From contig JADCRB010000077.1 in NCBI GenBank assembly GCA_021464245.1, forward strand, positions 744,001-808,000: 64,000 bases of DNA, in the 5' to 3' direction. This document shows positions 1 through 64,000 of the stretch, one piece after another. Positions within the stretch are counted from its first letter, which is position 1; each line of letters begins with the position of its first letter. This stretch comes from Carallia brachiata (taxonomy: Eukaryota > Streptophyta > Magnoliopsida > Malpighiales > Rhizophoraceae). The translations under genes were made by a program, and so were the position numbers. A model generated the notes under the pieces. It was not told where the DNA came from, ran no database searches, and saw nothing but the letters and a program-made list of their open reading frames with translations.

Positions 1-50
1 GTTGGTAGCCACCAAGTTCAACAATAGTCTAGCCAGATGTTGACGGATGT

Positions 51-500
51 GTGAAGGGCTCGCGGAGCTTAGCAAGTATCGAGAGACTGGCTAGAGATAC
101 AGGGGACAACTTCATTTTTAGTTTCATTTGTTTTGCTGGGATGTCATGGCCAATTGGAGCTGAACTTCGGGCCATCCACATGGCATGGCAGCTTGCTTGG
201 GAAAGTGGACTGCGTAATATTATTGTTGAAACTGATTCTATGCTTGCTCTTCAAAAGATATTTGGCAAAGGCTGGGAGTTTGATCATTACAGAGCCATCT
301 TTTATGATTGTTTGTAACTTATCAATCGTTTTTGGTAGTGTCAGTTACAATGCACACTGAGAGAAGGGAATTATTGTGCTGATTTCATGGCTTATGTTGG
401 GGCGTCCATGGACCTTCCTCTTCTAGTTTAGGACTCTACTTCGGTGGGCTTGCAATACTTTCTTCGTGCAGACTTAATTGGTGTGGTAATACTGCGAGGT
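51..500 (+). pseudogene. 3' end of a LINE RNase H domain (degraded)
   Basis: The frame from 51 to 317 reads an RNase H-like stretch (AELRAIHMAWQLAWESG, then IIVETDSMLAL) of the kind found at the 3' end of plant LINE polyproteins. The family's usual ending (ADFMAYVGASMDLPLL, then LRADLIGVVIL) continues to about 500 in another frame, so at least one frameshift lies near 300-370. The reverse transcriptase would lie upstream, outside the window. A short A-run follows near 571. Dead fragment; which LINE family it belongs to is not resolved. Confidence 0.7.
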
Positions 501-1685
501 GGTGCCATCACTTAGCTTAGCTTTATTTAATTCTGTATATTTTGTTTTGATTAGTCAACTTTTTCACCCAAAAAAATGGAATCGAACGTTTAATAAGTTG
601 ATGACTTTGATAAAATTCAATCCAAAGCTATAGAACAGACAAAGGAAAAAAAACAAGGGAAAAAAAAAAGAAATCTCCTTTTAGGCGTTGATTATGATTG
701 ATTCAGTGTTACAACTAACTCCCAGAGCCGGCATCCTGAGTCATTTTTCATAACTATTTCAAGTCTACAATTAAATGTATGATGCAGTGAACTTGTAGCT
801 CAAATTATGTTAGCAAAAGAAAGGTGAAAGGTCCTTTGATTTCTTCAACCATCCTCCTCCCTTAACTAATTGGTTTAAGTTTAAGATATCTCAAAAAAAA
901 AAAAAAATGTATTCTTTTTGTTTTTGGGTCAAAATGTAGACGTTTTCAAATAAAACCAAATGAGTGTAGATGGCATGGACAATGTGCCACTGATGCATAA
1001 AAAGTGGATAATATTGTGCAGTTTCCCCTTTTTTTTTTTGTTTTTTTTTTTAAACTCTCAAAGTAAGCTTGCTTTTACTTACTTTTCTAGTCTAGATTCT
1101 GCTTAGCAAGTCTACTTAATGTCTGTAGCAGCACCCAAGCACCACAGGACTTTTTTGCCACAAAGAGTATACCGACGGACCCAAAAGACCTTTTGCCACA
1201 AAGAATGCATAGGTATGAGTGCAATGGAGACTATAAAAGAAAGCAAACAAAAATATGCACAAAAATGCAACAATAAAATTAAAACAAAAGGACAACTTCC
1301 GAGCTCCAAAAATGGGGAAAAAAAGCTTATAAATATGTCAAAAAACAAAATATGGCAAAACATTTGTAGATATGATTAATAGAACTGCAACATAACAACA
1401 GAAGCAGTGAATTTGATCCCTATATAGCAAGCATATATCGAAAAAGTTGTCAGCATTCACGTGCATCCTCCTAATCCTAAGATTACAACTAGCTAAAGCT
1501 GGTATCAAGCAAGGAGAATTTTTTGCTTTTCCTGGAACTGGGGGCCAGAAGTACTACAAGATCCCAATTTCATACAGCAGACAAGAAAGATTAAGCAGAA
1601 ACTACAGCCGAAAATAAGCTAATGGAAGCAGGATAAACAGAAAGGATATACCTGGCCATAAATTGGTGCCAAAGCATTTAAGCAC
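501..1685. other. intergenic and probable 3' UTR of the minus-strand gene
   Basis: AT-rich sequence with poly-A and poly-T runs at 891-906, 1027-1050 and 1318-1324. The part nearest 1686 is probably the 3' untranslated region of the minus-strand coiled-coil gene. No convincing protein frame: the 80-90 codon frames on both strands at 1112-1380 mirror each other and match nothing I recognise. Confidence 0.5.
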
Positions 1686-4600
1686 TTAATAATAGCGAGA
1701 GCCAGAATCATACATACGGCCCCCTGGATAAGGACCTCTGGACTCAAATCCACGATCTCTAGCACCTGGAAGAAATTGAGTCCGCTCCCTATGGGGCTCA
1801 AAATGACCCTTATTGTAAGTTTGGTGAGCTTCATTTGCAGCAACAACTGAGGCTGCAGCTCCACTGTACCCATGGTGATCACCGGGAACCATACCAGTGT
1901 GAGAGTGATGATCCATTGTTGCTTGCTGATACTTTATCTGTCGTGCATGTGATTCCTTGTGAAGGAATTCAGCTCTACGGCTGGCATGTCGGGCTCTAAG
2001 TGCTGCCAGTTGTTCCTGATATTGTTCATTGATCGCACTTATTTTCTGAAATAACAACAAAGTAATGTCACCATAGTTTTGGATGGTAATGAAGACAAAA
2101 TATGCGAATGATCATGTGCCAAATAGACTCGTATGGTAAACCACGGAGAAAAGAAAAAGATCACTAAGAACCTCACAAGGTGTGCACGCAACGAAAAAAC
2201 AACAGGTAATACAACATTACATAGTCAAGAACACATAAGTTGGGATGCCATTCTTTCAAACTCATTTGATGGCTAATTAAAACTCATCTAAACTTGGACT
2301 GCATCAGAAATGCTAAATGCAGTAATATTCCAATGTACAGAGATGCATGTTATGTTGGACTCCAAACGTACTAGAAACAGCTCTTAAAATACATAGGGCA
2401 CAACCTGCAACCTATAATAATATCGTACTTACAACCCAAAAGGCCAAAAAAGGGGGAAAAAAAGGAAAAAAAAAAGAAAGCTTTATAGGGGAGAACAAAC
2501 TCCCCAAAAAGAAATAAGAAAGCTGTAGAAGAAACAACATGTCTTTTAGGATAACACTGCAGAAATATTGATCTCAAAAGCCACGCTGTAGTTTGATAAC
2601 AATTCATATCAGCCTTCACAAATGTCTGGCCATTCCACGTAAACAAAGCACAAATATATCACCTCTGACATAAACAACTATATTTTTTCCAAAAAAAAAG
2701 CAGCCAAGATAAATGATGCTTCAAACGTTAGGCATTAAACAATCAAGGATCTCCACATCTCACCGACGCAACTAACACTAACTTGTCAACCAACAACTCA
2801 GACATTGAAATCTCTGTGGCAAGGGGTGGGTCCAAGCACAGGAAACACAATCGAAAAGATAGTACCTCACAGTGGAGTAAAAGTGCACCAAATGCACACC
2901 AAATAGAATCATTCAACCTCACACACTTTTGTGCTTAATGGAAATATGCCAAAAAAAATGAAACGTTAATAGCAACTCATTCTTTCTCATACTGTTCTTC
3001 ACTAAGACCTCATACACTTAACTAAACAAAGCTTTGGCAGCTCCTAATTCATACTCCTTCGTAACAGCTAGAAATCCCGTAGAAAAATGTGACTACTCAA
3101 TAAATGTTTTCATGAGGTGCCAGCGGCAAGCTAAGAGTTTAACTCAGAATAATAGGATTGTGCTGCAGTCAGCATCCTCTTTTACTATTTTGTTTACAGA
3201 TATCCAACATAAAGACTGCATAATCCAGAAAGCAGGAGGTACCAACTAGAGCTGACCAATCTGCCACGCAAAGCAACAGAAATAACCAGTAAGTCTTCAA
3301 ATGTCAATTAGACATCTAACGAGTACTCGTGTTATCCTTCTTCATTAAACTTCAGGCTCCATTAAGAAACAGCGACTGACGATACAAATTACTTTCATCT
3401 CCAGAACTTGTTTCCAAGTTTTCCACAGTACTGCATGCATCTGCATGCTGCATTTTGTTGACATTGTTTGCGACTTTTCAAAGCATCTATAGCATGAGAG
3501 CAAATATGTTTTACCACACAAAACCGAATAACAGTTGTCCCACTTTATCAATGCAGATCCAGAAGTAACAATGAAGTGACAACGTAACCAAAGTGCATTG
3601 GATGCGAAACACTAAACTAAATTGAAAACAGGATTAAAGGCAGTTCTGAAAACTATTTGCAAAAGCATTGGATGCAAAACACTAAACTAAATTGAAAATA
3701 GGATTGAAGGCAGTTCTGAAAACTATTTGCTAAGGATTCACTTCCCAAATACAAAAAGCTTGCAACTTTCACTAATTCAATGAATATTCTTAAGCAATGA
3801 AGAATTTAGGACTAAGGTGTTGTTGTTGTTGTTGTATTCTTAAGCAGTGTTAACGAATCCACACTAACCTCTCTATGTCTAGCATTTTCTGCATCCTCAG
3901 CATCATTTTGTTCCTTGCTTAGTTTTAAAATGTCATCAAGGAATTTCTGCTCAAGACCTTCAAAGGACTGTGACAAAGAATTGTTTCCAAAGCTAACATG
4001 TGTATCTTCCTCATGTGGTTGAGGTGTGGGATCATTACTGCCTTGTTTGTCTAAAGCTCGATTTGGCTCTAGCCTCTTTCCCAGAAAATAGTTTCTTGGT
4101 ACATCGACCCCTTGACCTGCATATAATAATTAAAGACACATCCTTAAGCATAGATCCCGTCAACAATTACAAGAAGGCATGCAGGGAATGATAAGGCATC
4201 TATATTTTTCAAGTCAAAATGAATTGACCAGATATTAATCAAAAAGAAAAATGTCCTTACCATCTTAGAGAATGATGACAATGCTGACAAATAAATACAA
4301 AAACTATGAAAACAAAACTATTTCCATAGAAAAACCTGACTGTTCACAAAATATAAAGTTCAATTAGTATAATAAATGAATTGATCACCCACATTTAATG
4401 ATTGCTTCCACAAAATTTGGTACAAAAGTATTACTATATTCACATGGGCAAAGAAAATATGGCAGCAAAATGAAGACCAGTGCCACAAGGGGACCTTCAG
4501 AATTGCCTCAGATTTTCAAACTAAATGGATTAATGGATACACTGTGTTTCATGCTGAATTGCTGATTATAGTCTGATCAAATCAGACCTCCCTTCTTAAG

Positions 4601-5384
4601 AGTAGCAACTTGTTTAAATGAAAGGGCACCTGAGCTCCATATACAAGATACAATAAAGTGAGAATCGGAATGGGGACAGGTGGAAGCAGTGGGAAACAAA
4701 ACAATTTGAATATCTTCAACTTTAAATTGGAAGGCATCAATCTATTATCCCAAGAGACATATAAGTCAAGTAACATGCAATTTCTAATTTTAAACCAGAG
4801 GAATGAAGTATGCCTAGTGTAAACATGGGTATAGAATCAACCACTCATAAACCATATACCATGTATCAGATGCTCATAATTCTATGCCAAATTAACCTAT
4901 GAGTAGCAGTAGCTCAGGTAATAGAGCAACATTTTTTTTTTAATCTTTTTCAAAATTTTTCCCTCCAAGAGCGGAAGGAACTAGAAATCCCATCCTTATT
5001 ACCTCAAGATGGGATCTCCCAAAGGACACAACATGGACCTTTTCACCTATTGATTTATAATATAGGCAAAACCGCAAAAATTAACAATGATTAGAATTAA
5101 ATGTAAAAGCAAAATCTTTCTTTCCTATACATACTCATCACAGTGCCTTCATTGTACATTTGAGATGCCATTGGATTTGACATTCTCGACTCTTCTCTTT
5201 CCCATCTCCACTGACCCTCCACTTTTGATGTCGCACAAGGATGATCTCTCTCAGGAGTAAAGGCCTCAAGTCGTTCTTGGAAGGTATCTGACCTATGCTC
5301 AACCATCTGACCAGACATATGTTGCATTTGAGTGCCAATATATGCATTGGCAGCAGAATCAGCATATTGTCCCTGCCGTCTCAT
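1686..5384 (-). CDS. plant coiled-coil protein of unknown function, 285 residues
   Basis: Three coding exons on the minus strand: 5384-5135, 4116-3869 and 2045-1686 (stop 1686-1688). All junctions are GT-AG and the phases agree (250, 248 and 360 nt), giving 285 residues. The N-terminal part is Met/Gln-rich (RRQGQYADSA) and includes an acidic-aromatic stretch (EAFTPERDHP, then WRWEREESR). The middle exon ends and the last exon begins with a strongly heptad-like Glu/Lys/Arg-rich helix (about residues 135-205), probably a dimerising coiled coil. The tail is Gly/Tyr/Arg-rich and ends GSRYY. The frame could start nine bases upstream at GTG, but the first ATG is at 5384. I recognise no named family; it has the look of a conserved plant-specific, possibly nuclear, protein. 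It seems intact and is the cleanest gene in the left part of the window. Confidence 0.8.
3591..3730. repeat. 70-bp tandem duplication in an intron
   Basis: Two adjacent copies, about 70 bp each, both containing GCATTGGATGC, ACACTAAACTAAATTGAAAA and GGCAGTTCTGAAAACTATTT, with only a few mismatches. It lies in the second coding intron of the coiled-coil gene and does not touch the splice sites. Confidence 0.9.
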
Positions 5385-6410
5385 CTTTTTCACTCAATAA
5401 ACTCTCTTGTAACTGGAATAGTCCTACAGTACAATCAGCACAAACTAGATCAATTTGTTAACAACAAGCACAAATGAAAATCAGACACCAATGTCCTTAA
5501 ATCAGAAAAAAGGAGAAGATTTATAACCAAATATGTGCTTTTCATTGAAAAAAAAAAATCTATCATCAAAAGCTTCCAACATTTTAGAGAAAAGAAACTG
5601 AAGGTGAAAAATCAAAGGCTCAAGCTACCACTCGTAGAATCCCAATAGTAACCCAATCACGTCCCATCAAGTAAAACTAAATATGCAAATGCTCTAAAGG
5701 TGAAAAATCAAAGGCTCAAGCTACCACTCACAGAATCCCAATAGTAACCTGATCACTTCCTATCAAGTAAAACTAAAAATGCAAATGCTTTAATAGCTAC
5801 ATTGATTCGCATATAGTACATCAAACGCCCCAATACATAATACCCCACCAACAACTCCCAAATTGTGAATTCATGCAAGTTGTTGAAACCAAAGCAGACC
5901 CATGTTGCCAAAATCCTTGAAGCTCCATAAAAGGAATCTCAATTTTCAGTTCATAGGTTGTTAATATTCTAAAAATCGAATCTTTTACTCTTTTTTCCCC
6001 TTTTTCCTTCTTAATTTCAGTTTAAAAAAAAAAAATTCAAGCTAACAAGACCATACTACATGACTCTCACAGATATCAAGCAATTGATATGCCTAGCCAA
6101 AAATGAACATTACAAAAACAATTCCAAATACTAGAAAAAGTTAAACCTCGTTAAAGAAACAATGAAGCTTAGAGATCAATATGGCAGCGAAATAAAATAG
6201 CCCAAAGAAAATAAAAGAGCAAGTGATATATATGTGGATAGAAAGAAAAGAATTGCAAGAAATTAAAAAAAAAAAAAACAGAAAAACTTAATTGCCACTT
6301 ACCAATCCGTTATTTCCCTTCTTCGCTGCAGCAAGTTAACAAGGGGAACGACGCCACATTCGATATTAGAGTTTTGTTTTTGGAAAATGGGTCGGGCCAT
6401 TTTGGCCCTT
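5385..6410 (-). other. 5' UTR exons and leader intron of the coiled-coil gene
   Basis: A strong donor (G|GTAAGTG) follows a non-coding exon whose 3' end is at 6303. An acceptor (TTCCAG) places the next exon at 5412, so the leader has an intron of about 890 bp between 6302 and 5413. The transcription start is not visible; GC-rich sequence near 6330-6400 fits a short first exon. The direct repeat at 5602-5790 lies inside this intron. Confidence 0.5.
5602..5790. repeat. 98-bp tandem duplication in the leader intron
   Basis: Two near-identical copies of a unit of about 98 bp beginning GGTGAAAAATCAAAGGCTCA and ending near ATGCAAATGCT. Few differences imply a fairly recent duplication. It is intronic, with no effect on coding sequence. 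Confidence 0.9.
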
Positions 6411-6539
6411 TTGCCCAAAAACTTTAGCTGGAGATTGGTTTCGGCCTTTTTTCTTGTTTTTTTTCTTTTGTTTTTTCTTGTTTTTTTTTCTATTATTATA
6501 ACCATGTGTTTTCCAAGAAATAATTTGCACAATTCATCT

Positions 6540-9040
6540 GAACTTATCAGTTATTTTTACTAATCACTCAACAACTCAAATTTTGTTTTAGTTTTATCAC
6601 TCTGTTATTTAATGAAAAGTTATAAGTTTCATCCCCATTTGTGTAATTAATTACATTAAATTTCTTTAATTTATTTTTTTAAACACAAAAAAGGTGTATT
6701 GCATGTAATTTGTTATTGCACCTGTGTGGGTCACGTTGCTATTCCCATTTAATCATTCTTATAGAAGATTTACTATAGAATACTATTAGCTTTAAAAAAA
6801 TTCTTTAAATCTGGCTACAGTATTAATGAATTTAGAATTCACAACACATATCTCACAGTATTTTTGAAGACAAAAAGTATCGTTGCAGGGACTCAACTCA
6901 GGCTATAACAAGAGAAAACGCATTGGATTGCCACCAACTTATCACCTCACATGATTATTTAATCAAAAACTTCAACTTTATGAAAACTTGATGGCCCTCA
7001 GAGATGGAATGTTTTCTAGAGAACAATTTGTCAAAATTCAGGCATTGAGCTACCCCTGCCCCATACATTTCAAGTCCATTTTTTAACGACTAAGGCAATT
7101 TCACAGAGTCATCATATGTAAAGTTTTCCGAAGGACCAATAATTTTATAGCTTTCTTTATTATTTGTTTACCCAAATCAATTAGCCAGCTAACTTAGATA
7201 GCATGAAGCATTGTGATATATATATATATATATTAATGATAGCTTGTTGAAAGTGCGTGTAGCAGAAAAACTTACTTTGGACAAATTCGAATCATGGAAA
7301 CAATCTCTTTACTATAACAAAGGAAAGTAAAGAACAAGATAACACAAAAGATTGTTTAAAAACATAAATTGCGTTTAGCAAGTGATACTGACAGTAGTGA
7401 AGAGATTGTTCTGAGTTTCGGCAGGTTAAAAAAGAAATCAGTATCACTTGGTAAACCCTAATATGTTTTTCAAAAGAAAAAAAAATAAAAAAAAACATGA
7501 ATTGCGTTTAGCAAGTAATACTGATTGTAGTAAAGAGATTGTTTTTAAAATATTTCTGATTTGCTAAACGTGAATTCGAATCACCAAAAAAATAATTTTT
7601 GATTTTGATTGTTTTTTCTTTTCAAAAACATAAATCGCGTTTAGCAAGTGATACTGATTCTTGTTTTAGCTTGCCCAAAATCAAAACTGTTTGAAAGCTC
7701 CAGGCAAGATAAAAGGCAAACAAGCGGAATCAGCAAGGCAGATAGGCCAGTGAGGCAAACAACTACAGAGATCTCTGGCATTCATTAAAGTTAAAGAAAA
7801 AAGTTTGGCGATTTTATTTAAATGGTTATAAAATAATTTTAAAATTATATAGATGGTTTAATGATTGAATTAAAAAAATAATTAAATATTATTAATAAAA
7901 TTTTGTGATTATTTTAAAATTATTTAAGTAAAATTAAATAATGTTACTTATAAATTAAAAGATAAAATTAGTAAAATAGAAAAAAAAGAAAAAAAAGAAA
8001 AAAAAGGGAGGTAACACCAAAGGGCACAATCCTATGAGTTTGGTACAAACAATCTTCTTTTTTATTCCCTGTCAAGATGCTGTTGGTTGTCAGATCCCAT
8101 ATATTACCATCTACATTTTCCATGTCGATATCGAAGCGGCAAGCAAGGCGGACAGGACGAGAATGTTGCGTCATGGCTAACTTTGCTTGTCCTGTTGATG
8201 TCGCCGTCAAATTGTGAGTCCACTTCGCTCAGAACGGCCAAGGAGGATGGAGATTCAATCATTATATTGCGCGGAAAAACATAAAAATTAAAACAAAATA
8301 GATAGTAGGACGGGGTAAGAGGGACAAGAGCAGACTTCAAATGGAATGTACATAAAGATCAGGGAAAGGTACAATGCTAAGAAGAATAAATATTGATGTG
8401 CGGATAATTTGTATGTTGAATTTTATATTAAATAAAATTAAAATTATTATTTTTTAAATTAAAATTAAATTTTTAAAATAATTATATTTTTACTTTTTAA
8501 AAATATCAATTACAATTTAAAAATAATAATTACGGTTTCTCCGTAATAAAATCTCAGCACAAAACTCTTAGAACACGTAACTGCACTCTACAAAGAAATA
8601 CCTCCTATGTTACACGTCTTTTTTGTTTTTTTTTCTTATATTGTGTTCAACTTACTTTCATACGTTATTGCTTAGATACAAATCGAGCAATTTTTTTTTT
8701 GTTAAAATTAACAAAAGGTCTTTGGAGATGGGCAGAAAATTTAATCAGAAAGCAGTTAAAGATTTTTTTTTTTAAAAATGAATTCTAAATACGTTTAATT
8801 TATTTACTATTATTTTAAAACTTAAATATACTTTGTACAAATATATTTAGCATCCTAAAACTTAATATATACTTAAATATATTTCAAATTTAACTTATAT
8901 ATATTTGGTATTATTTTAAAATTTAATTCTTCAATTTTTTTTTTCCTAATACTTTTTTGAATAGCCTCTAACCCAATCGTCTCCCCACCGAACTTTGTTT
9001 GTACAACCGGACTCTTCTTTATATTAAGAAAAGGAAAAGA
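6540..9040. other. intergenic spacer, repeats only
   Basis: No supported gene. The spacer holds an AT microsatellite near 7217-7234, a small cluster of direct and inverted repeats at 7361-7657, and a stretch at about 7990-8170 that resembles 41850-42010 (both include CATGAGTTT or CTATGAGTTT and a later ATATCGAAGC). Very AT-rich sequence follows at 8400-8960. Confidence 0.5.
7361..7657. repeat. direct and inverted repeats of a 20-30 bp motif
   Basis: The motif GCGTTTAGCAAGTGATACTG (with small changes) occurs directly at about 7371, 7504 and 7638, preceded each time by AACAT(A)AAT. An inverted copy (TCAGTATCACTTGGTAAAC) lies at about 7437-7455 and a weaker one near 7556-7570. The pattern suggests nested or tandem remains of a small inverted-repeat element. 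Confidence 0.7.
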
Positions 9041-9041
9041 A

Positions 9042-9070
9042 AGTCAACTCATTCCATCACGTCTATAAAG
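9042..9070 (+). promoter_or_regulatory. core promoter of methyltransferase copy A
   Basis: AGTCAACT (a W-box core, TTGACT, on the minus strand) is followed about 15 bp later by CTATAAAG, roughly 95 bp before the start codon. The same pair, at the same relative position, precedes copies B and C, so this is the conserved core promoter of the family here. Confidence 0.6.
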
Positions 9071-9165
9071 TGGATTATTACAGGAATGATCGATAGAACA
9101 AATGCACTGCCAGTTGTGGGTCTTCTATATAATAATATTTAGAGGATCAAGAATAGCTAGCTAGC

Positions 9166-12099
9166 ATGGCTACTCCGACGGGGTTAACGACTCACCTCAA
9201 TCAGGTAATTGACGAAGCAAAAGAAGGAACGATTGGCTATGCATTGCAACTTGCATCCGGCTCAGTGCTTCCCATGGCGCTGAAAGCTGCAATTGATCTG
9301 GGCGTGTTCGAGATCATAGCCAAAGCAGGTCCTCTTGGCACCAAGCTGTCTGTATCCGAGATCGTGGCCGAGATGCCTGCAAGGAACCCAGGAGATGCAG
9401 CCTTCATGCTTGACCGCATTCTTAGGCTTTTGGCTTGCTACGAGTTGCTTGGTTGCTCAGTGGATGCCGCTGGCCTGGAGAGGTTTTACAGTCTAACTCC
9501 TGTGTCCGAATACTTCGCACGAAACCAAGATGGAGTTTCGTTAAGTCCCTTGATGGCTTTGTGTCAGATAAGGTCTTCATGGAGAGCTGGTAATTAATTT
9601 TGTATAAATTATAGTAATAATCTTTTATGATTTGGTAATAGTTTCCTCACGTTGGCAAAGGGAGGATTTAAACCTTTATACCAACTAACAAAAGAAAAAA
9701 AAAATGTTCAGATAAAAAAATAAACGGAGGCAGGCATCACTCAAATGGAGGAAAATAGACATTAGTGCATTAAAACATTAGTTTGCTAAAGGACCTAGCT
9801 ACCTAGACTGAAAGAGTCTTGTACCAAGTTTGAGACCTTTTAAAATTAGGGGGGGACTACATTAGGCCTTATTACCCCTCCTCCTCATCTAGTTCACAGT
9901 AGTTGGTCTTTTTTTTTTTGACATAAAGCGAAGGTTTTATAGATTAGAATAATCCAAAAATAACAACGAGTTTAAGGCATGCGGCGGGTTTTCAACCCAA
10001 TCCAGTGGACAAGAGTTCTCTCTGGACTGAGAGGCTACCCAGTCCGCTACCTTATTTGCAGATCGTCTGATGACAGCAAGTACAATTAGTCAGAAAACTA
10101 AGAAACCTACAAATATCACTAAGGAGTGGGCTTATAGACCATGGTCGGTCAATTGGATTGCCACTGAGTGCGCAAAAGAGTTCCCGCGAATCAGTTTCTA
10201 CAGTGATGTTCTGTCCCCTCAGGGAACATGCCAGTTGGATTCCCAGTCGGAGGGCAAAGGCCTCTGCCATCAAGGTAGATTGAGAGAACTGTGTGAGGGC
10301 TATGCCTTGGATGATTCTGCCCATGGAGTTTCTCGCTACAGCAGCAATGCCAGCTCTTTGTGATTGGTCCGAGTACTGACTTTTGGGCCGCTACCTTTTC
10401 CCTTTGTTTAATATGCAACAAACTTTCCAAAATGTGTGACAAGACTTGGAAAAGTGCAATACAATGAAATTCAATTCTGTTGCGATTTTTTTGAGCCTTT
10501 GTTGAAAGTTTTTTTTTTTTTTTATTTGAAGCACAATTTGATAGTCCTCTTGTATATTATGTGAACGAATTTCAAAAAAATATGTATATTATTTTAGCGC
10601 AACTAAATTCATGCCAATGTTAGTATGACTGTACAACGTCTGCTGCATCTGAGCTGTGTTAATTTCCTATAACTTGCTAACATTTTTGAAAAGCAAAAAA
10701 AAAAAAGTGTCTTTTTTACTTAGAAGTTATGGATGCAAGTGGTCTCTTTATATTTGACCCTTCTCCAAAATCTGTAGTCCGTGAGAGTTTTGTGCTTTTG
10801 TCTTTTTAATTATACTCTCTGCTTGCAGGTCCCAACTGAAAAATGCCGTTCTGGAAGGAGGAATCGCGTTTAACATGGTCTATGGGATGCATTCCTTTGA
10901 TTATGGTGCAAAAGACCCCCGATTCAACCAGGTTTACAACGAGGCAATGTTGAATCGCACCACTATCATCATGAAAAATCTTCTTGAATCATACAAAGGA
11001 TTTAAGCACCTGAATCAGCTTGTGGATGTGGGTGGCAGCCTGGGCCAAACTCTCAAAGCAATAATTTCAAAGTATCCCCACATAAAGGGTATCAACTTCG
11101 ACTTGCCTCATGTTATCCAGCACGCCCCGCCCTACCCTGGTATGGATATAAACGACACTCTTTTAATTTTCTAACTTGTTGATTGACCAAAATTTTTTTG
11201 GCTCAATAGTTAAAGTTAAGGGGTAAATCTATTTTGAATAATTTGTTTTGTCAAGTCAAAATAACTCAGCACAAAATATAAAAATACAAAAAATAACAGT
11301 TGGTACTGTTTATGGTGAGTTATTTTTACTTATCTTAAAGAATGAGTCAAAATAGCAAAGGCTTAAAGTTAGAATCCTTGTTTTCTAGAACAAGTTGAAT
11401 TTAAAATCTTTTATTTACATATATGTACATGCATATTACATAGATAATCAGAGTTGTTTTATAAGCCAATGGAAAAATTCCCCACTGAAATGACCTAGGT
11501 AATTTTCAAATTTATCCTGGTTAAAAATATTTTTACCCTCAAAATTTTAAATTTAAATAAAAAAGGGAAATTTTTGTGGTAGGCTCCATTGTATATATGT
11601 ATACACACACATGCACATATTAGTGTAGCTTGTGCTTCATTGAGAAGAATTGTTGTAGATGTCGAACACGTTGGGGGAGACATGTTTGAAAGCGTTCCAA
11701 AAGGTGATACCATTTTCATGAAGGTAAAAAATTTTTGTAGCATTCTCGATTATTTGTTTACCCAAATCAATTCGGCAACTAAATATTATGTATTTTTGGT
11801 AGGAGGTACTTCATGATTGGAGCGATGATAAATGTATCACATTGTTGAAGAATTGCCACAAAGCCATCCCAGATGATGGAAAGGTCATTGTCGTAGAAAA
11901 AGTTGTTCCAGCTGTGCCCGAAACTAATGCCATTGCCAAAGCAATTTGCCATGCGGATGTAATTATGATGACACAACACCAAGGGGGGAAAGAAAGAACA
12001 CAACATGAGTTCATGGCTTTGGCAACGAAAGCTGGATTTCGAGGCATTAATTATGAATGCTTTGTTTGTACCCTCTGGGTTATGGAGTTCTTTAAGTAG
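9166..12099 (+). pseudogene. caffeate/anthranilate-type SAM methyltransferase, copy A, one frameshift
   Basis: Four exons: 9166-9589, 10829-11139, 11659-11723 and 11803-12099. Exon 1 encodes the plant dimerisation domain. Exon 2 carries the SAM-binding motif [10 protein letters not shown] (third Gly of the usual GGG replaced by Ser). Exon 4 has the catalytic-His region LHDWSDDKC, then VIVVEKVVP, GGKERTQHEF and the C-terminus MEFFK. Family knowledge: class II plant O/N-methyltransferases use His plus two Glu residues to methylate phenylpropanoid, anthranilate or similar acceptors in the cytosol. About 365 residues would be normal. One base is missing near 9567 compared with copies B and C, which throws the end of exon 1 (DKVFMESW) out of frame. 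If this is a sequencing error, copy A is intact. Intron 1 contains a LINE fragment. The substrate cannot be told from sequence. Confidence 0.85.
9909..10440 (-). mobile_element. LINE RNase H fragment in intron 1 of copy A
   Basis: On the minus strand an RNase H-like frame (AEAFALRLGIQLA, then NITVETDSREL) runs down to about 10052. A typical LINE tail (VADWVASQSRENSCPLDWV) follows, then a poly-A tail seen as the T-run at 9909-9919. It is a 5'-truncated LINE inserted antisense to the methyltransferase gene. It sits wholly within the intron. Confidence 0.75.
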
Positions 12100-12478
12100 A
12101 TGTGAAGTGGGGCTGCCGGCCTGGGATGATTTAGCACTCTCTTGTACTTTGTTTCCAATATCCTTTTCAGTTTCAATTCAATAAAGTCCTACTCGGGCTA
12201 ACCTCAGGCAGCCTCTCCTAGGATTTTGCCACATAGGCAAAAAAAAAAAAAAAAAAGAGAATAAAGCAAAACTTTGATCTATTATTAAGTCCGTTTAGTC
12301 GTGAGTTATATAATAAGATAGTTTTTACTATTTCCGTAGACCCACCACCCTTCTCGAATTAGAACTTAAGATTGCAATAAAAAATTTAAAATTTTAACCA
12401 CTGAAAGTAAATTATATAGTAATTTATATGCATATGTTAGCACGTATACTTTGCCATTGTTGGGAAGAATTGTTGTAG
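12100..12478. other. 3' flank of copy A and partial intron of a lost fourth copy
   Basis: After the stop at 12099 there is a plausible 3' UTR with AATAAAG at 12179-12185 and an A-run at 12240-12256. From about 12410 the sequence aligns with the end of intron 2 of copies B and C (CATATGTTAGCACGTATACT), leading into the orphan exon. Confidence 0.6.
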
Positions 12479-12543
12479 GTGCGGAACACGCAGGGGGAGA
12501 CATGTTTGAAAGCGTTCCAAAGGGTGATATCAATTTTATGAAG
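12479..12543 (+). pseudogene. orphan methyltransferase exon 3
   Basis: A 65-bp exon with intact acceptor (TTGTTGTAG) and donor (GTACGA), the same length and phase as exon 3 of the other copies, reading EHAGGDMFESVPKGD. Its intron flanks match those of B and C, but no exon 1, 2 or 4 accompanies it. The right flank is cut off at about 12597 by the retroelement-like fragment. It is the remnant of a fourth gene copy. Confidence 0.85.
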
Positions 12544-12597
12544 GTACGAATTTTTTTAATATTCTTGATTATTTGTCTACCCAAATCAATTAGCCAG

Positions 12598-13890
12598 TAA
12601 AATCTTCGAAAACTTCTTCAATTCTTTTGATTTCCTTTTGATTTTGCTCAAGTCGTTTATTAAAATAACTTATAAAATCTTTAAGATCTTTAGGATATGC
12701 CATTTTAAATGCTTAGATTCTGATACCAACAATTTAGTTCCTACTCCAAACAATAACAAAGCTTGAAGAAAGAATGAAGCACCTGGAAAGTACGTAATTA
12801 TAAAAGAATCTACCAGTGAAGTTTCATTAGAGCCCACTATAACAACACCATTACAAGTAGAAGAATCTAATAAAGCAATTGGTCCCCAAGAAATTATTAA
12901 AGAAGCTAAACAGGATCAGAGGATGGAGATCTCTCCAAACTACAAGGAAGATTTATAGATGATTTTGACAGACCAACAAAAAGAAGAAAAACAACATGAG
13001 GAAATATGACAGAGTGCTACAAAATTACTTGAAAGACGTAGAATTTTTGAATTGAAGAACATAACATAGGAACTGGTTAGAGACAATTATCTGGCAAGGA
13101 TTAAACCAAGCAATCATGCTGCCAGGAGGAGATCCATAATTTATAAGAACATTATTCAAATTTGAACTTCTTCATTGCATATATCCTGGAGCTGATTGCA
13201 AAGAATTATTATTATTTTATCATATAATTTCTTATCAATAATTAATCTTTCTCTGGTAATTTTAATTTTGCCATTAATTCTTCTATTCGCTGTTTGTTAT
13301 TAGTTTTCATTATTTGTTCTATAACATTTGCAATTATTAATTGTGTTCCAATTCCTACTATTAGCATTTGTTCGTGAGTATATTCTGTACTAATTACATC
13401 ATCGTTTAACCTATTATATACTTCTATTATATTTCTATTTATTGTTCGGAGTTCCTTTCTAGATTCTTCAATATATTCTTTAATATTGGTACTATTCACT
13501 TCTAATAGATCTTCTAATAATTCTATTATGTTTATTTGAGCTTCACTAGGTCTGGCAATTTTTATATTTTTCATTGTTTCCAAAAAATTTCTTATATTCA
13601 TTAGAAATTGTTCAAATCTTAAAGTTTCCTCTCAAGTTTCAGGTATCCCAACTTCTATTTAATTATTATAATTAGCGCTTAATTGTGCTTTAATTTCTTG
13701 GATTATTTTATCTATACTTTCATTAGTAGTCAGATTCAATAAAGACAAATATTCTCCAAACTTTTCTATCAGGGTCATTCTAAAATTGTGGTAATTTTGC
13801 ATAACTCTATAAAAGGTGGCCAATTTTGCAATTATCGAAAGTCTTCTGTCTTCTTCTATGTGTTCCTTTTCTGTCTCGGTACTCCGTAAG
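12598..13890 (-). mobile_element. retroelement / endogenous-pararetrovirus-like fragment, copy 1
   Basis: On the minus strand the segment carries two short frames (about 13870-13661, and 13601-13242 with an AQINIIELLEDL stretch), then a tRNA-Met-type primer-binding site (TGGTATCAGAATC, 12728-12716). An ATG follows within about 20 bp and begins a short frame, MAYPKDLKDFISYF. Between the second frame and the PBS the plus strand reads a broken hydrophilic frame (PTITTPLQVEESNKA). PBS of this type occur in plant pararetroviruses and in many LTR retrotransposons; no polymerase is present here to decide. Stops interrupt the frames. The same arrangement recurs at 21199, 36819 and 42479. Confidence 0.5.
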
Positions 13891-14108
13891 AAAAGAAAAA
13901 AAAGTTGTATTTTGGTAAATTTATCTCAGATTTTATCTTGGTTAAAATTGTGACAGATATTTTTAAAATAAAAATTGATATTTTTAAAATATTTTTATTT
14001 TTACAGTTTAAAAATATCAATTTTCATTTTAAAAATAACAGTTATAATTTCAATCGAAATACCACTCGCCACAAAAACCGTCGTTTGCTTATAAGAAAAA
14101 TACAAGAA

Positions 14109-14137
14109 AGTCAACTTATCCCATCTCGTTATAAAAT
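14109..14137 (+). promoter_or_regulatory. core promoter of methyltransferase copy B
   Basis: AGTCAACT followed by TTATAAAAT, about 85 bp before the ATG at 14218. Nearly identical to the copy C promoter and similar to copy A. Confidence 0.6.
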
Positions 14138-15800
14138 TGGATGCGGGAATGGTGAATAGAACATACATATGAACTGGTAGTTTCAGTCTACAATATTGAA
14201 AGATCATAATTCAAAACATGGCTCCTCCGACTGGGTTGACGAGTCACCTTAATCATGTAGTTGATGAAGTAACAGAAGGCACGATTGGCTACGCATTGCA
14301 ACTTTTATTCAGCTCGGTGCTTCCCATGGCGATGAAAGCTGCAATTGATCTCGGCGTGTTTGAGATCATAGCCAAAGCAGGTCCTCCCGGCACCAAGCTG
14401 TCTGCCTCCAAGATCGTGGGCGAGATGCCTGCAAGAAACCCAGATGCAGCCTTCATGCTTGACCGCATTCTTAGGCTCTTGGCTTGCTATGAAGTGCTTG
14501 GTTGCTCAGTGGATGTTGCTAATCGGGAGAGGTCGTACAGTCTGACTCCTGTGGCCGAATACTTTGTACGAATCCAAGATGGAGTTTCGTTGGGTTCCAT
14601 GATGGCCTTGTGTCAGGATAAAGTCTTCATGGAGAGCTGGTAATTGTTTTCATCTACATGATAATAATAATCTTTTGTGGTTTAGAAATAGATCCTTTGA
14701 TCTCTGTATTTTTTGATAAATTTGTTGATATTTACTCTTTTATTAATAATTCTCGAAAAAATATAAATTTCATTAAATATTCCATCTAAATTTACTAACA
14801 AAATGAGCTGAACTTAATCTGGTCAATACTTACAAGAATAAAATTTACAGCCAAAAAGAAAGTACGAAAGTCGGAAAAAAAAAGGGTACCAACTAAGCCA
14901 TAAATCAGTTGAAAACCCACTAAAGTACCACTAGATCCTTGATCATTTGTACTATTAAAGAGTATGAAATCTCACATATAATAAAATATAAATAAATACA
15001 TGATTTATAATATTTTTTATTTTCCTTACCTTTTAGTTTAAGTTTTTAGATGATTTAAAATTCTCAAACTTTATTTGAAGTAATATTAGAGTTTGATTAT
15101 CTTTAAAAATAAAAATGTCAAAAAATATAAAATCTCGTATTAATAGAATATAAAATTATTAGAAAGCATAATATTTTATATTGATAAAATACAAAAATTT
15201 CAAACAAAAATGAAGATTTAAACACCTCTAGGCTGTAAAAAAATGTTTTTTTTGTCTTTTTTACCAAGAAGTTACGGTTCCAGTGGCAAAAGATCTCTGA
15301 ATTTGATCCTTCCTCAAAACTCAAAGTGCCCGAGAGCACTATTCACTTAGTACGCCCACATCTTTCAAATTGTTCTCTCCACTCGCAGGTCCCAAGTTTT
15401 AATTTACCCTCTCTACTTGCAGGTGCCAACTGAAAAATGCCGTTCTTGAGGGAGGAACTCCATTTGACATGGTGCATGGGATGCACCTTTTGAGTGTGGT
15501 GCAACAGACCCTCGATTCAACCAGGTTTTCAATGACGCGATGTTGAATTTCACCACTATCGTCATGAAAAGACTCCTGGAATCATACAAAGGATTTAAGC
15601 ACAGGAAGCAGCTGGTGGATGTGGGTGGCAGCCTGGGGCAAACTCTCAAGGCAATAATTTCAATGTATCCCCACATCAAGGGCATCAACTTCGACTTGCC
15701 TCGTGTTATCCAGTAGGCCCCACCTTACCTTGGTATGGATATATATCCCGCTTCATTTCTTTTTGTTTTTTTGTTTTTAATGGGAAGATCCTCCTTATTT

Positions 15801-16804
15801 GGATGGAATAAATATTTTTTTAATTTTAAATTTTAAATTTTTTTATTTTAAATCTTAAATTTTTTTGATATTTCATTTGAATTTTAAACTTTTGATTTTT
15901 TACCAAATCAGTCATTCTGTTTAACAAAAGTGATCAATCTATTAAAAATAATTTTAACTTTACAAAAAATTTGGGATAAGCATTTTTTTAGTCCTAAACC
16001 TTTAGATTTTTTTACGTTTGAGTTTTAAACTTTTTGATATTTCATTTGAGTCCTAAACCTTTTGATTTTCTACCAAATCAGTCCATCTTTTTAACAAAAG
16101 TGATCAATATATTAAAAAATAATTTTAACTTTACAAAAAATTATTTAAAAAAATTAAATATATGAATTGAATGTCTTTTTTATTAAAGATATGCATGTTA
16201 CCTATTTAATTCGTATATTTGTTGATTAAAAAAATATTTAATATGCATATTTTGTTGATGAAAAAAATATTTAATTGATGTATTTAAGCTTTTTTAACTG
16301 ATTTTTATTAAATTAAAGTCACTTATTAATGGATTGACTACTTTTTGTAACTTAAAAGACTGATATAGTAAAAAATCAAAAAGTTTAGGACTAAAATGGA
16401 ATGTTAAAAAGATTTAGGACTCAAACGTAAAAAAACCTAAGGGTTTAGGACCCCAAAAATGGTTATCCCTAAAAAATTATTTAAAAAAGATTAAATATAT
16501 AAATTGAATGTCTTTTCTATAAAAAATATGCATGTTACCTATTTAATTTGTATATTTGTTGATTAAAAAAATATTTAATATACATATTTTGTTGATGAAA
16601 AAAATATTTAATTCATGTATTTAAGCTTTTTAAATGATTTTTATTAAATTAAACTCACTTATTAATGAATTGACTACTTTTTGTAACTTAAAGGACTGAT
16701 ATAGTAAAAAATAAAAAGGTTTAGAACTCAAATGAAATGTTAAAAAGGTTTAAATTCAAACGTAAAAAAACCTAAAGGTTTAGGACCCAAAAAATACTTA
16801 TCCC
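15801..16804. mobile_element. inverted-repeat (MITE-like) element in intron 2 of copy B
   Basis: The ends are imperfect inverted repeats (left GGATGGAATAAATATTTTTT, right reading GGATAAGTATTTTTTGGGTC on the other strand). They are flanked by TTATTT at 15795-15800 and 16805-16810. Copy C has the uninterrupted site (TTATTT at 33406-33411), so this is an insertion after the duplication. No coding capacity. A related element is nested inside it. Confidence 0.8.
15973..16469. mobile_element. second MITE-like element nested in the first
   Basis: About 497 bp with long terminal inverted repeats: left GGGATAAGCATTTTTTTAGT and right ending GGTTATCCC, each followed inward by a TCCTAAACC-type motif. 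It interrupts its host element at CTTTACAAAAAATT. A short A/T-rich direct repeat (AAAAAATT) lies on both sides. Same family as the outer element and no coding capacity. Confidence 0.75.
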
Positions 16805-17578
16805 TTATTTCGATTGACTAAAGTTTAATTTTAGCTTTAATAGTAAAAGTTAACATCTTTTTATTTTTTAACAAATAAAACTAAGCCTAGGCGATGCATG
16901 GATTTTTTCCTTTTATGTTATAATGTGAAAACTTTAACAAGGAAAAAGTAATTTCAATGATATATTTATTGTTAAAAATAAAACAAACCATGCAATCCAA
17001 GTAACATTCATTCTCCGAGGTCAAAAAAATGTAACATTCAATCTGCAGCTTCAGCTTCAATGATTCAGACATCATTTGGCTCCTTCCAAAAAACACATAA
17101 ACGCATCTTTTTCCATATATTAATTAAAAAAAATAAAACACATGGAATTGAATGGAAAGAAAAATCAAAAGACCAAGATTTGATCATACTAAATCATATA
17201 CAAAAAAAATTGAAGAAAATAAAGCTATTACCGAAGAAAATTTCTGTTGAATTTCTTCTGTACAATTTTCGGCCAAAGGTTGAAAAAAGATTCTTGCAAT
17301 TTTATATAAGAGTATAAGTAGTGGAAAGGTTTGAGATAATTACGGATAGATAGTATAAATAAGATTAATAATGGAGAAGATGGAGGTCAAAAAGTTCTGA
17401 TGGATTATTTTCTCTTATTTTCAATTTTTTTAAAAAAAGAAAATAAATAAATAGCTTTTCCTATAATTTAGGATTTCGCAACAATGGCAAAAAATACTTT
17501 AAGAATGAATGAAATTAAAGCATAACGTTTCTGCCTTAGGTAAATCATTATATAGTAATATAGATATGTATGTTAGTA

Positions 17579-18208
17579 CCAAGGTTGTCAGAATCGAACC
17601 GGCCATTGAACTGGAAAGTTGAGAGGTTCAAAATTCAACTGGTTCGATCGGTAAAACCGCGGCAAAATTAGTATTTAATATTAAATATATAAAAATTAAA
17701 ATTTTATATAGCTTATATAATTATATAAAATGTTATATTATATAAGAATGATAATAAATATTTAAAATAAAGTGTATTTTAAGAATTATATTAATATTTA
17801 CATACATTAAGGATATACAATTAGTATATTTAACAAAATATAATTTATAAAAATTAATTGAAAAAATAATATTTATAAATAGTGATTAAATATTAACTTT
17901 TAAATTTTAAAGATTAAATTGAAAATTTTAATCAATTGAGGACTAAATTAAAATTTTTAATTAAAATCAGAGTGTTAATTATAATTTAGATAAAGTTTTG
18001 GGTCAAATTATAATTTAAAATTTTTTTGTTTAAATTGAACCGGTTTAACCGGTCCGATTTTTTGTTTGTTTTCTGATTTTTGATCGATTTTTTCTGATTC
18101 AGTCCAAATTCCATTTTTACGCTTGAACTGAACCGAATTTAGGACCAGTTCCCAGTTTTTTCGGTTGAACCAGCCGGTTTTATCCGGTTCTTACTTTATT
18201 AGTTGGTA
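17579..18208. mobile_element. non-autonomous insertion in intron 3 of copy B
   Basis: A block of about 630 bp present in copy B and absent from copy C, where GTTAGTA joins CGTATAC directly at 34180/34181. It begins CCAAGGTTGTCAGAATCGAA and ends with CCGG-rich inverted motifs (GAACCGGTTTAACCGGT inside, TATCCGGTTC near the right end). The flanks GTTAGTA and GTTGGTA resemble a 7-8 bp target duplication. Probably a MITE; superfamily not determined. Confidence 0.6.
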
Positions 18209-18705
18209 CGTATACTTTGTCATCTTTGAGAAGATATCTTGTAGGTGTGGAACACGCAGAGGGAGACATGTTTGAAAGCGTTCCGAATTGTGATGTGATT
18301 TTTATGAAGGTATGAATGAAATTTTTTACTATTCTTGATTATTAATTTGTCTACCCAAATCAATTAGCCAGCGAACTTAAATAATAATATATAATTATAT
18401 GTTGGCAGTGGATACTTCATGATTGGAGCGATGATAAATGTATGACGTTGCTGAAAAATTGTCACAAAGCCATCCCAGAAGACGGAAAGGTTATTGTTGT
18501 AGAATGTGTTGTTCCGGATGCACCCGAAAATAATGCTATTACCAAAGGAATTTGCCAAGGGGATCTGCTTATGATGAGTCAACACCCAGGGGGGAAGGAA
18601 CGAACACAACATGAGTTCATGGCCTTGGCAACTGGAGCTGGATTCCGAGGCATTAATTATAAATGCCTTATCTGTAACCTTTGGGTTATGGAGTTCTTTA
18701 AGTAG

Positions 18706-20360
18706 ATGATGGGTTGGGATGTTTGTTGATACGGAAAATATCAGGGTACCGAACGGAAAATATCGGGGTACCAAGGTCGGTACCCTATCTTTGCACCGAT
18801 TAATATAATAATAATTTTTTTTTTAGTACATACTATAAAGATTTACACGTTGGACCTGCTGGTAAATCTTGTTTAGTGAGTATTTACTCTCTTGTACTGG
18901 TTTCTCATATCTCTTTCAACTCAACTTTGTTGGTAACTCCTTCAATAAAGTTGTACTCAACCTCACGCAGCCCCTTCTTAGGCCGGGGTGGGCTACTTAA
19001 TCTTGCTTTTTCTAGCTAGATTCTTGTATGGCTATCCTATCTTTTCTATGATAAAAATTTGCAATTCAAAGAAAGAAAGGAAAGTGCATTTGCTTCATAT
19101 ATTTGGTTAATTAATAAATAGTATAAGTAAGAGACCAATTATCTTATTTAATTTATGTTCAGTTAAGTAATAAAGTAGATTAATATAAATTTACTATCTT
19201 ATAAATATAGTATGTCTCTCATTCCATAAACTAGTCGACCTCATTTTATGGACTAATAACTCAAATTAATACAGTTATAAATTTATCTTTTTGAAAACTT
19301 AAAACCAAATCTAAAATTTCACCAACGCTCACACCTCTACCGACGTTTAGCAAGAAGATTAGTGAAGACAAGTTCAGTTTCATTTTCAGAAACAATATCC
19401 ATCGGAATCAAGAAGATCGATACAAAGAAATCCAAGCATCAAAACACACACATATAATAATTTAATGAGGAAAATAAGGAAATATTTTCTCAAAAAAATT
19501 GATTATTTTTTAGACTCTCTCTTTCTTTCTGTCTCTCTCCTCTCTCTTCTCGCTGTCTTTCTCTCTGGTACTATGCTATTCTTCCCTTCCAATAAAAATA
19601 AACTCTGGAAAACGACTCCCAGATATTCAGTTATAATTTTTTTTTTTCTTGTCGACGACGGTGTTCTGTATATGTGCCTAAAATATTAGAAAATAATTCC
19701 GGAAAATGACCCCGAGAAATTCAGTTCTAATTTTTTTTCCCGTCGACGGCATTCTTTATATGTGCCAGTGCAAAATGCAAACAAACGGTCCTAACCGAGA
19801 AAATGAAACAGAATGGAAAGTTAAAAGATCCGTTAAGCTTGTCAAGAAATTTCTTTCTTTTTTTCCTCAAAAAATTTAAAATAAAAAAATTAATCATTTC
19901 CCTGTTGATATCTAAGAATTTATTTGTATAAATAAATTCAATACCTAATTTTAAATTGTATTTTTTATATAATTTTGAAAATTTATAAGAATTATAATGT
20001 ACAATGACATATAAAATAAATATTAATTTTTTTGCATAATTTTGTTATTTTAAGTAACAAATGTTAAAATTAATAATAAATATAAGTTAATTATTTTTAA
20101 AATTAAAAAATTTATTTTAATATATAATATTATGTCCCATATCTTACAAATATAGAATAAGATAACTGCTATATACTATTTCATATAATTCAAATACAAT
20201 GTAGGTTAATAATTTAACTTATATCATTTATATTAACTATACTATCTAATCAACATACCAAATGCAACCTTTATGTTTAGTGGTCCATCTTTTGGATGCA
20301 TAATAACATTATGCTATTAAAAAAAAAAAAGGATCAAGCATAATGTCCCATTTAGGAGTT
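18706..20360. other. downstream flank of copy B, duplicated at copy C
   Basis: 3' UTR-like sequence with AATAAAG near 18953, then AT-rich spacer. 18706-20100 aligns with 34677-36085 downstream of copy C, including the CT-rich stretch near 19510-19560 and paired TCGTCGACGACGG-like motifs. No gene seen. It is part of the tandem duplication. Confidence 0.7.
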
Positions 20361-20815
20361 CCTCAGACCAGCTTGTTTCTTTGCTTGTTTATTTGTTCAT
20401 AACAGAGCATGTGAAGCGAAAGGTACTACTGGGGAAGCTTTTAAACAACTATTTTGGACCCGAAGGCAGCTCTGGACTGTGTGCTGGCATTCAAGTATTA
20501 CAGACGAAGGATGCAAAACCGATTTTGAACTTGAAGCTGATGAAAGTCAGTTCCTGAGCACTATGGTCCTTCATTGTGATCTTCAATGTTTAAAATCCCT
20601 GTAAAGAGCATAAAATTTGCGTGATATATCTGAAGAAACATAGCCGATTCCAGCAGTATTTTGGGGTGAAGTTTTTCAAACCAAATAAAAGCAATCATCT
20701 TTCCCTAGTTCCCAACACAAACAAGCAGCTGAATGAAGAAGCAGGACGCACGGAAGAGCAAAGCTGTCGGGACTTGTACTTTTTCTAATTCTCTTCACTA
20801 AATAGTGCGTTTAAA
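20361..20815. repeat. unidentified repeated unit, copy 1
   Basis: This sequence (AGCTTGTTTCTTTGCTTGTT, then GGGGAAGCTTTTAAAC, then AGCAGGACGCACGGAAGAGC) recurs at 36087-36410 (partial) and 37830-38275. Short frames read through parts of it (for example LWTVCWH and FELEADES), but none is shared intact by all copies. It could be a fragment of an old gene or of a transcribed non-coding element. No family recognised. Confidence 0.6.
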
Positions 20816-21198
20816 AACAAAATTTACAAGCTGGATTAATCATTGCATTCTGAAAGCACAGTCCATGAACACGGTTTATTCATCAATGTAAAATTCTACG
20901 CTCAAGATTAACGACGAATTGCAGGGGCGAAGCAATTTGGAACTGTGGACGGATCTGTATGTTTTGAATTTGAAATAGTTAGAATTGAAAATACAAATAC
21001 AAATTATACATAAAAATTTAAAAATAATAGAGGTCGATATTTGTGTATATCTTTCGATTAATATTATTGTGTGATGTCGTTAAGTGTCACGTAAGCTTAA
21101 TCTTGACTGAAAAAATGAATTTTCACAACTCAAATTTCAAAATTTTATTTATTTTATTATTTCTCTCTTCTAATCAATTGGTCTAAGTCTAAAAGAAT

Positions 21199-22597
21199 TT
21201 TTTAGAAAAATTTAAAAGATCGGCGTAGATAGGCGGGTGGACATAATGGGTTAATAACGCTGTGACAAGTAGGAAAAGTTCGGCAGTTTTTTTTGACATC
21301 GAAAAGTTTGGCTGTTTGGCTGCCAAACTTTTCCTATTTATTGTTTTGTCCATTATTTTTATAAGTAATGCAAAATAATGGACATAGGCTGGTGGACATG
21401 GTGGCTCTAATGACGCGGCAAGTAACTAGGCAATATTTGGCCGTCAAATTCTTCCTATTTACTATTTTGTCTATTATTTTATAGCCTTTTACACTTTTGG
21501 TTACAAACTTTATAATTTGTTAAATCTATTAATTTTTTTAAGGTATACTATATATATATACATATTTTATAAAATCTTTCTAGATGTTTGTAAAACTTAA
21601 TTCACTGTATAAATACTTTTTTACACAAGGATTTGTTACCATGGTAAAATCTTCAAAAACTTCTTCAATTCTTTTGATTTTCCTTTTGATTTTGCCCAAG
21701 TTGTTTATTAAAATAACTTATAAAATCTTTAAGATCTTTAGGATATGCCATTTTAAATGTTTAGACTCTGATACCAACAATTTAGTTCCTACTCCAAACA
21801 ATAACAAAGCTTGAAGAAAGAATGAAGCAACAGGAGAGTAATGTAATTATAAAAGAATCTAACAGCGAAGTTTCATTAGAGCCCACTATAACAACACCAA
21901 TATAAGTAGAAGAATCTAATAAAACAATTGGTCCCCAAGAAATTATTAAAGAAACTAAAGAGGATCAGACGATGGAGATCTCTCCCAACTACAAGGAAGC
22001 TGTATAGACTGTTTTGACAGACCAACAAAAAGAAGAAAAGCAACACGAGAATATGACAGAGAGCTACAAAATTAATTAAAAGATGTAGAATTTTTTAATT
22101 GAAGAACATAACCTAGGAATTGGTTAGAGACAATTATTTGGAAAGGATTAAAAAAAGCAATCATGCTGCTAAGAGGAGATCCATAATTTATAAGAACATT
22201 ATTCAAATTTGAACTTCTTCATTATATATATCCTGAGCTGATTGCAAAGAACTGATTACTTATTTTATCATATAACTTCTTATCAACTATTAATCTTTCT
22301 CTGATAATTTTAATTTTGTTATTAATTCTTCTATTTGTTGTTTGTCATTAGTTTTCATTATTTTTTCTATAACATTTACAATTATTAATCGTGTTCCAGT
22401 TTCTACCATTAGCATTTGTTCAACAGTATATTCTGTACTAGTTGCGTCATCGTTTAACCTATTAGATATTTCTGTTATATTTTTATTTATTGTTCGGAGT
22501 TCCTTTCTAGATTCTTTAATAGATTCTGTAATATTGCTACTATCTTCTTCTAATAGATGTTCTAATAACTCTATTATGTTTATTTGAGCTTCACTAG
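21199..22597 (-). mobile_element. retroelement / pararetrovirus-like fragment, copy 2 (left part)
   Basis: Contains the leader-like repeat at 21199-21560, with two imperfect copies of a unit of about 100 bp (GGTGGACAT...GACAAGTAGG). It then holds the short minus frame, the tRNA-Met-type PBS (TGGTATCAGAGTC, 21776-21764), the broken plus-strand frame and the minus frame 22587-22290 (AQINIIELLEHLLEED). The LTR retrotransposon inserted at 22597, and the fragment resumes at 31419. Frames are interrupted. Confidence 0.5.
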
Positions 22598-22650
22598 TGT
22601 AAATGCCTAAAAAAAAAAAATCAATCACGGTTGGCAGCTGCCAACCCAAT

Positions 22651-22674
22651 GCCACCAACCAAATGGTTGGTGGC
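22651..22674. repeat. perfect 24-bp palindrome in LTR U3
   Basis: Ten-base arms (GCCACCAACC and its complement) around a 4-base loop AAAT. Present unchanged in the 3' LTR at 30726-30749. The LTR of the diverged second element has arms GCCACCAACT with the matching complementary change at 44388-44411, so base pairing is kept while the sequence changes. Confidence 0.85.
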
Positions 22675-22686
22675 ACATTTCCTTTA

Positions 22687-22708
22687 GAGGGCCTATAAAT
22701 AGGCCCTC
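22687..22708 (+). promoter_or_regulatory. TATA box inside an inverted repeat, LTR promoter
   Basis: GAGGGCCTATAAATAGGCCC: the TATAAAT core is flanked by complementary GGGCCTA and TAGGCCC arms. It recurs in the 3' LTR and, with one arm altered, in the second element's LTR (AGCCTATAAATAGGCCCT on the minus strand near 44325-44342). The start of transcription is expected about 25-30 bp downstream. Confidence 0.7.
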
Positions 22709-23360
22709 CACCCAGTTCTATCCATCATTCAGCAAATCTGTAAATAGAAAAATACAGAAAATTTGAGAGAAAAAGAAAATTTGAAAATCTCTGAAGAAAA
22801 TTTCTCCTTTTCCTACGTATTTTAACTCTGCAGTATACTCTCCTACTCCTTTTTTGTGAGATATTTAAGGGGTAAGCCCCAAAAAATTTCTGTTTCCATT
22901 TCTAAGTTATTTTTAGGTTTATATTCTTGATCACTCTAGATCTGAATTTATGAGAATATAGATCTAAAAATATCAAATTATTATAAATCCGGCTGGGATC
23001 AAGTCTCATACGGCCTCAACAAAATCCAGGCAGCTCATCCGAGAATAAGTCCCTTCGACCCTCGGTGAAATTAAGCCAGATCGGCTCAGATCAGATCTCT
23101 GCGGTTCTTAACCGTAGTCTAAACGTCCAAACCAGATCCAGTTTCAGTCTACTCAGTTCAAGATAAAACTGTGGAAATTATTTCTGTCAAGATTAAACTT
23201 GTGCAGCCCTTGACGGAGTCAAAAAAAAGGAACACTAATCGGAGATCTACGAAGATCGACCCCACGTAAATTTTCTTTTATTTTAAATTTTTATTTGTAA
23301 TTTATTTTTTGTATTTTCGAGTTTAATTTTTAGACTGAAAATTCATCTGTTATAAATTTT

Positions 23361-23378
23361 TGGCACGCTCGGTGGACC
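23361..23378 (+). promoter_or_regulatory. primer-binding site
   Basis: TGGCACGCTCGGTGGACC lies six bases after the 5' LTR and starts with the TGG expected to pair with a tRNA CCA end. The tRNA species was not identified. Confidence 0.75.
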
Positions 23379-23559
23379 TTTTCACCTTCCATCTCTTATT
23401 CCTTAAAAAAAAAAAAGCAAAAAGAAGCAGCGGAGAAAAGAAAAAGAAAAAAAAGAAAAAAAAAAAAAAAAGAAAAGAACGAAAAAGAAAAAGAAAAAGA
23501 CAAAACAGAGAAGAAGACAAAAAAAGGTAAAATGTAAAAAAGTAAAAAAAAAATTTTAA

Positions 23560-24330
23560 CAGGTGTCCAGCACATCAAATAACACCAAAAAGGAGTACAA
23601 CCACTGCCACAAAAAAGAAGGCAACTGCTCCACTACCTGCATCAATTATCCTACTCGGGTACACAGGCCCACAAACTCGCGCAAGGACACGATTCCTTGC
23701 CACCAACACAATTCAGATGGAAGATCTCTAGCCTGTACAACAACAAGATCTCTCCCTCGACTCTCTTCCCGCATAGAAGAATCGATCACCCACCCCGATC
23801 GAAGTCGGGGGCAACATGATGAATCTTTCTCAACAACAGCAGAATCTGACTTATTCTGCATAAATGAACACATAGGAAGAAGAAGATCCCTCTACTCCAG
23901 TCTTCTATAGAGTATCAAATTCTGCTCAACAGTAGAATCCAACGCGTTCTGCTGAAACAAGTCAGGAAAGATCAGACGAGCCCTCTATAATAGTCTTACG
24001 TGGAGAACCATTTACCAATGCTGACATCAAGTTGACCGACACTACCAGAATAGAAAAAGTGTTTGCAGATTTAAACCGCAGATATTCACAGCTGATTAGC
24101 GGATATGCACATTTGATTGAAAATATGAAGGAATTAAGTTAGCAAATGAGTGACGTCAACAAAAGGCTTCGCCAAACCCAACCCGCTGACGCAGTCAACC
24201 GCGAAGATTGTCCTCAATCATCTCGAATTGGGGGTACGATTTTTAACCAATCAGATCAACAGAAGGACGAGAGTACCGACTCAGCCACAAGCTCACTTCC
24301 AAGTGGGATGAGTCATGTCTAGTTTGAAAA
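23560..24330 (+). pseudogene. gag-like N-terminal remnant
   Basis: From about 23975 the frame reads GEPFTNADIKLTDTTRIEKV and then a helical stretch (LNRRYSQLISGYAHLIENMK), followed by stop codons. A helical N-terminal segment at this place resembles the start of a gag protein, but no capsid core or CCHC knuckle follows. The upstream frame 23563-23910 is Ser/Thr/His-rich and unassigned. Gag appears truncated or replaced by low-complexity sequence (24400-24600 is poly-A rich). Confidence 0.45.
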
Positions 24331-24888
24331 AATGCTTCCATGTTATCAGGTCAGAAATGCATTTCGACCTGACCTAATAAAGTAGGTAAATTTCGAAACT
24401 ACTGTTATATTAAAAAAAAAGAAAAAAAATTCTCAAAAAAAGCAAAAAAAAAAATAAAAAAATAAAAAAAAGGCCAAAAAAATTAAAAAAAAGAAAAGAT
24501 TAGAAAAAGAAGTGAACAAAAAGCACAAAAAAAAGCACAAAAAAAAAAAAAAACGTCTGAAGCTCTTGTGCATTGTCAGAACCCTTCATTAAAATTCAAA
24601 TTTAGATTCGGGGGCAAATCTCAAATCTCGACTTAAAACTCAATAAAATTCAAAGCCAAACGTAAACTTGGCTAAACCCAGGCTCAAAGCCCGAATCCAA
24701 ATTCCAACTCAAAGTTCAAATCCAGATTCGAGGGTAAAACTTAAACCCTGAATCAAAGTCCAGTTTAACAGCTCAGTAGCTCAACAGCTCACCAAGCAGT
24801 TTACCAGCTCAACAGCTCACCAAGAAGCTCAACAGCTCACCAAACAGCTTGCCAACTCTCCGGCTCAATAGCTCACCAGTTCAACACT

Positions 24889-25066
24889 ACACTCCTGCCT
24901 CGCACGAGTATAAAAGGCTATAATCAATCCACCATAGTTCAGCACTCCTGCCTCGCACGAGTATAAAAGGCGACATCACAGTTCAACACTCCTGACTAAC
25001 ACGAGTATAAACGGCGAACAGCTCTACAACAAAGCACTCCTGCCTCGCACGAGTACAAAAGGCGAC
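24889..25066 (+). repeat. array of a 30-bp motif upstream of pol
   Basis: Four copies of CACTCCTGCCTCGCACGAGT followed by ATAAAAGGC, at about 24889, 24942, 24984 and 25035, spaced 42-53 bp. A single related copy (CATGAGTATAAACTGTG) lies at 28971, ahead of the homeobox frame. The second element carries about nine copies in the equivalent orientation at 46140-46570. Confidence 0.85.
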
Positions 25067-25439
25067 AATACAACAATGCAAACCCTAACAGGTGAGAAGC
25101 AACCACAACCTGCCGAACTTCGCTTATAGGAGGCTCCATCTGTAAGCACCATCACAGGCCTATGCTATGTTTCGAAGTCACGACGTCCAGAAGGTTAGTC
25201 CCCTTTTCCTTTTTTTTTTTATTGTATTAATCCTAAATAGGAGGAAGGACGCACCCAACCCGAGTCAGAAATGCTTTAAAGACAGGCTTGTCCAATCAAA
25301 CAGAAAAGACGAAGTCAGGATCTCTACATTACATGTCACTCAAGGAGGTCAATCTTGGCTCTCCGGAAGATCCCCGACATACATTTGTAAGTGCTTTACT
25401 TACTACAGAAGAAGAGCAAAAATATGTCCAGGTATTAAG

Positions 25440-28400
25440 TTAATACAGGGACGTGTTCGCATGGAGTTACAAAGAAATGCCTGGACTTGACACTAAAATT
25501 GCGGTGCATCGTCTAGCAGTAAAGAAAGGTGTTTGTTCTGTCAAGCAGCCACAACGACAGTTTCGCCCGGAACTCATTCCACAAATCGAGGAGGAGGTTA
25601 AGAAGCTGATTAATGCTGGCTTCATCCGAGAGGTCACCTACCCAACGTGGATTGCCAACATAGTCCCGGTAAGAAAGAAGAATGGACAGTTAAGGGTATG
25701 TGTTGATTTTCGAGATCTTAACAGGGCCTGTCTGAAAGATGACTTTTCGTTGCCAATAACGGAGATCACAGTCATGCAACAACGGGTCACAAAGCATTGT
25801 CCTTCATGGATGGTTCTTCAGGCTATAACCAAATCAGAATGACACCAGAAGATGAGAGTTGACAGCATTCCGCACCCCAAATGGTATATACTGTTACAAA
25901 GTTATGCGTTTGGATTAAAAAATGCTGGCGCCACTTATCAACGTACTATGCAAAAAATGTTTGATGACATGCTGCACAAGATTGTAGAATGTTATGTTGA
26001 TGACTTAGTTGTAAAGACTAAGAAGCGCAAAGACCATCGAGGATCTCAAGACGGTGTTTGAAAGACTTTGTAAGCATCAGCTTAAAATAAACCCTCTCAA
26101 GTGTGCATTCGGTGTCACATCAGGAAAGTTTCTTGGGTTCGTGGTGCGCCATCGTGGAATCGAAGTTGATCAGTCAAAGGTTGAGGCAATTCAAAAGATG
26201 CCCGAACGTAAAAACCTGTACGAGCTGCGAAGTTTACAAGGAAAGTTGTCCTACATTCGTCGTTTTACTTCCAACTTAGCTGGGAGATGTCAACCTTTCC
26301 ATCGGTTGATGAAGAAGGATGTCAACTTCGAGTGGGACGAAACTTGCAGTAAAGCCTTCGAGAGCATAAAGAAGTACCTTTCCAATCCACCAGTCCTGGG
26401 TGCTCTAATTTAAGGAAAGTCGTTGATTCTCTACATTGCAGCGCAGGAAAGATATTTGGGAGCCCTGCTTGCACAAGAAAATGAGCAGGGAAAGGAAGTT
26501 ACCCTGTACTACTTGAGCAGAACACTAAACGGTCCGGAGCTAAACTATTCGCCCTTTGAAAAGACATGTCTAGCACTGTTCTTTGCCATTGATAAACTGA
26601 GGCCATACATGCAAGCTCACAAGGTACGTCTCATTACCAAAGCTGATCCTGTCAAATATATCTTATCTAGACCAATCTTGTCAGGACGACTTGCCAAGTG
26701 GGCAGTAATCCTACAGAGCTGCGACATTGTCTACGTGCCACAAAGGACAAGCTATAGCAGACTTCCTTGCAGATCACCCTGTCCCGTCCGATTGGAGAGG
26801 TCTTTTACATTGAGACACTGCCACCATGGACGATGTTCTTTGATGGTGGAGTAAGGCGTGATGGTGCTGGTGCCGGCATAGTTTTTGTCACTCCTCAACG
26901 ACAAATACTATCATATGCTATCATTCTCGGTGAGTTATGTTCAAATAATGTTACTGAATACCAGGCTTTAATCATTGATTTTCAAATGGCTGTCGATATG
27001 AAGATTCCAACTATAGAAGTTCATGGAGATTCCCAGCTCATCATCAACCAACTTATAGGGTTATATGACGTGAAGAAAGAGGACCTTGCACCTTACCATC
27101 AATGTGCTCGACAGCTAATGGATGAATTTGAAAGTATCACCTTGGAGCATGTTCCTTGATGAGAAAACACTCAGGAAGACGCGTTGGCTAACTTGGCCAC
27201 CTATCTTGCAAAGTCAGAAATTCAGGCTACAGTTGTTGCCGTATGCCAGAAATGGATAATGCCTCGGAAGGATGATGAAGAAACTACAGCAGCGAACGCT
27301 GTATCTGTATGTCTCGCAGAGGACGAGGATTGGCGCCAACCAATCATTGATTATCTACAGCACGGGAAGCTGCCCGAAGATCGTCGTCATAAGACATAAA
27401 TTCAACGATGAGCTCCCCGCTTCATATATCTCAAGGATGCTCTGTATCGAAGATCTTTTGATAAAGTTTTACTTCGCTGCTTAGGCAATGAAGAGGCAAA
27501 ACAAGCTCTCATTGAAGCACATTCTGGTGTTTGTGGCAGACATCAATCAGGGCCTAAGTTGCACTTTCAGCTCAGAAGGATGGGATACTACTGGCCAACC
27601 ATGGTATGTGATTCCATTGAGTTTGCTAAAACTGATCAAGCTTGTCAATTTCATGCCAATTACATACATTAACCACCGGAGCCACTGCATCCAACTGTCT
27701 CGTCCTGGCCCTTTGAAGCTTGGGGTCTTGATTTAGTGGGGTCCTTGCCAAAGTCATCCTTGGGTCGCCTTTACATCCTCGCAGCAATAGACTACTTCTC
27801 AAAATGGGCCGAAATTATTCCATTTAGAGAGGTAAAGAAGGAGCATGTTGCCAATTTCATCCGGGCTCAATTGATCTATCGCTATGAAGTCCCTCTATTC
27901 ATCATCACTGATAATGGCAAGTAGTTCTACGACAGCTTGATTGACAAGCTCTGCGAGAAGTTCAAGTTCAAGCAGTACAAGTCATCCATGTACAATGCCC
28001 AGGAAAAAGGCTTGCCCGAAGTATTCAACAAGACCTTATGCAACCTATTGCGGAAGGTAGTCTCTAAATCCAAAAGAGATTGGCATGACAGAATTTTGGA
28101 GGCATTATGGGCGTATCGTACAACTTACCGGACTCCAACACAGGCGACGCCATACTCACTTGTCTACGGTGTCGAAGCAATACTGCCTTTGGAAACACAA
28201 ATTCCATCTCTCCGTATGACTGTTCTGGAAGGACTCACACAGGAGGAGAATGCTCGCTTACGTCTGGATGAGTTAGAAGCCCTCGATGAAAGGAGGCTCG
28301 AAGCATAACAGCAACTTGAGTGCTATTAAGCCCGGCTCACCAACACGTTCAACCGTAGGGTCCGCCCTCGATCTTTTCAAGTTGGAAACCTTGTTCTTGC

Positions 28401-28575
28401 AGTACGACGGCTCATCAACATGAAGTATCGGCCTGGTGACAAGCTTACTTCCCAATGGGACGGGCCATACTTAGTTTAGGAGGCCTATACTCACAACGCT
28501 TACATGCTGTCAGACCAAGAAGGCGTCCAAATTGACCCGATCAATGTTAAATTTCTGAAACAGTATTATGTGTAA
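25440..28575 (+). pseudogene. gypsy pol: reverse transcriptase, RNase H, second RNase H, integrase
   Basis: The reverse transcriptase starts near 25440 (DVFAWSYKEMPGLD) and continues through PVRKKNGQLRVCVDFRDLN to the catalytic YVDD at 25993-26004. A thumb/connection region (FLGFVVRHRGIEV) follows. The first RNase H covers about 26420-26760 (LYYLSRTLNGPELNYSPFEK). A second, archaeal-type RNase H covers 26830-27159 (FFDGGVRRDGAGAGIVF, then VTEYQALI and EVHGDSQLIINQL). Integrase has HSGVCG near 27520, then a catalytic core (YFSKWAEIIPFREVK, FIITDNG) and a C-terminal stretch ending INVKFLKQYYV at 28575. At least eight frame changes or stops interrupt it. No protease is seen before the reverse transcriptase. 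Confidence 0.9.
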
Positions 28576-29095
28576 ATATGTTTTTAAAAAAAATGAAAAA
28601 ATAAAAGAAAAAATCAAAAAATCAAAAAATCAAAAAAAAAAAAATAAAAAAAAAGTTCGGAAGTCCCGATCTGAAAGTCCAAGCGAAAATCCAAACCCGA
28701 AAATCTAAACCCAAACACTTGAGCCCAATTTAAATAACTCAAAGCCCAACTCAAAAGCCTGAAAACTAAGTCCAGACTCAAAACCCAAACACTCGATCCA
28801 AATCCAAAAGTCCAAATCCAAAACCCAAACACTCGACCTAAATTAAAAAATCCAAGTCTAGAAGCTCAAACACTCAACCCAAATCCAATCCAAAGCCCAA
28901 AACCCAAAAATTCCAAATTCCAGACACAGTTCAGAACCCAAGTTCAAAATCCAATCTAACTTCTAACCTGCATGAGTATAAACTGTGAACAACCCAAAAA
29001 TATAAAAGCGACGGAGGGTTTGAGTCTGAAACCTAGTATCAGTCTCAACCGATCTTCACCATATACCAGAACTTCACTCCTCTGTCACAAGAAAG
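28576..29095 (+). other. low-complexity linker between integrase and homeobox frame
   Basis: An A-rich run (28580-28655) followed by irregular repeats of AACCCAAACACT/CCAAATCCAAA-type sequence up to about 28960. This resembles the spacer at 24590-24780 upstream of pol. One copy of the 30-bp motif lies at 28965-28985. Non-coding as far as I can see. Confidence 0.6.
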
Positions 29096-29721
29096 ATGGA
29101 ACCAGTTGCAGAACCTCAAGACAAGAGAGAAGAAAGGTCACTTCGCACAAGGTGGCAACCAACCATGGCACAACTGCAAATTTTGGAGGAAGTTTTCCAC
29201 AACAATTGAGGTTTTATTCCTAATACATCTCAGATTTACCAACTTGTCTTACGACCGCGCCCGCTCGGGGCAATCGAAGGAAAAAATGTGTTTTATTGGT
29301 TCCAGAATCGGAGAAGCAGGAACAAACCAGCATTGAGAGCTGCTTTTTCCATAGAACAGTCTGCCGTTCCGATAGTAGATCCCACCGGTACAACTTCGCC
29401 CTCAAATGAAGCAGGTCCGAGTTCTAGCACTGCAATGGTCTCTTCAGGCTATAACGATCAAAGCCGTAGCCTGTGGGAGCATGCGTACTGGTCCTGGTGG
29501 TCTTACGGAGTCAGTCAATGGTTCATTCCTCCTAAGTACTTAAGTTCAGGAGGGACTTTTTTAGCAGAAGGAAGTCATTCCGGCAAAACTTTGCCTCTCT
29601 TCCCAGAATATTCAGCAGCATCAACCAGCCGGAAGGTTCCAGCGACGTCAACATCATCGGCCCACCAGACGAGGTCGAACTTGACTTGGAGCTACGCCTC
29701 AGGCCCTGCCAGGACGGTTGA
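29096..29721 (+). pseudogene. WUSCHEL/WOX-like homeobox gene carried by the retrotransposon, copy 1
   Basis: A 209-codon frame starts at ATG 29096 and ends at TGA 29719-29721. Residues about 17-81 form a WOX-type homeodomain: RTRWQPTMAQLQILEE in helix 1, LVLRPRPLGAIEGKNV before helix 3, and VFYWFQNRRSR with the invariant W-F-x-N of homeodomains. Residues 165-170 read TLPLFP, the WUS-box consensus. The end reads VELDLELRLRPCQDG, an LxLxL (EAR-type) repression motif. This order (homeodomain, WUS-box, EAR-like end) is that of WUSCHEL-clade transcription factors, which bind DNA and recruit TOPLESS-type co-repressors. Two lesions: an in-frame TGA at residue 38, inside the homeodomain, and a one-base loss near 29612 that shifts the EAR-like end. 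The second element's frame has the same length. Confidence 0.85.
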
Positions 29722-30628
29722 TAAGATAAGGTGCAACTACTTCTGCAGCACACAGCAACGACTTTTGCAGCGCACGGTAACGACTTTCGTGACACGTGTC
29801 AGCCGCCGCCTCTTTCATCTCTTATGCGGGAAAGAGACGTTGATGACCCTATTCGATTCTGCGTACCTTCTTTTTGACTTTTCAAAAAAAAAAAAAACTC
29901 TTTATTGTTTGTATAATATATCCTGCATGCCCGAGTTGTAATACTCACCTCTCCGCTCTTCTTTTTCTCAAAAAGAAAATGGCTAATCTCTGCACTTGTC
30001 TCAGAAAGTTCTTTGATAAAGAAGTTGGAGGCGCACGAGTTAAGAAAAGAAGAAGTAGTCCTCCTCGAGGGATCCCTAAAAGCTCTCGAAACTCAGTCTC
30101 CAAAGCCATCGGTGTCATGGAATTCCAACTACTCTCCTTAGTTCACATCTATCGTAGCAAGCCGAGAATTTCTAATCGTCCTCCTGGATCTACAAATGCA
30201 GTGACGTGCAAGGAAGTTCCAACTACTCTCCTTACGTCGAAGCAGATTCGGGAATCATCACCATAAACTGTCTCTTTGTGTGCAGGTCTTGAAGTTTCAT
30301 AGTGCTGGACCTTCCTCATAGGAAAGTCCAAGTTATTTGCCTACCGGATCATCCTCACCAGAGTTATGGAACTTTAAGACATATAAAAAATCCTTTGTGA
30401 GCTGTGGAAGTTCGACCGCACCTGGAGCCAGAATGTCAATTTTTATATTGGCTGGGGTGCTAACTTTCTCAAGATTGTATTGGATTCTTATTGCGATCTA
30501 ATAATAGCAGGCATAGTCAGAGTTAGAAGACTTCAACATTCAATGTTCATCAGGACATCTTAAGTTTAAAACTGGACTTCAAGACTCGGTGTGAATCACG
30601 TCTGCAAAGTTCTTCTTCACCGACCATT
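29722..30628 (+). other. 3' extra region of the element after the homeobox
   Basis: No clear gene. The frame around 30116-30260 (VMEFQLLSLVHIY, then EVPTTLLTSKQ) is also found in the second element (minus, about 45016-44850: MEFQPFSLVHIY, EVSTTLLMSKQ), so this part is a shared piece of the element. Function unknown; it may be an untranslated or structural region. Confidence 0.5.
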
Positions 30629-30642
30629 AAAGTGGGGGCATT
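30629..30642 (+). other. polypurine tract
   Basis: AAAGTGGGGGCAT lies immediately before the 3' LTR. The same AAGTGGGGGCAT precedes the LTR of the second element (minus strand, 44500-44488), supporting its role as plus-strand primer. Confidence 0.75.
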
Positions 30643-31418
30643 TATAAACTCCTAAAAAAAAATAATAATAATCACGGTTGGCAGCCGTCAACCTTGAAAT
30701 CAAGGCTGGCTGCTACCAACCCAATGCCACCAACCAAATGGTTGGTGGCACAGTTCATTTGGAGGGCCTATAAATAGGCCCTCCCACCCCAGTTCTATCC
30801 ATCATTCAGCAAATCTGTAAACAGAAAAATATAGAAAATTTGAGAGAAAAAGAAAATTTCTCCTTTTCCTACGTATTTTAACTATGCAGTATACTCTTAT
30901 AACTCCTTTTTTTAGAGATATTTCGAGGGTAAACTCCAAAAAAATTTGTTGTTTCCATTTCTAAGGTTATTTTTAGGTTTATATTCTCTGATCGCTTTAA
31001 ATCTGAATTTATAAGAATATACATCTAAAAATATCAAATTATTACAAATTCGGCTGGGATCAAGTCTCATACGGCCCTCAGCGAAATCTAGGCAGCTCAT
31101 CCGAACAAGTCCCTTCGACCCTCGGTAAAATTAAGCTAGATCGGCTCAGATCAAATCTCTGCGGTTCTTAACCATAGTCTGAACATCCAAACCAGATCCA
31201 GTTTCAGTTTACTTAGGTCAAGATAAAGCTGTGGAAATTATTTCTGTCAAAATTAAGCTCGTGCAGCGCTTGACGAAGTAAAAAAAAAAGAAACACTAAT
31301 CGAAAGATCTACGGAGATCGACCCCACGTAAATTTTATTTTATTTTAAATTTTTATTTATAATTTATTTTTTTTATTTTCGAATTTAATTATTTTAGAGT
31401 CGAAATTTACCCGTTACA
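30643..31418 (+). repeat. 3' LTR of the Tat-like element
   Basis: Aligns with 22598-23354. It starts TATAAACTCC (TGTAAATGCC in the 5' LTR) and ends CCGTTACA before the target duplication ACTAG. It has an extra stem region near 30680-30715 that is missing from the 5' LTR. Confidence 0.9.
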
Positions 31419-31720
31419 ACTAGGTCTGACAGGTTTTATATTTTTCATTCTTTCCAAAAAAATCTCTTATATTCATTAGAAATTCTTGAAATCTTAAATT
31501 TCTTCTCAAGTTTCAGGTATCCCAACTTCTGTTTAATTATTCAATAAAGACATATATTCTCCATACTTTTCTATTATGTTCATTCCAAAATTGTGGTAAT
31601 TTTGCATAAATCTATAAAAGGTGGTCAATATTGCAATTATCCAAAGTTTTCTGTCTTCTTCTATGTGTTCCTTTTCTGTCTCGGTAGTCCATAAGAAAAA
31701 AAAAAATTGGTATTTTGAGA
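31419..31720 (-). mobile_element. retroelement / pararetrovirus-like fragment, copy 2 (right part)
   Basis: Continues the fragment interrupted at 22597 and aligns with 13555-13890. It contains broken remains of the upstream minus-strand frame. It leads directly into the promoter region of methyltransferase copy C, exactly as copy 1 leads into copy B. Confidence 0.7.
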
Positions 31721-31904
31721 AAATTTGTCTCAGGTTTTATTCCAGTTGAAACTGCGACTGATATTTTTGAAATACTTATTATTTTTACATTTTAAAAATA
31801 TTAATTTTCGTTTTAAAAATATCAGTTATAATTTCAATCGATATACCGCCCGACGTACAAACCGTCGAGACATGTATGCTTGCTCCTAAGAAAAATACAA
31901 TGAA

Positions 31905-31933
31905 AGTCAACTTATCCCATCTCGTTATAAAAT
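31905..31933 (+). promoter_or_regulatory. core promoter of methyltransferase copy C
   Basis: AGTCAACT followed by TTATAAAAT, about 85 bp before the ATG at 32015; nearly identical to copy B. Confidence 0.6.
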
Positions 31934-32014
31934 TGGATGCGGGAATGATAAATAGAACATACATATGAACTGGTAGTTTTCAGTCTACAATATTGAAAGA
32001 TCATAATTCAAAAC

Positions 32015-34676
32015 ATGGCTCCTCCGACAGGGTTGACGACTCACCTTAATCATGTAGTTGATGAAGTAAAAGAAGGCACGATTGGCTACGCATTGCAACT
32101 TGCATCCAGCTCGGTGCTTCCTATGGCGATGAAAGCTGCAATTGATCTCGGCGTGTTTGAGATCATAGCCAAAGCAGGTCCTCCTGGCACCAAGCTGTCT
32201 GCCTCCAAGATCGTGGGCGAGATGCCTGCAAGAAACCCAGATGCAGCCTTCATGCTTGACCGCATTCTTAGGCTCTTGGCTTGCTATGAAGTGCTTGGCT
32301 GCTCAGTGGATGTTGCTAATCGGGAGAGGTCGTACAGTCTGACTCCAGTGGCCGAATACTTTGTACGAAACCAAGATGGAGTTTCGTTGGGTCCCATGAT
32401 GGCCTTGGGTCAGGATAAAGTCTTCAGGGAGGAGCTGGTAATTGTTTTCATCTACGTGATAATAATAATCTTTTTAGGTCTAGAAATAGATCCTTTGATC
32501 TCTGTGTTTTTTGATAAATTTGTTGATATTTATTCTTTTATCAATAATTATCGACAAAATACAAATTTCATTCAATATTCCATCTAAATTTACTAACAAA
32601 ATGAGCTGAACTTAAACTTGTCAATACTTACAAGAATAAAAATTTACAGCCAAACAGAAAGTATCAAAGCCGTTAAAAAAAAAAGGGGGGGGGGGGAACC
32701 AACTAAGCAATAAATCACTTGAAAGCCCACTATAGGACCACCAATAGACCCCTTGATCATTTGTACTTACTAAAGAGCATAAAATCTCACATTTAATAAA
32801 ATATAAATATCTAACATTATTTATAACATTTTTGATTTTTTTACCTTTTAGTTTAAGTTTTTAGGTGAATTTAAAATTCTCAAAATTAATTTGACTTAGT
32901 ATTAGAGTTTGATTGTCCCCTTTGAAAAAAATATTTCAAAAGAATATAGAACCTCATATTAATAAAACATAAAATTATTAAAAAGTATAACATTTTGTAT
33001 TGCAGGTTCCAACAGTTAAATTACCCTCTTTAATTGCAGGTGCCAACTGAAAAATGCCGTTCTTGAAGGAGGAACTCCATTTGAAATGGTGCATGGGATG
33101 CAACCTTTTGAGTATGGTGCAACAGACCCTCGATTCAACCAGGTTTTCAACGACGCGATGTTCAATTTCACCACTATCGTCATGAAAAGACTCCTGGAAT
33201 CATACAAAGGATTTAAGCACATGAAGCAGCTGGTGGATGTGGGTGGCGGCCTGGGGCAAACTCTCAAGGCAATAATTTCAGTGTATCCCCACATCAAGGG
33301 TATCAACTTCGACTTGCCTCATGTTATCCAGCACGCCCCACCTTACCCTGGTATGGATATATATCCCTCTTTATTTTTTATTTTTTTTTTTGGGGAAGAT
33401 CCTCTTTATTTCGTTTGACTAAAGTTTATTTCTAGCTTTAATAGTTAAAGTGAGCATTTTATTTTTTTACAAATCAAACTAAGCCTAGGCGATGCCCGGA
33501 TTTTTTCTTTTATGTTATAATGTGAAAAGTTTAACAAGAAAAAGGTAATGTCAATGATATATTTATTTTAAAAAATAACACAAACCATGCAATCCAATTA
33601 ACATTCAATCTGCGAGGTCAAAAAAAAGTAACATTCAATCTGCAGCTTTAGCTTTAATGAATCAGACATCATTTGTCTCCTTCCAAGAAACACATAAACG
33701 CATCTATTTCCATAAATTAATTAAAAAGATTAAAACACATGCAATTGAATAGAAAGAAAAATCGAAAGGACCAAGATTTGATCATACAAAATCATATACA
33801 AAAAAAAATGATGAAAATAATGGCATTACCCAAGAAAATTGCTGTTGAATTTCTCCTGTACAATTTTCGGCCAAAGGTTGAAGAGAGATTCTTGCAATTT
33901 TTTAGAAGAGTATGAGTAGTGGAAAGGTTTGAGATAATTACGGATAGATAGTATAAATAAGATTAATAATGGAGAAGATGGAAGAGGTGAAAGAGTTCTG
34001 ATGGATTATTTTCTCTTATGTTCAATTTTTTTTTAAAAACGAAAATAAATAAATAGCTTTTCCTATAATTTAGGATTTTGCAACAATGGCAAAAAATACT
34101 TTAAGAATGAATGAAAGTAAAGCATAACGTTTCTGCCTTAGGTAACTCATTACATAGTAATATAGATACATATGTTAGTACGTATACTTTGCCATCGTTG
34201 AGAAGATATCTTGTAGGTGTGGAACACGTAGAGGGAGACATGTTTGAAAGCATTCCGAAGGGTGATGTGATTTTTATGAAGGTATGAATGAAATTTTTAG
34301 TATTCTTGATTATTAATTTGTCTACCCAAATCAATTAGCCAGCGAACTTAAATAATAATATATAATTATATGTTGGCAGTGGATACTTCATGATTGGAGC
34401 GATGATAAATGTATGACGTTGCTGAAAAATTGTCACAAAGCCATCCCAGAAGACGGAAAGGTTATTGTTGTAGAATGTGTTGTTCCGGATGCACCCGAAA
34501 ATAATGCTATTACCAAAGGAATTTGCCAAGGGGATCTGCTTATGATGAGTCAATACCCAGGGGGGAAGGAACGAACACAACATGAGTTCATGGCCTTGGC
34601 AACTGGAGCTGGATTCCGAGGCATTAATTATAAATGCCTTATCTGTGGCCTTTGGGTTATGGAGTTCTTTAAGTAG
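32015..34676 (+). pseudogene. caffeate/anthranilate-type SAM methyltransferase, copy C, one frameshift
   Basis: Exons 32015-32437, 33040-33350, 34217-34281 and 34380-34676. This is the best-preserved copy: exon 2 has the canonical SAM motif [10 protein letters not shown] and [10 protein letters not shown], exon 3 reads EHVEGDMFESIPKGD, and exon 4 has LHDWSDDKC, VIVVECVVP, GGKERTQHEF and ends MEFFK. The only lesion I see is one extra base near 32426-32432 (CAGGGAGGAGCTG for CATGGAGAGCTG), which puts exon 2 out of frame at the normal donor. No other GT nearby restores the phase. If that base is an assembly error, this would be a functional gene of about 364 residues. Substrate unknown. Confidence 0.85.
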
Positions 34677-36086
34677 ATGATGGGTTGGGACGTTTGCTGA
34701 TACGGAAACTATTGGGGTGCCGAGGTTGCTACTCAATCTTTGCACCGATTAATATAATAATAATTTTTGTTGCGCATACTATTTGATATTTATTCGTTAG
34801 ACTTGCTGGTAAGTCTTGTTCGGTGAGTATTTACTCTCTTGTACTGGTTTCTTTTATCCCTTCAACTCAACTTTGTTTGTAACTCCTTCAATAAAGTTGT
34901 ACTTAACCTCAGGCAGTCCCTTCTAGGGCGGGGGTGGACTACTTAATCTTACTTTTACTAGCTAGATTCTTGTATGGCCTTGCCTACCCTATCTTTTCTA
35001 TAACAAATATTTGCAGTTCAAAGAAAGAAAGGACAGTGTATTTGTTTCATAAGTTAGGATATAATAATATAAGTAAATGGTCATCTATCTTAATTTAGTC
35101 CATGTTGATTAATTAATATAATAGTATAAATAAGAGATTAATTATCTTATTTTAATCTACGTTTAAGGTAAATTAATATAAACTTATTATCTCATAAATA
35201 TGGTATCTTTCTCACTTTCATAAACTAGCTAATAACTCGAATTAATACAATTATCAATATATCCTTTTTAAAACTTAAAACCAAATCTAAAATTTCACCA
35301 ACGCTCACACCTCTACAGACGTTTAGCAAGAAGATCAGTGAAGACAAGTTCAGTTTCATTTTCAGAAACAATATCCATCGGAATCAAGAAGATCGATACA
35401 AAGAAATCCAAACATCAAAAGACACACATATAATAATTTAATGAGGAAATAAGGACAATATTTTCTCAAAAAAATTAATTATTTTTTCGACTCTCTCTTT
35501 CTTTCTGTTCTCTCCTCTCTCTTCTCTCTGTCTTTCTCTCTGGTACTATGATATTCTCTCCCTTCCAATAAAAATAAACTCTGGAAAACGACTCCCAGAT
35601 ATTCAGTTATAATTTTTTTTTCTTGTCTACGACGGTGTTCTGTATATGTGCCTAAAATATTAGAAAATAATTCCGGAAAATGACCCGAGAAATTCAGTTC
35701 TAATTTTTTTTCCCGTCGACGGCATTCTTTATATGTGCCAGTGCAAAATGCAAACAAACGGTCCTAACCGACAAAATGAAACAGAATGGAAAGTTAAAAG
35801 ATCCCTTAAGCTTGTCAAGAAATTTCTTTCTTTTTTTCCTCAAAAAATTTAAAACAAAAAAATTAATCATTTCTCTGTTAATATCTAAGAATTTATTTGT
35901 ATAAATAAATTCAATACTCAATTTTTAAATGTATTTTTTTTATATAACTTTGAAACTTTATAAGAAGTATAATGTATAATGACATATAAAATAAATATTA
36001 GTTTTTTGTTTAATTTTAGTTATTTTAAGTAACAAATGTTAAAAATAATAATAAATATAAGTTAATTATTTTTAAAATTAAAAAAA
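34677..36086. other. downstream flank of copy C, duplicate of 18706-20100
   Basis: 3' UTR-like region with AATAAAG near 34891 and AT-rich spacer matching the copy B flank. Near 36086 about 380 bp present downstream of B (roughly 20110-20490) are missing. No gene. Confidence 0.7.
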
Positions 36087-36410
36087 TCATTCAAGTATTA
36101 CAGACCAAGGATTCAAAACCGATTTTCAACTTGAAGCTGATAAAAGTCAGCTCCTGAGCACTATGGTCCTTCATTGTCATCTTGAATGTTTAAAATCCCT
36201 GTAAAGAGCATAAAATTTGCGTGATATATCTGAAGAAACATAGCCGATTCCAGCAGTATTTTGGGGTGAAGTTTTTCAAACCAAATAAAAGCAATCATCT
36301 TTCCCTAGTTCCCAACACAAACAAGCAGCTGAATGAAGAAGCAGGACGCACGGAAGAGCAAAGCTGTCGGGACTTGTACTTTTTCTAATTCTCTTCACTA
36401 AATAGTGCGT
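36087..36410. repeat. unidentified repeated unit, copy 2 (partial)
   Basis: Matches 20490-20815 closely (CATTCAAGTATTACAGACC to CACTAAATAGTGCG), lacking the first 130 bp. Part of the tandem duplication that includes copy C. Confidence 0.7.
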
Positions 36411-36818
36411 TTAAAAACAAAATTTACAAGCTGGATTAATCATTGCATTCTGAAAGCACAGTACATGAACACCGTTTATTCATCAATGTAAAATTCTACG
36501 CTCAAGATTAACGACGAATTGCAAGGGCGAAGCAATTTGAAACTGTGGACGGATCTTGTACGTTTTGAATTTGAAATAGTTAGAATCAAAAATAAAAATA
36601 TAAATTAAAAATAAAAGTGTAAAATTGATATGGGGTCGATTTCTTTATATATCCTCCAATTAATATTTCTGTATGATGTCGTCAAGAGTCACGTAGACTT
36701 GATTTTGATTGAAGGAGATGAATTTCACAGCTCGAATTTCAAACTTTTGATTTATTTTACTATTTTTCTCTTCTAATCAATTGGTCTAAGTCTAAAAGAA
36801 TTTTTAGAAAAAATTAAA

Positions 36819-37258
36819 AGATGGGAGTATATAGGCCGGTGGACATAATGGGTTAATAACCCTGTGACAAGTAGGAAAAGTTCGGTAGTTTTTTTTTGAC
36901 ATCGAAAAGTTTGGCTGCCAAACTTTTCCTATTTATTGTTTTGTCCATTATTTTTATAAGTAATGCAAATAATGGACTTAGGCTGGTGGACATAGTGGCT
37001 CTAATGGCGCGGCAAGTAACTAGGCAATATTTGGCCGTCAAATTCTTCCTATTTACTATTTTTTCTATTATTTTTTAGCCTTTTACACTTTTGGTTGCAA
37101 ACTTTATAATGTGTTAAATTTATTAATTTTTTTTCAGGTATACTATATACATATTTTATAAAATCTTTCTAGATGTTTGTAAAACTTAATTCACTGTATA
37201 ATTAAATACTTTTTTACATAAGGATTTGTTACCACGGTAAAATCTTCAAAAACTTCTT
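36819..37258 (-). mobile_element. retroelement / pararetrovirus-like fragment, copy 3 (truncated)
   Basis: Aligns with 21210-21670, including the doubled leader-like unit (GGTGGACAT, GACAAGTAGG), and stops at AAAACTTCTTCA, where LTR-derived sequence begins. The PBS part is missing. Confidence 0.65.
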
Positions 37259-37260
37259 CA

Positions 37261-37804
37261 GTATACTCTGCAGTATACTCTCCTAACTCCTTTTTAAGAG
37301 ATATTTCAGGAGTAAACCTCAAAAATTTTGTTATTTCAATTTCTAAGGTTATTTTTAGATTTATATTCTCTGATCGCTCTATATATAAATTTATGATAAT
37401 ATAGATCTAAAAATATATCAAATTACTACAAATCCGGCTGAGATGAAGTCTCATACAACCCTCAGTAAAGTCCAGACAGCCCATCCGAGAACAAGTCCTT
37501 TCGACTCTCGGTGAAATTAAGCTAGATCGACTCAGATCAGGTCTCTGCGGTTCTTAACCGTAGTCTAAACGTCCAAATCAGATACAGTTTCAGTCTACCC
37601 AGTTCAAGATAAAACTGTGAAAATTATTTCTGTGAAGATCAAACTCGTGCTGCCCTTGACGAAGTAAAAAAAAAAGAATAATAATCGGAGGATCTACGGA
37701 GATCGACCCCACGTAAATTTTCTTTTATTTTTAAATTTTTATTTGTAATTTATTTTTTGTATTTTTAGGTCTAACTATTACAGATTCGAAATTTACGCGT
37801 TACA
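37261..37804 (+). repeat. truncated LTR of the Tat-like family
   Basis: Aligns with about 22835-23354 of the 5' LTR (from CAGTATACTC to the terminal TTACA). The first 235 bp, including palindromes and TATA box, are missing. It ends GCGTTACA like the complete 3' LTR. No internal element sequence is attached on either side. Confidence 0.85.
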
Positions 37805-37829
37805 TTTATGTTTAAATGTCCAGGAGTAC

Positions 37830-38400
37830 TGTAGACCGGCTTGTTTCATTGCTTGTTTATTTGTTCATAACAAACCATGTGAAGCCAAAGGTACTCTTGG
37901 GGAAGCTTTTAAACGAACTATATTGGACCCAAAGGCAGCTCTGGACTGTGTGCTGGCATTCACTTATTACAGACCAAGGATGCAAAACCCATTTTGAGCT
38001 TGAAGCTGATGAAAGTCGGTTCTTGATCACTATGGTCCTTCATTGTCATCTTCAAAGTTTAAAATCCCTATAAAGAGCATAAAATTTGGGTGATATATCT
38101 GAAGAAACATGCCCAATTCCAGCAACATATTCTGGGGGAAGTTTTTCAAACCAAATAAAAGTAATCATCTTTTCCTCGTTCCCAACACAAACAAGCAGCC
38201 GAATGAAGGAGCAGGACGCAAGGAAGAGCAAAGCTTTCTGGACTTGTACTTTTTCTAATTCTCTTCACTAAATAGTGTAAATTTACAAGCTGGATTAATC
38301 ATTGCATTCTGAAAGCGCAGTACATGAACCTCGTCTATTCATCAATGTAAAATTCTATGCTCAAGATTAACGACAAATTGCAAGGGCGAAGCAATTTGGA
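37830..38400. repeat. unidentified repeated unit, copy 3
   Basis: Most of the unit seen at 20361, including the downstream part to GGGCGAAGCAATTTGGAAC near 38398. The plus frame 37816-38073 is open for 85 codons (LWTVCWH, FELEADESR) but is not conserved as a frame in the other copies. More diverged than copies 1 and 2. Confidence 0.6.
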
Positions 38401-39130
38401 ACATTAAAAGGTGTCTTATTTGTCGAATGAGCACAGGAAATACGAATTATTGTGAGCAAAAAGATTAGATTAAAATAAGCGAGAACGAGAAAAGAAAGCC
38501 AGGAGTTTAAAGGAAAAAAAATGACACAGTTGAACCTGCAACATATCCAAACATTCCTCAACGACAATGGAAGATGGAATAAATGTCGTATAACTGACAA
38601 AATAGTGTGAATCAAGCTCGATTGACAGGAAAATTGGAAGAATAAATACGACAGATCATTGAAAACAGGAAAAAATTAGATCCCTTGTAAGAAGACTATG
38701 ATACTTTGGTCATCTGCAATTTTGGCGCGCCTACCTGAAAAGAGAAAGAAGGGAGTCTGTCTCACTTCCTCTGTCATGCCATTTCAGTAAGAAAAAAAAT
38801 TAAAAAAAAGAAACAAAAAATTATTTAAAATTGTGACCCCTCTTATTTCAAGGGACGCAAAAAGTCGCTTGTGGCGGCTTACTCGCTTCTTTTTTAACCT
38901 CATATATCTTACTCTAAATTTTTGCCTCTCTCAATAAAATCTCTTAGAACCAAAATTTGGCGTAAGATCACCAATTGTAATTACAGAGGCAAAAAATACA
39001 ATGCCCTCAACAAACGCAAAGAGGCAAGTAATAGAGGCAAAAATTTTGTAGTTAATAGGCTTAGATAATGGTTCGAACTCTAGATTTTCAGTATCTAAAC
39101 AGTCATCATTCTTTACAATAAATGTTGTCC
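38401..39130. other. AT-rich spacer
   Basis: No gene or recognisable element. Short frames on both strands lack family features. Confidence 0.4.
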
Positions 39131-39132
39131 TG

Positions 39133-39262
39133 AGGTTTAGCATTTGTTCAACTGGTTGAAGGGGTTGTCTCTCAACCAGTAGGTAAGGGGTTCAAATCCC
39201 ACCAATTTTCACTTTTCCCTTTCCAAATGCCTAATAGTACCTTTTATAGACAAAAAAAAAAA
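39133..39262 (+). mobile_element. tRNA-derived SINE with target duplication
   Basis: About 130 bp containing a polymerase III B-box-like GGTTCAAATCC at 39189-39199 and an A-box-like region upstream (TTTAGCATTTGTTCAACTGG). It ends in an A-run (39252-39262). It is flanked by AATGTTGTCCTG (39121-39132) and AATGCTGCCCTG (39263-39274), a 12-bp target duplication with two differences. Confidence 0.7.
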
Positions 39263-39274
39263 AATGCTGCCCTG

Positions 39275-42200
39275 TTCCGATAAAGGCCAACTTTATCTAA
39301 AAATAAAATAAAATAAAATAGAAGAAAGCTCTCTAAATTTAGAGTAACACTTTGTTCCTTTATAGTCACGTCTACTGATATTCTCATGCCACTTTGCAGT
39401 TTGCATTGGATGTGCAATGCGGTACAAGGAAATAAAGGCTTTTGATCCCTTTGTTTGTATTTAAGATAAGCCATTTATATGGTCCATGCTCATCAAGCAT
39501 CACTGATATTCCATTTGTGGAGCAGCAAATCCAAAAAAATTTTTAAGGGGGCAAATTTTATATGTACTAATATAATAATAATAAATAATATATATGATGA
39601 AAAAAATATATTAATTATTTTAAATAATAAATATTATTATTAATTATATCTTGTGAGTTCCAAGATTTTATTTTTTTTAATTTTTATAAAATAAAATATA
39701 TTTTTTTATATTAATTATCGTTTAATTGTTTAATTATTTATCTCTCATATGATTGTGAAATAGATTTTTTATGATGTTCGTTAAAAAAAATTATTTACAA
39801 TGATTGTTATAACTAGTGAAATTGAAGTCAATTATATAAAAAATACATATTTAAATATACAATGTACTTTTAAATATTTTTTTCCTTTTTGATAATAATT
39901 ATTGCTAATAATTTCTTTCATTTAAAAATAAAATATTTTTAAAAAATAATGCCAATACGAATACAAGAAAAAATTATTGAAAAATTTTAAAAATAAATGA
40001 AAATAATTTTAATATATGCATCACAAATGGGTTACTAAGAAAATAAAAAGAAAAGGCAAAGAAAAAATTTAAATGAAAGAAGAGAAATTAGTTTCTTGAA
40101 AAAATATAGAAAATAGAAAAAAAATGCATTGATGGAAGGAGAGAAAAGAAACAATGGGGGGGGGGGGGGGGGGGAGGAGTAAAGAATGTCTTTCAGCAGA
40201 CTAAATTCTAAAAATACATGATCTTAGAGTCGGGAAGATCTAGCATATGTTTATCGTAAATAGGTATATACAGTCTGGAAAATGAGCCAACTCAACCTCA
40301 CCCCTAGCTAAAACAAGAAGTAAACAGGCAGAGTTAGCAATGTAGATAGGCCAGCAAGTTAAGGTTGTAAATGAAACTGTACAATCCGATCAACATTAAA
40401 TGAAAATCACCGAGAAATCATCGAAAATGGATTGGTTATTATTTATAACGGAAAATATAGGTGGCCAAATGCTGATAACCAAATAACATCTAAAACGGTG
40501 TTTAGTTTATGTAACAGGATTCATATTTTGTACAATCATAATAATAAAAAGTGACACGAAAAAATATTACTATTTTTTATGATTTATATTTTTTAACTAC
40601 AGTTATACAAAATATGAATTCAATTGTACAAAATAAAAATATATGAATACTATTGGCCACTTAAATTTGGTCAGGTAATGGATCTCTATTTATAATTTAT
40701 GTAAATCATAGTTTGGTTTTACTAAGAGAAGTTGACTGATTTCTCGCACGTTAAACATAAATAACAAACTGTAGGAAATTAAAGAATGAACATATTAATT
40801 TTCCTACGAAAAATACTGTAAATATAAAGACTTCAACGGGAGTTCTTCCTTTTGTCCAGGATACTTGGTGTTAGATCATTAGCTTCTTTAAAGTTACAAT
40901 TTCTGTACGGTCAGATTAAAATAACAATAAAAAATTATCTTTATTTTCACAACGCAAATATTATAGGATGAGACTATCAATACAATACTCTCCCTTTTGT
41001 TCTCTGGAACTTATACGTACGAGTACAGTTATACATTTCAATGATTTTGTCTTAGTTTTATTAAGATGAACTGTGACCGTTATTTTTAAAACAAAAATTG
41101 ATATTTTTAAAATTTAAAATTAACAAGTATTTAAAAATATTAGTTTTTGTTTTAAAAATAACAATTCTAGTTTTAATTGAAATAAATCTAAGATACAAAC
41201 TCGGGACACCAACTTTTTTTCTATGCGTTAATATGTATTAGTTGCCTCAAAAATAGAATGGGAATCCAATAGGGTTTTGGGCCTTTCAACTTCCTTTTTA
41301 TGTATAAACTAATGTTCATTTGTTAGCTCATTTATTTGTGTTATTTATCGGTCGGGTGAAAAACAATTAATCTACGAAGGCGTCTCTTTTTAACGCTGAT
41401 TTATCGAGTTGGCTCCTGCTGAATATTCGCGCAGGTGAAGGTGTTGGGGTGCTTGAGGATTGGCCTGCTGCTTTTGGAGTGGTGTGCTGGCAAGCGTGGA
41501 AGTGGCGCAATGAAACGGGCTTCCGGGGCAGCTCCTTTGTGATGTATCGGTGGACTATATCTTGAAGGTGTGCACTGCAGGAACCTCCCGTTAATGGGGA
41601 TTCATGCACTGCAGGAAGCTCCTTTGTTAGCGAATGCAGCGTTCTCCAAGTCAATGGGGATTCATGCACTGCAGGAACCTCCCATTGACGTTAGGCAATT
41701 GGTTTGGCAAGATGCCGTTGGGGTCCAGTGTCCCAGATTGCTAGCTTCTGTATAGTTTCTTCTATGGCATTGTAGCCTCCTTCCTTTCACCAAAAAAGAA
41801 AAGGGGGGAATCTTTCGGATTCTAAACTGACGAGTAAAGCACAAATCTGCAAGACCAAGGGCATAATTCCATGAGTTTCTTACACCAATCTCCTTTCCAT
41901 ACCTACCCAAAATCCTTTTGGCTGTCGGATCAATAAATTATCATCGCCAATTTGTCAATGTTTATATCGAAGCCGCAAGCGAAGCTTCCAAAAGCAGTAG
42001 CGGACCCGAGGAGAATGTTTCTTGCTAAATTGTAATGGGTTCAGAGAGGTATACCAAATTTTTGTACTGAGTGGTGCACCGTGGCAGTATTTTAATGTTT
42101 TTTTTATAATTATTTTTATAAAACTAAAAGTTAGATATAAATAAATATTATTCTGAAATATATAATGTAGACTCTAAATAAGATACATTAAAAATTCCTT

Positions 42201-42478
42201 CAAAAATTTAGTTATTTGAAAATCAGAACAAAAATATTATTTTATTCTCTATTAATATATCTGGTGCATCTATTTTTTTCAAAATGTAAGGATTATGAGT
42301 CCTAATAATGCACTTTTTATACATTAAAAAAAATAGCCGTGATCTTATAATTTAAACAACATTTACAATATATTAATAAACAAAAGATTAAAGATTCACC
42401 CTTAACTTCTTTAAATATTTCCTTCCTCTAATTAATTAATTTAAAATTAAGAAAGTAAAAAAAAAAAAAAAAAAAAAA
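39275..42478. other. repeat-rich spacer, no supported gene
   Basis: AT-rich sequence with AAAATA repeats near 39300, a run of 19 G at 40156-40174, and a small set of tandem repeats at 41568-41690 (ATTCATGCACTGCAGGAA). A stretch at 41850-42010 resembles 7990-8170. Frames of 60-100 codons in the GC-richer part (41367-41760) overlap on both strands and match nothing I recognise. Confidence 0.45.
40156..40174. repeat. run of 19 G
   Basis: An uninterrupted homopolymer in otherwise AT-rich DNA. Length is likely unstable and hard to sequence exactly. A shorter run of 12 G lies at 32685-32696 in intron 1 of copy C, where copy B has only three. Confidence 0.95.
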
Positions 42479-43550
42479 AAGAAAGATCGGAGTACATACG
42501 CGGGTGGACATAATGGGTTAATGATGCTGTGACAAGTAGGAAAAGTTTGGCTGCCAAACTTTTCGTATTTACTATTTGGTCCGTTATTTTTAAAAGTAAT
42601 GCCAAATAATGGACATAGGCTAGTGGACATAGCGGCTCCTTAATGACGTGGCAAGTAACTAGGAGTTTTTTTTTTTTTGAAATAACTATGGCCGTCAAAT
42701 TCGTCCTATTTACTATTTTGTCTATTATTTTTGGCTTTTTGCAATTTGGGTTACAAACGTTATAATTTGTTAAATTTACTAATTTTTTTTAAGGTATACT
42801 ATATATATATTTTATAAAATCTTTCGATAGGCTTATAAAAACTTAATTCACTATATAAATACTTTTTTATATAAGGATTTGTTACTAAAGTAAAATCTTC
42901 CAAAAACTTCTTCAATTCTTTTGATTTCCTTTTGATTTTGCCCAAGTTGTTTATTAAAATAACTTATAAAATCTTTAAGATTTTTAGCATATGCCATTTT
43001 AAATGTTTAGACTCTGATACCAACAATTTAGTTCCTACTCCAAACAATTACAAAGCTTGAAGAAAGAATGAAGCACCTGGAAAGTTATTTAATTATAAAA
43101 GAATCTACTAATAGAGTTTCATCAAAGCCCACTATAACAACACCATTACAAGTAGAAGAATCTAATAAAGCAATTGGTCCCAAAGAATATATTAAAGAAA
43201 CTAAACAGGAGCAGACGATGGCGATCTCTCCAAACTACAAGGAAGCTGTACATACGGTTTTGACAGACCAACAAAAAAAAGAAAAACTACATGAGGAAAA
43301 TGACACAGAGCTACAAAATTACTTAAAAGATGTAGAATTTTTGAATTGAAGAACATAACATAAGAACTAGTTAGAGACAATTATCTGGCAAGGATTAAAC
43401 AAAGCAATCATGCTGCTAGGAGGAGATCCAAAATTTATAAGGACATTATTCAAATTTGAACTTCTTCATTGCATATATCTTGGAGCTGACTGTAAAGAAC
43501 ATATTACTTATTTTATCATGTAATTTCTTATCAACTATTAATCTTTCTCT
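42479..43550 (-). mobile_element. retroelement / pararetrovirus-like fragment, copy 4
   Basis: The same layout as copy 2: doubled leader-like unit, minus-strand ATG (42997-42995), PBS TGGTATCAGAGTC (43022-43010) and the plus-strand hydrophilic frame. Here that frame is open for 93 codons (43068-43349; TELQNYLKDVEFLN at its end), followed in the same frame, after stops, by WQGLNKAIMLLGGDPKFIR. It is cut off at about 43550 by the LTR of the second Tat-like element. Confidence 0.5.
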
Positions 43551-43558
43551 CATATTTT

Positions 43559-44487
43559 TGTGAAATGGGACCCGTACGTTTCGATACTGCAACAGTTAGA
43601 CTGCGAAAAATACAGAGATAAATTACAAGTGAAAATTTAAAATAAAATATGTGTTTGATCTCTAGTAGATCATCTGATTAATGCTCCTGTGTGGTTTAGT
43701 CAAGGGCTGCACGAACTTGATCTTGACCGAAAGATGTTGAATTTCCACAGCGTGATCTTGAACCGTAGGAAATAGATTCCATTGAGAGTTGAGACTTGAT
43801 CTTAGGTGGTGCTAGAACTCCGATGACGGCCGTAGAGGGGTTGATCTCGTTCGGAATGGTCTGGTTCCGGTGAAGGCCATATGGGCTTGGTCTTAGGTGG
43901 ACTGATTTGACTCCACTGAGGGCCGAAACTTAATCCCACTTAGACTGTTTAGCTTCGCTAAGGGCTATAGAGCTTCACTAAGGACTGTAGAGGTTTTATC
44001 TCAGATGAACTGGCTTCGCTGAGGACTGTAGGAAGATTAATCTCAGACAGATGTTTAATATTTTAAATTTATACTTTCACGGATTCAGATCTAAGTTACC
44101 AGAGAATATAAACCCAAAATATGCTTGGAAATAGATACAACAAATTTTTTGGACTTTGTACCTGATATGTCTCCCTTAAAAGAATTAAGAGAGTATATCA
44201 CAGAGTACAAAAATGTAAGAAAAAGAGAAATTTTCTTAGAGATTTTCAAAATTTTTCTTTTCCTCTCAAGTTCTCTCTATTTTTTTGCTTATGAATTTAC
44301 TGAATCTTGGATTGAACTGGGGGAAGGGCCTATTTATAGGCTTTCATTTTCGTGTGAAAATGTTGTGTGAAAGGAGGAAATTATAAAGCCACCAACTATT
44401 CAGTTGGTGGCTTTTGAATAGCCGACCACAGTAATTAACTTTTTTTTTTCGTTTGAATTCTTCTTCTTCTTTTTTTTTTCTTTTATA
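43559..44487 (-). repeat. LTR of the second Tat-like element
   Basis: About 930 bp reading from TATAAAAG to TTTCACA on the minus strand. It shares with the first element the palindrome (44388-44411), the TATA in an inverted repeat, and a leader rich in repeated motifs of the CCTCAGCGAAGCCAG / GCCCTTAGCGAAGCT type. Diverged enough to be a separate subfamily. Confidence 0.8.
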
Positions 44488-45397
44488 AATGCCCCCACTT
44501 CAAGATTTGGTGAGTAAGAACCACCATTGAAACGTGATCTGAATCGAGTTTTGAAGTTCAACTTGAAACTTGAAATGTCTTGATGAATGTTGAATGTTGA
44601 AGTCTTCTAACTCCGACTTATCCAATTGTTGTTGGACCTCAATAGAAAATCGATACGATCTTGAGGAAGTTAGCAGTCCAGCCAATATAAAAATTGAAGT
44701 CTTGGCTCCAGGTGACATTGAGCTTCCATAGCTCGCAAAAGTTATTTTATATATCTTGAAGTTCCACAGCTCTGATAAGGATAATCTGGTAGGTAAGGAA
44801 CTTGAACCTCCCCATGAGGAAGGTCGAGTACCGTGGAACAACAAGGCCTGTGCATAAGGAGACGGGCTGTAGTGATGATTCCTGAGTTTGCTTCGACATA
44901 AGGAGAGTAGTTGAAACTTCCCTGTATGTCGTCGCATCTGAAGGAAGATAAGGATGATTGCAGTTTCTCATCCCTCTGTGGTAGATATGAACTAAAGAGA
45001 ATGGTTGAAACTCCATGACACCGATGACATTGGAGATTAAGTTTCGAGAGCTTTAGGAATTTCTCGAAGAAGACTACTCATTTTCTTCTTAGTTCGTACA
45101 CCTCTCACTTCCTGATCAAAGAACTTCCTGCAAGAGAAAGTGTAGGAGCAAGCTATTTTTTTTCTGGGAGAAAAAAGATCTAAAAGGGTGAGTTCTGTGA
45201 CTCAGGCATCCAGAAAATATATACACATCAAAAAGCCTATTTTTTAATGTTTTTTTTTTAAATTAGAAAGAGGATACAAGGAATCTAGTAGGGTCCTCTA
45301 TGTCCCTTTCTTCCATAAGTGACAGAAGAGGCAGCGGTTGATGCGAGTCGCAAAAGTCATTACCGCGTGGTGTGAAAGTCATTGCACCTTATCTCTA

Positions 45398-46024
45398 TCA
45401 GTTGTCCTGGCGGGACCCGAGATGCAGCTTCAAGTCAATCATAGTCTCGTCCGGTGGGCCGATGATGTTGATATCGCTGGAGTTTTCTGGCTAGTTGATA
45501 CTACCGGAATATTCTGAAAAAAGAGGTAAAATTTCACCGAAATGACTTCTTTTTGCTAGAAGAGTTCCTTCTAAACTTAAGTACCCATGAGAGATAAATC
45601 CTTAACTGACTCCGTAAGACTACCAGAACTAGTACGCATGCTCTCATAGGCCACGACTTTGATCAACATAGCTTGAAGAGATCATTGCAGTGGTAGAACT
45701 CAGGCCTGCTTCATTTGAGGGTGAAACTATATCAGTGAGATCTACTATGAGAATGGTAGGCTGTGCTTTGAAAATAGCATCTCTCAGCGCCGTTCTCTTC
45801 CTGTTTCTCTGATTCTGGAATAAAAAATATACATTTTTTCCTTCGACTGCCCCCAGCGGGCGCAGTCGTGAGGCAAGTTAGAGAATCTGTGATGAGTCAG
45901 GGACAATACCTCCATTGTTGTAAAAGAACTCTTCCAAAATTTGTAGTTGCACCATAGTTGGGTGCCATCTTTTGCGGAGTGACATTTATTTTTCCTTAAC
46001 CTGTTATTCTGCAGATGGTTCTAT
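45398..46024 (-). pseudogene. WUSCHEL/WOX-like homeobox gene carried by a retrotransposon, copy 2
   Basis: Homologous to 29096-29721 over exactly 209 codons with no frameshift. The start codon position is ATA (46024-46022); an internal ATG lies at 45985. The homeodomain reads RKRWHPTMVQLQILEE, then LRPLGAVEGKNVYFLFQNQR, with the invariant Trp of WFQN changed to Leu. The WUS-box position reads ILPLFSEY. The C-terminus ends IIGPPDE, a DLKLHL motif and QDN before TGA at 45400-45398, in frame with the homeodomain. About nine in-frame stops (for example in the N-terminus, at helix 2 and at 45646-45644) make it a pseudogene. Divergence from copy 1 includes many third-position changes. Confidence 0.8.
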
Positions 46025-46139
46025 TTCTCTGCTACAGAGGAGCAAAGGTCTGATATGCAGGAAAGACTAAAGCGAAACTAAAGCAGTGACACAGACTCAA
46101 ACTCACAATCTCTTTTATATTTTTGGGTCGTTCACAGTC

Positions 46140-46570
46140 TATATTCGTGCGGGCCAGGAGTCTTGGACTGAGTCCTGTGTTATTGTTGCTATCTCGCCTT
46201 TTATACTCGTGCGGCTTAGGAGTCTAGTTTGCTAGATTGTCGCCTTTTTTTGTCGTGCGCGCAGGAGTATTGAACTGTGTTGTCACCTTTTATACTCATG
46301 CGAGGCAGGAGTATTGGACTTGCTGGTGAGTCGTTCGCCTTTTATGCTCGTGCAAGACAGAAGTGTGCTGTTGAGTTGTCGCCTTTTATACTCATGCGAG
46401 GCAGGAGTGTTGAACTGTGTTGTCGCCTTTTATACTCGTGTGAAGTAGGAGTGTTGAACTGTGGTATCGCCTTTTGTACTCGTGCGAAGCAAGAGTGTTG
46501 AACTGTTCGCCTTTTACACTCGTGCGAGATATGAGTATTGAATTGTTTGCCTTTTATACTCGTGCAAAAC
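46140..46570 (-). repeat. array of the 30-bp motif, second element
   Basis: About nine degenerate copies of the CGCCTTTTATACTCGTGCGA / GGCAGGAGT motif (read on plus), spaced 37-50 bp and separated by TTGAACTGTGTTGT-like spacers. Same motif as at 24889-25066 in the first element, reversed as expected from its orientation. Confidence 0.85.
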
Positions 46571-46600
46571 AAAAGTGTGCTGTTGAGTTATTGAGTTATT

Positions 46601-47359
46601 AAGTTCAATGTCAGTCTTTCTCATTTCGTCAAATAACTCCAACCTCTATGCCATACTAATAATGAGCACATCCTTTTAGAATTGGATTCCATGAGACCGG
46701 ATCATGTTTCTCTATTGGTAAAACACCTTCTTTAAATCACTAATACCACAACATCTAGCATACATTTGAAGAAGCCATTTTGAACACATATATTTGAACT
46801 GTAACAGGATTTCAAAAGGAGAAAATGCACTTCTTTTCCTTCTTCAATATAAGTTGCTACTCCTAACACACTTGTGACCTTGTACAAGTCTATCTCAATG
46901 CCAACCTATCATATTTGAGAGAAACATTTGAGAGCTTCTATCAGGTTCAATGTCAATCCTTCTCATTTTGCTCAACTAAACAAGTTGTTAACTACTAACA
47001 TCAACTTATAAAAGAAGTAGCAGTTAAAGCATCTACCATGATGAGGCTCTCGAAAGAAGTAGAGGCTAAAGACGAAAAAGAAGCATTCCAAAAAATAAAG
47101 GCAAAGACTTGCAATCCATCAGGTTTAATGTCAGTCCCTTCTATTGATAATTTTCAATTCCATACATATTATATAACTTTTCACAATAGTTAATATCCCT
47201 CACTCACAGGGTAGTTGAAAGAGGAAAAAAAAAACATTTTGGACAATTACAAAGATCACAATAAGGTTACCAAACAAGATGTCAAAGGCATAAACTTTAA
47301 GAAAAAGAAAAGATTGTTAAAGGTAAGAAACAAAAATTGTAAAAAGCATACATTGGATT
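46601..47359. other. spacer with short repeats
   Basis: Contains three copies of a short motif (GTTCAATGTCAGTC or close) at about 46602, 46947 and 47125. No protein frame recognised. May include lost downstream exons of the MPDU1-like gene, but none can be read. Confidence 0.4.
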
Positions 47360-47499
47360 CACAGGATAAGTACCTCCAGCAACTATAACTACAAAACCAA
47401 AAAAAGGGAAGATATGTTAGAATTCAGAAATCTAACAAAGTTTTTCTTCTTTTTTTTTTTAGAAAAAATAGATCTAGAAAATAAAATGAAAAGCAGATT

Positions 47500-47893
47500 A
47501 TCTACAAAAGAAAAGCTACTTCATATAAGCAAAAAAGGGTATGCCTTTATGAAGACAGTAGGCTAGAGCTATTGTATAGTCAACCACTTCAAGCTCAAAT
47601 AAAACAACACTACGCCCTTCAATGATTCAAAATTTTCAAAATCTACCTCCAAACAAACAAAAGTCTAAAAAAAAAATGCAATCAAAACTTACTCCCAACC
47701 TTACAAGAATCTCAATTACAAAAGCATATCAAAAACTCGATAAAGGCTCGAAGGAGACAATTGGGACCTGAGGGAGCTTGACGAGGGTGGAGGTAGCAAT
47801 GATGGCATAGCCAAAAAGCTCAGAGATTAGAGAAGGCAAATAGCCTCTCCTAAGGAATTCGCCATCACCGTTTGTTGGAGGGGAAGACGCCAT
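47500..47893 (-). pseudogene. MPDU1-like (dolichol-phosphate-mannose utilisation) PQ-loop gene fragment
   Basis: Exon 1 (47893-47768, 42 codons) reads LPSLISELFGYAIIATST and VKLPQ, then a donor (GTCCCA). After about 118 bp an acceptor (GGAGGTAG) leads to ILKILN at 47648, and [19 protein letters not shown] follows at about 47599-47543. These match the first PQ-loop repeat of MPDU1-family ER membrane proteins, needed for use of dolichol-phosphate-mannose in glycan synthesis. One or more frameshifts lie between ILKILN and FELEVV, and after [13 protein letters not shown] the frame breaks again. No later exons are recognisable, so this is a truncated pseudogene. Confidence 0.7.
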
Positions 47894-47943
47894 CAGGGTC
47901 TATTGGAAGGCAAGAGAACGAGTAGAGAGAGAAAAAAAATAGG

Positions 47944-47951
47944 CTTATATA
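47944..47951 (-). promoter_or_regulatory. TATA box of the MPDU1-like pseudogene
   Basis: TATATAAG on the minus strand, about 50 bp before the ATG at 47893 and followed by a pyrimidine-rich leader. Its presence argues for a genomic duplicate with promoter rather than a processed copy. Confidence 0.5.
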
Positions 47952-49340
47952 GTGGCATTACAAAAAATTTCTCAAAATAATATGGATATTTTTGTCAATT
48001 AAAATAATTTAAGGTGTGTTGTGGTCTTTAATTTTTTTTTTTTTTATTGTCGCAAAAAAGATAATTTTAAGGGTAGTATGTTTCAAAAACTCAGTTACAA
48101 AAAATATTACTAAACAATATTTTTGTTATGTTTATCCTTAAACAAGATTTTACTTACCTCAACACAGGTTGAAACGCACCATCAAATATAACTAATATAA
48201 AGATAGAAGCATATTCATTCTATAATGATCTTAAATTGTACAAAAATGCACAACCAATAATTTTTTAAAAACTAAAATCAGTCAATGACTCTTCAAGATC
48301 CCCAAACACCAAACTATGCTCATTATCAATAACTACAATAACTTGTATATTTTTTTCAACTAATCCTTTAACACTTATAGAATCTTGCCCCTAAAAAGTT
48401 TCTACTATTAGTTTTCAATCATATACAACGTAGACATAGAATATGATTGAAGTTATATGTCATACTTTTGTTTCAAACTAGTGTAAAGTCCTTGAGATAG
48501 CCTGAAAAACTTTCACACTTTTAGCAAGCCTCACCAACCGTGTGACTATATACAATTGGCTATAGTTTCTCTGCATTATCAATGAGAAGCTTGTAAAACA
48601 GCCTCTCATTCATCTTCTATCAAATAAAGACACAGTTATTTGCCCTTTGCTAGCTCAATATTTGCAAATTGGGGTATTCATTAATTGTCTAATCTGCTAA
48701 AAACCACCCAATCCAACTCGTTCAAATTCACATCTGCCAAATCCTATATATATATTCAATTTTCTTAAACCACTATCAACAATTTAGTTGTGATTTTAGA
48801 ATTACAAAAACCACAGATAACTAATTCAACCGCCATGTAAATTATATATTTATAATTTCATACGTCCCTCTTTAGTACTTATTTTTATTATTTTGGCAAG
48901 TCCCATTGTCCCACTTCAACATTTTTTATTTAGTTTTTTGTTGAAGTAAGTCCCACTTCGGCAATTAAGTCTCAAGATAAATAAATAAATAACATAAAGC
49001 AAGAGTGTCCTTTTAGCATGCTTTTTTCCTAAATTTGTCTCGTTTTTAAATCTTCAAGACTTCAAAACTTCAGTTTGGAAACCTAGCCACCTCCACCTTG
49101 CTTTTTCTGAAATCTTTTGTCCTACTTCTTTGCAAAGGCACAATCTATTAAAGTTGCTCACTCTCTCATACACACACTCTCTCCCTTTGTATCTATCTAT
49201 CTTCATCCTTTTGCTTTGTTTTTCTCTTTTGTATATGTAATTGTTTAGACCTAATTGTGTTTTCTTTGTAATTTAAAAAGAAAAAAGATGATATTTTTGT
49301 TGGATAGCTTTAGTTTACTAATTGGTACACAACCTCCTTA
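47952..49340. other. spacer, no gene seen
   Basis: AT-rich, with a CT-rich stretch at 49150-49220 that could belong to the leader of the hAT element. Nothing coding recognised. Confidence 0.4.
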
Positions 49341-49356
49341 TTTGATTATGTTTTAA

Positions 49357-50440
49357 ATGTCCAATGAACCAACTACACCAAATGTGATGATCGATATGGA
49401 TTTGGAGGAGACAAAGGGCAAGGAACTTATTTCTAAGGAACCAAAGAGTGGGTTAACTAAAAAAGGTAACAATACCATTCCTAAGCCCCACCTCAAAAAA
49501 TTAAAAGAGTTCAAGTAGAAAAGAAAGATTAGTTCTGCACAAAAAAAGACTATATGGGATCATTTTACTAGAAATAATGTTCCAAATGACCCCAAAACAT
49601 CTTGCAACTATTATAATTAAACTTATCTTAATCATCCCAAAAGAAATAGTACTAGTAATTTGTGGACACATTTAAAAGTATTTAAGAAGTATCTCTATAA
49701 GAATGTAAACAAAGGCAAAAAAACTTTGAGTTATGTGCTGCAGTGGGAAAAGAGAATGACATTGCTAGTGGTGATTTAAAAGCAGTTTGCTATGATCCTA
49801 ACAAATGTATGAGAGAATTCACTCGAATGATTATAATTGATGAGTTATCTTTTAAAGTGGTTGAAGGTATTAGATTTAAAAGACGCTCATGAGCTTTGCA
49901 ACTAAAATTTATTGTTCCTTCTCACGTCACAATTTAAAAAGATTGCATAAAAATATTTCATAGATAGAAGTTAAACAGCCTTTTTAGGGACCAATGTGTA
50001 TGTCTTACTATTGACACATAGACCTCAATTCAAAATGTTAATTATATGTGTTTGACTGCCCACTTATTAATGATGATAGAAAATTGAACAAAAAAATTAT
50101 AAATTCTTGTCAATTTTTGAATCAAAGAGGCTCGACAATAGGAAAAACAGTTGAATTGTGTGTCCTAGATTGGGGTATAACAAAGTTTTCAACTCTTGCA
50201 GTTGGCAATGCAAGCTCTAATGACCTAGCTATCAAGCACTTAAAAACAAAGAATAGAGATTGGAAGCACACAAACTTTGATCATGAGTTTTTTCATGAAT
50301 GTTGTAGTGTACCTATTCTAGATCTTGTTGTGGAGGGTGGCTTACTTGAACATGCAATTGTTGTTAAAAGGAGTGGCAATGCAATACGGTATCTGCATTC
50401 CTCTTTCTCTCTTGCAAAATTTTTAGAGTGCAATTGAGCT
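49357..50440 (+). pseudogene. hAT-superfamily transposase, degraded 5' half
   Basis: Starts at ATG 49357. A BED-type zinc-finger region at about 49553-49690 reads WDHFTRNNVPNDPKTSC and later SNLWTHLKVF, with a Tyr in place of the second zinc-binding Cys (SCNYYN for CxYC). The conserved hAT core then reads LINDDRKLNKKIINSCQF, IGKTVELCVLDWGI and NASSNDLAIKHLKTK in the frame 50048-50437. Several stops and frameshifts separate these pieces. The C-terminal dimerisation region is missing: the frame ends at 50437. RICESLEEPER-like group by sequence style. Terminal inverted repeats not located. Confidence 0.85.
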
Positions 50441-52453
50441 TTTTCTAATTAAAAGTAAAAGGTTGTTATGTTTAGATGTTGATACTAAATGAAATTTTAC
50501 TTATATGATGTTAGACACAGCTTAAAAATTTACCAAAGCAGTTGAATCAAAGTCTAAATCAAGGAAAAGTCAAAATTTAAGTCAAAATATTCGACAAAAG
50601 ATCGACCCCCCTCGATCTTCCTCTTCCTCAGATATGTTGTTCAAGGTTCGTTGTAAGAAGACAGACAAACAGAAGACATCTTTGGACCATCCACCAGTCC
50701 TGGCTTTTCAGATGAAGATATTGAAGATTCGGGTTAAGTTCTTCGCAGGTCAAAAAAGTCCATTAAATCCTTTTCTATTTTCTATGCCTTTTTTTCAATT
50801 TTTTTATGAGCAATGAAAAATTATGATTATTATTATTATTATGAATATAATATTGAGCTGATGTTGGGTGTGCTTCCTGTTGGCCCTTCTTGTTTGTCTG
50901 AGGTTTGTTAGAGATTGATAAGAAAGAACTGAGAATATTTGTTGTGTTTGGGTGAATGGCATATGATTGTAAATTCAGGGCGTCTTTGTGGGCTTTTTCG
51001 TCATTTGACAGTGCAACTATGGAGGTTTTTTTTTTTTTGGTTACGCAAACGAGGCTATATCAAAGAAATACAAACGGATTTATTGAAACTCGGAATAAAA
51101 AAAAATTCAACAGAATATTGTGACTCTTATAAACTATTTCGGTTTCGAGGATTTTAACTTTTTGTGAAAAAATGTCTTAATGATTTTTCTTTTTGGCGCA
51201 TTATTTTTTGATGAGTAATTTTTGGTACACGTTTTAAGGGTCAATTTGGGCATTTTATGAATTAAAATTAATTAATTTTTGGGGCAAAATCGAAATTATG
51301 ATTGAGCAGGCCCACACTAAATGGCATGTGGCATTTAAACTTTTCTGACCTTTTTTTAGGCGAGATTCTATCTACAACGAGTTAATGTGCAAAATGTTTT
51401 CCTTTTTTTTATTTTGTGCAAAATGCCTTTTTTTGTTAATTGATTCAGAATTTAATTTTAATATTAATTGAGTTATAATTCATTAAAAAAATATTCTTGT
51501 AAGTTTAGTTCACTCTCTATTAATTAATAATGTCTAGGAGGTGCACCAAAAAATAATAATATCTGGAGAGGCAGAGACTAAAGGCAACTTTTGTAAATTT
51601 ATTATATATTATTATGATATTAATTAAGTTATAATTCTGACAAAATATTCTTGTAAGTTCAGTTTACTCTCTGTTAATTAATAATATCTGGGAGGCGCAC
51701 CAAAAAATAATAATATCTGGAGAGATGGGAGACTGGAGAAAACTTTTATTATATACTATTAATAAAATTATATAAGTTGAGAAGTGTAAAAATAATAATT
51801 TGCAGTATGCATTGTGGTGCTTATTATAATAATATTAAAACTAGACATGCTTAGCTTTGAAATATTCTCCACTTGAGCCCTAGCACATAGCGACGTAGGG
51901 TAGAACATTTTGAGTCAGAAATTAGTGGCATCACAAAGTTATATCAGAATGCACGAATCTCTAGAAGTGCTGATCCAACGGCTAAGAAGATGCTATTATG
52001 TGGATGGCGCCCAAGGAGGCTAGTGAACAGGTGAGCTCGTACATATGGAAAACAACAAAGTGCGACCAGGATTAAGCGGATTCAGAATTTGTGTGGTTGT
52101 GTCCTTTCGAAGTCTTCAAAGGGTCTTAGACAAACAGACCAATGACAAGATGACATTTGTCTCTTAGCATTTGCTTTGTGATGATATTAGCAAATGTTGG
52201 CTACAGCGGAGTTGAGCCGGATTTCCGCCGTCGCTAAATTGTTGAAAATGGCAATGCCAAAAAACATAAATAAAAGATAACAATGAAAAGCGCTGCAGCT
52301 CCTTCGGCTGTTATTCTTCTAAAAAAAAAACCTTTATTTCGCAGGCTTTATTATATGCAAAATGAAAAATCTAAGCGTCTTACATAGTTTTAAAGTATTA
52401 ACAAAATTATATGAATTATTAAATAATTAAATTTATAAAAAAAGAATAAATCA
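50441..52453. other. spacer with a direct duplication
   Basis: No supported gene. 51461-51580 and 51622-51735 are diverged direct repeats (ATTCTTGTAAGTT, TTAATTAATAAT, GGCGCACC/GGTGCACC AAAAAATAATAATATCTGG). A T-run at 51023-51038 may mark a small antisense retroposon tail. Confidence 0.5.
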
Positions 52454-52469
52454 ACAATTAAATGTCATT

Positions 52470-53290
52470 GGGTCCTCTTTTATTCTTCGTCATGCATTGT
52501 CGAGCGTTAACGTGCGCAAAAAAATTTGGTGGTGGTTCCGTCTAGTCTTATCGGTTTGTGTTTTCCTGTGTGTATCTTGTTGGTCCTTGTGGCCATTCTC
52601 TCTGCTTAGTCGGTGCTTCGTTGCTATTCGTGAATCTGTGGTCGTTGTTCGATGCTTCATTGTTGCTTGTCGGCATGATTATCTCCAATTATTTGTTGGG
52701 TCTCGAGTGGCCGCTTGATCCTCTACCTTCCCGAATCGGTCTTTGGGTTGGCACAAGTATGGGGGAGGCTCTTCCTTTTTGGTCTCTAGTCAGGCAATGT
52801 ACATATTGTGTGGGTGGGTCTTTTTGGTGGCTTGCTGGCTCCCAATCTTCTTCGGCCTCTCGAGGATGGGTTTCTAGTGGTGGGTACAGCTTTGCCTAGG
52901 CTTTGGCGATTGTTGTCCAACTGGCCGATGTGCGGTTAGCGGCGATGTTCGTTAGTCATTGTTGTTTAGTTGTAGCCTTGATGGCGAGTGGAGCTCTAAT
53001 CAACATCTCGTCGGTGCTTGACTCCTCTCTACCTGGTGTATGGTGGGGAGCTATGGAGAGCGTTTAGGGTTTTGTGTCATGTGGCCTTTGGGCTAGTTCC
53101 TTCTTGGGCTTTGAACCTAGATTTTTCTCACGCCAACTTGTGTCTATGTCTGGGCCTTCTTCTTATGGGTTGTGAGGTTTGGTTAGTTGTGTGGGCATTC
53201 TATATATAAAGGTAGCTTACCTTTGGGTCTAACTGTACTGCTTACGGTTTAATAAAAGTTTGTTTTGCTATTGATAAAAAAAAAACAGAC
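52470..53290 (+). mobile_element. probable retroposed sequence with poly-A tail
   Basis: A GT-rich segment unlike its AT-rich neighbours, ending AATAAAAGTTTGTTTTGCTA and an A-run at 53276-53285. It is flanked by ACAATTAAATGTCATT (52454) and ACAATTAGATGTCGTT (53288), which fit a target duplication of about 16 bp with two differences. However, other flanking sequence (CTTACATAGTTTTAAAGTA) also occurs on both sides, so the duplication could be older. Frames of 60-110 codons give no recognised protein. Possibly the 3' end of a LINE or a processed transcript. Confidence 0.5.
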
Positions 53291-54040
53291 AATTAGATGT
53301 CGTTCGATGATTCCCTTACATAGTTTTAAAGTAGTAATAAAGTAATATGGAATGTTAAATGATTGAATTTATAAAAAAAATTACTTATTTTATTTAATTG
53401 AAGTCATATTGCGTTATTTGACGAAAAAAACATAGAGAGACAAGTTAAAATACAAGCGAGTTCTATTTTGTATTATTATTTTTGGTTTTTTTGAAAAAAT
53501 ATTTTGTGAATATGCTTATAATAGAATAATCTAACATGTGTATACAGCTTTAAAAATATTATTAAAAAATCATATATTTTTTAAATAATAATAATAATAA
53601 ATACTGTAAATCTCATCTCCCATTTTCGATCCATCTCTTATATATATACTTTTATGTTGTGAAAATTATATATATATATATATCTATATATACTTTTATG
53701 TTGTGAAATTTTGGGAATGGGGTTGAAAAGGAATTTCTATTATACTAAAAGTGATTGTGTCATTAGGTAGTTTTTTTTTTTTTTTTGGGTACATTTATTA
53801 GGCATAAATGCATAGTTGATAAGGAACGAAGGTGATGTAATATTTGAGTTATTAGATAATATTCAACAATCAACTAAATTTGAAAATAAATTTTTTGTTT
53901 AATTTTACGAACATCAGAAATCAAAAATAAAGTTTTGCTTGATTCAATTTAATATTTAAGTTTTCGTTTGGAATATTTTAAATCAAAGTCCTTAAAATCC
54001 TAACATTGTATATATTTTATTGCTTGTATTTGTTGAACTT

Positions 54041-54068
<28 letters not shown>
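54041..54068. repeat. (TG)14 microsatellite
   Basis: Uninterrupted TG repeat of 28 bp, likely length-variable. Confidence 0.95.
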
Positions 54069-54071
<3 letters not shown>

Positions 54072-54189
54072 TATTTCTCTTTAAAATTTAATCTTTATTA
54101 CAAAAGAGTGATTATCTATTATAAACACTTATAAAATATGAATTACACAAATATTTTCTTTTAAATTACTGTCTGGGAAACCCAAACCA

Positions 54190-57100
54190 TAACAAAACAA
54201 AACAAAACTACAATTTGGATTACTTGTTTCTTTGCAAGCATTCGTCTCCCCACTGGAGATTGATAACCCCATTTGGGAGGCTTCTTCTTCCTTTTCATCA
54301 CCCTTTTCCTCTTTTTTCCTTATTCTTCTACTACTTGCTCCACTTTTTTTCCTCTCTTCTTTTCAATTTGTCGTCTTTCTTTTGCTACTTACTACAACCC
54401 CTCCCTACTTATTGCTATCTATGGCCCAAGAGCATGAGCCTATTGATATCATCCTTGATGATGCTGGCCGACATGAGAGAGATTCTGCCTCATCTTACCT
54501 TTTTGGTAGTCTGTGGATGGAAAAAATGTTTGATGTGAGAGTACTCTAAAGCACTATGCAAGTTTTTTGAAAACCAAAGAAAGCCCTTGAAGCTAAAAAA
54601 ATAGAGTCCAACCTGTTTACTTTTCAGTTAAAAAGTAGCAAGGATAAAGATTATGTCTTGGAGAGTGATCATTGGTTGTTCGATAAATAAGTCCTTATTC
54701 TAAAAGAAATATCGGGTTGTGAACAACCATCAAAGGTAAGCATGTTTTATGTTCCTTTCTGGATAAGGACATATAACTTACCCTTTAAAGCTCTGAATGA
54801 GAAAACGACCAAAACATTGGCTGCAAGAGTAGGGATTTTCTTGCATATTGATAGGGACAGTGTGGAGAAGGAAGCTAGGTTTTTACGTTTGAAGGCACTG
54901 TTTGATGTTCGTAATCCATTAGTTAGGGGTGTCTAGCTTAAATTGCGGGGGGAGAAGGAAAAGCTTGGGTCCCTTTCAAGTCTGAGGCATTGCCGAATTT
55001 TTGTTATGTGTGTGGTATATGGGGCATACTACCAAAGATTATGAACTACCTGAAGACATTGATAACTAATCTCTGAATGTTTATAATCTACAGTCTAGTT
55101 ATGGAGAACACGTATGAGCTTCACCCATTAAAAAAGTAGTGGTCTCCATTAGAGCTACTCCTGTTAGACGGGGGAGTCTGTGTGTTCATCTGGATGCTGG
55201 GAGCCACTCCAGGCCCAACCGATCATTGTGTAGGGCTTCAGTGAATCAAGGTAGGCCATCTAAGAGCACATCGAAGGAGGCGAGTATCTCAGCTAAAGTT
55301 ACTAGCCTAACAGAGAATCATAATCAAAACGGTAAACTATTTGAAGTTCAAATTGAAAGATTTGTAATAGATGAAATGATGGTACAAGATTTTTTAGATT
55401 TCCTCATCAGGGAACATCAATCACAGGATCTTGGATTTTGTTCGATTGATCCTGCTTTTATTTCCACTCCAATCTCTACCTTTCCATTGATTGGAGCTAA
55501 GCTATTGGCAGGTGGGTCCCAGCATTTGAACGTGGCACCTCTAACTGTTTCAACTTTCCAATTCTCTACTTCTAGCCCTAAGTCTCAAAAGGGAAGGAAG
55601 AAAAAGATGGGCTCCATTCAAAGCAAAAGGTCAAAAATGCACAATACTGGGCAGTGCAAGAAGCCCAAAAACCCGCATTTCCCTGAATTCGGTTTCCAAG
55701 AAACGTTCTCTAGCTATAACGGAGTTTGCTGCAGAGAAAGAACCAATGAAAAAATCATGCTCCTTATAGGATGGTTTTGATACCTTGTCATAACCTATTC
55801 TCAAGTTATTAGTAGAGGCTGTTGGGGAGCCTTGCCAGTCGCAATAAAAATTTTAAGTTGGAACTGTTGTAGTCTTGACACGTCGTTAGCAGTTAATAGG
55901 GTGAAACGTCATATTTCTTTACAAGTCCGAAGCCTTATTTTCTTAATGGAGACAAGGTTATAATCTACTGAGTAGCAATGTTTGAAGTGTAAACTAGGAA
56001 TTCCAAATGGTTTTGTTGATTGTCGAGGTTCAGGGAATGACCATAGTGGTGGGTTGCTTGTTGTGGCAAGATAATGGAGCAGTTAGCATTTAGACAACCT
56101 CGAAACATCACGTAGATGCTCATGTCACACATAGTGATACACAATTCAATTGGAGGTTCATAGGGGTATATGGTTGGCTGAGGAGGCAGATAAAATATTG
56201 ACTTGGGACTCACTAAATATCTTGACAAGGCAGAGCTCTATTTCGTGGTTATGCAATAGAGATTTTAATGAAATTCTCTTTACCATAGAGCAAAAAGGTG
56301 GTAGGCTGAGAACTTTGGAGTGTTTTGGTCCCTCAATGTCCCCATTAAAATCAAGCACTTCATGTAGAGAGTGGCCAAGGGCTTATTACCGACTAGCCTC
56401 AATTTAGCAACCAAAGGTATTCCTATTGACCCTTGTCGTCCCCAATGTGGCATAGTAGATGAGTCTATCCCATATGCTCTACTGTTATGCCATTGGGTGC
56501 AATGCTTATGGTTTTTGAGCCGTTTTGGCTAAAGGCTTAATGATAGTGGGTAATCGACTTCTAGGATTGGTTCCAAAGCATACCAAAGGAAAGTGATATT
56601 GATGCTCTGGATATAATTTCTATAGTAGCTTGGTCAATTTGGAGGGCACATAACCTTTTGGTTATAGAGAAGAAGATGGTGACTCACACTAACAAGCTCT
56701 TGACATGGGCCTAAATTTGGTAAGGAAATATCAATCTGCTTAGGATTCAAGGGTGGTAAGACTAGCACCTCCTACACAGCAATCTTGGGTTCCTCCAACG
56801 GCAGGAATTATTAAGGTAAATAGTGATGCCACCTCTCACCCCACTTCTACTAGATTGGGAGCAATTTTTCAGGATCACTTAGGGGACATGATTTTGGCTA
56901 TTAGGAAAGTTGTATGCAGGGACCTTTCACAGTTGAGATCACAGAGCTCATGGCTATCTAATATGCTCTCCACAAAACTATGGAGAAGAATCTGGTTTCG
57001 ATGATAGTTGAGTTAGATTGCCCCCTTGCCATTCAAGTCATCAACTTCAATAGATGAGACAATATTGTTGGGAGTCTCCTTGCTGCATATGTTGTAACCA

Positions 57101-57303
57101 TGACATCTCACTTTGCTAGCTATTCCTTTATTTTTAGCCCACACTATAGTTCATTGTCTAGCCCAAAAAGCACTCTCTTGAATGGAAGACGATAATTGGG
57201 AAAGAAGGTTTTTTAATCAGCTTTATTATTTGGTTGATCATGATGCAAGAACTCTTCTTCATCAATAATGAATTGATATGTTTTGTGTCAAAAAAAAAAA
57301 AAC
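54190..57303 (+). mobile_element. LINE with ORF1, endonuclease and RNase H remnants, reverse transcriptase missing
   Basis: ORF1 starts at ATG 54421 (MAQEHEPIDIILDD). It continues in broken frames through a DUF4283-type region (VPFWIRTYNLPFKALNEKT) to a knuckle-like NFCYVCG near 54990-55010; a long Ser-rich frame (55139-55780) follows. The apurinic-type endonuclease begins near 55845 (ILSWNCCSLD, later LIFLMETRL) and continues in pieces to 56407. The RNase H end starts near 56753 (WVPPTAGIIKVNSDA) and is followed by a typical LINE 3' end and a poly-A tail (57289-57303). The reverse transcriptase between them is absent, so the copy has a large internal deletion. Confidence 0.8.
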
Positions 57304-60223
57304 AGAGAGAAAAGCACTCTCAATGACAATTAGCCTAAACTTAAAGACTAATATTCTGGTACATATGTGTTTATAAGAGTGGAAAATAGTGTAAAGCAAG
57401 ATAATTTTTGTAAAAACTTTAAAGTGGAAGTGATTCAATTTACTGATAATGACATAGAAAGTGTACTAAATATACCATTTCTCTATATCTAAGTAATCTC
57501 AATGACAATTAGCCAAAATTCAAAGACATATTTTAGTGCTTACTCATTTATAAGAGTAGATAACAGTGTAGAGCCAAATAATTTTTTCATTTAAAGTGGA
57601 ATTGATTCGACTTACTAATAATGACATAAAGTTTTCTACACAAAAAAAAAAAAAAAAAGATAATGATATAAAGTTTGAGATGATTAAAAATTTTGGCAAC
57701 AATCGCCAATGCATTGCGAAGAAATCTCATAATAGAGATGTATATATCATGCCTCCTTCTGGCATTATAAAGTTTGCACATGTGTACTTGTGCTTGGTTT
57801 AGCTATTCAATGTTCAATTATCCTTTTATTAGTTTATTAAATGGTTGTCTGCATAGTTGAGATATAAACAACTATATGTAAGAATTCTTGGCATATTTGG
57901 GATAGAACAAATTGTAAATAATAATATTTAATAGACTTTCGACCTTTAAATGAAAGTTAACATTAGTATTAAGGTTTAATTTTTTGATATCTTGATTTTT
58001 ATTTTTATTTTCACTTTTCTTATGACAAACTAGAAATTTTATGTTAGTAACTTAATTATGAACTTTTTGCAAGTTATTGACTCAAACGAAAACTTTGCAT
58101 TCTAGCACTTGGCAATTTGATGACACGGACATGTGAGTCTAGCACGTCAACAATTTCGATTGAACTGACACATGGTGCTTGCCACATAGGCATCACATGT
58201 TACCATATCATCGCTATGTAAGCACTTGATGGTTGTTTCATTAATTAACCTTTTTAAAATAAGTGACTTGAAATTAGATTTTTTGCAAGTTACTAACCTA
58301 AATGTGATTTTATCCCTAAAGGTTTAGTGTTTTCGTATCTTGATTTTTATTTCTATTTTCACTTTTACTTTGACAAACTAGAAATTTTATGTTAGTAATC
58401 CAGTTATAAACTTTTTGTAAGTTACTGACTTAGAGTTAGGAATTTTTATTAAGTTAATGACTCAATTATAAACTTTTTGTAAGTTATTGACTCAAATGAA
58501 AATTTTACATTTTGCCATGTGGCGCTTTGATGATGTGGACACATGGGTTTGATATGTCAACACTTTCAAATTGACTTGGCATATGCTGCTTGCCATGTAG
58601 GCACCACATGTCACCATGTCATCGTCATGTAAGCATTCAACAGTTGTTTTAACGAAGAAAAATGTAGTAGCCTATTCTTGAACTTTTTTTTTTTTTTGAC
58701 CGAAATGATCTTCATTGAAATTTTTTAAAGTTAGTAACTTAAAATTGGATCTTTCTTAAGTTACTGATTTCGATATAAACTTATCTCACAAATACTGGTC
58801 ATTGTGTATTTAGACGCAAATTATTGGATTGTTGAATATTTAAAAGACATTGGCAACGGAATTCGGAGAAGACCGAAGAGACTTTAAAAATGAGACGTGA
58901 TGTGGCCTCCCTCCTACAAAAATATGTAAAATATAGGATAATTCTTCAAATGTTACAGCATTTTTAAATTCTGCACAAACTCAGATTTAATAGATGATAC
59001 ATAAAAAGAAACTTTCCCTTTGAAAGTGCGAGGAATGAGATTGTGGCAGGCACACGCAAAAAATCACATTATATAGATGTAGAGTATTAGTTGATTAAAT
59101 AGTTATAACTGATATTCGAATTCAAAATTTACAATTTTAAATAAGATTGGAACACCAATCAACTTTCCTTAATTGGACATTTTTTGTGCCATTAACTCCA
59201 ACTCATGACATTTTTGCTTAATTGTTTTTTATTTTTTATCAACTTTTCAATTAAAATTTAATTAAAAAAATGAATTAAAATTAAATAAAATGCCACATTA
59301 TTATATTTTTAATGACATAACATCTTACTGAGAAATGGTCTGCTAACATAATAAATAAATAATGTACATATTAGTAAATTTTAGAGTCGGATAACAAAAA
59401 ATTATATAATTATTCTACAGTTAAAATGTGAGAAACCAATTTTACAAAAACAAAATGGTGTATATTATAATTAAACAATAATAGGCATCAATTTAAAAAC
59501 CAATTTAAGATTTTGGCCGATGTTAAACTCAATATCCTTAGGAGTGGCAGCCACTTTGAAGAACACTGGGCAGTCTCTGAAATTTTCAGGCAAGAAAACT
59601 GAATTGGCTATTCCTTCATGCAATCAGCCATTTGCCAAACCTAAATAAAAAAAAAAAAAAAAAAAAAAAGAGATACCCATTGCCATATGACATATTGGCC
59701 TAATCCTACCATACCGAGTTCTTGCATGCCATTCCTACCTTCCAAGATATATTGCGGACAAAACAACAGCGGGAAAATGGAATGGTAGAAGAAAGAGAAG
59801 CATATCAACATATAATCCGCATATCCGCACACACTTAATTATAATCATCTGATAGTTTATTACATACAACGGGGATATATTTTCTGAATCAGTCCAACTT
59901 ATTGAGATTTTCCAGCACTTGAAAATTATGATTTTCAATCCACATCAACCATATTTGAGGTGGAGTGCCAGGACAGCGTTGAACTTGGAACTACCGTATC
60001 CACATGGTACTCTATAGCCAAGGGATAAAATAATATGTCACATTCCTTCAAAAATAAACAACAGGTCAAATACATCTCAATATTTCTCCTACCCAATTCC
60101 TGAAAAGGCAATGACCGGTTACCCCCTTCTGGCCCTTTATGCTCTTAGGCCGTTTCCTGTTACATCTTCAGTCTTTTATGCGTGAAATGAGATGATAACT
60201 TGATCAAAGTCCAAGCTTGCCTT
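57304..60223. other. spacer with direct repeats and 3' flank of the DnaJ gene
   Basis: Two diverged direct repeats of about 300-340 bp, 57968-58256 and 58318-58660, share AGAAATTTTATGTTAGTAA and TGCTTGCCA plus a CACATGT-containing segment. AT-rich sequence follows, then an A-run at 59647-59669. The last few hundred bases before 60224 probably hold the 3' UTR of the minus-strand DnaJ gene. No gene recognised. Confidence 0.55.
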
Positions 60224-63200
60224 TCACCCAGATGCTCCAGCAGCACGCTTGTCACATTCACCTTGTTCTTCTTTAGCAAACTCTTCAATCAATTCACGTT
60301 GCCTTGGGGTCAAAGTCCTACAGAAACCATTAGGTGTTTTTTTTTAAAAGAAGATGACATCACCAAATTAAAGCAGTGAAAGAACAGGACGCCTTGACAA
60401 CAATCGTATTTCACCCATAATTCACAAAGGGTTAGCAATATCACAATATATAAACCTAAATCTTACGTTATGTTTATCAATGCTGATGGAATAAATAAGG
60501 AAAAAATAAGGAAAAGCAATTAAATGCCATACATTGGAATGCTAACAGTGAAGTGCACGAACTGATCACCAAATGAAAAAGAGCCTCTTGCTTTGATCCC
60601 TGTCAGAGAATTCAAAGGAAAATCTTATTTATTTTAAATCTACACAGAGCAGAAAGCTCCTTAGTGCTAAATACCAGAGTACCACACAGACGATGCAACA
60701 AAGAAACTCCCCACGTAGCAAGATAATACTGCTACAAGTTATTAAACATTTTCGACATAGCATCATGCACACTGTGCCTCAAACGTATGTAATATGAGCA
60801 GAGTGACCCAAAAAGCACAAAGAGAATGGCTAATAAAGCTAACCATGACAATATCCAAAGGACAAGCTTGGAAGCTAATCTTTTCCGTGGAGTCCTTGCT
60901 ATACTAGATTAACAATAAATCTCAAATTTTTGCTATTTTTGCTTCATAAAGTAACTGCGTGTAAGGTCATCTGGCACAGATATGGTAAAACAAAATATTT
61001 GAACGGAGAAACAGTTCAACAAAGAAACGCATACAGATATTTGCAGCTCAAAGTAAGGTATAAATAAGGGTAACTACAGAACCAAACATACATTTTCAAA
61101 ACACGATGACTAGTTGCACATAACTGAGAATCCTCAAGTAAGAATACTGCAGAAAAAGGATCGAATAAGGATAGCAAGTAACAATGGTCTCACCTTTTTT
61201 CTTCAGAACGACCTTCTGACCTGGTTGGGTCCCAGGTCGGACCTGAAAACAGAAAATAAATTACACCGCATGCTGCTTACCCTTTTTTTGAACAATAAGT
61301 GAATATAAATGGTGGTTTTAACTAACCTTAAGTACAACATCTCCTGTAAGGGTAGGGACCTGAATGGTTCCACCCAAAACTGCCTGCAGAAGACCAATCC
61401 AGTGGAATTCAAAAGACATTTGACGACCATGACATGATTAACTAAGAAATGCAGCATAGTCTATATGTTTTGTCAAAGTACATGCTCGTACTATTTATTC
61501 GTTTTAAGAAAAAACTAAACAAATAAACTCAAATTATTGCAAATGCAGCATTTTGCAAGTTGAAAATTGTTACCTTATAATCTACCAACCATATTATTAT
61601 AGATTTCTTTGTATTAAAACCTATAAAACTTCCTTTACCTGAGTAACACTCAGAACAGCATCAACATGGATATTGGAGCCTTCTCTTCGGAACACGGGAT
61701 CTTCTCGGACCTGAGGTTAAAACAAAAGAAAGTGGATGATATTGACCCTCCGAAACATCAACAGCAATGTATGCTCCATTTATCACTGGAAGATGATTTT
61801 GGATAAGGAAATCAAAAACAAGTGATTGATATGCATCAGAAACAGGCAGACTGAAAATTTAAGAAGAAAACAGATACAAAAAAATCAATACACAGAAAAG
61901 CATTGAAAAATGAATAAAGAGGCAAAACACCATGAAGATTCTCTGAACTACTGAAAAATGCACCAAGCCATTACACATATGGGATAAACTAAATAATAAT
62001 CATCCTTATCATACCAGATTCTCTGCCCTAAAAATGCAAAATAAAGTGTTCATCCCTTACATCAAATAACAGAAGAATCCTTGGGAAAAAAAAAAATTCC
62101 ATACCCTATCTATTCATCAGTCAACAGAAACACCTTTAACTTTTCTGGAATAAAAACAGGTGAGATGATTTTAACGTAAGGCTATTCATTAAGCTCGGAC
62201 TCCAAAATATTAAATCTTTTTATAAAAGTATCCTTTCATGTTATCCAGCCAATTAAATACTTCATGATCAGCAGATACAAATATATATACATAAACATAC
62301 AGTAGAAAGGAAATGGAGTTACCCTTATGGTAACAAAAAGATCACCAGGTTGATTTTTATCAGGGTCTGCTCCACCACTTCTAGCCACTTTTATAGTTTC
62401 ATTGTCATCCGCTCCTACAACAATAAAAAATGAGTAAAGAAGATGACTGAAAAGTAGAGGGATATTCTAGAATGAAGAAACTATAATCATACAGGCAGAA
62501 CTAAGCAAAATTTTACTGTTAGTATCAAAGTAGGTGGCTTTAGTAGTGGCTTATTAGCTAATAAACAAATTCCGTTACTAGGGGGAAATTTAAGACGAAC
62601 AAAATCAAGACAAAAAAAAATTTATAAACACTCTCAAACAGCAATAGAATAAACCTGGCATTATGTCCAATTTAATTGTCTTTGATCCCCTCATGACTTT
62701 ACGTCCATTGCATGACCTGCAAACACTCTGTCACCGATAGTAGTGTTAGAAGGTGAAGTAATAACGTCAAAAGCTATTGGAAGATCCACTTATTTTATGA
62801 GTTTTACAGGAGGTTATACTAGGGTCAACAAACACAACTTTATGTGCCAAGCATGCTAAAAAACCCCATGGATATGGTTCATACAGAGAGTCACACCACT
62901 TCACTATGCAACTAAAATTCCAGCAGAACGACCAAATCCAGAACATAACCCATCATGTCCCCATCAAGCATTAGAAACATTGAAGAGAATGAAGAAACGA
63001 AAAAGAAAGAAGCTTGATAGATGAGAAGCAGATGTCTAGAAAAATGTTGCACAAGTTTGCAACATTTTGATAGATTTGGATGAAACATCAGGAAAACCAA
63101 ATAATTCCACAAACTAAAGGAAAACACTAGACATCCTCCCATCCACCAAAGACAAACCACGTGCAACTGAATAGATGATATAGAGTTTGGATACGTACTG

Positions 63201-64000
63201 ATACAGTTTGTCCAGTCCCACCACATTGATTACAAGTGTGCTGAAGACTGAAGAAGCCTTTTTGTGTAAACACCTGTAATTCAGAGAAAAATTATGTTAC
63301 ATACGGCTAGCACCATATTTTTCAGATTTAGCCATTCAATTGTTCATGTGTATCTTACAATGCCTGAACCTTTGCAGCGCTTACAAAGTTCAGGTCTTAC
63401 TCCAGGAGGGACACCTTCACCACCTGCAAGAAAAATAAAAATTAAAAAAAAAAAAAAAAAAACAAGCAAAAAGATTAGACTGAGATCAACAATAGCAGGC
63501 ATCCTCTCCATCTTCAAGATAAGACAACGATAGCAGTTAGGAAGGAATAACATACGGCAAGCTTCACAAGGCATATCTGTTTGAAATGTGATGGTTTTGG
63601 TGCATCCCTGTACTGCTTCCATAAAAGATATTTCAATGGCAACCTACATAATCAAACCAAACAAGGAGTGATCAAAATGAACTTTCAAGATTAAAATTTG
63701 ATCAAAATGAACCAAACTACAAAAACCTTGACATCTTGGCCACCAAGCTTCTGTTTGAACATGCTGCCAAATATCTGATCTCCAACGCATTAAGAACATC
63801 ATCATGTGCATAAAAACATTATGTCAATATTGATGAGGTTAAGTATGGACTAAAAGGCTAAAATCAGAAGAATAATAAGTTTCCAAAAGAAAAATTAAGG
63901 GCAAGAAGCCTAGAAGGAATTTCGTACATCATCCATCCTGAAGAAGTCTGCAAATGGATTATCAAACCCTGGCCCACCAGGCTGATAACCGGTGGTAGTT
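60224..64000 (-). CDS. mitochondrial-type DnaJ chaperone (GFA2-like), 3' part
   Basis: Twelve exons on the minus strand: 64000-63928 (partial), 63774-63727, 63643-63556, 63423-63359, 63273-63199, 62727-62655, 62414-62323, 61710-61639, 61383-61327, 61242-61194, 60599-60533 and 60317-60224. All have GT-AG junctions and matching phases, giving 283 visible residues with no break. The order is a Gly/Phe linker end (PGFDNPFADFFRMDD), a zinc-finger region with four CxxC motifs (CEAC, CKRC, CNQC, CRSC), then a C-terminal substrate-binding domain (DPVFRREGSNIHVDA, GGTIQVPTLTGDVVLK, FVHFTVSIP). This is a type I J-protein that delivers unfolded clients to Hsp70. The tail (TPRQRELIEEFAKEEQGE) is like Arabidopsis GFA2, a mitochondrial protein. 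The J domain and targeting peptide lie outside the window. Confidence 0.9.

Follow-up and report, generated by a model that had tools for sequence, protein, structure and literature searches.

The role of extra open reading frames (ORFs) in plant LTR retrotransposons is an open question. The accessible text of a review (PMC7264820) describes transduced ORFs, each confined to one or a few element copies, and family-wide antisense ORFs without clear similarity to other proteins, except for SMC and transposase 28 domains. The LTR elements of rice and sorghum each hold more than 1000 captured genes, usually in sense orientation, and many of these are expressed in sorghum (parts of PMC7264820 and PMC13317346); with over a thousand cases in each species, capture as such is common (PMC13317346). 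In the available portion of a survey of 617 genomes for Retand elements (PMC11963269), antisense TRP28 ORFs lie between pol and the 3' LTR, and a few clusters have antisense matches to Smc, mitotic checkpoint, DNA polymerase III subunits, topoisomerase 2 and Mis12. The same portion describes the TRP28 product as probably DNA-binding, mentions tandem repeats and reports that some members are non-autonomous. In related elements, accessory proteins either localise to the nucleus or are predicted to bind DNA (excerpts of PMC7264820 and PMC11963269).

Here we describe a gene of the WUSCHEL (WUS/WOX) type within a retrotransposon of Carallia brachiata. It is probable, in our judgement, that a Tat-type family captured, in intronless form, a host gene of the WUSCHEL type, which is now a regular accessory gene between integrase and PPT. 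The ORF differs from those of Retand TRP28 elements in that it is sense and encodes a recognisable host-type homeodomain, and the stretch from pol to the 3' LTR measures about 2.1 kb in one genome copy (L015), versus 2,933–6,566 bp in Retand TRP28 elements (PMC11963269, portion available). Maize Grande gene23, as reviewed in the accessible text of PMC7264820, is likewise an accessory gene in the 3' internal region, with a nuclear product and its own promoter; it is antisense and without clear similarity to proteins, whereas the gene described here is sense and WUS-type. Maize Bs1 and the rice and sorghum captures are similar in placing host sequence inside an element, but in PMC7264820 such a capture concerns one or a few element copies, whereas here one gene occupies hundreds of places.

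We found no report of a WOX gene in a retrotransposon in the literature searched, whose scope took in few subscription papers and preprints. The words homeo, WUS and transcription factor are absent from the available main text of PMC11963269, homeobox and WUS were not found in the available text of PMC13317346, and neither extra ORFs nor the terms homeo and transcription factor turned up in the available text of PMC6317226. Gypsy elements near WOX genes are mentioned in two WOX papers (PMC5501002 and PMC6482515, parts available).

The window, by which we mean the whole 64-kb stretch of DNA analysed, contains an element (copy 1) with the following features.

22598 to 31418, forward strand: Tat-type Ty3/gypsy LTR retrotransposon, copy 1, with TG..CA ends (LTR alignment, empty site)
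22593 to 22597, no strand: target site duplication ACTAG, 5' copy (a single ACTAG at the empty site, about 13545–13549)
31419 to 31423, no strand: target site duplication ACTAG, 3' copy
22598 to 23354, forward strand: 5' LTR (LTR alignment)
30643 to 31418, forward strand: 3' LTR (86.8% identity to the 5' LTR in the aligned part)
23361 to 23378, forward strand: PBS-like TGGCACGC..., starting with TGG, after the 5' LTR (by sequence only)
24936 to 25067, forward strand: 44-bp tandem repeats before RT, with a consensus unit containing TATAAAAG
25444 to 28560, forward strand: broken pol (piecewise Pfam scan)
25444 to 25839, forward strand: RT-like part of pol (by eye only)
25843 to 26058, forward strand: RVT_1 in pol, with a weaker match at 26015–26410 (Pfam)
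26758 to 27156, forward strand: additional RNase H in pol (RVT_3, 3e-15)
27673 to 27921, forward strand: integrase core in pol (5e-6, under Pfam's cut-off)
30630 to 30639, forward strand: PPT-like AAGTGGGGGC, before the 3' LTR (by sequence; present in copy 2 too)

The flanks of copy 1 (21644–22597 and 31419–31541) match 12597–13549 and 13545–13667, which marks an empty site in a paralogous block; ACTAG occurs once at the empty site, versus on both sides of copy 1. A sequence-only reading of this DNA had placed a WOX frame within LTRs and a target duplication, and the LTR identity, the TG..CA ends, the ACTAG repeats and the empty site all agree with that enclosure. Its PBS and PPT correspond to the putative PBS-like and PPT-like stretches. 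Its description of the element as complete is too strong, since the scanned pieces of the window yielded no gag domain. The empty site comes from a tandem array of O-methyltransferase gene blocks at 9025–43559 of the window, with an inter-block identity of about 78–92%. The O-methyltransferase of the window, read with two exons joined, has 80% identity to a protein of Rhizophora mucronata and 49–66% to the other 119 listed of 1106 matches, as would suit a host of the Malpighiales close to Rhizophoraceae. Rfam and tRNA scans of the 64-kb window gave no match.

The WUS-type gene of copy 1 comprises the following features.

29001 to 29008, forward strand: TATAAAAG box, 95 bases before the WOX ATG
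29096 to 29718, forward strand: WUS-type gene, broken (frame reading, comparison with copy 2)
29144 to 29326, forward strand: homeodomain, residues 17–77 (Pfam PF00046, 4e-10; WUSCHEL 6ry3, 4e-16)
29207 to 29209, forward strand: in-frame TGA at codon 38, within the homeodomain
29588 to 29605, forward strand: WUS-box TLPLFP (motif also present in WUS proteins)
29680 to 29700, forward strand: EAR-like LDLELRL, read in the new frame after the frameshift and followed by a stop

The WOX-type homeodomain that had been read here was recovered by the Pfam homeobox profile, scanned with an X set at the TGA codon, and lies between integrase and the 3' LTR. Two relatives of solved structure were listed for this frame, Protein WUSCHEL (6ry3) being the best (4e-16), followed by STENOFOLIA. 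The WUS-box and the EAR-like tail are additional to what had been described. The frame at 29096–29721 had also been taken as open over 209 codons, and this proved incorrect: codon 38 is a TGA, and one base is absent near 29612 relative to copy 2, so that the C-terminus is read in another frame. With one in-frame stop and one frameshift, the WOX sequence of copy 1 is thus a pseudogene.

Further pieces of the family are present in the window.

37265 to 37804, forward strand: truncated LTR of the same family as copy 1
43563 to 46161 (approximate bounds), reverse strand: copy 2, the 3' portion of another, diverged member, with 3' LTR, WOX and PPT
45401 to 46024, reverse strand: WOX of copy 2, broken: its start is lost and the codons compared contain 8 stops

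No 5' LTR of copy 2 was seen. The 44-bp tandem repeats at 24936–25067 and 46237–46565 hold a TATAAAAG-like stretch and resemble the region just upstream of WOX; they lie before RT in copy 1 and before WOX in copy 2.

The WOX-bearing element is Tat-type by its domains. L015 contains a 1006-aa frame with RVT_1, RT_RNaseH, RVT_3/RNase_H, H2C2 and rve, in that order (Pfam), which together with RVT_3 in window copy 1 supports the Tat type that the sequence-only reading had implied. Elements having an additional RNase H between the native RNase H and integrase all cluster to Tat (PMC10508981, text available in part). Scans of frames lying upstream of RT in five copies (the window copy, L012, L013, L015 and L022) detected no gag domain, and the only protease-like match among these five copies (L022:1714–3156) fell below Pfam's cut-off. 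The amplified type may be non-autonomous, and since the copies scanned yielded no gag, WOX-bearing copies may ride on other elements. A Pfam scan of seven open stretches of L015 (five antisense) gave no match, and an antisense accessory domain in this copy was rejected. L015 also has long lysine-rich low-complexity open stretches (978–2500 and 6514–6700; A-/AG-rich DNA) in the leader and directly after pol.

We searched the host genome (337.5 Mb, 164 contigs) with several queries. A 45-base homeobox pattern, with at most two mismatches, occurred at 566 places (268 forward, 298 reverse; raw pattern matches), versus 0 and 0 for its reversed control. In a homeodomain search, many of the best 150 of 1347 candidates scored almost alike and had frames around 229 aa long. 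With Arabidopsis WUS as query, the best 134 of 1360 candidates comprised 9 host WUS-clade genes and 125 element-type rows on 62 contigs; type was assigned by score and coverage, with sequences read for the fetched rows only. Among these 125 rows, 123 have no internal stop, and an open frame of 200 aa or more is present in 92, one of which has a stop inside the match.

A query with the integrase of L015 avoids choosing copies by their homeobox. Its best 40 of 999 candidates, which include L015 itself, represent the closest relatives of one WOX-bearing copy rather than a random sample, and all 40 carry WOX. A listed stop-free homeodomain lies near the integrase in 29 of them, within a frame of at least 200 aa in 25 of the 29, and reading of fetched DNA revealed WOX in all of the remaining 11. 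Three of these 11 (L043, L046, L050) are type I and the other eight are type II; L045 and L048 are intact, L047 is open to the end of the fetched stretch and eight are frameshifted. Integrase-matched copies without WOX were considered as a category and rejected, as all 11 copies absent from the homeodomain list carry the gene. A query with the 3' region of L015 found a listed homeodomain in 36 of the best 40 matches, 35 of which have frames of 200 aa or more, with the other 4 not in the count.

The frame thus belongs to the family, as had been proposed, and is not a one-off insertion, given WOX in 40 of 40 best integrase matches and 566 pattern places; these same counts do not fit a gene transduced into one or a few copies. 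The family has been recently active: LTR pairs in six fetched copies (partly cut in some) are 92.9–98.4% identical, and 11 of the 40 best integrase rows, the query included, reach the maximal score. The host does have ordinary WOX genes, and these loci could in principle be a host WOX gene family beside which elements merely landed. We find this scarcely credible in view of the narrow distances that separate the homeodomain from integrase (543–945 bases, 29 rows) and from the 3' region (461–548 bases, 36 rows), and of its place beside integrase in the other 11 rows, a fixed position in 40 of 40. In a tree of 67 hand-aligned sites, moreover, the homeodomains of the elements group into a single clade (support 100/93), separate from those host WOX genes that were read.

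The neighbours of the element clade in this tree are weakly supported; comparison with host WOX genes, which the sequence-only reading had called for, thus yields a separate element clade whose position relative to the WUS branch is weakly supported. The homeodomain of L015 shares 33 of 67 residues with the WUS of the host and 33 of 66 with another host gene, which we take to be WOX3. It has the length of the WUS homeodomain, whereas the host genes that we presume to be of the WOX1-5 and WOX13 types are one residue shorter (hand alignment). After WFQN, the element reads RRSRKKP versus HKARERQ in WUS. The element gene resembles WUSCHEL and WUS-clade WOX genes in this homeodomain length, in a TLPLFP WUS-box and in a C-terminal LxLxL motif. 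It differs from them in that only about half of the homeodomain residues are identical, and in being compact (203–207 aa), intronless as read and located within a mobile element. The frame has no intron between the homeodomain and the EAR tail, which would fit capture through RNA.

A search of 5.8 billion proteins with the window frame gave a WUS ortholog as the best match (72 bits); among the 120 matches listed of 422, no identity exceeded 54%. The element pol, in a search of its own, had 4424 matches at 1e-100 or below among 7937 scored. Given these low-identity WOX matches versus the 4424 pol matches, the WOX gene looks special to the host lineage, or unannotated or masked elsewhere. The best relatives are WUSCHEL proteins, and with WOX in 40 of 40 this accords with the proposal of a captured WUS/WOX-type gene as a component of the family. 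Short divergent WUSCHEL-like proteins of Ipomoea (P0022, P0025, P0026, whose source is not named, and P0054) have QLQIL and FQNQR changes somewhat like those of the element homeodomain. P0022 and P0054 also share with the element gene its compactness, WUS-box and EAR-like tail, but only 31 and 33 of 67 homeodomain residues are identical to L015. At one genomic locus (L038, C36:1180600-1180880), the homeodomain is of the element type with a RLRQFGVIEGKN stretch that is closer to WUS, and this locus possibly represents an older branch.

We fetched 20 copies (L009–L028) from the homeodomain list, partly for long frames or open homeodomains, which biases the set. The frame is intact from ATG to native stop, at about 203–207 codons, in 14 of these 20, so that intact copies, which the initial reading had suggested looking for in related genomes, are found elsewhere in the same genome. 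Two more lack only the in-frame start ATG (L011, L025), and four are shifted or stopped (L023, L024, L026, L027). Open frames, 17 in number, have 207 codons (11 copies), 203 (4), 204 (1) or 205 (1), and contain the homeodomain, the WUS-box and the EAR-like tail. The WUS-box follows the homeodomain and has the form T-L-x-L-F-P; it reads TLPLFP in 13 of 18 aligned frames, ILPLFP in L010, L022 and L045, ILPLFQ in L028 and TLSLFP in L011. The TATAAAAG box lies 94–96 bases upstream of the WOX start in all 20 copies, and the stretch directly after the WOX stop varies in length.

The omega of pol was rejected as a codon yardstick, as a frame-based count breaks on frameshifted copies, and nucleotide identity along the element was used instead. 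In eleven genome copies (L009–L012, L017, L019, L022, L024, L026–L028), pol identity to L015 per 400-base bin is 94.5–100%, usually 97–99%, and WOX with its following stretch is mostly 89–95% identical to L015 in the more distant copies. In the more distant copies, pol is closer to L015 than are WOX and the 3' region, which suggests recombination between subfamilies having a recent pol in common.

Selection on the frame was examined at several depths. Between window copies 1 and 2, omega is 0.44 for the whole frame (null median 0.60, with 123 of 2000 nulls not exceeding the observed value), and the raw value for the homeodomain is 0.30. The same pair has one indel in 624 WOX columns, versus three in 149 upstream and eight in 925 downstream, and its changes are not significantly enriched at third positions (50, null mean 46.4, 519 of 2000). 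Two pairs with window copy 1 gave omega values of 0.37 and 0.39 (33 and 34 of 2000). A table of pairwise comparisons leaves out L023, L025, L026 and L027. Seven type I pairs have omega values of 0.37–0.74 against nulls of 0.57–0.70 (66–1274 of 2000) and are mostly not significant; only one lies under 5% of its null, and L011-L028 lies above its null (0.74 versus 0.66, 1274 of 2000). Absence of stops is no evidence of selection, because open frames were compared by choice.

These weak whole-frame results within type I, together with the many near-identical copies and the unconstrained sequence after the homeodomain, are what would be expected if the gene were a passenger. By this account, a WUS-type gene was captured once and hitchhikes without benefit to the element, its frames intact as the copies are young and stem from few masters. 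We regard this as unlikely, as two subfamilies whose WOX DNA is about 86% identical both retain open frames (L045, type II, and L015, type I). Between these two, omega is 0.27 in the homeodomain (null 0.78, 2 of 1000) and 0.41 over the whole frame (null 0.72, 13 of 1000), versus 0.63 after the homeodomain (null 0.65, 444 of 1000). L045 was found via integrase, and L024, L026 and L027 were left out of its comparisons owing to short frames. Against seven other type I copies, the homeodomain of L045 gave 0.27 (2 of 1000) in three and 0.40–0.44 (44–98 of 1000) in four, and the whole frame 0.40–0.52 (16–143 of 1000), in pairs that share sequences and are not independent. The homeodomain variants common to at least two copies, mostly synonymous (7 to 2), likewise argue against a passenger; private variants number 11.5 synonymous and 23.5 non-synonymous (Fisher p 0.027 on rounded counts), in a count that treats L045's own differences as private, takes type I copies picked by homeodomain score and drops L023. 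In the best-supported pairs, the homeodomain thus bears the mark of purifying selection between two amplified subfamilies.

Outside the homeodomain, omega between L045 and type I does not depart from its null (0.52–0.78 versus 0.62–0.68), with no constraint measurable, and the variants common to at least two copies after the homeodomain (11 and 34) give no sign of constraint. A homeodomain that alone is measurably constrained could also serve the integration complex, by guiding DNA or integrase to chosen chromatin, by nuclear import or as a nucleic-acid-binding helper. The nuclear or predicted DNA-binding accessory proteins of related elements (PMC7264820 and PMC11963269, in part) are compatible with such a role, but the retained WUS-box and EAR-like motif would point to transcriptional co-repressor binding, and we consider service to integration quite improbable.

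Under the reading that we prefer, a Tat-type LTR retrotransposon family would have taken up an intronless copy of a WUSCHEL-type gene from its host. A TATA promoter of its own, located just upstream, would drive transcription of the gene, unless it is read as part of the LTR transcript, and its product would be a nuclear DNA-binding repressor or recruiter of the WUS kind. In the meristem or embryo cells that feed the germ line, this protein might then alter transcription or the state of the cell, so that the element would be expressed or transposed there. As a tentative extension, which we hold possible though doubtful, a WUS-type protein made in shoot or embryo tissue could shift cells or chromatin to a stem-cell or germ-line-feeding state, or lift or redirect silencing, and so raise heritable insertion. 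Motifs that we take to be WUS-type binding sites were not enriched in the LTRs in 30 motif-by-region tests, and the one nominal excess was a single TCACGTGA in the leader (3 of 200). Self-regulation via WUS sites in the LTR was rejected, as no motif enrichment was found there.

If the tentative extension to a stem-cell or germ-line-feeding state is true, a plant retrotransposon would have as its accessory gene a transcription factor still recognisable as that of a host, fixed in a family of high copy number. Because the gene is of a known class with an understood mechanism and is present at hundreds of places, the function of an extra ORF becomes directly testable. The questions raised are whether the WUS-type protein of the element binds DNA, recruits co-repressors, can replace WUS or changes where the element is active. 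Such a family would provide a route for hundreds of copies of a developmental regulator to flood a genome. The WUSCHEL-type gene is often still readable in this mobile parasite, which may therefore be producing a master regulator of plant development.
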